Below, piece by piece: positions 1-39,364 of a DNA stretch of 39,364 bases (position 1 is the first letter of the stretch; every line of letters starts with the position of its first letter). The notes under the pieces were generated by a model that had not been told where the DNA came from, did not search any database, and worked only from the letters and a program-made list of their open reading frames with translations. A program made the position numbers and the translations under genes. The DNA is from Methanosaeta sp. PtaB.Bin039 (lineage in GTDB: Archaea; Halobacteriota; Methanosarcinia; Methanotrichales; Methanotrichaceae): NCBI GenBank assembly GCA_002067795.1, contig MVQI01000013.1, forward strand, positions 1-39,364, read 5' to 3'.

Positions 1-22
1 GCAGGAGATCTCGCAGAACATA

Positions 23-976
23 ATGAACATGTCCGCCGGTGCCGTGAACACCACCATAGATACCCTGAGGGAGCATACCAATGTCACCTCCTTCAACCTT
101 CTCTACGAGCTGGTCCACGATATCAATCCGCTTGCTGTGATCGCCAACATCGTCGTCATTGTTGTCATCATCCTTGCAACCCAGGCGGTGGCCAAGCTGG
201 CAGACCGCATGCTTGAGAGCTATTTCATCAAGATAGCCGACAAGATGCTCAGAAACCGGATCGTTATGTCCGGAGATCAGGAAGCCGAAGTAGAGCGGTC
301 CCGCACAGCTCAGCTTATCACCCGTCGCCTGGCAGTTGCTGCCATCTACACCTTCGGCCTGATGATGATAATCCTGCAGATCCCCCAGCTGTACCGCCTC
401 GCCGTGGCACTTCTGGCCGGAGCCGGTCTGGCCGGCTTGGCCATAGGTTTTGCAGCCAAAGACGCCCTCTCAAACATCATTTCCGGGGTCTTCATAGCCG
501 TATTTCAGCCATTTAGGATCGGGGATTACCTGACATTTCGAGACGAGTACGGTTTTGTCGAGGACATAACTCTGCGCCATACCATCATCTGCACCTGGGA
601 CAAGCGCAGAATCGTGGTCCCCAACAGCGTTGTCTCAACCGAGGTCCTGACCAACTGGTCGATAAAGGACCCCGTCTCAGCCTGGGCTGTGAACTTCGGA
701 ATTGCTTACGACGCAAACATGGACCTGGCCAAGGAGATAATCATGGATGTGGCTAAGAGCCATCCCAATGTCCTCAAGGACCAGCCAATCACCGTGCGGG
801 TGACCGATCTTGCCGACTCGTCGGTGGTGCTGCGGGTGCTGTTCAGTGTGCCAAAAAGGGATGGGGCCTTTGAGACGGGCTGCGATATCCGCGAGGAGGT
901 CAAGCGGCGCTTCGATTCGGCGGGTATAGAGATTCCATATCCCTACCGAAACGTGATCATAAAGAAGGAAAGCTGA
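23..976 (+). CDS. mscS: MscS-family small-conductance mechanosensitive channel
   Basis: Membrane channel that opens under membrane tension to release solutes during osmotic downshock. Residues about 35-60 form a first hydrophobic segment, and about 100-125 and 130-165 form two more. The last is the Gly/Ala-rich pore helix (motif LLAGAGLAGLAIGFAAKD), which leads straight into the MscS beta domain (FQPFRIGDYLTF, then a Val-Pro-Asn turn VVPNSVV). The C-terminal alpha/beta domain ends at PYPYRNVIIKKES. The length (317 aa) fits a three-TM MscS. The reading frame stays open up to the window edge (codons from position 2), so the true start could lie upstream; GGAG at 4-7 is rather far from this ATG. 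It is convergent with engB, with only 47 bases between them. Function is assigned by family; the ion preference cannot be read. Confidence 0.9.
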   Translation: MNMSAGAVNTTIDTLREHTNVTSFNLLYELVHDINPLAVIANIVVIVVIILATQAVAKLADRMLESYFIKIADKMLRNRIVMSGDQEAEVERSRTAQLITRRLAVAAIYTFGLMMIILQIPQLYRLAVALLAGAGLAGLAIGFAAKDALSNIISGVFIAVFQPFRIGDYLTFRDEYGFVEDITLRHTIICTWDKRRIVVPNSVVSTEVLTNWSIKDPVSAWAVNFGIAYDANMDLAKEIIMDVAKSHPNVLKDQPITVRVTDLADSSVVLRVLFSVPKRDGAFETGCDIREEVKRRFDSAGIEIPYPYRNVIIKKES

Positions 977-1023
977 AGAAAAGCGCGCCAAATCCTCGGG
1001 GCTTTCCCCACCTATTCTTATAT

Positions 1024-1596
1024 CTATTTGATGGCCGCCGCCCTCGACCTCTCCTGTATTATCCGCCGCAGCGCCGAGATATCCCCCTGCTTTGCGGATA
1101 TGGGTGCCATGCGGTCGGACCACTGCCTCCACGGCGGCAGCATCCCAAGCCGCTCGCCTATCCAGTCCAGGGTCTCATCGGGATTGGCAATGCGGTCCAT
1201 CTTGTTGGCAGCCAGGACCGGCTGCAAGTCCATATCCTGCAAGAACTCCCACAGCTCTACCTCAATCGGAACCTCACCCCTCTCCTCCCACCTGCTGGCT
1301 ATCTCCAGAAACGAGGCGGCGTCTATGACCTGGATGGCCAGAAGCATACGATCCTGGTGGTCCTCCAGGAACTTCACCACCAGATCTCGTGTGGCCTCTT
1401 GCTCGCCTTTCGTGCGGTACTTCATGAAGCCGTAGCCTGGCAGGTCAACATATATCAGGTGGCCAACCTGGGCAGAGAAGGGGCGAAGGGTGAGCCCCGG
1501 TCGCCTCCCCACCGGTACGGCCCTGCCGGTAAGGGCCCTAAAGAGGGTCGACTTGCCCACGTTGGAGCGGCCGGTCAGGACGATCTCACGATTCAT
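1024..1596 (-). CDS. engB: EngB-type GTP-binding protein
   Basis: TRAFAC-class GTPase of the EngB/YihA family; bacterial members act in large-subunit ribosome assembly, and the archaeal role is inferred. The P-loop GRSNVGKS sits at residues 9-16 from the chosen start, G3 is DLPGYG, and G4 is NKMD (preceded by VLAA). The frame is open further upstream (to 1674), but the ATG at 1596 begins right before the P-loop strand (MNREIVLTG). A TATA-like element at 1622-1631 places transcription start at about 1602, so the longer version would start upstream of its own promoter. The protein is 190 aa, normal for the family. It lies downstream of pyrG on the same strand with an 86-base gap carrying that promoter. 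Confidence 0.9.
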   Translation of the reverse strand: MNREIVLTGRSNVGKSTLFRALTGRAVPVGRRPGLTLRPFSAQVGHLIYVDLPGYGFMKYRTKGEQEATRDLVVKFLEDHQDRMLLAIQVIDAASFLEIASRWEERGEVPIEVELWEFLQDMDLQPVLAANKMDRIANPDETLDWIGERLGMLPPWRQWSDRMAPISAKQGDISALRRIIQERSRAAAIK

Positions 1597-1621
1597 ATCG
1601 AGCGGTGGATTTGGCCCTCCA

Positions 1622-1631
1622 GGATAAAAAG
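1622..1631 (-). promoter_or_regulatory. TATA-like promoter of engB
   Basis: Reading the minus strand, CTTTTTATCC lies about 30 bases upstream of the engB ATG at 1596. With the usual 25-base archaeal spacing, the transcript would begin near 1602, giving an almost leaderless mRNA. This supports the 1596 start over the longer open frame. Confidence 0.5.
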
Positions 1632-1682
1632 GATGGTCCCAGGTGGGGCCGGCTGGCGGAGAGGGTGACCGCATGCATTGGA

Positions 1683-3320
1683 TCAGGCGGATATGGGTGC
1701 CTGAGCCATGCGATCCTTTCTTGCCTTCATGGCCTGCACGAAAGCGAGGAACGGAGGAGAAGGACGGTTTGGCCTGGAGCGCATCTCCGGATGGAACTGC
1801 GAGCTGAAGAAGAACGGGTGGTCTAAGATCTCGGCGATCTCCATCAGGTCGCCGTTGGTGCCCGAGAATATCAGGCCGGCTTTCTCCATGAGCTGGATGT
1901 ATGCCGGATTGACCTCATACCTGTGGCGGTGACGCTCAACGATCTCCGTGGTCCCGTATATGTGTTCTGCAAGCGATCCCTTCTTCAGATGGGCCGGGTA
2001 ATTGCCTAGCCTCATGGTCGCCCCCATCTGCCTGATGTTCTCCTGCTCAGGAAGCAGGGCGATCACTGGATGTGGGGTCGGCCCGAACTCGGTGCTTGAG
2101 GCGTTCTCAAGCCCGCAGACGTTTCGAGCAAACTCTATTACGGCTAGCTGCATGCCGAAACAGATCCCAAGGTAAGGCACCTTGCGTTCCCGGGCGTATG
2201 TGATTGCCTTGATCTTCCCTTCCGTCCCTCGTGATCCAAACCCGCCTGGGACCAGGATGCCGTCGAAGTCCCGCAGGACTATCTCCGGGGCCCCAGCTTC
2301 CAGCTCCTCAGCGTCGATCCATGTGATCTGCGGCAGCAGACCAGCCTCGATTCCGGCATGTTTGATGGCCTCTCTGATAGAGAGGTAGGCGTCCTCCATC
2401 GCATCGGTACACTGTGAGCTTGAGGTGTACTTGCCCACGATAGCCATCCTCACTGGCTCCCTCTGGGCATCCATCTTGCGCACCAGGTCCGCCCAATCCC
2501 TCCTCTCCTCCAGGGGGAATAGTCGCATGGCCTTCATCAGGTAGCGGGTCAGGCCTTCCTGGTCCAGCTGCAGAGGCACCTTGTATATGTCCTGGGCATC
2601 GTGGCAGCTTATCACCGCCTCAATGGGGACGTCACAGAAGTGGGCGATCTTCGACTTGGTCTCCGGCAGCAGCGGCTTCTCACAGCGTACTGCTATCATG
2701 TCCGGCTGAAGGCCAAGCTCCCGCATCTCCTTGACGCTGTGCTGGGTGGGCTTGGTCTTCTGCTCTCCGTCCATGGTGGATGGGGCGAGCGTGACGTGGA
2801 CGAAGAATATGTTGCCGGACTCCTCGTACTTGAGCTGACGCATGGCCTCGAGGAAGGGCATGGACTCGATATCGCCGACAGTGCCACCGACCTCGATAAG
2901 GCAGATCTCGCAGCCGCCCTCCCTGGAGACCTGGCGGATCCGCCGCTTGATCTCCTCGGTGATATGCGGTATGATCTGCACGGTCTTGCCCAGGTACTCT
3001 CCCCTGCGCTCTTTATCGATAACGGTGCTGTAGATCTTGCCGGTTGTGATGTTGTGATCCCTTGTCAGCTCCACATCCAGGAATCGCTCGTAGTTGCCCA
3101 GGTCCAGGTCAACCTCCCCGCCATCCTTGAGCACATAGACCTCGCCGTGTTGAAACGGGCTCATCAGGCCAGCATCGATGTTTATGTAAGGGTCGATCTT
3201 TATGGCGGTTACTTTGTATCCGTTGTTCATGAGCAGCCTGCCGATTGAGGCCGCAGTAATTCCTTTGCCAAGCCCGCTCATCACCCCGCCGGTGACCACT
3301 ATATATCTCAACTCTTTCAC
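1683..3320 (-). CDS. pyrG: CTP synthase (glutamine-hydrolysing)
   Basis: Makes CTP from UTP, ATP and glutamine, the last step of de novo pyrimidine nucleotide synthesis; cytosolic tetramer. The N-terminal synthase domain opens with the signature [15 protein letters not shown], followed by DPYINIDAG and [11 protein letters not shown]. The C-terminal class I glutamine amidotransferase domain has the oxyanion strip GGFGSRG, the nucleophile elbow LGICFGMQ and the catalytic pair FHPEM. The start chosen is GTG at 3320, which places the signature at residue 6; the frame is open to a TTG at 3365 that overlaps the stop of the upstream gene (TTGA), so a coupled TTG start is possible. From the GTG the protein is 545 aa, normal length. 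It follows the Ig-like membrane protein gene on the same strand. Confidence 0.97.
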
Positions 3321-3361
3321 GCCCCAGGAGATGCCGCCCGCCCGCCATGAACCGGCGGCCG

Positions 3362-4243
3362 TCAAGCTTTCAGGAGGGTTGCCGCACCATATATGATAAG
3401 GGTGACGATCAGCATGGACGATGCGATTGCTCCCGGGAATTCCGGGACGCTCCGGGTGTAGAATGTAAGAGCTAAGGCCAGCAGCAAGGCTGCCATGAGA
3501 ACAGCTGGAAGCGCCAGAAGCCTCCTATTATCCCTCAGGCGGCCAGGTCGGAACAGATCCTCCGGCGGTGTGTAGCGATCGTACGGGTCATCTCTGGGCG
3601 GCGCCTCTTCGCTGGGCTGTCGGCTCGCCTCTCTTGGAGGTTCGGGCTGCTGAAAGCGTCCGGATGGTGATGGATTGTGCTCAGGCCACGGGTGGCGGCT
3701 TCCGGACCGGACGTCGGCCTGTCGATCCCCAAACGTCTCTCCCGATGGGCCTTGGTCTTCCCCGGTGTCGTCCTCTTCATCCTGATCCCACGCATCTGCA
3801 GCAGGGTGGCTCTGGGGCCGGTCATCTGGCTCCTGCACCACATGCGGCAGGTCTGCAAAACCGGCTGATAGGCCCTCGTCCTCCGGGCGTGCAGCGCTAT
3901 CGAGATCGGATATCATTGTGACCGGGACCCTGGCTGTGCCAGAGTCGCTTTTGAGGAGGAGCTCTCCACGAAGGACATCGGTCCCCGGTGGCAGGCAGGC
4001 CACGAGTTCGATGGTCTCCTCCAGGATTATGTAGTGGTTTGACTTCTTTGGCAAGAGAGCGGACCCCAGCCCCCTATCCGCCCTCACGCTCAGATTGGTG
4101 GGGTCTCCAAGGTTCACAACTCTCAGTATGATGCTCTGGCTCTCTCCCGGCCACAGCCTCAACTGAAGGGTATCGGGATGGCCACTGCCGGCGCTATCGT
4201 TAATGCGTACGACGTGCTCGGGGGAGGGATCCGATCTTTTCAT
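3362..4243 (-). CDS. Ig-like-domain protein with acidic/proline-rich linker and two C-terminal TM helices (unknown function)
   Basis: No confident function. From the N-terminus, residues about 1-110 look like a beta-rich immunoglobulin/NEW3-like domain (alternating strands, for example [17 protein letters not shown] and [16 protein letters not shown]). Residues about 120-235 are a low-complexity linker rich in Asp, Glu, Pro, Gln and Arg. The C-terminus has two hydrophobic helices ([18 protein letters not shown] and [18 protein letters not shown]) separated by a short loop. This order resembles haloarchaeal proteins annotated DUF7524, a similarity recalled rather than tested. ATG 4243 (or GTG 4246, same frame) lies just where transcription from the TATA box at 4267-4274 should begin, so the mRNA is probably leaderless. 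Its stop overlaps a possible TTG of pyrG, suggesting co-transcription. Confidence 0.75.
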
Positions 4244-4265
4244 CACAATCTATTATGTATCCCTC

Positions 4266-4276
4266 TTTTATAAATA
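4266..4276 (-). promoter_or_regulatory. TATA box for the Ig-like membrane protein / pyrG unit
   Basis: On the minus strand, ATATTTATAAAAG lies about 25 bases before the GTG/ATG at 4246/4243, the expected position for an archaeal TATA box serving a leaderless transcript. No ribosome-binding site is seen, consistent with leaderless translation. Confidence 0.6.
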
Positions 4277-4364
4277 TTACTCCGGCCGACAGCCGGAGCT
4301 GGCCGAGAAAAAGGATATCGCCTCTTCTTGAATAACGCCGTCTAAATCGCACGATTATTTCGGT

Positions 4365-4547
4365 TCATTCCCGCAGGTCTGGTGGAAGCATGTTGGGTAT
4401 TCCGTCCTCTATTGGGTATGTCTCGGGGCAGGATTTGCAGACGAGCTTTCCCGTCAGGATATCATCGCCTTTCTCCAGAAATACCTCCAGTACCAGATCC
4501 CCCTTGCATAGAGGACATGCCAGTATCTCCATCAGGTCGCGTTTCAT
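4365..4547 (-). CDS. Trm112-like zinc-ribbon protein
   Basis: Small protein of the Trm112/UPF0434 family; archaeal Trm112 activates several methyltransferases acting on tRNA, rRNA and release factor (established for haloarchaea). The core is LMEILACPLCKGDL followed by LVCKSCPETYPIEDGIPNMLP, giving two CxxC pairs for zinc and the typical Tyr-Pro-Ile-x-Asp-Gly-Ile-Pro signature. ATG 4547 (MKRDLMEIL) matches the family N-terminus; an in-frame GTG at 4556 is an alternative. The protein is 60 aa from the ATG. It sits 51 bases downstream of top6A on the same strand. Confidence 0.88.
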   Translation of the reverse strand: MKRDLMEILACPLCKGDLVLEVFLEKGDDILTGKLVCKSCPETYPIEDGIPNMLPPDLRE

Positions 4548-4598
4548 GAACCTCACTCTTCGGTTTCATCGACTTTAAACTTCTCCAGGGCATTTGTC

Positions 4599-5672
4599 TC
4601 AGATCATCCCCATCTGTGAGAGCCGCGCCGGGAGATATTCCTTGGTCACGAAGTCAAGCCCCTTTCCTGCGAAGGCCTGCTGCTCGGCCTTCCTCTTCAG
4701 ATCTATCTGCAGCTTGATCTGCTCTCTCCAGTACTCCGTATCGAAGCGCGGATCGGCAAGCTCGCTGCGCAAAGCGTGCATGTCCTTTTCGGTCAGCTTG
4801 TCTGTGGAGAGGTCGTAGTCCACGATATCGCTGGGCTGAACTCCGAGGAACCGGGCCCCAGGCGTTGCCAGCTGCTCCGATAGGTGAGCGCTCTTGATTG
4901 CCCCATAGGCGACGCTTGCAAAGATGCGATAAGACCAGGGGTCGCCGTCGGTGAATACGGTAACCGGTAGTCCCAACTCCCGGTTCAGCCTGCGGATGAT
5001 CCTGCGGGTTGAGCGGGCAGGCTGGCCCTTGAGATGCACCAGGATTGCGCCGAACTCCTGATCAAAACCGTTCTCGATAAGCCGGGCGTACATGCCGCCG
5101 GTCTCAACTGCCATGATCATCTTGGCCTGGTGATCCAAAAATCTGATGTTGTCAACGTTGAAGGGAATCTGGTATCCAGCCTCCCCCACGTCCTCCTGAC
5201 AGTGGATCTCCCGCTCTCCTCTCCGTGTCTGCTCCTTTATCTTGAGGGGACCGAAGACAGCAGCCCCGTCCTCCTCCGGACGCACATGGAAGTCCTCCCT
5301 CTGCAGTCCTGTAACTATCTCCAGGTCTTCTATCAGCCGATCGCTCTCTGCCTGCTCGGCGAACTTCGCTATATCCCAGTTCTCAGAGATGTAGTAGATC
5401 TCCCTGAGGGTGGACCCGCGGTTGTGTCGCAGGTGCTCTTTTATCAGCAGCTCGGCCAGGTGTACGGTCTTGAGCAGGCTCTTTGCTCCCCTGACCGTCT
5501 TCACGCTGCGAACGCTCTCCTGATCCCCGTAGACCCATACCTCCTCCTTGCTGCTGTACTCGATGTTGTTCCTGGTGCGAGAGGGAAGGAGAAGGTGGGG
5601 GACCACACCGTCGGTGAACTGGCGGTAGATCACGCGGGCGAGGTCCATCAGCCTATCCTCAGCTCCACTCAT
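4599..5672 (-). CDS. top6A: DNA topoisomerase VI subunit A (Spo11-like)
   Basis: Catalytic subunit of the A2B2 type IIB topoisomerase that relaxes and decatenates DNA with ATP from subunit B. The winged-helix/5Y-CAP domain carries the catalytic tyrosine in the motif [11 protein letters not shown] (residues about 88-97). The TOPRIM domain shows the conserved glutamate in [14 protein letters not shown] and the metal-binding Asp-x-Asp in [12 protein letters not shown]. At 357 aa the length is normal. The ATG overlaps the top6B stop codon (ATGA), so translation is coupled and the two subunits should be made in a fixed ratio. Confidence 0.97.
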
Positions 5673-7510
5673 GGTATCGCCTTGGCCCCGGTCACCAGCT
5701 CCGGGTCAACTCCCTCCACAACCGGCTGAGGCAGCTCAGAGGAGAGGTCGTCCTTTGGGATCTGGTATCTTATGCTCATGCCTTCTCCGGGCTTCAACGA
5801 GATCTTCCAGATATAGTCATAACCCCGACCCGCCGGGATCTGTCGTGCAGGCGGATTGACCTGGGTGGCGGCCCATGGGATGAGGTCGTGAAGCTGGAAG
5901 GACCTGGCCGCCTCGCTGTGGTTGTGTACATCTATCACCACGGTTCGCATACCGTCCTGGTCTCCAATCCTCCTCCTGACCATCAGATTGCCCATTATCC
6001 TTGCCACCACCGGGCCTATATCCGGCTTCTCCATCCCAAGCACATCGGATAGCTTCTCGGCTATCCTGGGCAGGATCTTTCTGATGATCTCCTCCTTTTC
6101 CCGCCGCTCGGAGAGAGCCGCCTGGCGGGTCAGGTATCGGCGTAGCTTGCGGGCGTTCTCTTTTAAGGCCAGGTCGATCTCGGAGAGTATCTCCGGCATG
6201 TCTGCCACCGCGTCCTTGGACTCCGAGGTGAACGGGATGTTGGTCGAGGCCAGGTGGATCATCAGGACAGCTGGTCCAGAGGGCACCCCGCCACCTGGTT
6301 GGTCGAGGGAGTAGTTCTTCCAGGAGATCTTCTCGACAGCGTGGGTTATTGCGCAGGCACCCTGCTGGTAGACCAGAGGGACCCGATTGGCAAAGCGGAG
6401 TATCTCCACCTTTCCCTCACGGTCCAGCTCGCCGCCATAGGCCAGAGCTGCCTCCACCTGAAAGGGATGGCCGGAAAAGACGCTAACCGGGCGGGACGTG
6501 GTAGCCACGAAGTCCACACGGTACTCCTTCTCAAGGCCTGCACGCATCAGATCCTCGCCTATCGGGGATAGGCAATCGGTGGGCGGCGACTTTACCCTGA
6601 TCTTCTTGAAAGCCGCCAGCAGCCGTTTGGCCTCGCTTAGGTCGAGGCTCTGGGGCTGGCGCTCTCCATCCAGGCCGGAGATGCTGCAAAGCTCCTGGGC
6701 GGTTATCGCCCCAATGGAAGTGAAGGACTCCTTGAGAAAGCTTGAGAGCTTCTTTCTGTCGGTGTAGCGGAGCTGCTTTGTGAGCTCTCCCAGCTCGATT
6801 CCAGCAGGGTGGGGCTGGATCTGATAGGCCTTCTTTGGCAGCGACTCGGTGGCCCTCTCGAACGCCTCCATATGGCCGTCCGGTTCCACCAGGGTGATGC
6901 GGGCATGGGGATTGACTATTGCAACGTTCTTTAAGTAGGCGTAGACCGACTGCCTGCGGCTGCGCACGTAGGCGCCCTCCATCTCAAGCTCAATCCTGGT
7001 GCCCCTGGGTCGTTCCCAGTCCGTCTCCTCCTCTCTCAGCACCTCCGGCTCGTTTATGGCAGTGTTGATGATGACCTCCACAAGATGGGCAGGACGGGAC
7101 GGGCCGATCTTGGAGGTGATGCGGGCTGGCTTTCCGCTGGTGAGCTGGGAGTATAGGACCGCTGCTGAGATACCGATGCCCTGCTGCCCCCGGCTCTGCC
7201 GGAGAACGTGGAAGCGTGAGCCATAGAGGAGCTTGGCAAATACCCGCGGGATCTCCCTGGACACGATTCCCGGGCCGTTGTCCTCCACAATCACCGTGTA
7301 CATGTCGCCTGATCGGCGGATCTGGACGAATATGTCTGGAAGAATGCCAGCCTCTTCGCAGGCATCAAGGGAGTTGTCCACCGCTTCTTTTACGCAGGTT
7401 ATAAGCGCCCGGGGCGCGGAATCGAAGCCCAGGATCTGGCGGTTCTTCTCGAAGAACTCTGCAACCGAGATGGCCTTCTGATTCCTGGCTAGCTCCTCTG
7501 CAATCTCCAT
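5669..7510 (-). CDS. top6B: DNA topoisomerase VI subunit B
   Basis: ATPase subunit of topoisomerase VI. The GHKL ATPase fold shows the N-box [15 protein letters not shown], the G1 box VEDNGPGI and the G2 loop SRGQQGIG. These are followed by the H2TH region, the transducer domain, and a C-terminal beta domain of the type seen in methanosarcinal Top6B. The chosen ATG at 7510 ([20 protein letters not shown]) matches the usual family N-terminus; the frame is open to a TTG at 7552, which overlaps the preceding gene. Neither start has a clear ribosome-binding site. The ATG version is 613 aa. It overlaps top6A by 4 bases. Confidence 0.96.
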
Positions 7511-7535
7511 GGCTATAGAAAAGGGCGTGGGGCCT

Positions 7536-7766
7536 TTAGAGTTCGGCCCCAACTACGGTCTGCGTGGCAGTGACGTTGTCTATCTCCCTTATTGTATCCA
7601 CCAGCTTGTTCAGCATGCTCAGTCCTTCCACCTCGATGATGACCACGAAGTCGAACTCACCGAAGACGTGGTAGACATCCTTGATCCCGTCGATCTCCCG
7701 AAGCGCGCTGTATGTGGTCTTCTCCTGTCCCGGAACGACCTTTACCATTGTAACTCCGATCACCAT
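7536..7766 (-). CDS. Stand-alone Lrp/AsnC-type ligand-binding (RAM) domain protein
   Basis: A 76-aa protein consisting only of the beta-alpha-beta RAM fold found at the C-terminus of Lrp/AsnC regulators, with no DNA-binding helix-turn-helix. The typical pattern is visible: [18 protein letters not shown], then [16 protein letters not shown], then the C-terminal strand TATQTVV. Such single-domain proteins bind amino acids or pair with full-length Lrp proteins in other archaea (family knowledge). ATG 7766 is preceded by GGTGA five bases upstream, a good archaeal ribosome-binding site; TTG 7778 and GTG 7775 are in frame upstream. It lies between the RPA genes and top6B on the same strand; a role in that block is not evident. 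Confidence 0.88.
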
Positions 7767-7813
7767 GCCTTTCACCAAACTGATATGGCATATTGCAGCT
7801 TATATATATCTTT

Positions 7814-8704
7814 TCAGCCTTTCTTTCCGAAGTTAAACGAGGGGATCTCCTCCTCTTCGACCAGTTTGGAGGACCTCTTGTGCCTGGGCTTTTCCTGATC
7901 GCGGATGTTGGCTGCCTGCTCCGGGATTGGCTGCTGCCTCGCCAATGGGCCGGCAATCTCCGGACTGGTCTTCGTCTCTGCAGGCGGAGATGGGCTTGCT
8001 GTTTCTCCCGTGGTCGGTGGCAGTTTGGCCCTGACAACCGTCGGCTTTTCCTGGGGCTGCGGTTCGGTCTGCGACAGGTCCAGGGAGCGCAGAGCTTTTT
8101 TCACCATCGCCCTGTATTCCTCGATATCGGTGCCGTAATGATGGCACGCCCTTTTTGCGTCATCCTCCGATCCGGGGATCTGCGGGCTAAACGCGTCTCC
8201 TGGCTGAAATCCCGGACTCAGCTCTTCGCTGCATGCGTCCCGGATCAGCGATAGGCGAAAGATCGTCCTTTGGGCAGCTTCCATCACCCAGCGGTTCCTT
8301 GTCGCCTCGTCCACCGGCTGAACCGACTCGGCCCGTATGGAGACGATCTTGCGCCCGTCCTCCGTCTCGTACAGACTGGGCTTCCCAACCACCGCCACAA
8401 AGGCCGGGGGCTCTATTCCGGCAAGTACCTGGGCGGCAGCTGGTTGGTACTGGCCTGCATAGATCAGGATGCTGCCTGTGGGGTCCACCAGCCGTCCGCG
8501 CCAGTACTCCGCCTCCCCTCCGATATCATCTCTTTCAGTCAGTGTGCCCACGATGAAGATGCGGTTGCATCTGGCTCCGGTTGGCGTCAGAAGGTATTGG
8601 GGGGCATATTGATGGCTGTCTTCTCCTTCCCGAAACGAGAGGTCGGATCGGCGCAGCTCCTCGGCGAATACCCGGCGGGCCACCTCTCTCGAAAAGCCGG
8701 CCAT
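7814..8704 (-). CDS. RPA-associated OB-fold protein (COG3390-like)
   Basis: Partner of archaeal replication protein A, of the COG3390 type. Residues about 1-150 contain an OB-fold: CNRIFIVGTLTERDDIG, then EYWRGRLVDPTGSILIYAG, then FVAVVGKPSLYETEDGRKIVSIRAESV. The middle region (about 150-215) is helical, and the C-terminal third is a Pro/Glu/Gln/Lys-rich, probably disordered tail ending in SFNFGKKG. The ATG at 8704 sits one base after the stop of the large RPA gene (TGAGATG), so the pair is translationally coupled, as is usual for rpa operons in euryarchaea. In haloarchaea such RPA-associated proteins are needed with their cognate RPA for DNA damage tolerance (established for that group; inferred here). 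Confidence 0.85.
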   Translation of the reverse strand: MAGFSREVARRVFAEELRRSDLSFREGEDSHQYAPQYLLTPTGARCNRIFIVGTLTERDDIGGEAEYWRGRLVDPTGSILIYAGQYQPAAAQVLAGIEPPAFVAVVGKPSLYETEDGRKIVSIRAESVQPVDEATRNRWVMEAAQRTIFRLSLIRDACSEELSPGFQPGDAFSPQIPGSEDDAKRACHHYGTDIEEYRAMVKKALRSLDLSQTEPQPQEKPTVVRAKLPPTTGETASPSPPAETKTSPEIAGPLARQQPIPEQAANIRDQEKPRHKRSSKLVEEEEIPSFNFGKKG

Positions 8705-8705
8705 C

Positions 8706-10244
8706 TCAGATCTCCTCCGTCAATTCGATCAGCCTGGAACGCTCGCGGTCGGAGGCCAGAGCAGCTTCCTCTATGGACTCCACCAGAAGGTAGCGATCTA
8801 TCCTGGGTCCTTTGGCGGTGTAGTAGCGTCCCACCAGCCTCTCTTCCATCAGTCCCAGGATCACCTCATGGTCCAGGGCCTCCATTGCCATCTCCTTGGC
8901 CCTCTCAAGGGACAGCCCGATCAGGCCTTCTGTCCTTTCCCTGTTGATCAGCAGATCCTGGACGCGATCTCCATCGTCCATGGCCGCCTTTATCCGCAGG
9001 TCATAGACGCCTTCCACCTTTCCGTGCTCTCCGCATATTCCCTTGGCCAGCGACCTCTTGCAAAGAGGACAGCGCTTGATCAGACCTGAGCCCTTCTGAA
9101 TGTCAACTATGGCTCCCGTGAAGGTGATGTTTTGGGGCACCACATCGATCTGCTCGTCGGTCTCCTCTATCTGGCTTGTGCGGTTGAGCTTGATGCTGAA
9201 CCGTCCCTGGTACTCGTCGGTTACCACGTTTTTAAGTGAGTAGCTCTTTCCTTCCACCAGGTCTGGAAGCTCTGCCTTGGCCCACTTGACGAATTTGACG
9301 ACGCCGGTGTCATCGCCCAGAAGGCCGGACTGCGATATGGACTCGTTGTTTGCGTCCCACAGCTGTATCACCTTGGCCTTCAGGTCGATCCACCTGCCTG
9401 CCTGGTCTATCTCGCCGATCTTCTGCTGGGCAGATCCGGCGAAGACGGGGACTGCCTCTACAGGCTGATCCAGCTCCTCTATCCGGCTTGTGCGGTTGAG
9501 CTTGATGTTGAACCGTCCCTGGTACTCGTCGGTTACCACGTTTTTAAGTGAGTAGCTCTTTCCTTCCACCAGGTCTGGAAGCTCGGATTTGGCCCATTTT
9601 ACGAAACGGATCGTTCCGGTTCCGTCTCCCAGCACCCCGGCCTGAGATATGGCATCGCTTTCGGCCGGGAGTATCTGTACCGCCTTGGCCTTGAGATTGA
9701 TCCAGAGCCCAGCCTGATTAATATCGACGATATTCAGGTCAGACGATGCGGAAGGATCTGATGCGGACTGAACCTCGCGGTCCATCTCCTCCACCTGGCT
9801 GGCACGGTTGAGCTTGATGCTGAACCGCCCCTGATACTCGTCGGTGACGGCTTTCTTGAGGCGATAGCTCTTGCCCTCCACAAGGTCGGGAAGCCCGGCT
9901 TTCGCCCACTTGACAAAGCGCATGGTGCCAGTCTCGTCCCCCAGTATCCCCATCTGGGATATGGACTGGCTGCCAGGTTCTCCAAGGGAGATCACCCTGG
10001 CTTCGAGATCGACCCACCGCCCCGGCTCCTTAATCTGCGATACCTTCACAAGCTCGCTGCCGCCGGGCCTGGCAGGTGCCAGGCCGTGCTCCTTCAGGAA
10101 GTAGTTGAGGACGCTCCTCCTGGCTTCGTTCTGGGGGACGTGAAACTTCTCCACCAGCAGAGTGTAGCGTTTCTCTATCTCTTCCCGTCCAACATCCAGG
10201 CCCGCATCTCGCAGGCGAGATAAAATGCGATCGACTTCATCCAT
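8706..10244 (-). CDS. rpa: Replication protein A, multi-OB-fold ssDNA-binding protein with zinc finger
   Basis: Binds single-stranded DNA in replication, repair and recombination. After an N-terminal helical region (residues 1-70), three OB-fold repeats follow with an exact period of 104 residues. Each has the pattern GxWxxLxAxVxxL, GxLGDxTGxxxFVKWAK, LPDLVEGKSYxLKxxVTDEYQGRFxIKLNR. A fourth OB domain then carries a C-x2-C-x8-C-x2-H zinc finger (CPLCKRSLAKGICGEHG, near residue 390). This resembles the four-OB architecture of methanosarcinal RPA, with a zinc finger as in euryarchaeal RPA41-type proteins. ATG 10244 has GGAGG about 10 bases upstream. Repeats 2 and 3 are nearly identical in DNA over 100 bases, suggesting recent duplication or gene conversion. 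Confidence 0.94.
   Translation of the reverse strand: MDEVDRILSRLRDAGLDVGREEIEKRYTLLVEKFHVPQNEARRSVLNYFLKEHGLAPARPGGSELVKVSQIKEPGRWVDLEARVISLGEPGSQSISQMGILGDETGTMRFVKWAKAGLPDLVEGKSYRLKKAVTDEYQGRFSIKLNRASQVEEMDREVQSASDPSASSDLNIVDINQAGLWINLKAKAVQILPAESDAISQAGVLGDGTGTIRFVKWAKSELPDLVEGKSYSLKNVVTDEYQGRFNIKLNRTSRIEELDQPVEAVPVFAGSAQQKIGEIDQAGRWIDLKAKVIQLWDANNESISQSGLLGDDTGVVKFVKWAKAELPDLVEGKSYSLKNVVTDEYQGRFSIKLNRTSQIEETDEQIDVVPQNITFTGAIVDIQKGSGLIKRCPLCKRSLAKGICGEHGKVEGVYDLRIKAAMDDGDRVQDLLINRERTEGLIGLSLERAKEMAMEALDHEVILGLMEERLVGRYYTAKGPRIDRYLLVESIEEAALASDRERSRLIELTEEI
9173..9896 (-). repeat. Three in-register 312-bp repeats inside rpa
   Basis: The segment beginning GGCTTGTGCGG at 9173 recurs at 9485, and in a more diverged form at 9797. 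Both steps are 312 bases (104 codons). Positions 9173-9272 and 9485-9584 differ at only one of 100 bases (C versus T at 9195/9507), while the copy at 9797 differs at many sites. The repeats encode the C-terminal half of successive OB-folds. Confidence 0.9.
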
Positions 10245-10336
10245 AAGATCGGCCTCCAGGTTTTATTTGAGAGGTGATTAATGGGTGGCAGGCATAGTAG
10301 ATAAATCTGAGGAGCGCGGAGTGAAAGTGAAGTTCG
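10245..10336. promoter_or_regulatory. Divergent promoter region between rpa and nop5
   Basis: A TATA-like core near 10298-10308 (TAGATAAATC on the plus strand, AGATTTATC on the minus strand) can serve both directions. For nop5 it would start transcription near 10330, a few bases before ATG 10337. For rpa it would start near 10278, leaving a leader long enough to hold its GGAGG. GTGA just before the nop5 ATG may act as a ribosome-binding site. Confidence 0.4.
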
Positions 10337-11266
10337 ATGCAATCAGAGAGGGGTGCTCTGGAGGCCTGGTACGGCTGGATTGATGGAGATGGCAGAGCCC
10401 TGGCCCCGGCTGCCTCGGCTTCTGAGATGGTGGAGCGGCTCTTATCCAACTCATCCCAGGTACCCTCCGTCGGAGCGACCGGCCAGCGCATGCAGTCCGA
10501 TCTCAGGGGCCTTGCTCTGCGTTCCGGTCTTGTGGGGTCGTCTGCCCAGTACGATGCAATGCTGCACGAGGTTGCCCTGGAGCTCGTCCGCCGCCAGCTC
10601 CTCCAGCAGGCAGGGGCGGAAGCCCAGCTGCTGCAGATGATCGAGGCTGTGGACGACCTGAACTCTGCGCTGAACCTGCTGGAGGAGCGCCTGTACGAGT
10701 GGTCGCTGCTTCATGACGGCGGGCATCTCAGGGGGTACCGGCTTGCTGAGCGCCTGGAGCAGGACTATCCTGAGTCGAGCATAGCTGTCCTGGCAAGGGC
10801 AGTCCAGGATATGAGGCAGAGGAGGGACCAGCTCTCTGCAGCAATGGAGATGGCGGTACCAGGCGTTGCCCCCAACCTTGCCTCTATTGCCGGCCCACTT
10901 CTGGCCGCCCGCCTGATATCGCGGGCTGGCGGCCTGAAGCGCCTCTCGCAAATGGCAGCCTCAGCCATACAGGTGATGGGAGCTGAAAAGGCCTTGTTCA
11001 AGCATCTGAAGGGCCGCGCTCCCTCTCCAAAGCACGGTATCATCTACCGCCATCCGGCTGTGGTCGGAGCCCCCCGCTGGGCTCGGGGGCGTGCAGCCCG
11101 GGCGCTGTCCGCAAAGCTTGCCATAGCAGCCAGGGCCGATTACCATAGCGGCGTGCTTCTTGCGGGGCTGGGTGAGGATCTTAAGCGGCGGCTTGACCAG
11201 ATCATGCGTGCGGCTCGCCAGGGTCCCAGGAAGGACTCCAAGAAGACGTCTGGGCCCAATGGCTAA
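10337..11266 (+). CDS. nop5: Nop5/Nop56-family box C/D RNP scaffold protein
   Basis: Core protein of archaeal box C/D snoRNP-like complexes, which guide 2'-O-methylation of rRNA by fibrillarin. The C-terminal NOP domain is unmistakable: VPGVAPNLASIAGPLLAARL, then RLSQMAASAIQVMGAEKALF, then KGRAPSPKHGIIYRHP. The middle part (about 95-165) is the coiled-coil region that dimerises. The C-terminus is basic (RQGPRKDSKK). At 309 aa it is shorter than many archaeal Nop5 proteins. The gene is alone: no fibrillarin gene follows, although nop5-fibrillarin pairing is common in archaea. Confidence 0.92.
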   Translation: MQSERGALEAWYGWIDGDGRALAPAASASEMVERLLSNSSQVPSVGATGQRMQSDLRGLALRSGLVGSSAQYDAMLHEVALELVRRQLLQQAGAEAQLLQMIEAVDDLNSALNLLEERLYEWSLLHDGGHLRGYRLAERLEQDYPESSIAVLARAVQDMRQRRDQLSAAMEMAVPGVAPNLASIAGPLLAARLISRAGGLKRLSQMAASAIQVMGAEKALFKHLKGRAPSPKHGIIYRHPAVVGAPRWARGRAARALSAKLAIAARADYHSGVLLAGLGEDLKRRLDQIMRAARQGPRKDSKKTSGPNG

Positions 11267-11345
11267 GACGCCATCGCTCTCGAGGCAAAATGGTTGAAGC
11301 CCGGGCTGGCCCTACTCCGTATCTCACGATTCCCAACCCACCACC

Positions 11346-11353
11346 TTTATATC
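11346..11353 (+). promoter_or_regulatory. TATA box of the secreted-protein gene at 11387
   Basis: TTTATATC preceded by CCACC gives an expected transcription start near 11376, only about 11 bases before ATG 11387. This excludes the longer open frame from 11294 and fixes the signal-peptide start. Confidence 0.65.
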
Positions 11354-11386
11354 TCTAGCCCTCTGAAAAGACGGGTTGGTGTCCGG

Positions 11387-12007
11387 ATGAGATGGTTGCT
11401 GGCCCTGGTACTGCTCTCCCTGTTTGCCCTGGCGAATCTGGCGTCTGTGGACGCTAGAAACGCCGTGAACATCAATCAGCACTCTTACATCTTCATCAAC
11501 GGCTACATGGACGACACCAAGATCTACCAGACCGACTCGGGCTTTTCGGGGCAGAAGCTTGTCACTGGTACCAGAGGCAGCGGAATGGTCTCCCGCCGGC
11601 AGACAGTAGATGTCTGGAGCGACAACGTGACCGGCGAGAGCGAGATATATTTCAACGAGTGGGGCGTGTTTCAGTACAGGCCCTATACGCCGGGCGCCAC
11701 ACAGAGCGATCTTAAAAACGCCCTCTGTGCCAAGAACTACGATGTAGGATCCGTCTTCTCAGAGAGCTACAGCGAGATTCAGCAACTTGTCAAGGATACC
11801 AGCATCTATCAGGACGACAATGTCTCCCTTTACCTTCTTGACTCCTACATCAAGGGCACAGCCAGGGTGGCTGCAAGGTCGGTCAACAAGACCGGTTCCA
11901 AGAGGACCGAGAACATGGTGATGAGCGGGCTGTACGTTGGCGAGGCCAAGATCCAGGAGGAGATCCAGATCGGAGACAATCCTCCACTGGTGCTCCCTTG
12001 TGTCTGA
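11387..12007 (+). CDS. Secreted protein of unknown function
   Basis: The 206-aa product starts with a clear signal peptide (MRWLLALVLLSLFALANL, probable cleavage after SVDA, residue about 23). The mature part is polar and beta-rich, with many Tyr, Asn, Ser and Thr residues and several N-x-S/T sites that could be glycosylated (for example NVT, NVS, NKT). No cofactor motif or C-terminal anchor is visible. GGTG lies a few bases upstream of the ATG and a strong TATA box sits at 11346. A T-rich tract just after the stop (CCTTTTTTCTC) probably terminates it. I do not recognise the family; an extracellular or surface role is inferred from the signal peptide only. Confidence 0.75.
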   Translation: MRWLLALVLLSLFALANLASVDARNAVNINQHSYIFINGYMDDTKIYQTDSGFSGQKLVTGTRGSGMVSRRQTVDVWSDNVTGESEIYFNEWGVFQYRPYTPGATQSDLKNALCAKNYDVGSVFSESYSEIQQLVKDTSIYQDDNVSLYLLDSYIKGTARVAARSVNKTGSKRTENMVMSGLYVGEAKIQEEIQIGDNPPLVLPCV

Positions 12008-12286
12008 TTCCTTTTTTCTCTTATCGCTACATATTCGTTAAACCGTATCCTTCAATATCCTCTCCGGATGGCTTCTCCAGAGTCCTGTTTAGCTGGATGT
12101 ATATATAGTATTAAATATTACTCAAATAGTAAATTTACAAAAAAATAAAACAACAAAAAAAACCGTTTTCAGAAATGACATCGGGCAATCCTCCCCCGGT
12201 GGGATAGGTGGATTGATCCTGGAAATGTGGGTGATGTGGGGCAGGTCGTCTATCGAAATCCCGCCCCCATCTCAACAGGGCTATCT
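12008..12286. other. Intergenic spacer with T-run, TATA-like element and A-rich tract
   Basis: Between two convergent genes. It holds the T-rich likely terminator of the upstream gene (about 12010-12020), a TATATATAG element near 12100 with no convincing gene after it, and an unusually A-rich plus-strand tract at about 12130-12165. No coding frame was supported. Confidence 0.4.
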
Positions 12287-13129
12287 CTAGACCAGAGGCC
12301 TGGGTTGTTTATGCTGTGGCAGGACCGGAAGTGCCATCGTATTTATCAGCAGCGGCTGCTCCACATCCTTGGCTCTCTCTATCAGCAGCTCCTTTCCCCA
12401 TCGGGTCAGGCCGAAGAGGGGAACCGCAGTTCCTACCTGCACGAGGGGCCTGGCCTGCTCCCGGATGGCCCGAGACGCACAGGAAGTCACTATATCGGCG
12501 GCTGTCAGCAGGACACTTGCGTCTTCATCGGATATGCCGGTCAGGTGCACTCCGATTACCATTATCCGAACTCCCAGCTCCTTCTCAAGCTCCCGCAGCT
12601 TCTGGGCTGACCGGGCATCGGCGACCGTGACAGCGAACCGGCTGAAGCGGCGGGCTGCCACCCTGGCACCCTCCAGCTGGTCTATCCGGGCGTCTCCCGG
12701 GGATAGAACTTCCCCATCACGCTCCTGTATTCCCTTGATGACCTCAGGATTGGGATCGGTCTCTATAAGTCCCGAGATGTAGCCGCCCATCCCCTGAACC
12801 AGGATAGGATTGGCGGTTATCACCGTCCCTGCCCCATCGCAAACCGTGACCGCAGCATCGATTATCCCATGGGAGATGCCGGTCATCATGCTCTCCGAGG
12901 CCCCGAATCCCACGAAGTCCCCCATCTCCAGCCGGCGCCGGGAGGTGAACATCCCATGCTTCTCGATGCGAAACTCCATGTTCTTGGCTGCAGCCTCCCT
13001 GTCTATGTGCTGGATATTCCTCAACTTAGCAAAAAGGGGGCACCACTCCAGCATCGGTTCGGTGGTCTGCACCACCTTTTCGTCCCGGACCGTCACCTTT
13101 GATCGGCCCAGAAGCTCCATCCTGTCCAT
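12287..13129 (-). CDS. Methanogenesis marker protein 8 (DUF2099)
   Basis: Member of the DUF2099/methanogenesis marker 8 family, present in essentially all methanogens and thought to act around methyl-coenzyme M reductase or its cofactors; the exact reaction is not established. Recognised from the conserved run EPMLEWCPLF, the segment FRIEKHGMFTSRR, the block DFVGFGASESMMTG, VCDGAGTVITANPILVQGMGG, VAVTVADARSAQKLRE, and the late motifs VTSCASRAIRE and VGTAVPLFGLTRWGKELL. The length (280 aa) is typical. ATG 13129 has AAGGAGG at 13137-13143. A TATA-like element at 13219-13228 would give a leader of about 70 bases. This gene is the best evidence that the organism is a methanogen. Confidence 0.92.
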   Translation of the reverse strand: MDRMELLGRSKVTVRDEKVVQTTEPMLEWCPLFAKLRNIQHIDREAAAKNMEFRIEKHGMFTSRRRLEMGDFVGFGASESMMTGISHGIIDAAVTVCDGAGTVITANPILVQGMGGYISGLIETDPNPEVIKGIQERDGEVLSPGDARIDQLEGARVAARRFSRFAVTVADARSAQKLRELEKELGVRIMVIGVHLTGISDEDASVLLTAADIVTSCASRAIREQARPLVQVGTAVPLFGLTRWGKELLIERAKDVEQPLLINTMALPVLPQHKQPRPLV

Positions 13130-13485
13130 GCCGCCCTCCTTTGGCCATCAGAAAATATATCCTTCGGTTGGCCTTTCGCTCTTCGGGGCGGAAAAATCAG
13201 CGCGGCTATCGCTCTACTGCATATAAGCGCTGCCGTTTACCGGCGTCTTTTCTGCATTTAGCCGCTTATCATCCGTCTCCTGCGCGGGCTCCTGAACCTT
13301 TGGGAGACCTTATTGAACCGTCACCTGAACGGGTGCTACATCGGCAAGCTCTGCTTTTCCGCTCCCAGGAACTTGCTTTCTGCAGGCACAGCATATCCCC
13401 AAATGGCAATTTTTGAATCCTTTGACATAAATTATACGAAACATATATATGTTACTCCATGCCTTAATTCATTTGGTGATGGTAC
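13130..13485. other. Divergent intergenic region between marker 8 and the winged-helix gene
   Basis: Contains the marker 8 ribosome-binding site (13137-13143) and its TATA-like element at 13219-13228 (CTTATAT on the minus strand). The promoter of the plus-strand regulator lies at 13441-13452. Positions 13240-13430 contain no gene I can support. Confidence 0.45.
13441..13452 (+). promoter_or_regulatory. TATA box embedded in a perfect 12-bp palindrome
   Basis: ACATATATATGT is a perfect palindrome that also serves as the TATA element. The expected start of transcription is near 13470, about 15 bases before the TTG start of the winged-helix gene. A symmetric site here could be where a dimeric regulator, perhaps the gene's own product, blocks TBP. 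Confidence 0.45.
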
Positions 13486-13866
13486 TTGCGGAAGGTACGG
13501 GCCGCGGAGTTGGGTCCCGACATTGAGGAGTTCACCGCCATGCTGATGCAGGTGGGCCTGCGCAGGAACGTGGCAAAGGTCCTGGCTTACCTTTCAAGTG
13601 TGAAGGAGGCCACTTCGCGGGAGATCGAGATAGGATCCGACCTCCGCCAGCCCGAGGTCAGCATCGCCATGAGCGAGTTGCGTGAGCTTGGATGGATCTC
13701 GGAGCGGGACGAGAAGAATCCTGGCAAAGGGCGGCCCTACAGGATATACCGTCTGCAAAGCAGCATGGCCCAGATAATCGAGCTGCTGGAGCAAAGGACC
13801 CATCAGGAGCGGGCGGAGATCCGGGGCAGGATAGCGCTTCTTCGCTCTCTGATGCAGGCTGGGTAG
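13486..13866 (+). CDS. Winged-helix transcriptional regulator (ArsR/TrmB-like)
   Basis: A 126-aa DNA-binding protein. Residues about 20-85 form a winged helix: helix 1 VGLRRNVAKVLAYLSS, helix-turn-helix ATSREIEIGSDLRQPEVSIAMSELRELGWI, wing KNPGKGRPYRIYRL. The C-terminal helix (MAQIIELLEQRTHQERAEIRGRIALL) probably mediates dimerisation. The start is TTG at 13486. An in-frame TGA at 13477 excludes anything longer, and GGTGAT at 13476-13481 is a well-spaced ribosome-binding site. The palindromic TATA element upstream suggests autoregulation. Target genes are unknown; ftsZ is the next gene downstream but has its own promoter. Confidence 0.85.
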   Translation: MRKVRAAELGPDIEEFTAMLMQVGLRRNVAKVLAYLSSVKEATSREIEIGSDLRQPEVSIAMSELRELGWISERDEKNPGKGRPYRIYRLQSSMAQIIELLEQRTHQERAEIRGRIALLRSLMQAG

Positions 13867-13913
13867 AAAGCCTGGCGGCAGATTTTGGCACCTGATAATA
13901 ATTTTACATTGCC

Positions 13914-13920
13914 TTTTTTT
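13914..13920 (+). terminator. T-run after the winged-helix gene
   Basis: Seven consecutive T residues, preceded by an AT-rich stretch, lie about 50 bases after the stop. This is the oligo-T signal that ends transcription in euryarchaea, with no need for a hairpin. Confidence 0.4.
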
Positions 13921-14020
13921 CTCTGATACCCCAATCTCACCCGTTTTCCGGTGACAACTGCTGCATGATCTCAGGTCAAGCCGCCCCTTGGCAATGGATA
14001 GATGTTTCACTATGAAAAAA

Positions 14021-14073
14021 TCTATATGCTAATCGAATACTAGAAGGATGCAGATAAGACCTGAGGGGATGGT
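14021..14073 (+). promoter_or_regulatory. ftsZ promoter and ribosome-binding site
   Basis: A TATA-like TCTATATGC at 14021-14029 predicts transcription start near 14050. GAGGGGAT at 14063-14070 lies three bases before the ATG at 14074. Confidence 0.5.
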
Positions 14074-15186
14074 ATGAAGTCGATCATCGATGAGGCCTTG
14101 AGCAGGGCTGAGCACGAGGTCAGGTTGGATCCCGCCAGCTCCATCCGGAGCGACGAGGACCTGGTCTCCATACTGGAGGAGCTGACCACCGTCATCAAGG
14201 TGATCGGCTGCGGAGGCGGCGGCTCCAATACCATAGACCGCCTGGCTGAGTCCGGAATCCAGGGTGCCGAGCTCTACGCCGTGAATACGGACGCCCAGCA
14301 CCTCCTGCACATCAATGCAGACCGTCGTATCCTCATCGGCAGGCGGACCACCCGGGGCCTTGGGGCAGGCAGCCTGCCTGCAGTGGGCGAGGAGGCAGCC
14401 CAGGAGGACCTCGACGCCCTCCGTGCTGCGGTGGAGGGAGCGGACATGGTCTTCGTCACCTGTGGACTTGGGGGGGGCACCGGCACTGGGGCTTCGCCGG
14501 TGGTTGCCGAGGCTGCCAGGGAGGTGGGTGCCCTGACAATAGCGATAGTCACCCTCCCCTTCAGCTCCGAGGGATCGATACGAATGTCCAATGCCGAGGC
14601 CGGGCTGAAAAGGCTGCGTGAGGCGGCCGACACGGTCATCGTTGTCCCCAACGACCGTCTTCTGGATGTGGTGCCCAACCTGCCACTGCAAGCTGCTTTC
14701 AAGGTGGCGGATGAGGTCCTCATGCGCTCAGTCAAGGGCATCACCGAGCTGATCACCAGGCCGGGGCTGATAAACCTGGACTTCGCAGATGTGAGGACCG
14801 TCCTGTCCCACGGCGGGGTAGCCATGATAGGGCTTGGCGAGGCCTCGGGTGAGGACAAGGGCAGGGATTCGGTCATGAAAGCCCTGAGGAGCCCGCTTCT
14901 GGAAGTGGATGTCTCCGGGGCGACCTCAGCCCTGGTCAATGTGGTCGGAGGTCCGGACATGACTATTTCCGATGCAGAGACTGTGGTGGAAGAGGTATAC
15001 AACCGGATAAATCCAGATGCCCGCATAATCTGGGGAGCCCAGATCGATCCCGACCTGCAGGACACCCTCCGCACCATGCTCGTCGTAACCGGAGTCTCCT
15101 CCCCACAGATCCTCGGCAGGGACGAGGGCCGTCGTGTGGTGTCCAAGCACGGGATAGACTTCCTTAACAGGCGGGCGCGATATTGA
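14074..15186 (+). CDS. ftsZ: Cell division GTPase FtsZ
   Basis: Tubulin-superfamily GTPase that assembles the division ring. The nucleotide site shows [17 protein letters not shown] (residues 41-57), NTDAQHL (71-77) and the tubulin signature GGGTGTG at 133-139. The T7 synergy loop needed for GTP hydrolysis is NLDFADV (234-240). These canonical motifs and the overall pattern match FtsZ rather than the CetZ group. The protein is 370 aa, with an N-terminal extension of about 35 residues before the GTPase core and a short C-terminal tail ([21 protein letters not shown]) typical of archaeal FtsZ. It is monocistronic as far as the sequence shows. Confidence 0.96.
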
Positions 15187-15459
15187 AGTCCATGGCTTCC
15201 CAAAAGAGATAGGCCGCCAGCGCCTGAGAGACAAATGGCCTGGCAAGAATCCCTATCATGCGGCCGGAAGCGTCCGGACTTCTCGTCTTTAGGCGTTTCT
15301 GGCAGCCAGACTGAAGGCAGTATGGTCCCTGAGGGGAATTAAAGAAAACGGCATGTCCCGGCGTCGGCCTGCTTCAGCATGACACAGTCTGCCATGCGAA
15401 TCGATGAAGCTATAAAGGATGCTGGCTCATATCACATCCGTGTGCAGGGTGGGAGCATA

Positions 15460-15759
15460 ATGTTGACCGAAAATGTCGTTTCTGAGCTGGAGATGCTCAA
15501 AAGGCACCTGATAATTCTCCGATGTGTGGTTGAGAATGAGCCAATAGGGATTCTCAAGCTGGCCGAGGTCACCGGCATCCCGGGACATAAGGTGCGCTAT
15601 TCTCTCAGGGTTCTTGAGCAGGAAGGCCTAATAGCCGCATCCGCCCCAGGGGCTATAACCACCAAGGCGACCCAGCCATTCTTGGAGAAGGTGGACTGCC
15701 TTATCGACGATCTGATAAGAACTGCAGAGGATCTCCAGCTCAAAGATCCTGCCAAATAG
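15460..15759 (+). CDS. Winged-helix DNA-binding protein
   Basis: A small winged-helix protein: MLKRHLIILRCVVENEPIGI, then the helix-turn-helix GILKLAEVTGIPGHKVRYSLRVLEQEGLI, then a short wing. A C-terminal helix (PFLEKVDCLIDDLIRTAEDLQ) probably dimerises. The chosen ATG 15460 has GGTGGGAG 4-5 bases upstream and follows a TATA-like CTATAAAG (about 15409-15416) by the right distance. The frame is open back to an ATG at 15379, which would give 126 aa but would start upstream of that TATA element. Its stop touches the start of the ligase-like gene (TAGTGATG), so the two are translationally coupled. A regulatory role for the following two genes is inferred from this. Confidence 0.75.
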   Translation: MLTENVVSELEMLKRHLIILRCVVENEPIGILKLAEVTGIPGHKVRYSLRVLEQEGLIAASAPGAITTKATQPFLEKVDCLIDDLIRTAEDLQLKDPAK

Positions 15760-15761
15760 TG

Positions 15762-17021
15762 ATGGCCTCTTACGCCCAGCTCGCCTACCTGCTATCACGG
15801 CTGCAAGAGTCCGGGGCCAGGCCTGAAAAGGCTGCGAGGGTGGCCGCGTTTTTGAGAGGCCTGCCGCCCGACCAGATCTGCCCGGGGCTGAGGCTGCTAA
15901 CCGGAGAGCTCTGGCCTCCCTGGGAGTCCACGGGCCCTGGCGTTGGCATTGGGCTATTGGTCCGCACCCTCTCCTCCATGGCTGGCCGGGAGGCCGTGTC
16001 CCTATGGCAGGCGCAGTCAGGGGAGCCGGGAAACCTGTCTGGGATTGTCCGCCAGCACCTGTCTCAGAGTGCCCTGTGCCCTGAATCGCTGTCACTGATT
16101 ACGGTATATTCCGAGCTGCGGCGCCTCTCCATGCAGTGGGGGCCTGGCTCGTTATCCAGGAAAGAGTCCATCCTCAAGGGTTTGTTTACGAATTGCACCG
16201 AACTTGAGGCCTGCTATCTTGCCAGGACTGCCGTTCGCTCTTCCGGCTGGCAGCCCGATCCCCGACTCCTGTCTGCTGCCATCTCCAGGGCGTTCTCTGT
16301 TCCGGAGCCAAACGTCTGGTCAGCCTACTGCTGGCAGCCAGATCTGGGACGAGTTGCCCAAGCCGCTCTATCCGGTGAGCTGTCATCGTTGAGCCTGATC
16401 CCAAGGGTCCCATGCCGGGAGATGAGGATAACGTTCTGCGGCCAACTGCCGGCTCAATCTGGCGGCCAGATCTATCTTGCCCGCCGCCGCGGACTGCGGG
16501 TACAGGTTCATATCTCTCCCGGATCTGCCCGGATCTTCACCTCCAGGCGGTGGGAGGTGAGCTCATCCCTGCCCATCCTGGCAGATGCCCTTCGGGGCAT
16601 CGGCCGGACAGCTGTACTTGAGGGCGAGCTGCTGGGATTTCGGGGCGGCCTGCTGCCCCTGTCCGAACTTGTGCGTTTTCTGAACCGCCGCCATCAGGCT
16701 CGCCGCTCGCCTGCCGGAGCTGGCCTGGTCGTCTGGGACCTCCTCTATCTGGACGGATCCGATCTAACTGGCAGGCCGTACCAGGATAGATGGGATCGCC
16801 TGGCGCCTCTGCTATACCCGACAGATCCAGGTCCCGGGCAGGTTGTCATGGCCAGAAGGATGACAAGAGCTGAGGCTGAACAGGCCTTAGCATCCGGAGG
16901 GCATGTGATGGTGCGTGATGGTGGCGGCCTGTACCTTCCGGGTGCAAGGGGAGCAGATGCCATCGTGCGGGGGCACGAATCCGATCGGTGCTGCCTGCCT
17001 GCAGGTGGCGATGATACATAA
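15762..17021 (+). CDS. Degenerate ATP-dependent DNA ligase homologue (catalytic lysine lost, C-terminally truncated)
   Basis: The N-terminal half follows the archaeal DNA ligase DNA-binding domain (for example GIGLLVRTLSSMAGREAV and the LEACYLARTAVRSSGW region). The nucleotidyltransferase half keeps the shape of motif I (ARRRGLRVQVH) but has Arg in place of the adenylated Lys and of the Asp in KxDG (residues about 242-245). Motif III survives as LEGELLGF, motif IIIa as VVWDLLYLDG, and motif IV as HVMVRDGGGLYLPG without its usual Glu-Gly. Motif V lysines and the whole C-terminal OB domain are missing: it ends at 419 aa, against about 560 for a ligase. It cannot be an ordinary ligase. The frame is long and clean, so it is probably an expressed pseudoenzyme rather than a decaying gene. 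Start ATG 15762, or GTG 15759. Confidence 0.75.
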   Translation: MASYAQLAYLLSRLQESGARPEKAARVAAFLRGLPPDQICPGLRLLTGELWPPWESTGPGVGIGLLVRTLSSMAGREAVSLWQAQSGEPGNLSGIVRQHLSQSALCPESLSLITVYSELRRLSMQWGPGSLSRKESILKGLFTNCTELEACYLARTAVRSSGWQPDPRLLSAAISRAFSVPEPNVWSAYCWQPDLGRVAQAALSGELSSLSLIPRVPCREMRITFCGQLPAQSGGQIYLARRRGLRVQVHISPGSARIFTSRRWEVSSSLPILADALRGIGRTAVLEGELLGFRGGLLPLSELVRFLNRRHQARRSPAGAGLVVWDLLYLDGSDLTGRPYQDRWDRLAPLLYPTDPGPGQVVMARRMTRAEAEQALASGGHVMVRDGGGLYLPGARGADAIVRGHESDRCCLPAGGDDT

Positions 17022-17026
17022 CCCGT

Positions 17027-17893
17027 ATGAACCTTCTGTCGCCTTTCGATCCCTGGAAGAGCCAGCTATGCACCTGTCCGTCCAAGCTCAGCCTCAATCC
17101 CTACACAGGGTGCTCCCATGGCTGTCTGTATTGCTATGCCTCATCCTACATACCCAGGTTCTCGGAGGTGAGGCCCAAGGTCGGGTTGCACTCCCGCCTG
17201 GCCCGGGACCTTCGTGTGGTTACGGGGGATACGTTTGTCTCTTTGGCAAGCAGCTCTGACCCTTACCCGCCACAGGAGGAAAGGCTCGGCCTGACGAGGG
17301 GCTGTCTTGTTCAGCTCTCCGAGAGGGATCTATTAGTTCAGGTGGTGACCAAGTCGGATCTGGTTGTCAGGGACGCCGATATCCTCTCGGACATGGGGGC
17401 GACCGTGGCAATCACAATAACCACTCTGGATGAGGAGCTTGCAGGAAGGCTGGAACCTCATGCGCCCTCTCCAAGCCGTCGTCTGGCTGCGGTCAGGTCT
17501 CTCGTCCGATCCTCTGTCCCGGTATCGGTGAGGGTCGACCCCATAATCCCAGGTCTGAACGACCGGGGTGCTCGAGACCTGATATCGACTTTGAAAGAGG
17601 CAGGGGCAGCTCATGTGACATCATCGACCTACAAGGCCAGGCCGGACAGCTGGAGGCGGCTGACCTATGAGTTTCCTGAGGAGATGGGACGTCTTTGTCG
17701 CCTATACTTCGAGCTGGGACAGAAGGTGGGGGGCAGCCGATACCTCCCTCAGCCGATCCGGGCCGGATTGCTCCAGCCCATAGCCGAAGCATGTCATCAG
17801 GCCGGCATTACCTTCTCATCTTGCCGGGAGGGCCTCACGGTGGAGGGGAGCTGCGACGGCTCACACCTGGCCCGTTCCTCGACGGCACGATGA
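17027..17893 (+). CDS. Radical SAM protein of the spore photoproduct lyase-like (SplB/COG1533) group
   Basis: The motif SLNPYTGCSHGCLYCYA holds the C-x3-C-x2-C that binds the radical SAM 4Fe-4S cluster. It is followed by VSLASSSDPYPPQEERLGLTR and VTKSDLVVRDADIL, typical of COG1533 proteins related to spore photoproduct lyase. A few later cysteines (SSCREG, GSCDGSH) lie at the C-terminus. Length 288 aa. It starts five bases after the stop of the ligase-like gene, so the two are almost certainly co-transcribed. Many COG1533 members have no proven substrate, and a DNA repair role is only suggested by the family name and the neighbour. Confidence 0.88.
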   Translation: MNLLSPFDPWKSQLCTCPSKLSLNPYTGCSHGCLYCYASSYIPRFSEVRPKVGLHSRLARDLRVVTGDTFVSLASSSDPYPPQEERLGLTRGCLVQLSERDLLVQVVTKSDLVVRDADILSDMGATVAITITTLDEELAGRLEPHAPSPSRRLAAVRSLVRSSVPVSVRVDPIIPGLNDRGARDLISTLKEAGAAHVTSSTYKARPDSWRRLTYEFPEEMGRLCRLYFELGQKVGGSRYLPQPIRAGLLQPIAEACHQAGITFSSCREGLTVEGSCDGSHLARSSTAR

Positions 17894-18205
17894 GGGTGAT
17901 AATCTGCTGCTCGGGCCCGAAATGAACTGCCGATCCTGGTATGGGATGAGGCAGTACGAGGGGCCCCTCGTAGGATTCCTTCCTTTGATAAATGACTGGT
18001 TTTCGCCTGATTTTTCGCCACTTTTCATCGCGGCTTGAAGGACCTATCATCGACAGCTACCGACCTCTCTTCCGCTAAGAACTCTGTATGAAAGTCTATT
18101 TATATGAAGAATAACCACAGTACCGCCGAGTTCTTCTCAAAAGGGAGAATGTTAAGATATAGTCATGCTAAGTGGATACTTTGAAGCTAAAAGGAGGAGG
18201 ATTAG
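17894..18205 (+). other. Intergenic region with palindrome, TATA box and mRNA leader
   Basis: No gene. It contains a perfect 18-bp palindrome (17955-17972) after the radical SAM gene. A TATA box at about 18097-18105 is flanked by an 8-bp inverted repeat (AAGAACTC at 18077-18084 and GAGTTCTT at 18128-18135). A leader of about 75 bases then ends in GGAGGAGG at 18193-18200. Confidence 0.5.
17955..17972. terminator. Perfect 18-bp palindrome, possible terminator hairpin
   Basis: TACGAGGGGCCCCTCGTA reads the same on both strands and lies about 60 bases after the radical SAM stop. It is followed by a pyrimidine-rich stretch (TTCCTTCCTTTG). It probably marks the 3' end of the three-gene unit, although a protein-binding site is equally possible. 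Confidence 0.35.
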
Positions 18206-19009
18206 ATGAAGAGAACTATCCTGGTAATTTCGGCGACCCTTTTGCTGGCTGCGGTTCTGGCATTGCCGGCAATGGGTTATACCATCAAGACCGAGGCCAG
18301 CCCTTACCCATTCTCGAACCACGCTGAGGCCAGGCCTCAGTTCACCATCGGGGTCGGCGTCCCCGCCCACAACAACACTTTTGAAGATGCAGTTGTAACC
18401 AAGGCTCCCAGATACTCTATCAGCAGCGGAAAGCCATACCAGTACTCCATCTCCACCGGAACCCCCTACAAGTACTCATTCGTGCTGGGAACTCCCCAGG
18501 TCACCCAGGTGCCGTTGACCGAGGCCCCTGAGGAGACTGCTGTGGAGCCACCTGTAGAGGTAACCACGACCGATAACAAGACCAACGAGAGCTCTGTGGT
18601 CGAGGAGCCCGCAGCCATCGAGCCAATGTCCATGAACATCACCGGAATGGTCTATGGAGACCTCAATGCCGATGGCATGATGGGCGAGAATGAGACCGGC
18701 ATATCCGACCTGGTTGTCCTTCTTGAGGGCGCTGCGGCCGCCGAGACCGTCACCGCAGAGGACGGATCGTTCGCCTTCGCTGCCCTGGCTCCAGGCGAGT
18801 ACATGCTCTCCGTGCAGGCTGTTGAGGGAATGGAGGCTGTAGCCCCCGTCAACGTAACCCTCGCTGACCAGGATCAGGTAGTGAACTTCGGCGTCATAAT
18901 GGTTGTTGCCGCTCCGATAACCCCGGCCGAGGTCGCGACCGAAGCGGTCAGTGCAGTTGAGAATGTCGCCGAGGGCGTCACCGAGACCGCCAAAGAAGCA
19001 ATCGCTTAA
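18206..19009 (+). CDS. Secreted protein with SdrD B-like (prealbumin-fold) domain
   Basis: Signal peptide at residues 1-24 (ILVISATLLLAAVLALPAMG, cleavage after MGY or nearby). Then three short repeats of the form PxYSxxxGxP (PRYSISSGKP, YQYSISTGTP, YKYSFVLGTP) and a Thr/Glu/Pro-rich linker with possible glycosylation sites. At about 145-230 comes a domain whose start, GMVYGDLNADGMMGENETGI, matches the SdrD B-like pattern with its calcium-loop-like DLNADG, continuing EDGSFAFAALAPGEYMLSV. The C-terminus is an Ala/Glu-rich helix. A strong ribosome-binding site (GGAGGAGG) lies five bases before the ATG, suggesting high expression. Probably a surface or matrix protein; no enzyme motif is seen. 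Confidence 0.8.
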   Translation: MKRTILVISATLLLAAVLALPAMGYTIKTEASPYPFSNHAEARPQFTIGVGVPAHNNTFEDAVVTKAPRYSISSGKPYQYSISTGTPYKYSFVLGTPQVTQVPLTEAPEETAVEPPVEVTTTDNKTNESSVVEEPAAIEPMSMNITGMVYGDLNADGMMGENETGISDLVVLLEGAAAAETVTAEDGSFAFAALAPGEYMLSVQAVEGMEAVAPVNVTLADQDQVVNFGVIMVVAAPITPAEVATEAVSAVENVAEGVTETAKEAIA

Positions 19010-19453
19010 GGACTGGAACGGGCCACCGGGGTGTGCTCCTGGTCTCTCCGTTCTCTTTCGTTTTCTTTTTGCCACCCAATCGATCTCGTGGGGCAGGCCG
19101 TAAGATTTAAGTAAAGTAGACTTGTTTATACTCAATTGCACTTGGGACGAAAGTTCCGTGCGCTGCCATAGTACATGCGTCCAGGTGAGAGGCCCTCCTC
19201 CAGATCGATACCTCTCACCTCAGTTTTTCGCCGATCCCTCTTTTTTCGCCGACTCTCTGCATCCTCGCGTCTCATCTACTAATCCCTGATCCGATTGCGG
19301 CAGTCAGAGTCGCCGCGTCGCAGGCCTTGTTCGCTCTCTTTGGAAAAAGACCCCCTTGGTGCGAGAAAGAGGCGGAAATAGGAGGCCAATTCATGCATTA
19401 ATCCAAAAGGTAGATCTGCGTCAGATATCATCCAACCATCAGTGAGGAGCTTC
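19010..19453 (+). other. Intergenic region before aroC with a structured element
   Basis: About 440 bases without a protein gene. It holds a TATA-like GTTTATA (about 19124-19130), a GNRA-capped hairpin and a second long hairpin followed by a T-run (see the separate entry). Another T-run lies at about 19231-19236. The aroC ribosome-binding site GAGGAG is at 19444-19449. Positions 19240-19440 show nothing recognisable. Confidence 0.5.
19144..19228 (+). ncRNA. Candidate structured small RNA or 3'-UTR element
   Basis: Two stem-loops are visible. The first is GGGAC-GAAA-GTTCC at 19144-19157 (five pairs including one G-U, GAAA tetraloop). The second pairs AGGTGAGAGG (19183-19192) with CCTCTCACCT (19211-19220), ten perfect pairs around an 18-base loop, and is followed three bases later by TTTTT (19224-19228). 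A TATA-like element 20-25 bases upstream could start it. The loop of the second stem exposes CCTCCTCC. It could be an independent RNA, a 3'-UTR, or only a terminator; the family is not recognised. Confidence 0.35.
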
Positions 19454-20545
19454 ATGTCAGGCAACACATTCGGCACGGCATTCCGTTTAACCACCTGGGG
19501 AGAGTCGCATGGCAGGGCGGTAGGGGCAGTGGTGGACGGCTGTCCCGCTGGCCTTGCCCTATCAGAAGCAGACATTCAGCCGGAGCTGGATCGGCGTCGA
19601 CCAGGCCAGAGCCGGACGACAACCCAGAGGAAGGAGGCAGACCTTGTGGAGATACTATCGGGCACATTCGAAGGGGTCACCACCGGGACTCCGATCTCCC
19701 TTTTGGTCTGGAACCGGGACGCGGATAGCAGCGCTTACGACGCAATTCGTGACCGGCCCCGTCCAGGCCATGCAGACTACACATACATGGCCAAGTACGG
19801 CCTGCGGGACCACCGGGGTGGTGGCCGGGCCTCGGCCAGGGAGACGGTGGGCAGGGTGGCTGCAGGGGCGATCGCCAAAAAGCTGCTCCGTCAGGATGGA
19901 ATATACATCGCAGGATACGTGACCGAGCTTGGGGGCATAAGGGCTTGCCTTTCAGAGAACAGCGATATCATGGATCTGAGGGCCGCTGCCGAAGGAAGCA
20001 TCGTTCGCTGCCCCGACCCTGAGGCGGGGGCTAAGATGGCAGAGCTCCTGGACATTGTCCGCAAAGAGGGCGACAGCCTTGGCGGTGTTGTGGAGATCGT
20101 GGCAAGCGGAGTTCCTCTGGGCCTTGGCGAGCCTGTCTTCGATAAGCTGGATGCTGAATTGGCAGGCGCACTCATGGGCATCGGAGCGGTGAAGTCTGTG
20201 GAGATCGGCGCCGGCCTGAAAAGCGCCAGACTTCGAGGAAGCGAGATGAACGACCCGATAATTCTGCGCGAGGGCAGAATCGATTTCGAGAGCAACAACG
20301 CTGGCGGAATCCTTGGAGGGATATCCACCGGCGCCCCCATAATCTGCCGAATCGGCGTCAAGCCCACGCCGTCCATCTCGAGAAGACAGCGCACAGTGGA
20401 CCTATCTCTGATCGAGGCTGCCGAGATCGAGATCAAAGGCAGGCACGATCCCACCATCCCACCGAGAATCGTGCCTGTGGCAGAGGCGATGGTGGCCCTG
20501 GTGCTGGCAGATCACCTCCTGAGAAACAGGGCTGCGAGGGTTTGA
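19454..20545 (+). CDS. aroC: Chorismate synthase
   Basis: Converts EPSP to chorismate, the last step of the shikimate pathway, using reduced FMN. All signatures are present: [32 protein letters not shown] at the N-terminus (family signature 1 around GESHG), [41 protein letters not shown] (signature 2), and [17 protein letters not shown] (signature 3). ATG 19454 is preceded by GAGGAG; an in-frame GTG at 19442 is less likely. At 363 aa the length is normal. It stands alone, with no other aro gene next to it. Confidence 0.97.
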
Positions 20546-20875
20546 AGGCCAGGCCTCGTTCCTCACAAATCCGTGTTCGAGGGCGACCCTGCCTTGCCTT
20601 TAGGGCTTCCTGCAGCCACTGCACCTCCGCTCCTAATTTAAGGCCGATGAGTACGTGCCTGGCAGTCGTCGCCAATCGGCTCAAACCTCCATATAATGCG
20701 CCTGGATAGAGGCATGCATTCCAAATCCTTGTCTGCCGGCCCCGGGGCAGTCTTTCAGGTGGAATCTTGCCTCATCAATTAGGGCCGAGAAAGGCATCGA
20801 TCCACAATTCGTTTTCGCCTGTAGCCCTGCAATTTCGTATATATCCATGGGCACCGATGATGCCGAAAAGAGATC
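20546..20875. other. Intergenic spacer between aroC and the radical SAM cluster
   Basis: About 330 bases between convergent genes. Base composition drops from GC-rich to AT-rich near 20880, marking the edge of the AT-rich island. No RNA gene, no supported reading frame and no clear terminator were found here. Confidence 0.4.
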
Positions 20876-22198
20876 CTATCGCGTCGATAGACGCTTGGAC
20901 GTCTCAAATTCGCAACAATTTTTTAAGCGCTCCATCATATAATTTTTTTCGCAGACCTTCTTATTGGGCTCGCCGTATTTGTATAGAGACATGGCCAAAC
21001 AACCACTCCCGCATATGGGAGTCAATTTGCAGCTGCCGCAATCGTCTATCGTTAAGGGATTACGACTCATGATTTTATAGAATAGCGAATTGCATTTGGG
21101 CATACCCGATTCGTCTATCGCTCCTACCGAAAAGCTCTCGTGAGGTGGTAGTATCGCACATTTGAATAATCTGCCTAACGGATCAACGATAAACCTCTGA
21201 CTGTGAAGCGCGCCGCAAACATTCAGGTTTGGAAGGCCAGTTGCATCATCGGTATTGAATCCTTCTTCTCGCGCTGTGTTATATAGATTATCGCATATGG
21301 CAATATTCTCTTTATCGGATTCGCCATCGCGATCTCGTGAAGGACATGATATGCATGCAGGCGAGGCGTCAAATACTGGTTTGATAGATATAATTGCTTT
21401 ATTTAAATCGTTTAATTTCAAAGTGTTCAAGAGAGATGGTATATGTAAATAGTTCTCCTTATTTACATTCACTCTTATTGTTATTTCGAGACCATGTCTC
21501 TTGGCGATGATCAAGCCTTTGATGATATCATCAAACGTACCCCTGCCGTCTTTGTAAAATCGTCGTCTATCATGTATCTCCCTTGGTCCGTCTAATGTGA
21601 CCAATACGGAGCCATGAAAGGCTGAGAGCTTATTTGCGATATCTTCGGTTATCAGCGAGCCATTAGTAATTGCATGTGCTGAGAACGGGATATGGATTTC
21701 CCTTGCCCACTGGGATAAATTCTCGAGTATTTTATATCCAATATCGAAATTAATTAAAGTTTCGCCACCATACAATTGTATGTTAAGGGCGCGGCAATTA
21801 TTTCTCATTGTAGTATCTTTAATAAATCTCATGACATTCTCTGCGGTCTTGAGATCCATATGCTGTGATGCAATGATCCCTTTGCCCTCAAAGCAATATT
21901 CACATGAAAAATTGCATGCATATGTTGTGATGATATGAAATGAGGCTTCCTGATTTATATATTTACGACTCTCATAATAGTAATGATATACTTCTTGCTC
22001 ATTATGATCGTCTTCTATCAAAATACCATTATCTTTAAACTTTTTGGCAATTTCAATTGGTATCTCCTCTAAGGCTTTCGACTCCAATAGATCTTTAATA
22101 TCTTGATCGACAATCATCAGTGATCGCTGAAGTGCATTAAATAAAAAATACTTGCTGCCATCTGTGGGGAGTAGTATGTTATAAAACGATGTCATCAT
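20876..22198 (-). CDS. Radical SAM/SPASM peptide maturase (second of two)
   Basis: Counting from the upstream ATG 22213, the order is as follows. An N-terminal domain of about 90 residues (SFYNILLPTDGSKYFLFNAL, GILIEDD) is of the sort that precedes the catalytic core in RiPP maturases. The radical SAM motif CNFSCEYC gives Cys100, Cys104 and Cys107, and YGGE follows at 148-151. A C-terminal SPASM domain has seven cysteines at about 333, 352, 392, 395, 401, 405 and 421 (CGSCKLTPICGSGC), enough for two auxiliary 4Fe-4S clusters. Such enzymes install thioether, C-C or related crosslinks on precursor peptides. ATG 22198 has GGGGGT upstream; ATG 22213 overlaps the preceding gene. It is AT-rich compared with the flanks, and is co-transcribed with the first maturase. 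Confidence 0.9.
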   Translation of the reverse strand: MMTSFYNILLPTDGSKYFLFNALQRSLMIVDQDIKDLLESKALEEIPIEIAKKFKDNGILIEDDHNEQEVYHYYYESRKYINQEASFHIITTYACNFSCEYCFEGKGIIASQHMDLKTAENVMRFIKDTTMRNNCRALNIQLYGGETLINFDIGYKILENLSQWAREIHIPFSAHAITNGSLITEDIANKLSAFHGSVLVTLDGPREIHDRRRFYKDGRGTFDDIIKGLIIAKRHGLEITIRVNVNKENYLHIPSLLNTLKLNDLNKAIISIKPVFDASPACISCPSRDRDGESDKENIAICDNLYNTAREEGFNTDDATGLPNLNVCGALHSQRFIVDPLGRLFKCAILPPHESFSVGAIDESGMPKCNSLFYKIMSRNPLTIDDCGSCKLTPICGSGCLAMSLYKYGEPNKKVCEKNYMMERLKNCCEFETSKRLSTR

Positions 22199-22203
22199 TA
22201 AAA

Positions 22204-23502
22204 TTACCCCCATTTATTTAGGTAATGATCTTTCAAATATGTCTTTATATTGTCCTGATATTGTTCTTTATTACAGATCGGCACGTTAATATCGCCAAAT
22301 TTATTATATGCGTGAAATGCACAACCGGCAAAGCACATTGGCGCAAATTCACAGGATCTACACTCGTCAAATTGGAGTGGATTTCTCAATGCCCATTTGC
22401 AGTAAGCCTCTTGGTTAACATCTTTCAGGGTTCCATCTTCTGCTATTGTACCTAATCTGTGTTCCGGTATTCCCACCGAGGAACAGCACTTATAGATGTC
22501 TCCATTTGGGGCTATCGTATATGTGTCATCAAATATTGCACCACAACCGATTCTGCTATTGGCAAGAGCTATTGTATTTGTGCTATATCCTTTTAAAATG
22601 GCCAGGCTGTAAAGCTCATGCATTCTTTCTTCAGATACCTCGGCGACCTGCTTGTCACAGTGTTTATTAAATACGGTGATACACGATACCTTTTGAATGC
22701 TTATCCTCGGTGCCTTGCCAAGCTTATCCTTAAGGTCGTCCAGTAACTCGCCAATATGCGAAAAGTTCTCCTTATCCACATCTATTCTCAAACGATAATC
22801 GATTTTGTGCTTTTCCAGATTGCGTATGACTTCTATCAATCGATCGTATGTTCCAGATCCGTTCTTATATGCCCTCTTCACATCATGTACGCTCTTTGGG
22901 CCTGCAAAAGTTATTTGGATGTCATTTACATGATAAATTTTAAACTTTTCCATTAAATTTTCGCTTAATAAAGTGCCATTCGTCGCCCCTGTAATCTTTA
23001 GCGACTTTTTTTCAGTATCACAGTATTTTTTTAGCTCTTTGAAGATCGTCAGCAGAATGTCTGGTTCTAAGAGGGGTTCTCCTCCATAGAGCGATATCGT
23101 AATTCCGGTTTTTTTGGCAGCCATTCTCTTAATATATTTTATAACTTTTAAAACTGTGCTTTCATCCATCGTGTCAGTCAGAATTGTTCCTGATTGCTGA
23201 TAGCAATAGGTGCAATTAAGATTACATCGATGCGTGGGTATTAAAATGAATGACGCAAGGCTGCCACTGTATTTCAATCTATTTATATTTAATTGAAATA
23301 TGGACGTCTCATCGATGCTTGTGACGAATCCGTTTTGCATCAGCATGGAGAGATACTCTTCGTTAACATCTTCGAACGAGTTGTTCCTCATACAGTTTTC
23401 TAATTCATCGTCTATTCTAATTATTGCATCGTTCATTGTATTATATACAAGATATCTATTTGGGCCAGAATTATAATAAATATTAAATCTAGACGATCTC
23501 AT
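22204..23502 (-). CDS. Radical SAM/SPASM peptide maturase (first of two)
   Basis: A 432-aa enzyme. The N-terminal domain (GPNRYLVYNTMNDAIIRIDDE, MLMQNGFVTSIDE) resembles the substrate-binding region of peptide-modifying radical SAM enzymes. The cluster motif is CNLNCTYC (Cys93, Cys97, Cys100), then SLYGGEP (137-143). The SPASM domain cysteines are at 320, 339, 381, 384, 390, 394 and 410 (CRSCEFAPMCFAGC). It is clearly homologous to, but only distantly similar to, the next gene, so the two probably do different steps or act on different cores. It lies directly downstream of the precursor array on the same strand; its ATG overlaps a short reading frame that ends at 23489. Confidence 0.92.
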   Translation of the reverse strand: MRSSRFNIYYNSGPNRYLVYNTMNDAIIRIDDELENCMRNNSFEDVNEEYLSMLMQNGFVTSIDETSIFQLNINRLKYSGSLASFILIPTHRCNLNCTYCYQQSGTILTDTMDESTVLKVIKYIKRMAAKKTGITISLYGGEPLLEPDILLTIFKELKKYCDTEKKSLKITGATNGTLLSENLMEKFKIYHVNDIQITFAGPKSVHDVKRAYKNGSGTYDRLIEVIRNLEKHKIDYRLRIDVDKENFSHIGELLDDLKDKLGKAPRISIQKVSCITVFNKHCDKQVAEVSEERMHELYSLAILKGYSTNTIALANSRIGCGAIFDDTYTIAPNGDIYKCCSSVGIPEHRLGTIAEDGTLKDVNQEAYCKWALRNPLQFDECRSCEFAPMCFAGCAFHAYNKFGDINVPICNKEQYQDNIKTYLKDHYLNKWG

Positions 23503-23659
23503 ATACTCCCCCGTACATCTTCAGGCTCCTCGCCATCTTCTTCTGGTATGCCAGATAACAGATATTATTCATGATGCAATTCCTGCCATATAGGTTAACT
23601 CTCTCATCCAGATTGTTGATTTCGTGGAACCAAGCACTCGATCCCGCATCATGAGATGT
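23489..23659 (-). pseudogene. Short open frame overlapping the maturase start; 5'-truncated remnant or 27-aa peptide
   Basis: From the codon after a TGA (23662-23660) to the TAG at 23491-23489 there are 56 sense codons with natural-looking composition (WFHEINNLDERVNLYGRN, then CIMNNICYLAYQKKMARSL). No ATG, GTG or TTG exists before the ATG at 23572, which would give a 27-aa peptide ending inside the maturase gene (overlap 14 bases). The coding-like part begins well upstream of that ATG, so I favour the 3' remnant of a longer gene, perhaps retained because its translation couples to the maturase. The family is not recognised. Confidence 0.4.
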
Positions 23660-23716
23660 TCAGGTTAGCCACACGAGACCGCGAGGAGCCAGTGTATCTC
23701 TTCAGTTCAGCAGTCT

Positions 23717-23848
23717 CTATTTCATATCTATGCTGCCCTTTTCCGAGTCCTGCGCACTTACAATCAGGACAATCGCCCCTTGTGGACACACCACCCCCTC
23801 TCTGGATCCATTTCCTCGATCACTGCATCTTATGAGTTCTGCAAACAT
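23717..23848 (-). pseudogene. RiPP precursor copy D, frameshifted
   Basis: ATG 23848 opens MFAELIRCSD, the same leader as the intact copies. After about 18 codons the frame departs from the family core and ends as a 43-aa protein without the Trp-Cys motif. The lost core is still visible in another frame: DCPDCKC, from DNA almost identical to copy A (GATTGTCCTGATTGTAAGTG), continuing AGLGKG. Aligned with copy A, this copy carries two single-base insertions, one just before the Trp-Cys codons and one between them and DCPDC. A longer open frame upstream to 23935 is probably meaningless. Leader plus lost core identifies it as a decayed precursor. Confidence 0.6.
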
Positions 23849-23864
23849 GCTTTTCATCTCATCG

Positions 23865-23981
23865 TCATGGTGAAGGTCCCTTATCACATGAAACATGATC
23901 AGGTGTACTTCCCCACGGCCAACACCAGCCATCAACGGATTCAGTTGAATCGTCGCTTCCTTTTACCAGTTCCGCAAACCT
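23865..23981 (-). pseudogene. RiPP precursor copy C, start codon changed to AGG
   Basis: The frame reads RFAELVKGSDDSTESVDG followed by WCWPWGSTPDHVSC and ends at TGA 23865. It is intact over 38 codons and very like copy B, but the initiating ATG is AGG (compare GGTGGGACGATG in B with GGTGGGACTAGG here). No ATG, GTG or TTG lies between the upstream in-frame stop and this point. It is in the same frame as copy B across B's TAA, six codons away. It is probably silent unless there is read-through or a non-standard start. The core is the shortest and has only two cysteines. Confidence 0.65.
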
Positions 23982-23996
23982 AGTCCCACCCCATTC

Positions 23997-24131
23997 TTAC
24001 GGGGCTGTCCCTTCTGCACAGCTCTTATCGGGCCCATCACCCATTGGAAAGCACCAGTTCCTCCATGGCCAACACCAACTTCCAACGGATTCGGTTGACT
24101 CGTCGCTTCCTTTTACCAGTTCCGCAAACAT
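23997..24131 (-). CDS. RiPP precursor peptide B (44 aa, Trp/Cys-rich)
   Basis: ATG 24131 is preceded by GAGGTGGGA. The leader is MFAELVKGSDESTESVG, matching copy A at 8 of the first 10 residues. The core begins SWCWPWRNWCFPMGD and ends CAEGTAP, with three cysteines and four tryptophans. It contains the Trp-Cys motif twice, WCWPW and WCFPM: the first matches copy C, the second copy A, so this copy looks like a fusion of two core types. An overlapping frame from ATG 24150 would give an unrelated 36-aa basic peptide and is less credible. The substrate of the adjacent SPASM maturases is inferred from position, size and family structure. Confidence 0.75.
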   Translation of the reverse strand: MFAELVKGSDESTESVGSWCWPWRNWCFPMGDGPDKSCAEGTAP

Positions 24132-24146
24132 CGTCCCACCTCATTC

Positions 24147-24246
24147 TCATGGAGCCCTGCTAGATCAACTTCATACGTCATCGGTAGAATTGCCCCACAG
24201 CCAACGCCAGAGTCTAGCGGAATCTGTCTTACATTGTCTCTTCCTT
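24147..24246 (-). pseudogene. Decayed precursor copy between A and B
   Basis: DNA aligned with copy C: GATTCCGCTAGACTCTGGCG corresponds to GAATCCGTTGATGGCTGGTG, and then TGGCGTTGGCTGTGGGGC matches TGGTGTTGGCCGTGGGGA (WRWLWG for WCWPWG). The start and leader are missing. Both cysteine positions and the proline are substituted, and an in-frame TGA interrupts the core. The remnant overlaps the end of copy A, as if a deletion joined A's stop region to this unit's leader. Confidence 0.6.
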
Positions 24247-24358
24247 ACGGGGCCTTTCCGTCTATGCACTTACAATCAGGACAATCGCCCATTGGAAGAC
24301 ACCATCCTCTAACGGGATCAGTCCCATCGTCGCTGCCTTTTATCAGTTCAGCAAACAC
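24245..24358 (-). CDS. RiPP precursor peptide A (37 aa, four cysteines)
   Basis: GTG 24358 follows AGGTGGTGA at the correct spacing. The leader is MFAELIKGSDDGTDPV, and the core GWCLPMGDCPDCKC ends in IDGKAP. Four cysteines in 12 residues plus one Trp make a compact core suitable for SPASM-type thioether formation. It is the first gene after the TATA box at about 24398-24404, with a predicted leader of only about 17 bases. An in-frame TAA seven codons upstream of the GTG (24381-24379) blocks any longer version. It was too short for normal gene calling. No similar peptide family comes to mind; assignment rests on the shared leader, the repeated copies and the adjoining maturases. Confidence 0.78.
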   Translation of the reverse strand: MFAELIKGSDDGTDPVRGWCLPMGDCPDCKCIDGKAP

Positions 24359-24385
24359 ATTTTCACCACCTTTTGCAAGTTAGTA

Positions 24386-24404
24386 ATACCTTTAAGGTAT
24401 AAAT
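24386..24404 (-). promoter_or_regulatory. Promoter of the precursor operon with overlapping 15-bp palindrome
   Basis: On the minus strand, TTATTTATACC gives a TATA box at about 24398-24404, with a transcription start expected near 24375. Immediately adjoining is the perfect palindrome ATACCTTTAAGGTAT (24386-24400), seven-base arms around one base. A repressor bound there would block TBP/TFB. No regulator gene is in the cluster; the nearest is the XRE gene at 26548. Confidence 0.6.
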
Positions 24405-24562
24405 AATTAACTGTTATGTCCTAAATATTACGATGGTATGCATGTGACCACAATTTTATAGAAAATACGACTCGCTCTATCTAAGCTAATTATAAAAACA
24501 CCTGAAGTCGCATCTACTCATATCTATAATAATCATATCTCTAATTACATTAGATACGCCTA

Positions 24563-26296
24563 TTACTCTCTTCTCTTCGGACCGAATTCTCCCGGGCTTG
24601 GGGCTAGATGCGCTGTCGCCGTTTGACTGGGTTGGACTCGCAGGTCGTTTAGGTCAAAAATACCTCCTTTAATTCCCTGCGGCAGTTCATGGGTTGCGAT
24701 TATTATTGTCCTGTCTTTACTCAGATTCGATAATGCAGCATAAATCGACTTCTTTGATTTCTCATCTATCGATGATGTAACTTCATCCAGGAGCATAATT
24801 CTCGATTTTCTCAAAGCAGCTCTTGCCAGGGCTATTTTCTGTCGTTCTCCGCCAGACAGCTTCATCCCGTTCTCACCTACCTGTGTATGATATCCTTGAG
24901 GCAATTTGATGATAAATTCATGTGCATTCGCTAATCTAGCTGCTTCGATTACTTCTTCTTCCATAGCATTAAGATCTCCAATCGAAATATTCTCATAAAT
25001 TGTTGCATCGATCAGTTGAACATTTTGCAATAGAATTGATATATTCTTCCGAAGCGATTTTATATTAACCTCCGATATATCCTTCCCATCTATCTCTATC
25101 CTACCAGAATGTGGTTTATATATAGAGGATATCAAATGAAGAAGTGTAGACTTTCCGCTTCCATTATCTCCTATTAAAAAGTTCAAACCACGGTCAAACG
25201 TTACATTGAAATTATCAAAAATCTGTTCATTGTTGTATGAATACGCAAGATCCTTGACAACTATCTTTCCTTGCGTCACAACGAGTCCTTCTCGATTATG
25301 GATTTCGTTTTCCAAATCCAGATCAACGATCTCCCTCAGCCTTTCAAAGGCTGCCTCGCTTCTTTTTATATTTGGCCATAAATTCGATAAATCCCTTATT
25401 GGGCCGAAGAACTGGGTAACATATGTCGAAAAAGCAACCAGAGTGCCTATTGTAATGGTCCCTTCTAGTGTCATGCGCCCGCCAACCCAGAGGAGCAATA
25501 TTATGGGTACGAAAAAGTTCAGGCTGGATATGGATATGTATGACGCAATGGTTTTGGACATATCTATTGATGCATCGCGATACAGCGATCCCACCGATGC
25601 GAATCGTCCTTTTTGATAATCCTCCAGGCAGAATACTTTCACCAATGGCATTATTGATAGGCTCTCTGTCAGGAATGATGTTATGTTTCCCGTCGCCTGA
25701 AGCACTCTCTTCTGCTTGTCCCTCAATAAATTTCCATATATCCATGAGATGACGCTGTAAAATATGGTGGGCATTATGCAAATTAATGCAAGATCCCATT
25801 TTAATGTCAGCATGATTACTAACGGCAGGATCAGTCCCATTATCCCTGATATTAACCTGACTACATATGTCGAAATCAATTCCTGAGAAAGAACCACATC
25901 ATTCATTATCCTGCTTACAATGTCTCCACTCTTTATTTTATAAATTGCAGCCAATCTCTTTAGATTTATCTCTTTAAATAGATCTGACCTAATATCATCC
26001 GATATGGTAGCGCTTAACTTCCCGGATATGTACTGGGATAAGTAGGTCGCTACTGCGGATATCGCAAAGACAATAACGAGAACTGCCAGCCAATAATTAA
26101 GTATGTTTATTCCGACATTTTTATCGATATCTCCCGATGAAGAAAAGACATTATCAATTAGCCTTTTCAGTACTAATGGATTTATCAACGAGAATATCAT
26201 GGACGCTGCATTGATAAAGATTAATAAAATTAAATATCGTTGATATCGGCCGCTTACGTTCAGCGTTTTCTGATACTCTCTTATTCGCTTAATCAT
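24563..26296 (-). CDS. ABC exporter (fused TMD-NBD), probably exports the modified peptide
   Basis: A half-size transporter with an N-terminal six-helix membrane domain (about 20-310) and a C-terminal ATPase. Walker A is GDNGSGKS (376-383), the Q-loop follows as ILLQNVQ, the signature is LSGGERQ (480-486), Walker B is RIMLLDEVTSSID (499-511), and the H-loop is ATHE (His536). There is no N-terminal C39 peptidase domain, so leader removal must be done elsewhere or not at all. The last 25 residues (QPSQTATAHLAPSPGEFGPKRRE) are GC-rich and unlike the rest, suggesting a recombined 3' end. It lies 204 bases upstream of the precursor array on the same strand, with its own TATA box. Confidence 0.92.
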   Translation of the reverse strand: MIKRIREYQKTLNVSGRYQRYLILLIFINAASMIFSLINPLVLKRLIDNVFSSSGDIDKNVGINILNYWLAVLVIVFAISAVATYLSQYISGKLSATISDDIRSDLFKEINLKRLAAIYKIKSGDIVSRIMNDVVLSQELISTYVVRLISGIMGLILPLVIMLTLKWDLALICIMPTIFYSVISWIYGNLLRDKQKRVLQATGNITSFLTESLSIMPLVKVFCLEDYQKGRFASVGSLYRDASIDMSKTIASYISISSLNFFVPIILLLWVGGRMTLEGTITIGTLVAFSTYVTQFFGPIRDLSNLWPNIKRSEAAFERLREIVDLDLENEIHNREGLVVTQGKIVVKDLAYSYNNEQIFDNFNVTFDRGLNFLIGDNGSGKSTLLHLISSIYKPHSGRIEIDGKDISEVNIKSLRKNISILLQNVQLIDATIYENISIGDLNAMEEEVIEAARLANAHEFIIKLPQGYHTQVGENGMKLSGGERQKIALARAALRKSRIMLLDEVTSSIDEKSKKSIYAALSNLSKDRTIIIATHELPQGIKGGIFDLNDLRVQPSQTATAHLAPSPGEFGPKRRE

Positions 26297-26363
26297 GTAA
26301 GGACATCAGACAGTATCTTCAATTTAGCAGTTATTTAATCTTTTCTCTTAATTATTCGCTTTT

Positions 26364-26372
26364 AAATTTATA
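26364..26372 (-). promoter_or_regulatory. TATA box of the ABC exporter gene
   Basis: AGTATAAATTT on the minus strand predicts a start near 26343 and a leader of about 47 bases. No clear ribosome-binding site precedes ATG 26296. The rest of 26297-26547 holds no gene I can support. Confidence 0.5.
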
Positions 26373-26521
26373 CTTGTAGCAACCACCTCAGGTTCAGATT
26401 GCCTACTCTATATCTACAGTTACCGTGACCTAGCAGCTCGATGCTGGCAAAGCGTCGCATAACTGTACTAGGATGGGTACTGATGCTCTCTTTAAAGCGG
26501 CAGGGTAGGAAGTGCATACGA

Positions 26522-26549
26522 CAAAAAATTGAGATCCCGGTTAGATCTC
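26522..26549 (-). terminator. Hairpin plus oligo-T terminator overlapping the XRE stop codon
   Basis: On the minus strand GAGATC pairs with GATCTC around a seven-base loop, followed by AA and TTTTTT. The TGA stop of the XRE gene lies at the edge of the stem (26550-26548). Confidence 0.6.
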
Positions 26550-26754
26550 ACCCAAGTTCATCCTCCTCGAAAATAAAGATCTCATCGATTCCGGCCTGGA
26601 GAGCCCTGGCTATCTTGCAGGCCAGCTTGAGCGACGGATTGTACTTTCCTTTTTCAAGGAAGAGAATTGTCTCCCGGCGGACGCCCACCAGTCGGGCAAG
26701 CTCCTCCTGGGTTAGGTCGTGCCTTGCCCGCAGCTCCTTGATGCGCGTCTTCAT
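26548..26754 (-). CDS. XRE-family helix-turn-helix regulator
   Basis: A 68-aa protein that is essentially one Cro/C1-type domain: [61 protein letters not shown]. This compact type usually accompanies a membrane protein gene in archaea and bacteria. Here its ATG overlaps the stop of the membrane-protein gene (ATGA), showing translational coupling. Autoregulation is likely by analogy. It is GC-rich, unlike the ABC gene next door, so it probably belongs to the flanking chromosome and not to the peptide locus. Confidence 0.92.
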
Positions 26755-27134
26755 GCTATGCCCACATCTCCTCTTCTATTGAAGTAGGCCAGGAAGAGCA
26801 GGGCGCTGACCGACATGACCCATGCTGCAGCCTCCAGAGCCGGACCTGTGGAGAGGTCCAGAAGTCCTAGGTAGCCTCCCCCAAGCAGAATGGACACGAA
26901 GACTATGCTCACCAGCCAGGAATAGGCCATGGCGAAAGCCCAGATCTTCCATCCCCTCTCGTCGGTCTCAGGCTGATCGCCGGATCTCCAGCGAATCAGA
27001 CCGGCAACGGCAATGGCTGTGACGCCTGCTAAAACCATGAAGGCGGCGTTATATCCAGCCCATATAAGTGCAAGCCCGGCCAGCCCCAGAGCCGCTCCAA
27101 TAGATATTCTGATCAAGAAATACTTCGTGGACAT
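26751..27134 (-). CDS. Small integral membrane protein (DUF2178-like)
   Basis: A 127-aa protein with four hydrophobic segments: about 8-25, 28-46, 63-85 and 100-118. A polar loop with [21 protein letters not shown] separates the second and third; a DER-containing loop at this place is typical of DUF2178 proteins paired with XRE regulators. Function unknown. ATG 27134 follows GTGAG. It is the first gene of a two-gene unit with the XRE regulator. Confidence 0.78.
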
Positions 27135-27212
27135 CTCTCACATCCCCACTCGATATGCAACCATCCAATACGTTTCCGATTCTCTCTCTGACATGTTATG
27201 TACTTCTAACCA

Positions 27213-27232
27213 GGAGATATAAAAAGGTTATC
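27213..27232. promoter_or_regulatory. Shared divergent TATA region (DUF2178/XRE and moeA)
   Basis: GAGATATAAAAAGG reads as a TATA box on the plus strand (start near 27250 for moeA), and CTTTTTATATC reads as one on the minus strand (start near 27195). AGATA and TATCT form a small inverted repeat around it, a plausible operator for the XRE protein. Confidence 0.4.
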
Positions 27233-27353
27233 TTTTTCTAATAAAATGATATCTAAAACTAACTAACATCCATATCCCGCTCCGTTGCCGGTTCGGCCCA
27301 GCCACAGAGGCGCTCCCTCATCTTTATCAGGAGCCTCCTCCCTATGAAAGCTC

Positions 27354-29120
27354 ATGAGCAAGGAGTTCCACCGTCTCATCTCTTTAGAGGAGGCCCTGGC
27401 AGCCGTGCTTGCCCACCGGCCCAGGCCGAGTGCCGCGACCGTCCCCCTTACAGAAGCGCTGGGTCGCGTGCTGGCGGTGCCGGCCATATCTCAGATCGAG
27501 GTGCCCGGATTTGACCGGGCAGCCATGGACGGCTATGCAGTCCGGGCTTTGGATACCGTGGAGGCCAGGGAGGACCGGCCGATCAGGGTGCGCCTGGTGG
27601 GGGCGGTTGGGATGGGCCAATCTCCGGATGTCGAGGTGGCTGCCGGATGCGCGGCTGAGATATCCACCGGCGGCATGATGCCAAAGGGAGCGGATGCTGT
27701 GGTCATGGTGGAGTACGCCCATGAGCTGGGCGACTGTGTGCTCGTCAGCCGTCCGGCATTCTCCGGGGAGAACACGATATCCGCAGGCAGCGATATAGGT
27801 CTTTTCGAGCCGGTACTGCGGGCGCACACGGTCTTGGGGCCGCGTGAGATCGGAGTTCTGGCTGCGCTGGGCATTGAGCAGGTGCCGGTTCTAAACCTCG
27901 ATGTGGCGGTGGCATCTTCTGGAAATGAGCTTCTGTCTCCAGGCAGTCCGCTTAAGCCAGCAAGGGTTTACGACATAAACTCCTACACCGTTGCCGCTTC
28001 CCTGCGGGAGCTAGGTGCCGCTCCAAGACATCTGGGGATCATCCCCGACCAAAAGGACCTGTTTGTCAAAGAACTCCGCCAGGCAGCAGACAATTCCGAT
28101 ATGGTCATAGTCAGCGGTTCCACCTCGGCTGGGAGGGGAGATGTGCTGTACGAGGCCATCGCCGAGCTTGGCCAGCTTCTATTTCACGGCATCAACCTCA
28201 AGCCCGGAAAGCCGACGGTCTTCGGCCTCATTGGAGAGACGCCGGTTCTCGGCCTTCCCGGCTATCCGACCTCGGCCTTGACAGTCTTCCGCCTCCTGGC
28301 TGCCCCGGCTGTGATGGCGGCCCTCGGCCAGAGCAAATCCTCGACGGTGCTGCGGGGAAGGCTTGGCCGGCCCCTGCGTTCGGAGAGCCGCAGACAGATG
28401 CTGGCGGTGGCCCTGTCCAGGGGGACGGTCCATCCGGTGGATAAGGGAAGCGGCTCCATCACGACCCTCGCCCGGGCAGACGGCTTCCTGGACATACCGC
28501 CGAGCAGGGAGTATCTGGCCGAGGGGGAGGAGGTGGAGGTGCATATGCTGGCGGCAGCCCAAGAGCCGGATCTTGTCCTGGCGGGGGAGAGCTGCCCCGC
28601 ATTGGACAGGGCTGCGGATTCAATGCCTGGCCTGCGCCTTCTCTCTGAAGGCTCAAGGCAGGGACTAAAGCTGGTCAGGCAGGGTGTGGCCGATGTGGCT
28701 TCAGTCACTTCGGCCCTCCCAGGCCTGGACACAAGCGGCCTGGTACCTCTGCTGGCCTACCAGAGAGATCTGGGTCTGATCTTCCGGGACAGGCCGGAAG
28801 GACGCTTTGTCGGCTGGCCCAAGGGCTCGGCCATGGCCGATCTGCAGGAAGGCGTATTTCGGCGCCTGGCTCTGACCGGCTCCCGACAGGGCACGGCCCG
28901 CAGCCATGGCGCAGCCGCCGCCTGGGTGGCTTCTGGCCGGGCCGACCTGGCTTTCGGGTCGCGGGCAGCTGCCGGCGGGCTGCAGTTCCGCGCGGAGACC
29001 GGCGACCGGATAGAGCTGCTGTCCAGATCCGACCGGCTTGGGCGGGCATGCGATCTTATCGCATTCCTGCGATCGCTTCGCCTTCCAGGCGTAGCGGTAG
29101 AGCCTCAGATGCCCGAATGA
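27354..29120 (+). CDS. moeA: MoeA-type molybdopterin molybdenumtransferase fused to a PBP-like domain
   Basis: Inserts molybdate (or tungstate) into adenylylated molybdopterin, needed for example for formylmethanofuran dehydrogenase in methanogens. Residues 1-405 are MoeA: VPGFDRAAMDGYAVRA, AAEISTGGMMPKGADAVVMVE, SSGNELLSPG, VSGSTSAGRGDVLYEAI, HGINLKPGKPTVFG, VLGLPGYPTSALTVF. Residues about 410-588 form a periplasmic-binding-protein-like domain (SHGAAAAWVASGRADLAFG), a fusion common in archaeal MoeA that may sense or store the metal oxyanion or the substrate. Length 588 aa is typical of this fusion. The promoter is probably at 27213-27232. Confidence 0.93.
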   Translation: MSKEFHRLISLEEALAAVLAHRPRPSAATVPLTEALGRVLAVPAISQIEVPGFDRAAMDGYAVRALDTVEAREDRPIRVRLVGAVGMGQSPDVEVAAGCAAEISTGGMMPKGADAVVMVEYAHELGDCVLVSRPAFSGENTISAGSDIGLFEPVLRAHTVLGPREIGVLAALGIEQVPVLNLDVAVASSGNELLSPGSPLKPARVYDINSYTVAASLRELGAAPRHLGIIPDQKDLFVKELRQAADNSDMVIVSGSTSAGRGDVLYEAIAELGQLLFHGINLKPGKPTVFGLIGETPVLGLPGYPTSALTVFRLLAAPAVMAALGQSKSSTVLRGRLGRPLRSESRRQMLAVALSRGTVHPVDKGSGSITTLARADGFLDIPPSREYLAEGEEVEVHMLAAAQEPDLVLAGESCPALDRAADSMPGLRLLSEGSRQGLKLVRQGVADVASVTSALPGLDTSGLVPLLAYQRDLGLIFRDRPEGRFVGWPKGSAMADLQEGVFRRLALTGSRQGTARSHGAAAAWVASGRADLAFGSRAAAGGLQFRAETGDRIELLSRSDRLGRACDLIAFLRSLRLPGVAVEPQMPE

Positions 29121-29201
29121 AAGCCGATCCCGGCTATCCTGAAGGTTGCCACGCGTGGGGGGGACGAAAGCTATTTGTTCGGCCCTTGCCGCAGGCATTT
29201 C

Positions 29202-29624
29202 ATGGGATACCTGGAGGAGATCAAGGCCAGGGGTAGGGATGCCAACCCTTTCATGAAGCATATGGGAATTGAGGTCGAGTCTTTCGGAGGGGGGCACTGC
29301 CAGCTCTCCACGACCGTCGGCCCATCCATGCTCAACGGCCAGGGATGGCTTCAGGGCGGTCTATACGTGGCCCTCTGCGATGAGGCCATGGCCCTTGCCC
29401 TCTACACAGCTATTAAGGAAGGTGAGCTGATAGCCACCATATCGGAGAGTACCGACTATCTGCGGGGAGTTCGGGAGGGGCGGGTGGTTGCCACCGGGCT
29501 GGTGCGCAGATCAGGTCGGCGGGTGGCCTTCACAGAGGGCTGCCTGCATGAGGGATCGGCTGATGGTCCGCTGCTGTCCCAGACAAGAGCATCATTTCTG
29601 ATAATACGCCAAAAGGACCGGTAA
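29202..29624 (+). CDS. PaaI-type hotdog thioesterase
   Basis: A 140-aa single hotdog domain: MGIEVESFGGGHCQLSTTV, NGQGWLQGGLYVALCDEAMA (the helix with the Gly-Gly pair typical of PaaI-like enzymes), ATISESTDYLRGVREGRVVA, then the closing strands RVAFTEGCL and ASFLIIR. Likely hydrolyses an acyl- or aryl-CoA thioester; the substrate is unknown. ATG 29202 (MGYLEEIKARGRDANPFMKHM) is chosen; TTG 29175 upstream would add nine unlikely residues. It follows moeA by 81 bases on the same strand and may be co-transcribed. Confidence 0.85.
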   Translation: MGYLEEIKARGRDANPFMKHMGIEVESFGGGHCQLSTTVGPSMLNGQGWLQGGLYVALCDEAMALALYTAIKEGELIATISESTDYLRGVREGRVVATGLVRRSGRRVAFTEGCLHEGSADGPLLSQTRASFLIIRQKDR

Positions 29625-30190
29625 TTTTTGCCGGGCTGATCCTTTTTCCGCCTTCTATCACTCAAAGGATGCCGATTCTGCAACGCTTACCAATCTGCAG
29701 GTGCCGGATTGGTTGCAGCTTCACTGGGCGGCTCCTTGGGCCGTATTTTTTCTGACCTGTTAGGGAGGCGAAGCAAGCTCCTTTTGGATTTGATCCAACC
29801 TGTCGGCTCAAAAGGCTCCGAACGCTCCTGCGACTTCTCGTCTATACGTCGCGGATAGAGATCCATTCATCCCAGGCGTCTTGTTGCAGTTGCAGACGTG
29901 TTCATTCTGAGAATGCCATGCGGCTCTCTTCAAGATCCATTCGAATCTCACATATAAACTGATAAATCTTTCTTATTAGTTAATATACATTTAAACTTGA
30001 TTAGCATTAAAATAGAACTACCAAAAACGAAGATTATACTTATTTGTCCCATCGTTCTAACGGCGATTTGAAATAGGAATATTTGTATGAAGTCAATTAT
30101 GGTTTGGTAGCAATAGAAAGCGCAAGCGCATCTCCAAAGTATGCTATTTCATTTGCGGTATTCTAAAAAACCCAAGCATGACGGGTATCC
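29625..30190 (+). other. Long intergenic region crossing into an AT-rich segment
   Basis: About 565 bases without a supported gene. A weak CGGC/GCCG stem (29729-29743) followed by T7 (29745-29751) probably ends the thioesterase transcript. From about 29945 the sequence becomes strongly AT-rich and stays so through the DUF106 gene. A 28-codon frame at 29669 was considered and not accepted. Confidence 0.4.
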
Positions 30191-30796
30191 ATGAATCATA
30201 CGCCAATTGAATATCTGGATTTGGCAGCTCAAGCATTAGGCTTCATCTTATTGTTTGGGCTTGGATTAAGCGAAAGCCTGAGATACGAGCTAGGAGTCGC
30301 CACTAATTATGTTATTGGGTGGCTCCCAGAAATTCTTCCATTTCATATGGTGCTCATCATATTAGCGGCTGTATGTTCTCTTTATACAAGTATTATTCAG
30401 AAGAATCTTGTTGATTGGGACTTCATGCATATGCAGCAAGTACGAATGAAACAAATCCAGAAAGATATGAGGGAGGCACAGTTGTCGAACGATAAAGCAA
30501 AATTAGAGAATTTGCAGGCGGAACAGATGAAATCAATTTCAGAACAAGGTAAAATGATGAAGATGCAATTTAGACCAATGCTATATATTGGAATAATATC
30601 CATGCCAATTTTTATGTGGATTTACTTTTACCTCGGGGAACATCCACAATTTATTATTTTTCCGTTTTGGGGTACGGTAAATATGTCTGACGCGGTCGTA
30701 GGCCCGATCCTTTTCTGGTTCTATTGGTATTTCCTCTGTGGGATATTTATATCTCAACTTACAAGAAAAATTTTGTATATTGAACCAATGATATAA
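30191..30796 (+). CDS. DUF106/EMC3-TMCO1-family membrane protein (Oxa1 superfamily)
   Basis: A 201-aa protein with three hydrophobic regions: about 46-67 (ILPFHMVLIILAAVCSLYTS), 130-147 (PMLYIGIISMPIFMWIYFYL) and 172-192 (VGPILFWFYWYFLCGIFIS). After the first helix comes a cytosolic amphipathic, charged coiled coil (MQQVRMKQIQKDMREAQLSN, KLENLQAEQMKSISEQGKMM). This is the DUF106/EMC3 layout, related to Oxa1/YidC insertases. The usual archaeal gene sits in the secY-adk-cmk ribosomal region. This one is solitary and AT-rich within a GC-rich neighbourhood, so it is likely a second, transferred or fast-diverging copy. Membrane protein insertion is inferred. Confidence 0.85.
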   Translation: MNHTPIEYLDLAAQALGFILLFGLGLSESLRYELGVATNYVIGWLPEILPFHMVLIILAAVCSLYTSIIQKNLVDWDFMHMQQVRMKQIQKDMREAQLSNDKAKLENLQAEQMKSISEQGKMMKMQFRPMLYIGIISMPIFMWIYFYLGEHPQFIIFPFWGTVNMSDAVVGPILFWFYWYFLCGIFISQLTRKILYIEPMI

Positions 30797-30825
30797 ATTC
30801 AAGTTGTTATTGCTCAAAATGTGCG

Positions 30826-30978
30826 CTAGGCATGTGCTTTCGCAACCTTTTCTCCCTTGGATAGCAGATCTTCCAGCGCTACAGGCGCAGAAAGCCATTT
30901 CATTGAACACGCCCTGGCATCTCTGGCCGGGATCATTGCGGACACGTGCAGAGCCTCCTGGGCATTCGTCGGCTCCAT
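30826..30978 (-). CDS. Small 50-aa protein downstream of priL
   Basis: ATG 30978 has AGGAAG six bases upstream. The frame (MEPTNAQEALHVSAMIPARD, then ARACSMKWLSAPVALEDLLS) ends at TAG 30826. It lies 42 bases after the priL stop on the same strand, so it is probably the last gene of the tfs-pcn-priL cluster. It has a helix-like composition and one cysteine; no family is recognised. It is too short for ordinary gene calling but has good spacing and GC-rich codon use like priL, unlike the AT-rich gene convergent to it. Confidence 0.55.
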   Translation of the reverse strand: MEPTNAQEALHVSAMIPARDARACSMKWLSAPVALEDLLSKGEKVAKAHA

Positions 30979-31020
30979 GACGCTTCCTGTGTAAAGATGC
31001 CGTGTTTGTGGTTGAGAACG

Positions 31021-32052
31021 CTAATCGGTGCGCTTCTCCTCGGATTGAATCCCAGGCACACCTTCTCTCATCCGCCGCTGGTAGTAGCTCAATGGATGGC
31101 GGACGTGGCGGCATGTGGCGTTCTCCCCGGGGCAGTTGCCGTAGGTTGCCATGGTTGCGCAGGACGGAGGCCTGTATCTGGTTCCTGAGGAGCCGCATAT
31201 ATGCTGCACCTGATACCGAGTCCGCTCCTCATCGAAGTCCGGGCTGTTGTTGAATACGGCAACCACCCGGTCAACATCCATGTTTATGTTCAGGAGAAAC
31301 GAGGTCAGCGCGAAGCGGGCGGTATGAGCCAGGTTGACGCCACCGGCCAGCTGGTCAAGCATGGCTCTCATGCAGGGCGGAAATGCCTCCTCCTGCACCT
31401 CGCCAAGATCGGTCCTGTCCAGGGCCTGACGGGCGGCCAGGTCCTCCTTCAAAGGCTTTAGCAGGTCTGCCAATCCCTGGCAGATGCCCTCCATCCGCAC
31501 AGGAAGGCCCTGTGAGACCCGGTCGCGCACCCTCTCCTCAAGAAGCCGCCTCAGCTCTTCTGTGGTAACGGTGAGGCGGCCGCGGTGAAGCGGGCGGTTG
31601 ACCAGCTTCCAGCGAGGATGGCGGAACCGGGATGCCGATCTGATATAATCTGTGAAGTGCAGCCAGATCAGATCACCATCGATCTCAGGCTCCATCTGGA
31701 GGTCCTGTGCCAGGACCAGCAGGTCAGGTGGATCGCAATCGGCCATCCTCTGTGAGCAGAGCTTGGCCTCGGCCAGCGAATAGCGGCGCAGGATGCTCTC
31801 GTCATCCAGGCAGGAGACCAGGACTCGGGCCAGCGGATAGGAGAGCAGCTCCACCTGGTCCTTTACCTCCTGGGAATACCCAGCTTCGGGCGGCTCCGGT
31901 ATCTGGCCGAAGATTGCACCTCTCACCCTCTCAACTGCGCGGCGGCGCACCGGCAGAAATCCCCGTCCGGATATCAGATCATCGATGCTGTGTCCCTTCA
32001 GCCGGACCAGGCTCTGTGCTTCCCTGGTGAATGGGAACAGGTCAGGCCTCAT
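31021..32052 (-). CDS. priL: DNA primase large subunit PriL
   Basis: Non-catalytic iron-sulfur subunit of the archaeal/eukaryotic primase, partner of PriS. The C-terminal domain holds the 4Fe-4S ligands: PPCMRAM (Cys227), RYRPPSCATM (Cys298), GNCPG (Cys307) and ATCRHVRHPLSYY (Cys314). The N-terminal two-thirds are helical, as in the family. At 343 aa the length is normal. It starts 13 bases after the pcn stop, so the two are co-transcribed. priS is not in the window. Confidence 0.93.
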   Translation of the reverse strand: MRPDLFPFTREAQSLVRLKGHSIDDLISGRGFLPVRRRAVERVRGAIFGQIPEPPEAGYSQEVKDQVELLSYPLARVLVSCLDDESILRRYSLAEAKLCSQRMADCDPPDLLVLAQDLQMEPEIDGDLIWLHFTDYIRSASRFRHPRWKLVNRPLHRGRLTVTTEELRRLLEERVRDRVSQGLPVRMEGICQGLADLLKPLKEDLAARQALDRTDLGEVQEEAFPPCMRAMLDQLAGGVNLAHTARFALTSFLLNINMDVDRVVAVFNNSPDFDEERTRYQVQHICGSSGTRYRPPSCATMATYGNCPGENATCRHVRHPLSYYQRRMREGVPGIQSEEKRTD

Positions 32053-32065
32053 CCCCGGACTTGCA

Positions 32066-32797
32066 TCACTCCTGTTCTATCCTAGGCGCCAGGAGGTAGC
32101 TTATCTCAACCTCCTTGATACGGAACCCGATGCGGAGCGGGTAGTCCACGCCCAGCTCGAGTTTGACCTCTGAGGCCTTGCCGATCGACTTGCTCATGTC
32201 GGATAGGTAGTCGAGCGAGAACAAGGACCTGGCCTGGCCAGGCTTGAGCCCCAGAAGCTCGCTGCTTGGGATGGTCAGCTTGAGGGCGTCGATATCGCCC
32301 TTTGCCTCCATGTAGAACATATCGTCGGCCACTCCCAGAACAACGTGGTCGCTCACCTTCTCGGCTGCCTTGACCGCCCGGCGCAGCTCAGCCCCTGTGA
32401 GGGTGACATGAGCGGGCAGGTCCAGTTCTGGTATGCGGGGCTCCTTTCTTATAGCGCTTGGGTCGATCAGGCTAAGGGTGTACGAGAGGGAACCCACGCC
32501 TATCTTCAGCTTGTGGCTCTCCTCGTCCAGCTCCAGGCTGACGCTCTCACCCCGGTCGGCCATGCTCAACAGATCGCTGAGCCTTACCAGATCTATCCCG
32601 ATCTCTCCGGGAGTGGCCTTGAAGAACTGAAACGCTGAAGAGTCGACCTTCAGGGAAACCATGGCTACGTTGGCGGGATCTACCGCCTTGAGCTCCAGGC
32701 CTTTCTCGGAAATGGCGAACTTCACTTCGTCCACGAGCGACGAGACCGCCTCTACGGCGTCCTTTATAGCTTCCGCATCGATAACCGCCTTTAACAT
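32066..32797 (-). CDS. pcn: DNA polymerase sliding clamp (PCNA)
   Basis: Ring-forming processivity factor. It starts MLKAVIDAEAIKDAVEAVSSLVDE and continues GLELKAVDPANVAMVSLKV, the family signature region. Later come LSMADRGESVSLELDEESHKLKIGVG and the central SLIDPSAIRKEPRIPELDLP with the interdomain loop. The C-terminal half ends DYPLRIGFRIKEVEISYLLAPRIEQE. At 243 aa it is one complete two-domain monomer. A TATA box at about 32830-32840 and GGAGGGG upstream of the ATG give it its own promoter inside the cluster. Confidence 0.97.
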   Translation of the reverse strand: MLKAVIDAEAIKDAVEAVSSLVDEVKFAISEKGLELKAVDPANVAMVSLKVDSSAFQFFKATPGEIGIDLVRLSDLLSMADRGESVSLELDEESHKLKIGVGSLSYTLSLIDPSAIRKEPRIPELDLPAHVTLTGAELRRAVKAAEKVSDHVVLGVADDMFYMEAKGDIDALKLTIPSSELLGLKPGQARSLFSLDYLSDMSKSIGKASEVKLELGVDYPLRIGFRIKEVEISYLLAPRIEQE

Positions 32798-32858
32798 CCT
32801 GGCCCCTCCGGCATGAGATCAATTTTCTGATAAAAATACTTTATCGTCGAGGGTCCCG

Positions 32859-33167
32859 TCAGTCGTACTCTCTCCAGGTGTTGCTGCACTTTGTGCAGCG
32901 GAAGAACCGGACCTCGGACTCGTCTGCCGACCGCAGCTGCCGAAGCCACCAGTAGGCGGTATCGTTTCCGCATTCCGGGCATCGCATCCTGGTGGTTGGC
33001 AGGCCTGCGGAGACCTCCTCCAGCACCGGAACCACCCGATCCAACTGGTTGGTGCGGCTGACCATGGGCCCGCTCTCCTTCTTTTGGACCTTGCGGCCGC
33101 ACTTGCGGCAGACCATCACGCCCTGCTTTGGGATCATGATGCTCTTGCAATCAGGACAGAACTCCAT
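32859..33167 (-). CDS. tfs: Transcription factor S (TFIIS-like RNA cleavage factor)
   Basis: Stimulates transcript cleavage by backtracked archaeal RNA polymerase. The N-terminal zinc ribbon has CPDC and CRKC (Cys4, Cys7, Cys20, Cys23). The C-terminal ribbon has CPEC and CTKC (Cys63, Cys66, Cys91, Cys94). The acidic hairpin LRSADESE (Asp82, Glu83) that enters the polymerase secondary channel is present, which distinguishes active TFS from inactive paralogues. Length 102 aa is standard. The promoter overlaps that of the divergent ACT-domain gene. It is followed by pcn and priL, an arrangement widely kept in euryarchaea. Confidence 0.96.
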   Translation of the reverse strand: MEFCPDCKSIMIPKQGVMVCRKCGRKVQKKESGPMVSRTNQLDRVVPVLEEVSAGLPTTRMRCPECGNDTAYWWLRQLRSADESEVRFFRCTKCSNTWREYD

Positions 33168-33185
33168 CGGGACTTTCCTTCAGCC

Positions 33186-33202
33186 CTCGCAATATTAAAG
33201 TT
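33186..33202. promoter_or_regulatory. Overlapping divergent TATA elements (tfs and ACT-domain gene)
   Basis: CAATATTAAAG on the plus strand predicts a start near 33222, ten bases before GTG 33232. CTTTAATATTG on the minus strand predicts a start close to the tfs ATG (33167). Both transcripts would have very short leaders. Confidence 0.45.
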
Positions 33203-33231
33203 TACGAGGCGACAAACATCGTCCAGATAAT

Positions 33232-33909
33232 GTGGAATGCCGGGGGTTGGCCTTGAGCTCTGCGATAAACGTGATCTGTGAGGATAAGCCGGGGATGCTA
33301 CGCGACATAGCCGGTGCCGTGGCCTGTCGGGGGGGCAACATAGTCTATACTCAGCAGTTCGTGCTGGAACGAGGCGTGAACCTGGGCCGGTCTTCGGTCT
33401 ACATGGAGATAGATGGGGATACGGGAGGGCTGGTGGAAACCCTCTCCGATATGCCGGGCATCTTCGAGGTGAGCGTACACCAGCCGTTCGACAAGATATA
33501 CGGCTCTCGCGTGATCATAATAGGAGGCGGGGCACAGGTGGCCCAGGCAGCGGTGGGAGCAGTCTCTGAGGCAGACCGCCACAATCTTCGAGGGGAGCGC
33601 ATCTCGGTGGACACCATCCCCCTGGTAGGCGAGACCGCCATCGCCGATGCGGTCAGCGCAGTTGGCCGGCTGCACCGGGCCTCAATCCTGGTACTGGCCG
33701 GCGCCCTGATGGGTGGGCGGATAACCGAGGAGATGGCCAAGCTTCAGAAGGAGGGGATCCCGGTGATCGCCCTGAAGATGGCAGGCTCCGTCCCCCAGCA
33801 GGCCGATCTTGTGGTCACCGATCCGATCCAGGCAGGCACCTTTGCCGTGATGCACGTGGCCAGAACCGCCGTATTCGATATAGGCCGGGTGCGGGGAAAG
33901 GAGTTCTGA
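33232..33909 (+). CDS. ACT-domain protein (DUF5612-like, methanogen-specific type)
   Basis: Residues about 10-85 form an ACT domain (SSAINVICEDKPGMLRDIAG, GGNIVYTQQFV), a ligand-binding fold usually sensing amino acids. The C-terminal domain (about 95-225) has IIIGGGAQVAQAAVGAVSEAD, GETAIADAVSAVGRLHRASI and LVLAGALMGGRITEEMAKLQ, and resembles the DUF5612 domain found in methanogens. The precise role is unknown; links to amino acid or cofactor metabolism are guesses. The start is GTG 33232; TTG 33247 is an in-frame alternative with GGGGG before it. Confidence 0.78.
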   Translation: MECRGLALSSAINVICEDKPGMLRDIAGAVACRGGNIVYTQQFVLERGVNLGRSSVYMEIDGDTGGLVETLSDMPGIFEVSVHQPFDKIYGSRVIIIGGGAQVAQAAVGAVSEADRHNLRGERISVDTIPLVGETAIADAVSAVGRLHRASILVLAGALMGGRITEEMAKLQKEGIPVIALKMAGSVPQQADLVVTDPIQAGTFAVMHVARTAVFDIGRVRGKEF

Positions 33910-33919
33910 AAACGGGTCC

Positions 33920-33943
33920 GCTCCGTCTTTCGAAAGACGGAGC
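33920..33943. terminator. 24-bp perfect palindrome after the ACT-domain gene
   Basis: Arms GCTCCGTCTTTC and GAAAGACGGAGC are exact complements with no spacer, starting 11 bases after the stop. As RNA this folds into a hairpin capped by the central TTCGAA bases. It is probably a transcription end between convergent genes. Confidence 0.5.
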
Positions 33944-33966
33944 TTCGGAGGGCTGTTCTGCCTCTT

Positions 33967-34008
33967 GCTGTATTTGGCCAGGGCATATCCGCCCCGGCCA
34001 AATACAGC
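33967..34008. terminator. Long hairpin (13 + 4 bp) between convergent genes
   Basis: GCTGTATTTGGCC (33967-33979) pairs perfectly with GGCCAAATACAGC (33996-34008). Inside, after one mismatch, GGGC (33981-33984) pairs with GCCC (33991-33994). It lies 24 bases after the previous palindrome. Could be a bidirectional terminator, an RNA element, or the trace of a small mobile repeat. Confidence 0.5.
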
Positions 34009-34130
34009 CACCTGCGGCTTCGAGAATGGTCAATGGGCATGCGTTGGACGAAAAAGCAGATCACGGGGGGGCAAACCAAGGTCGGATGCAGCATTTTCAA
34101 AGCACGGCTCTGACCTGACTGCCGTCTTTT

Positions 34131-34454
34131 CTAAATCCGCAGTCCCATTCCCTCCAGATCCTTGAGGTTATCGCCTTCGAACAGGTCCTCAACGGTGAAG
34201 AACTCCTCACCCACCTGAAGAACGGGTGCAGTCAGGGTGAAGACCCCGCTTACCCTCAGCTCGGTGAGCGCCTCTGGGGTAGCCATATTTACCTCCTGAT
34301 AGCTCTTTCCCCAGCTCTTTATGAGCCTCTTGAGCTGCTCGCATCGTGGGCAGCTCTCCGTGGAATAAATGGTATATGTCAAGAAAACCAGTCCTGTATC
34401 ATCCGGTGCCGCCCCCCCCATTGGATGGCTGCACTTCGATCCCCAAAGCCGCAT
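34131..34454 (-). CDS. Glutaredoxin/NrdH-like thiol-disulfide protein
   Basis: The core YTIYSTESCPRCEQLKRLIK has a C-x2-C redox centre in a thioredoxin fold. SYQEVNMATPEALTELRVSG and the cis-proline region LTAPVLQVGEEFFTVEDLF follow, as in glutaredoxins. Whether it reduces disulfides or binds a cluster cannot be told. The first 24 residues (with CSHPMGG) precede the usual family start; TTG at residue 25 is an alternative. ATG 34454 is four bases after the stop of the Cys-rich gene upstream, which favours the longer, coupled start. Confidence 0.8.
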   Translation of the reverse strand: MRLWGSKCSHPMGGAAPDDTGLVFLTYTIYSTESCPRCEQLKRLIKSWGKSYQEVNMATPEALTELRVSGVFTLTAPVLQVGEEFFTVEDLFEGDNLKDLEGMGLRI

Positions 34455-34458
34455 ATTT

Positions 34459-34803
34459 TCAGCGCAGGCTCATAGGGTACTCTTTTTCCGACCACACGGC
34501 AAAGCCCTGCTCCACTGCCTGCTCGGCGCAGCGTCGGCAGCAGGAGAAGTTGGCCAGGTACTCGTCCTCTCCAATGTGGTGTTCGAAGACGTTTGTGCAG
34601 CTGAACCCGGAGATGCGACGGTAGTCCTGGCCCAGGCAGAACCCCTGATCCTCAACCGCCACCGGCCTTTCCTCCACATACCAAACCTTTGGCACCAGCA
34701 CCGGTAGGATCGCCATATCCATCCCGCATCCGCAAGGGCCGTAAACATCCTCCGGGCCCTCAAATACAATGGCCTTTGAACATCTGGGCATATCCTCTGT
34801 CAT
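34459..34803 (-). CDS. Cysteine-rich protein of unknown function, coupled to the glutaredoxin-like gene
   Basis: A 114-aa protein with cysteines in several clusters: MPRC, YGPCGCGMD, QGFCLGQ, GFSCTNVF and FSCCRRCAEQ. The last is a CCxxC pattern that could bind metal together with the earlier CGC. The C-terminal helix (CAEQAVEQGFAVW) looks globular. ATG 34803 has AGGAAT before it; an open frame up to 34845 lacks support. Its stop is four bases before the glutaredoxin-like ATG, so the two probably act together, for example in redox or metal handling (inference). No family is recognised. Confidence 0.65.
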   Translation of the reverse strand: MTEDMPRCSKAIVFEGPEDVYGPCGCGMDMAILPVLVPKVWYVEERPVAVEDQGFCLGQDYRRISGFSCTNVFEHHIGEDEYLANFSCCRRCAEQAVEQGFAVWSEKEYPMSLR

Positions 34804-35334
34804 TACCATTCCTGCCAGCACCTGACAGCTGCTCGTCCGCATCAACAGGGAAGAGCCTGCCTGGATGCAATGCCGGTACTACCTACCCGCCCGCTATTAA
34901 TCCTTGCTGCACGGGCAGGATCTCTGAACGGGCCTGTCATACTCCATATGGAGAGCAGGCCAGGCTGCCCGGGCCGTTTTGCAGGGCGATTGCCGGAAAT
35001 CCAGGCAAGATTTCGACTTTTTATTAACTTTAAGGTCATTTTCAGATGTTGCATTGGCTGCTAATTCGTTTCGGATATGGTCTCCAGATTTTCGGGATCA
35101 AATTGCGCGGAAAATTGGGAATGAGATCTTCGCCTGTGATTATTCGGCATTTGCGGCACGAAATCTATATATAATGCACTGGCGGAAGGAAACCAGCTTC
35201 TTTCGATATACCAGCGCATCCCGGACAGCCAGCCGGCCTTCTGGAGATAAGAGCGCGCAGGCTCCTTCCCTGGGCAGGCGGTTCTTGCCGATCCTGGATC
35301 GCGAATTGGGTTTAGGCCGAGAGGGAGACGATAT
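34804..35334 (+). other. Intergenic region and probable long histone leader
   Basis: About 530 bases without a supported gene. A clear TATA element, ATCTATATATAATGC at about 35163-35177, would start transcription near 35198, leaving a leader of about 135 bases before the histone ATG. In that leader GGAAGGA (near 35185) and TCCTTCC (near 35262) can pair. GGGAG just before the ATG serves as ribosome-binding site. Confidence 0.4.
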
Positions 35335-35562
35335 ATGCCTATACTACCGGTGGCTCCGGTGAGCAGGCTCATCCGTGAGGCTGGGGCCAAGAGGGTGAGC
35401 GAGAGCGCCAGGGACGAGCTGGCGGCGATCTTGGAGAGTTACGGACTGGAGGTAGCCCAGGAGGCTGTGGGTTGGGCCAACCACGCCAAGAGAAAGACTG
35501 TAAAAGCGGAGGATATCAGGGAGGCGGTGAAGAGGATCAAGCCACCAAGGTCCGGAGACTGA
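35335..35562 (+). CDS. Archaeal histone
   Basis: A 75-aa single histone fold of the HMf type: LPVAPVSRLIREAGAKRVSE (helix 1), ARDELAAILESYGLEVAQEA (central helix), then KRKTVKAEDIREAVKRIK (helix 3 with the Lys-Thr-Val-Lys-Ala-Glu-Asp-Ile signature). It wraps DNA as dimers and longer polymers. A short C-terminal tail (PPRSGD) follows. It is upstream of gatE by six bases and so is probably co-transcribed with it. Confidence 0.96.
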   Translation: MPILPVAPVSRLIREAGAKRVSESARDELAAILESYGLEVAQEAVGWANHAKRKTVKAEDIREAVKRIKPPRSGD

Positions 35563-35568
35563 CGGATT

Positions 35569-37470
35569 ATGACGATACCCCTGGAAGGGCTCGATTACCG
35601 GGCCTTGGGCCTGAAGTGCGGTATCGAGATCCACCAGCAGCTGGACTCGAGGAGCAAGCTCTTCTGCGGCTGCCCAACTGTTTTGCGAGATGCTTCGGAA
35701 TCCGACCTGGAGTTCTTCCGCTATCTTCGCCCGGCCAGAAGCGAGCTTGGCGAGATCGACAGGGCTGCTCTGGAGGAGACCCTGGTCGTTCGCCGCTTCA
35801 TATACAAGTCTTACAGCACCACCTGTCTTGTGGAGGCAGACGAGGAGCCTCCCCAGGAGCTGAACCGCGAGGCTCTGGACATCACTCTAACCATAGCCAC
35901 TCTCCTTCATATGAGCGTCGTGGATCAGGTCCATACAATGCGCAAGACGGTGATCGACGGATCAAACACGTCCGGATTCCAGCGAACCGCCTTCGTAGCC
36001 TCCCATGGGAGTATGGATACCTCGCAGGGGCCGGTGGGCATTGGCATCCTCTGCCTGGAGGAGGAGGCTGCCCGGATCATCGATGACCGGGGCGATGAGC
36101 TTGTCTTCTCACTGGACCGCCTTGGCATACCGCTCGTGGAGATCGGAACCGATCCGGACATAGTATCTCCGGAGCATGCCAGGGAGGTTGCCCAGCACAT
36201 CGGCATGATACTTCGGTCCACTGGCCGTGTCAAGCGGGGCCTCGGCACAATCCGCCAGGACGTTAACGTCTCTATACGCGGCGGAGCCCGCGTGGAGATC
36301 AAAGGGGTGCAGGAGCTCGGCCTGATCGACAGGATGGTGGAGCTGGAGGTCCTTCGTCAGGTCCGGCTGCTTGAGATAAGGGACGAGCTGGTCAGAAGAT
36401 CGGCCAGCGCCGACTTTCCAGTCATCGATGTAACCGACCATTTGCGCTCAAGCTCCTCCCGGGTGGTTCTGGGTGCCATCAAGAAGGGCGGCTCTGTCCT
36501 GGCAGCACGGCTTCAAGGATTCGCCGGCCTGGTTGGCAGGGAGGTCCAGCCCGGCCGCCGCCTGGGAACAGAGATGTCCGACCGGGCCAAGCGGGCCGGT
36601 GTGGGCGGCCTGTTCCATACCGATGAGCTTCCAGCATACGGCATCACAGCAGAGGAAGTATCATCTCTACGCTCTTTGGTTGGGGCAGAGGAGGGAGATG
36701 CCGTGATCTTGGTGGCCGCGCCGCTTCAGCGGGCGGAAAAAGCCATGCACGCCGCGCTGAGGAGGGCGATGGAGGCAATTTCCGGCGTCCCCGAGGAGAC
36801 CAGGCGCGCTCTGCCAGAGGGCACCTCGGAGTACATGCGACCACTGCCCGGCTCAGCCCGGATGTACCCGGAGACCGACGTTCCGCCGGTCGTCGTTACC
36901 GGCGAGATGCTCGCAGGTCTGAAACTTCCTGAGCTGTTCACTGAGAGGGCCAGCCGCTTCGAGCGCCAATACGGACTGAACCAGGAGCTGGCCAAGTTGA
37001 TGGCCTCGTCGCCCAACTTCCAGCTCTTCGAGGACATAGTGTCTGAATTCAAGTCCGCCCCCTCCGTGGTGGTGAGGACGCTTGAGACCACCCCGGTGGA
37101 GCTGGCTCGGGAAGGCGTTGCGACATCGCTCTTGCAGGAGAGGCACTTCCGGGAATGCTTCGCCCTGCTTGCCAGAGGGGCAGTTGCCAAGGAAGGCCTT
37201 CCCTCCCTTCTTCGGGCCTTTGCCGAAGATCCGGAGATCGAGGCGCTGGAAGCTGCTGAGAAGGCGGGATTGGGCGGCCTGGGGTCGTCTGAAGTTGAGG
37301 CCATTATCCGTGAGATCGTGCGATCCAGGGCGGATCTGGTAAGGGATAGGAAGGAGCGGTCTGTCGGCCCACTTATGGGCGCGGCCATGCAGATGCTGCG
37401 TGGCCGGGCAGACGGGGCGCTGGTCAGCGAGCTGCTCCGCCGGGAGATCGAGCGCCTGCTGCAGTCCTGA
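35569..37470 (+). CDS. gatE: Glutamyl-tRNA(Gln) amidotransferase subunit E
   Basis: With GatD it converts Glu-tRNA(Gln) to Gln-tRNA(Gln), the archaea-specific route for making glutaminyl-tRNA. The N-terminal GatB/E domain shows LGLKCGIEIHQQLDSRSKLFC with the zinc-binding CGCP, then HTMRKTVIDGSNTSGFQRTA, IGILCLEEEAARI, RLGIPLVEIGTDPD and GLGTIRQDVNVSI. A GAD-like insert (about 280-410) distinguishes GatE from GatB, and the C-terminal helical and YqeY-like parts contain ELAKLMASSPNFQLFEDIV. At 633 aa it is full length. gatD is not in the window. Confidence 0.97.
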   Translation: MTIPLEGLDYRALGLKCGIEIHQQLDSRSKLFCGCPTVLRDASESDLEFFRYLRPARSELGEIDRAALEETLVVRRFIYKSYSTTCLVEADEEPPQELNREALDITLTIATLLHMSVVDQVHTMRKTVIDGSNTSGFQRTAFVASHGSMDTSQGPVGIGILCLEEEAARIIDDRGDELVFSLDRLGIPLVEIGTDPDIVSPEHAREVAQHIGMILRSTGRVKRGLGTIRQDVNVSIRGGARVEIKGVQELGLIDRMVELEVLRQVRLLEIRDELVRRSASADFPVIDVTDHLRSSSSRVVLGAIKKGGSVLAARLQGFAGLVGREVQPGRRLGTEMSDRAKRAGVGGLFHTDELPAYGITAEEVSSLRSLVGAEEGDAVILVAAPLQRAEKAMHAALRRAMEAISGVPEETRRALPEGTSEYMRPLPGSARMYPETDVPPVVVTGEMLAGLKLPELFTERASRFERQYGLNQELAKLMASSPNFQLFEDIVSEFKSAPSVVVRTLETTPVELAREGVATSLLQERHFRECFALLARGAVAKEGLPSLLRAFAEDPEIEALEAAEKAGLGGLGSSEVEAIIREIVRSRADLVRDRKERSVGPLMGAAMQMLRGRADGALVSELLRREIERLLQS

Positions 37471-37657
37471 CGGGCGGCAGCGCTGCTTTTGTGGGGAGAT
37501 AAGCCAGCCCCGGTGGAGGTCGGTTCAGATGGCCGGCGACCTCGGGGCCCTGACCGGTCCCGAGCGGTTCCCCAATCTATATAGCAGCGGGGCGAGAGAT
37601 AGGATCAGGATTCCAGTCCCCTGACCGCCAGGATAGCGGTCCTTGAGGGAGGCGGCC
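37471..37657 (+). promoter_or_regulatory. orc1 upstream region with TATA box and ribosome-binding site
   Basis: A GCAGCGCTGC palindrome followed by TTTT (37477-37490) may end the gatE transcript. ATCTATATAGC at about 37576-37586 is a TATA box with a start near 37608, and GGGAGG lies just before ATG 37658. I looked for origin recognition boxes here, as origins often adjoin orc1 genes, and did not find convincing copies. Confidence 0.45.
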
Positions 37658-38770
37658 ATGGATAAGGATATACTGCTGTGGGAGGAGACCCTTTTCAGGA
37701 ACCGCGAGGTTCTGGAGCTCGAGTACGTTCCGGAGCACTTCGCCCATCGGCAGTCCCAGATGAACGCCCTGAAGTTCTGTGTGCGCCCGGCGCTTCATGG
37801 GGCCCGGCCGGTCAACGCCCTATGTCTGGGCCCGCCAGGGACAGGCAAGACCACTGCCGTCCAGAAGCTCTTCGAGGAGATAGCCGTCCACAGCAGCTCG
37901 GTGGTCACCACCCATATCAACTGCCAGATGGATTACACCCGCTACGGCGTATTCTATCAGATATATCGCTCTTTATTTGGTCACTCTCCCCCGTCCAGCG
38001 GCATCTCGTTCAAACGCATCTTCGAGAAGGTCATGCATGGGGCTGTTGAGGAAGACAAGGTGCTCTTGGTGGCGCTGGATGACTTCAACTATCTATTCGC
38101 CGAAAAAGAGGTCGACTCGGTTCTCTACTCGCTGCTGCGAGCCCACGAGACCTGTCCGGGGGCCAGGGTGGGAGTTATAGCGATCCTCAGCGAGCCAGCT
38201 CTGCGCTATGTGTTCGATCCACGGGTGTCCTCGGTCTTCCAGCCGGAGGAGGTCGCCTTCCCCCTTTACAGCAGGAATGAGATCAGGGATATACTGAACC
38301 GGCGGGTGCAGCTGGGATTCTTTCCTGGAGTGGTCAGCCATGAGGTCCTGGAGATGGTGGTTGATAGCGCCGAACGCTCCGGGGATCTGCGGGTGGGCAT
38401 CGATCTTCTGCGCCGCTCCGGCCTGGCTGCCGAACGGCGTGCGGCCCGCTCGATATCATGCGAGGACGTATCCTCATCTCTAGAGAGGTCAAGGCTGGTG
38501 CATCTGGCCTATGCGCTGCGCTCTCTCAAGGCGGACGAGGTTTTAGTCTTGCGTCTGGCTGCGGAGCGTGAGAGCAGCCGGGCCGGCGACCTATATTCGG
38601 CATTCCAGCAGGCATCTGGGGCCGGATATACCCGTTTTCATGAGATCTTAAATAAGCTGGACGCAATCAGGCTCATAGACACCGATTTTACCGGAGCAGG
38701 ATCCCGTGGACGGAGCCGGGTGATCAAGGTGCGGTACGACCCCCAGGAGATCTTCTCCCGCACGTCATGA
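37658..38770 (+). CDS. orc1: Orc1/Cdc6 replication initiator
   Basis: AAA+ ATPase that binds replication origins and loads MCM. Walker A is GPPGTGKTT (residues 58-66). Walker B is LLVALDDFNYLF, and sensor regions follow (GVIAILSEPALRYVFDPRV). The winged-helix DNA-binding domain occupies the C-terminus (about 280-370: SLKADEVLVLRLAAERE, TRFHEILNKLDAIRLIDTDF). The ATG at 37658 is chosen for its GGGAGG; a TTG at 37643 is upstream. At 370 aa it is full length. Walker B has Asp-Asp where Asp-Glu is usual, which may affect hydrolysis. Confidence 0.95.
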   Translation: MDKDILLWEETLFRNREVLELEYVPEHFAHRQSQMNALKFCVRPALHGARPVNALCLGPPGTGKTTAVQKLFEEIAVHSSSVVTTHINCQMDYTRYGVFYQIYRSLFGHSPPSSGISFKRIFEKVMHGAVEEDKVLLVALDDFNYLFAEKEVDSVLYSLLRAHETCPGARVGVIAILSEPALRYVFDPRVSSVFQPEEVAFPLYSRNEIRDILNRRVQLGFFPGVVSHEVLEMVVDSAERSGDLRVGIDLLRRSGLAAERRAARSISCEDVSSSLERSRLVHLAYALRSLKADEVLVLRLAAERESSRAGDLYSAFQQASGAGYTRFHEILNKLDAIRLIDTDFTGAGSRGRSRVIKVRYDPQEIFSRTS

Positions 38771-38829
38771 TCCAAGGCCCATCCATTGGAATTACCATGA
38801 AAGCATTCCGAAAAGGAGGATATAGCGGT

Positions 38830-39364
38830 CTACCCTCCTCTTTTCTCTCTCTGGATTGTATATCCGGCTTTTGCGAGTATCTGCATAGCATCTGAGATAT
38901 TTATCTCGGTTGGTGAGGAAGTACCAACTCTATTATTTCTCTTGGGTTTGGCTGATTCAGAATCCACAAACCTCTCCTTGCAGATGATCAGGTGATGCAG
39001 TATACAGACTATTTTTCTTGCCAGCGCTACAATAGCGACCTTTGATCCGCGTTTAGCTTTAATCTTTGTGTAGAATCTCTTCATCTTAGAATTGCTTTTT
39101 GTCCTTGAGGCGGCGTGAGCGACCTCGATCAGCATCCTTCTGACATGAGGAGATCCACGCTTGGTGATATGTCCATTGATCTGCTTTCCGGCTGATTGGT
39201 ATACAGAAGGCACTAAGCCGCAATAAGCGGCCAGTTGCTCGCCTGTCTTGAAATCCGCGAAGTTCCCGATTTCAGCCAGAATAGTCGATGCAGAAACGGC
39301 ACCCATTCCAGGAATCGACATGGCAATATCCAGATCTTCCTGCTTTCTTGACATAATATGCTGG
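38830..39364 (-). mobile_element. IS110-family transposase, 3' part (runs off the window)
   Basis: C-terminal Transposase_20 region of an IS110-type DEDD/serine recombinase: MSIPGMGAVSASTILAEIGNFADFKTGEQLAAYCGLVPSV (helix-hairpin-helix), then INGHITKRGSPHVRRMLIEVA with the conserved serine, then KRGSKVAIVALARKIVCILHHLI. The frame stays open to the window end, so the N-terminal DEDD domain is outside. Only 59 bases separate its stop from the orc1 stop, so the element's right end lies within 38771-38829. IS110 elements use a non-coding bridge RNA; with so little room at this end, that RNA would be at the other end, outside the window. AT-rich relative to neighbours. Confidence 0.9.

Follow-up and report, generated by a model that had tools for sequence, protein, structure and literature searches.

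Among described systems, Clo7bot loci (for example, that of Paraclostridium bifermentans plasmid NZ_CP079738, L072) are closest in architecture to the cluster reported here. They, too, encode on a single strand a tandem array of short Cys-rich peptides sharing a leader, an ABC transporter, and a SPASM maturase whose N-terminus is similar. They differ in encoding one maturase rather than two, in a maturase identity of ~28%, and in a leader (MKFIKKPARKFEEG) that is unrelated to the FAEL[IV]KGSD found here. CefA/CefB and TIGR04463 represent the maturase families that score best for the two maturases of the present cluster, RS1 and RS2, yet under cut-off; the annotated CefA examined here is a 679-aa protein rather than a tandem peptide of ~40 aa, and its Cys at every fifth residue is absent from precursor copies A, B, and C. 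PapA-type substrates (ranthipeptide, PapB) feature a regular CX3D spacing that the precursor cores lack. CteB, a SCIFF maturase (PDB 5wgg, 5why), resembles RS1 and RS2 in its N-terminal domain, which is predicted to be RRE-like in both, and in the two-auxiliary-cluster SPASM Cys set, but is only about 20% identical in sequence. Thuricin CD, a bacterial sactibiotic, pairs two precursors (TrnA/TrnB) with two radical SAM enzymes (TrnC/TrnD) able to act as one complex (PMC12093266); the two intact precursors and two radical SAM enzymes described here resemble it in organisation.

For archaea, a 2025 genome-mining survey reports that radical-SAM RiPP clusters of ranthipeptide and sactipeptide type are widespread, and that lanthipeptides were the only archaeal RiPPs confirmed experimentally at that date (PMC12144867). 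A first-pass annotation of this DNA had called the system a candidate undescribed one. In light of the survey, this does not hold for radical-SAM RiPP clusters in archaea generally; it does hold for the maturase clade and the precursor. Neither this precursor family nor the seven-maturase clusters discussed below turned up in our searches of the open-licence literature.

Organisation of the locus and its precursor copies

The cluster occupies positions 20876-26296 of the window, i.e., the whole 39,364-nucleotide stretch of Methanosaeta sp. PtaB.Bin039 that was analysed. Read 5' to 3' on the minus strand, it comprises an ABC exporter, a short intergenic stretch containing a TATA-like box, five related short sequences, RS1, and RS2, and every part lies where the first-pass annotation had placed it.

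26361..26372, minus strand: TATA-like box TATAAATTTAAA upstream of the exporter (scan, consensus match only)
24563..26296, minus strand: ABC exporter, 577 aa, with PF00664 (ABC_membrane), PF00005 (ABC_tran), and ATPase motifs
24398..24406, minus strand: TATA-like box TTATTTATA upstream of copy A (scan, consensus match only)
24245..24358, minus strand: precursor copy A, 37 aa, intact, GTG start, MFAELIKGSDDGTDPVRGWCLPMGDCPDCKCIDGKAP
24142..24244 (about), minus strand: precursor copy D, degraded C-like remnant with no usable leader (local alignment to C)
23997..24131, minus strand: precursor copy B, 44 aa, intact, core motifs WCWPW and WCFPMGD
23865..23981 (about), minus strand: precursor copy C, 38-codon open frame whose start codon reads AGG
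23717..23848, minus strand: precursor copy E, leader kept, frameshift ahead of the core
22204..23502, minus strand: RS1, radical SAM/SPASM maturase, 432 aa, predicted RRE-like N-terminal domain
20876..22198, minus strand: RS2, radical SAM/SPASM maturase, 440 aa, predicted RRE-like N-terminal domain

The host genes inside the window (PCNA, archaeal primase large subunit, Cdc6, ATP-dependent DNA ligase, and GatB/GatE-family proteins) are archaeal, and they surround the cluster, which bears out its assignment to an archaeal system. A single promoter had been placed between the exporter and the tiny genes. A TATA-like box does precede copy A, but a second lies before the exporter; because such boxes precede both, the cluster probably has two promoters, one of them the exporter's own. 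The exporter retains intact Walker A, LSGGE, Walker B, and H-loop motifs. Its Pfam domains do not include a C39 peptidase, and neither a leader peptidase nor an immunity gene was recognised within the cluster.

Copies A and B are the two intact tiny genes with common leader and core that had been claimed, and both have a ribosome site ahead of the start codon (GGTGGTGA for A, GAGGTGG for the ATG of B). The three copies described as damaged are indeed so in this assembly, in which the breaks in C and E may be real or reflect misassembly: C, which follows in frame after the TAA of copy B, lacks a standard start codon, D is degraded (alignment score to C of 29, against a shuffle maximum of 16), and E is frameshifted. 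The readable copies A, B, and C have the FAEL[IV]KGSD leader and a WC-P core in common. B carries WCWPW together with WCFPMGD, A only the WC[LF]PMGD type, and C only WCWPW.

DNA identity between copies is 65-97% over 29-93 nt. This similarity is not chance, because the D1 repeat pair is 86% identical over 93 nt, the A/E core matches at 97% over 29 nt, and FAEL[IVL][KR] is confined to four precursor copies across the six frames of the window. Differences at codon positions 1, 2, and 3 number 1, 1, and 5 for B/C, 5, 1, and 7 for the A/B leader, and 2, 0, and 4 for the A/B core. Since they cluster at third positions, with dN < dS in all copy comparisons (on small numbers), the pattern is consistent with selection acting on the peptide. 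As in RiPP clusters, a short gene with conserved leader and variable core adjoins a maturase. That copies have multiplied and partly broken suggests a core that diversifies and turns over fast.

The first-pass annotation did not recognise the precursor family, and we likewise found nothing corresponding to it in NCBIfam, in Pfam, or in the genomes searched (50 of the family, 394 of the phylum); the family is known from one genome so far. In those same genomes, the precursor profile returned, outside the window, scattered weak matches that we take collectively. Many fall within long frames, and none was traced to a maturase.

Maturases and their family placement

Both maturases contain CxxxCxxC, GGE, and CX2CX5CX3C with three further SPASM Cys, such that the full Cys sets attributed to them earlier (CxxxCxxC plus seven SPASM Cys) are present in each, and by motif they belong to the broad class of SPASM radical SAM peptide maturases. 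The radical SAM/SPASM Cys columns are invariant in family alignments. Pfam assigns PF04055 to RS1 and RS2, and PF13186 to RS1 only. RS2 probably starts at ATG 22198, not at 22213 of the longest ORF, because alignment with relatives favours this position and it yields the family N-terminus MxxSxYNI.

AlphaFold2 models of RS1 and RS2 (mean pLDDT 87.8 and 87.7) both open, at high confidence, with three strands and three helices (beta3-alpha3), as in PqqD-like recognition domains. The RS1 model aligns along its length with the RRE-bearing CteB, its best match in the PDB (5why, TM 0.73), followed by TigE and anaerobic sulfatase-maturating enzymes. Similarly, the family sequence profile ranked CteB first among solved structures.

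Judged by sequence scores and phylogeny, RS1 and RS2 fall outside every named maturase family tested. The best NCBIfam match for RS1 and RS2, at 304 and 263 bits, is CefB (NF038107), about half the curated cut-off of 600 bits, a threshold passed in none of 295 phylum genomes. Scores were likewise below the curated cut-offs for the Clo7bot maturase (TIGR04334; 164 and 162 vs 600 bits), TIGR04463 (180 and 183 vs 525), the geopeptide maturase (TIGR04280; 173 and 168 vs 400), PapB (NF047865; 130 and 153 vs 340), and SCIFF (TIGR03974; 94 and 106 vs 425). In a maximum-likelihood tree of 27 sequences, in which bacteria are sampled by three plasmid sequences and named families by Clo7bot and TIGR04463, RS1, RS2, a paralog from contig C57 of the same genome, and 14 enzymes of two methanogens (G036 and G338) form one clade (100/100). 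This fully supported clade stands apart from Clo7bot, from TIGR04463, which falls in a different clade, and from Nif11-type and other archaeal enzymes. Bacterial relatives were seen via plasmids only, none exceeding ~28% identity over most of the query. Genome-contig scans with RS1, and with RS1 plus the paralog, gave zero confirmed relatives, and a search of viral contigs returned nothing.

Related maturase loci in other archaea

We compared ten related archaeal maturase loci (G036, G338, G010, G052, G060, G364, G382, G138, G027, and G308). The first-pass annotation had proposed that its peptide beside related maturases would count as support, and had named maturases consistently without one as evidence to the contrary. 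A short Cys-rich candidate peptide adjoins the maturase in eight of the ten loci and is missing in G027 and G308; the precursor family of the window itself occurs in none. The pattern of such a maturase beside a short peptide holds, with the peptide itself specific to one genome so far. The least certain candidate is that of G010, a Cys-rich ORF of 53 aa that follows a GAGGTGATC site and overlaps the maturase end. In four loci of one genus (G052, G060, G364, and G382), the peptide core reads GGC[VM]GCDGVGGCGFCEC, and the G060 maturase is split.

At L015 8262-8624, L035 7485-7811, L036 6247-6645, and L018 9393-9734, in four genomes that belong to a different family of the class, the peptide with core GGC[VM]GCDGVGGCGFCEC precedes a Clo7bot-like maturase. 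The leader of the L015 peptide weakly matches the NHLP leader family, at 20 bits against a cut-off of 51. In G138 (L034 8312-12855, minus strand), a related maturase is followed downstream by Nif11-like leader peptides, four or more in number, in which AVTGGS precedes short Cys/His/Trp cores (for example, VPDCITVCHNYW).

The distant methanogens G036 (L014, G036:C86, 3271-15536) and G338 (L032, G338:C1, 6464-18803) have a seven-maturase cluster in common. It consists of a precursor, an 84-86-aa protein, seven consecutive SPASM radical SAM genes, a 318-322-aa protein, and a B12-binding radical SAM enzyme. The precursor, directly before the maturases, has the pattern SLLGCCIIHFWCWE.G.G.CC and the core HFWCWE, and in the tree the seven maturases of one genome pair one-to-one, in gene order, with those of the other. 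This maturase set was found in no other genome among 394 of the phylum and 199 of the order of G338. The clusters resemble that of the window in encoding maturases of the RS1/RS2 clade and a short precursor with a Trp/Cys core. Unlike it, they combine seven maturases with one precursor of unrelated sequence, add the 84-86-aa protein and the B12-binding enzyme, and feature no ABC exporter in the stretch read. We tentatively raise the idea, which we regard as rather doubtful, that RS1 and RS2 belong to a new archaeal branch of the peptide-modifying radical SAM enzymes, a family known chiefly from bacteria. Such a branch would have at one end the present exporter cluster with its two enzymes and at the other a conserved assembly line of seven enzymes working on one peptide, and it would make Trp/Cys crosslinks of an undescribed type.

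Probable acquisition, alternative readings and a proposed pathway

RS1, RS2, and the exporter have a GC content of 38-40%, relative to ~56-64% in the flanking stretches and genes, and the cluster was probably acquired horizontally. A second AT-rich island (33-34% GC) lies on contig C57 of the same genome (L013, G000:C57, 8101-15177). Its maturase is 50% identical to RS1 and its exporter 49% identical to the window exporter, with MacB-type genes and a transposase in between. No precursor is visible in this island; the contig stops ~240 bases upstream of the exporter in a repeat common to other contigs, so the adjoining piece cannot be placed. Because the island holds siblings of both genes, the exporter is tied to the maturase, and the comparison suggests an imported, duplicated cassette. 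The GC-rich repeat at the contig end (L013 15345-15405; 40-60 bases, GGCGGCGCCTCGCATGCCCCGCAGCTCTGCTGCGGGGTGCGCC) is present on at least ten contigs, at some of them also at the end.

Overall, we consider it likely that the locus is a probably imported RiPP cluster that makes exported, crosslinked peptides and belongs to no named family. The earlier proposal that it makes and exports a small family of crosslinked peptides is thereby supported, as a SPASM-RiPP cluster fits everything tested; competition or signalling, the roles which that proposal had suggested, may be what the peptides serve. In its favour we count the conserved leader and core, third-position bias, ribosome sites, complete motifs, beta3-alpha3 models, CteB match, C57 sibling pair, AT-rich genes, the eight of ten loci that bear a peptide, and the Clo7bot-like architecture. 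Against it stand the damage to three of the five copies, the missing precursor by the C57 siblings, a precursor family known from one genome, the lack of a leader peptidase in the cluster, and an exporter that probably has its own promoter.

Some of these points would also suit a RiPP cluster in decay and no longer functional, its maturases and exporter still open while the precursor array is being lost: C is without a standard start codon, D and E are degraded and frameshifted, and a transposase separates the parts of a related island that has no visible precursor. With A, B, both maturases, and the exporter intact in all key motifs, and with substitutions between copies that still favour third positions, we judge this unlikely; given three broken copies out of five, a partial decay of the array is possible. 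SPASM maturases also work in cofactor pathways. Instead of an exported signal or antimicrobial, the peptides could give rise to an internal product, either a metal-binding peptide or a redox cofactor of the kind made in the PQQ and mycofactocin pathways. The Cys-rich cores agree with such a product, as does the finding that neither an immunity gene nor a leader peptidase was recognised in the cluster. A dedicated exporter adjoins the precursors, however, an exporter sibling lies near the maturase sibling, and a set of diversified precursor copies is what one would expect of secreted peptides rather than of cofactors; we therefore hold an internal product to be somewhat less likely still. It is very improbable that the short ORFs are not genes and that the true substrate of the maturases, whether peptide or protein, is encoded elsewhere. 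The ORFs are indeed short, with homologues found nowhere else, but they combine third-position bias, a common leader, ribosome sites, and Cys/Trp cores with a place between exporter and maturases.

For the exported RiPP, we infer crosslink chemistry, leader cleavage, product, and function as follows. The FAEL[IV]KGSD leader would dock on the N-terminal domains of RS1 and RS2, which, together or on separate motifs (WCWPW and WC[LF]PMGD), would abstract a core hydrogen and install crosslinks at Cys and/or Trp. As the exporter has no C39 domain, an unlinked protease may cut off the leader, and the ABC protein would then export the products, few in number and of mixed type. One core motif might be assigned to each enzyme, but two radical SAM enzymes can also work as a single complex, as those of thuricin CD do (PMC12093266). 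With two core motifs on one leader, and with seven-enzyme sister clusters, the assignment of enzyme to motif is directly testable. With its two peptides, two enzymes, and single exporter, the cluster is compact enough to be reconstituted, and it could reveal whether radical-crosslinked peptides are made and secreted by archaea and which role this unassigned SPASM clade plays.

Finally, two minor features adjoin these genes. Directly upstream of the exporter (26548-27134, minus strand), two proteins are encoded at ordinary GC, one a small HTH_3 regulator and the other lacking a Pfam family; a regulatory role is possible. At 23500-23583 on the minus strand, a 27-codon ORF (MNNICYLAYQKKMARSLKMYGGVYEIV) overlaps the RS1 start codon in a different frame; it could be what is left of a gene, or a leader for translational coupling.
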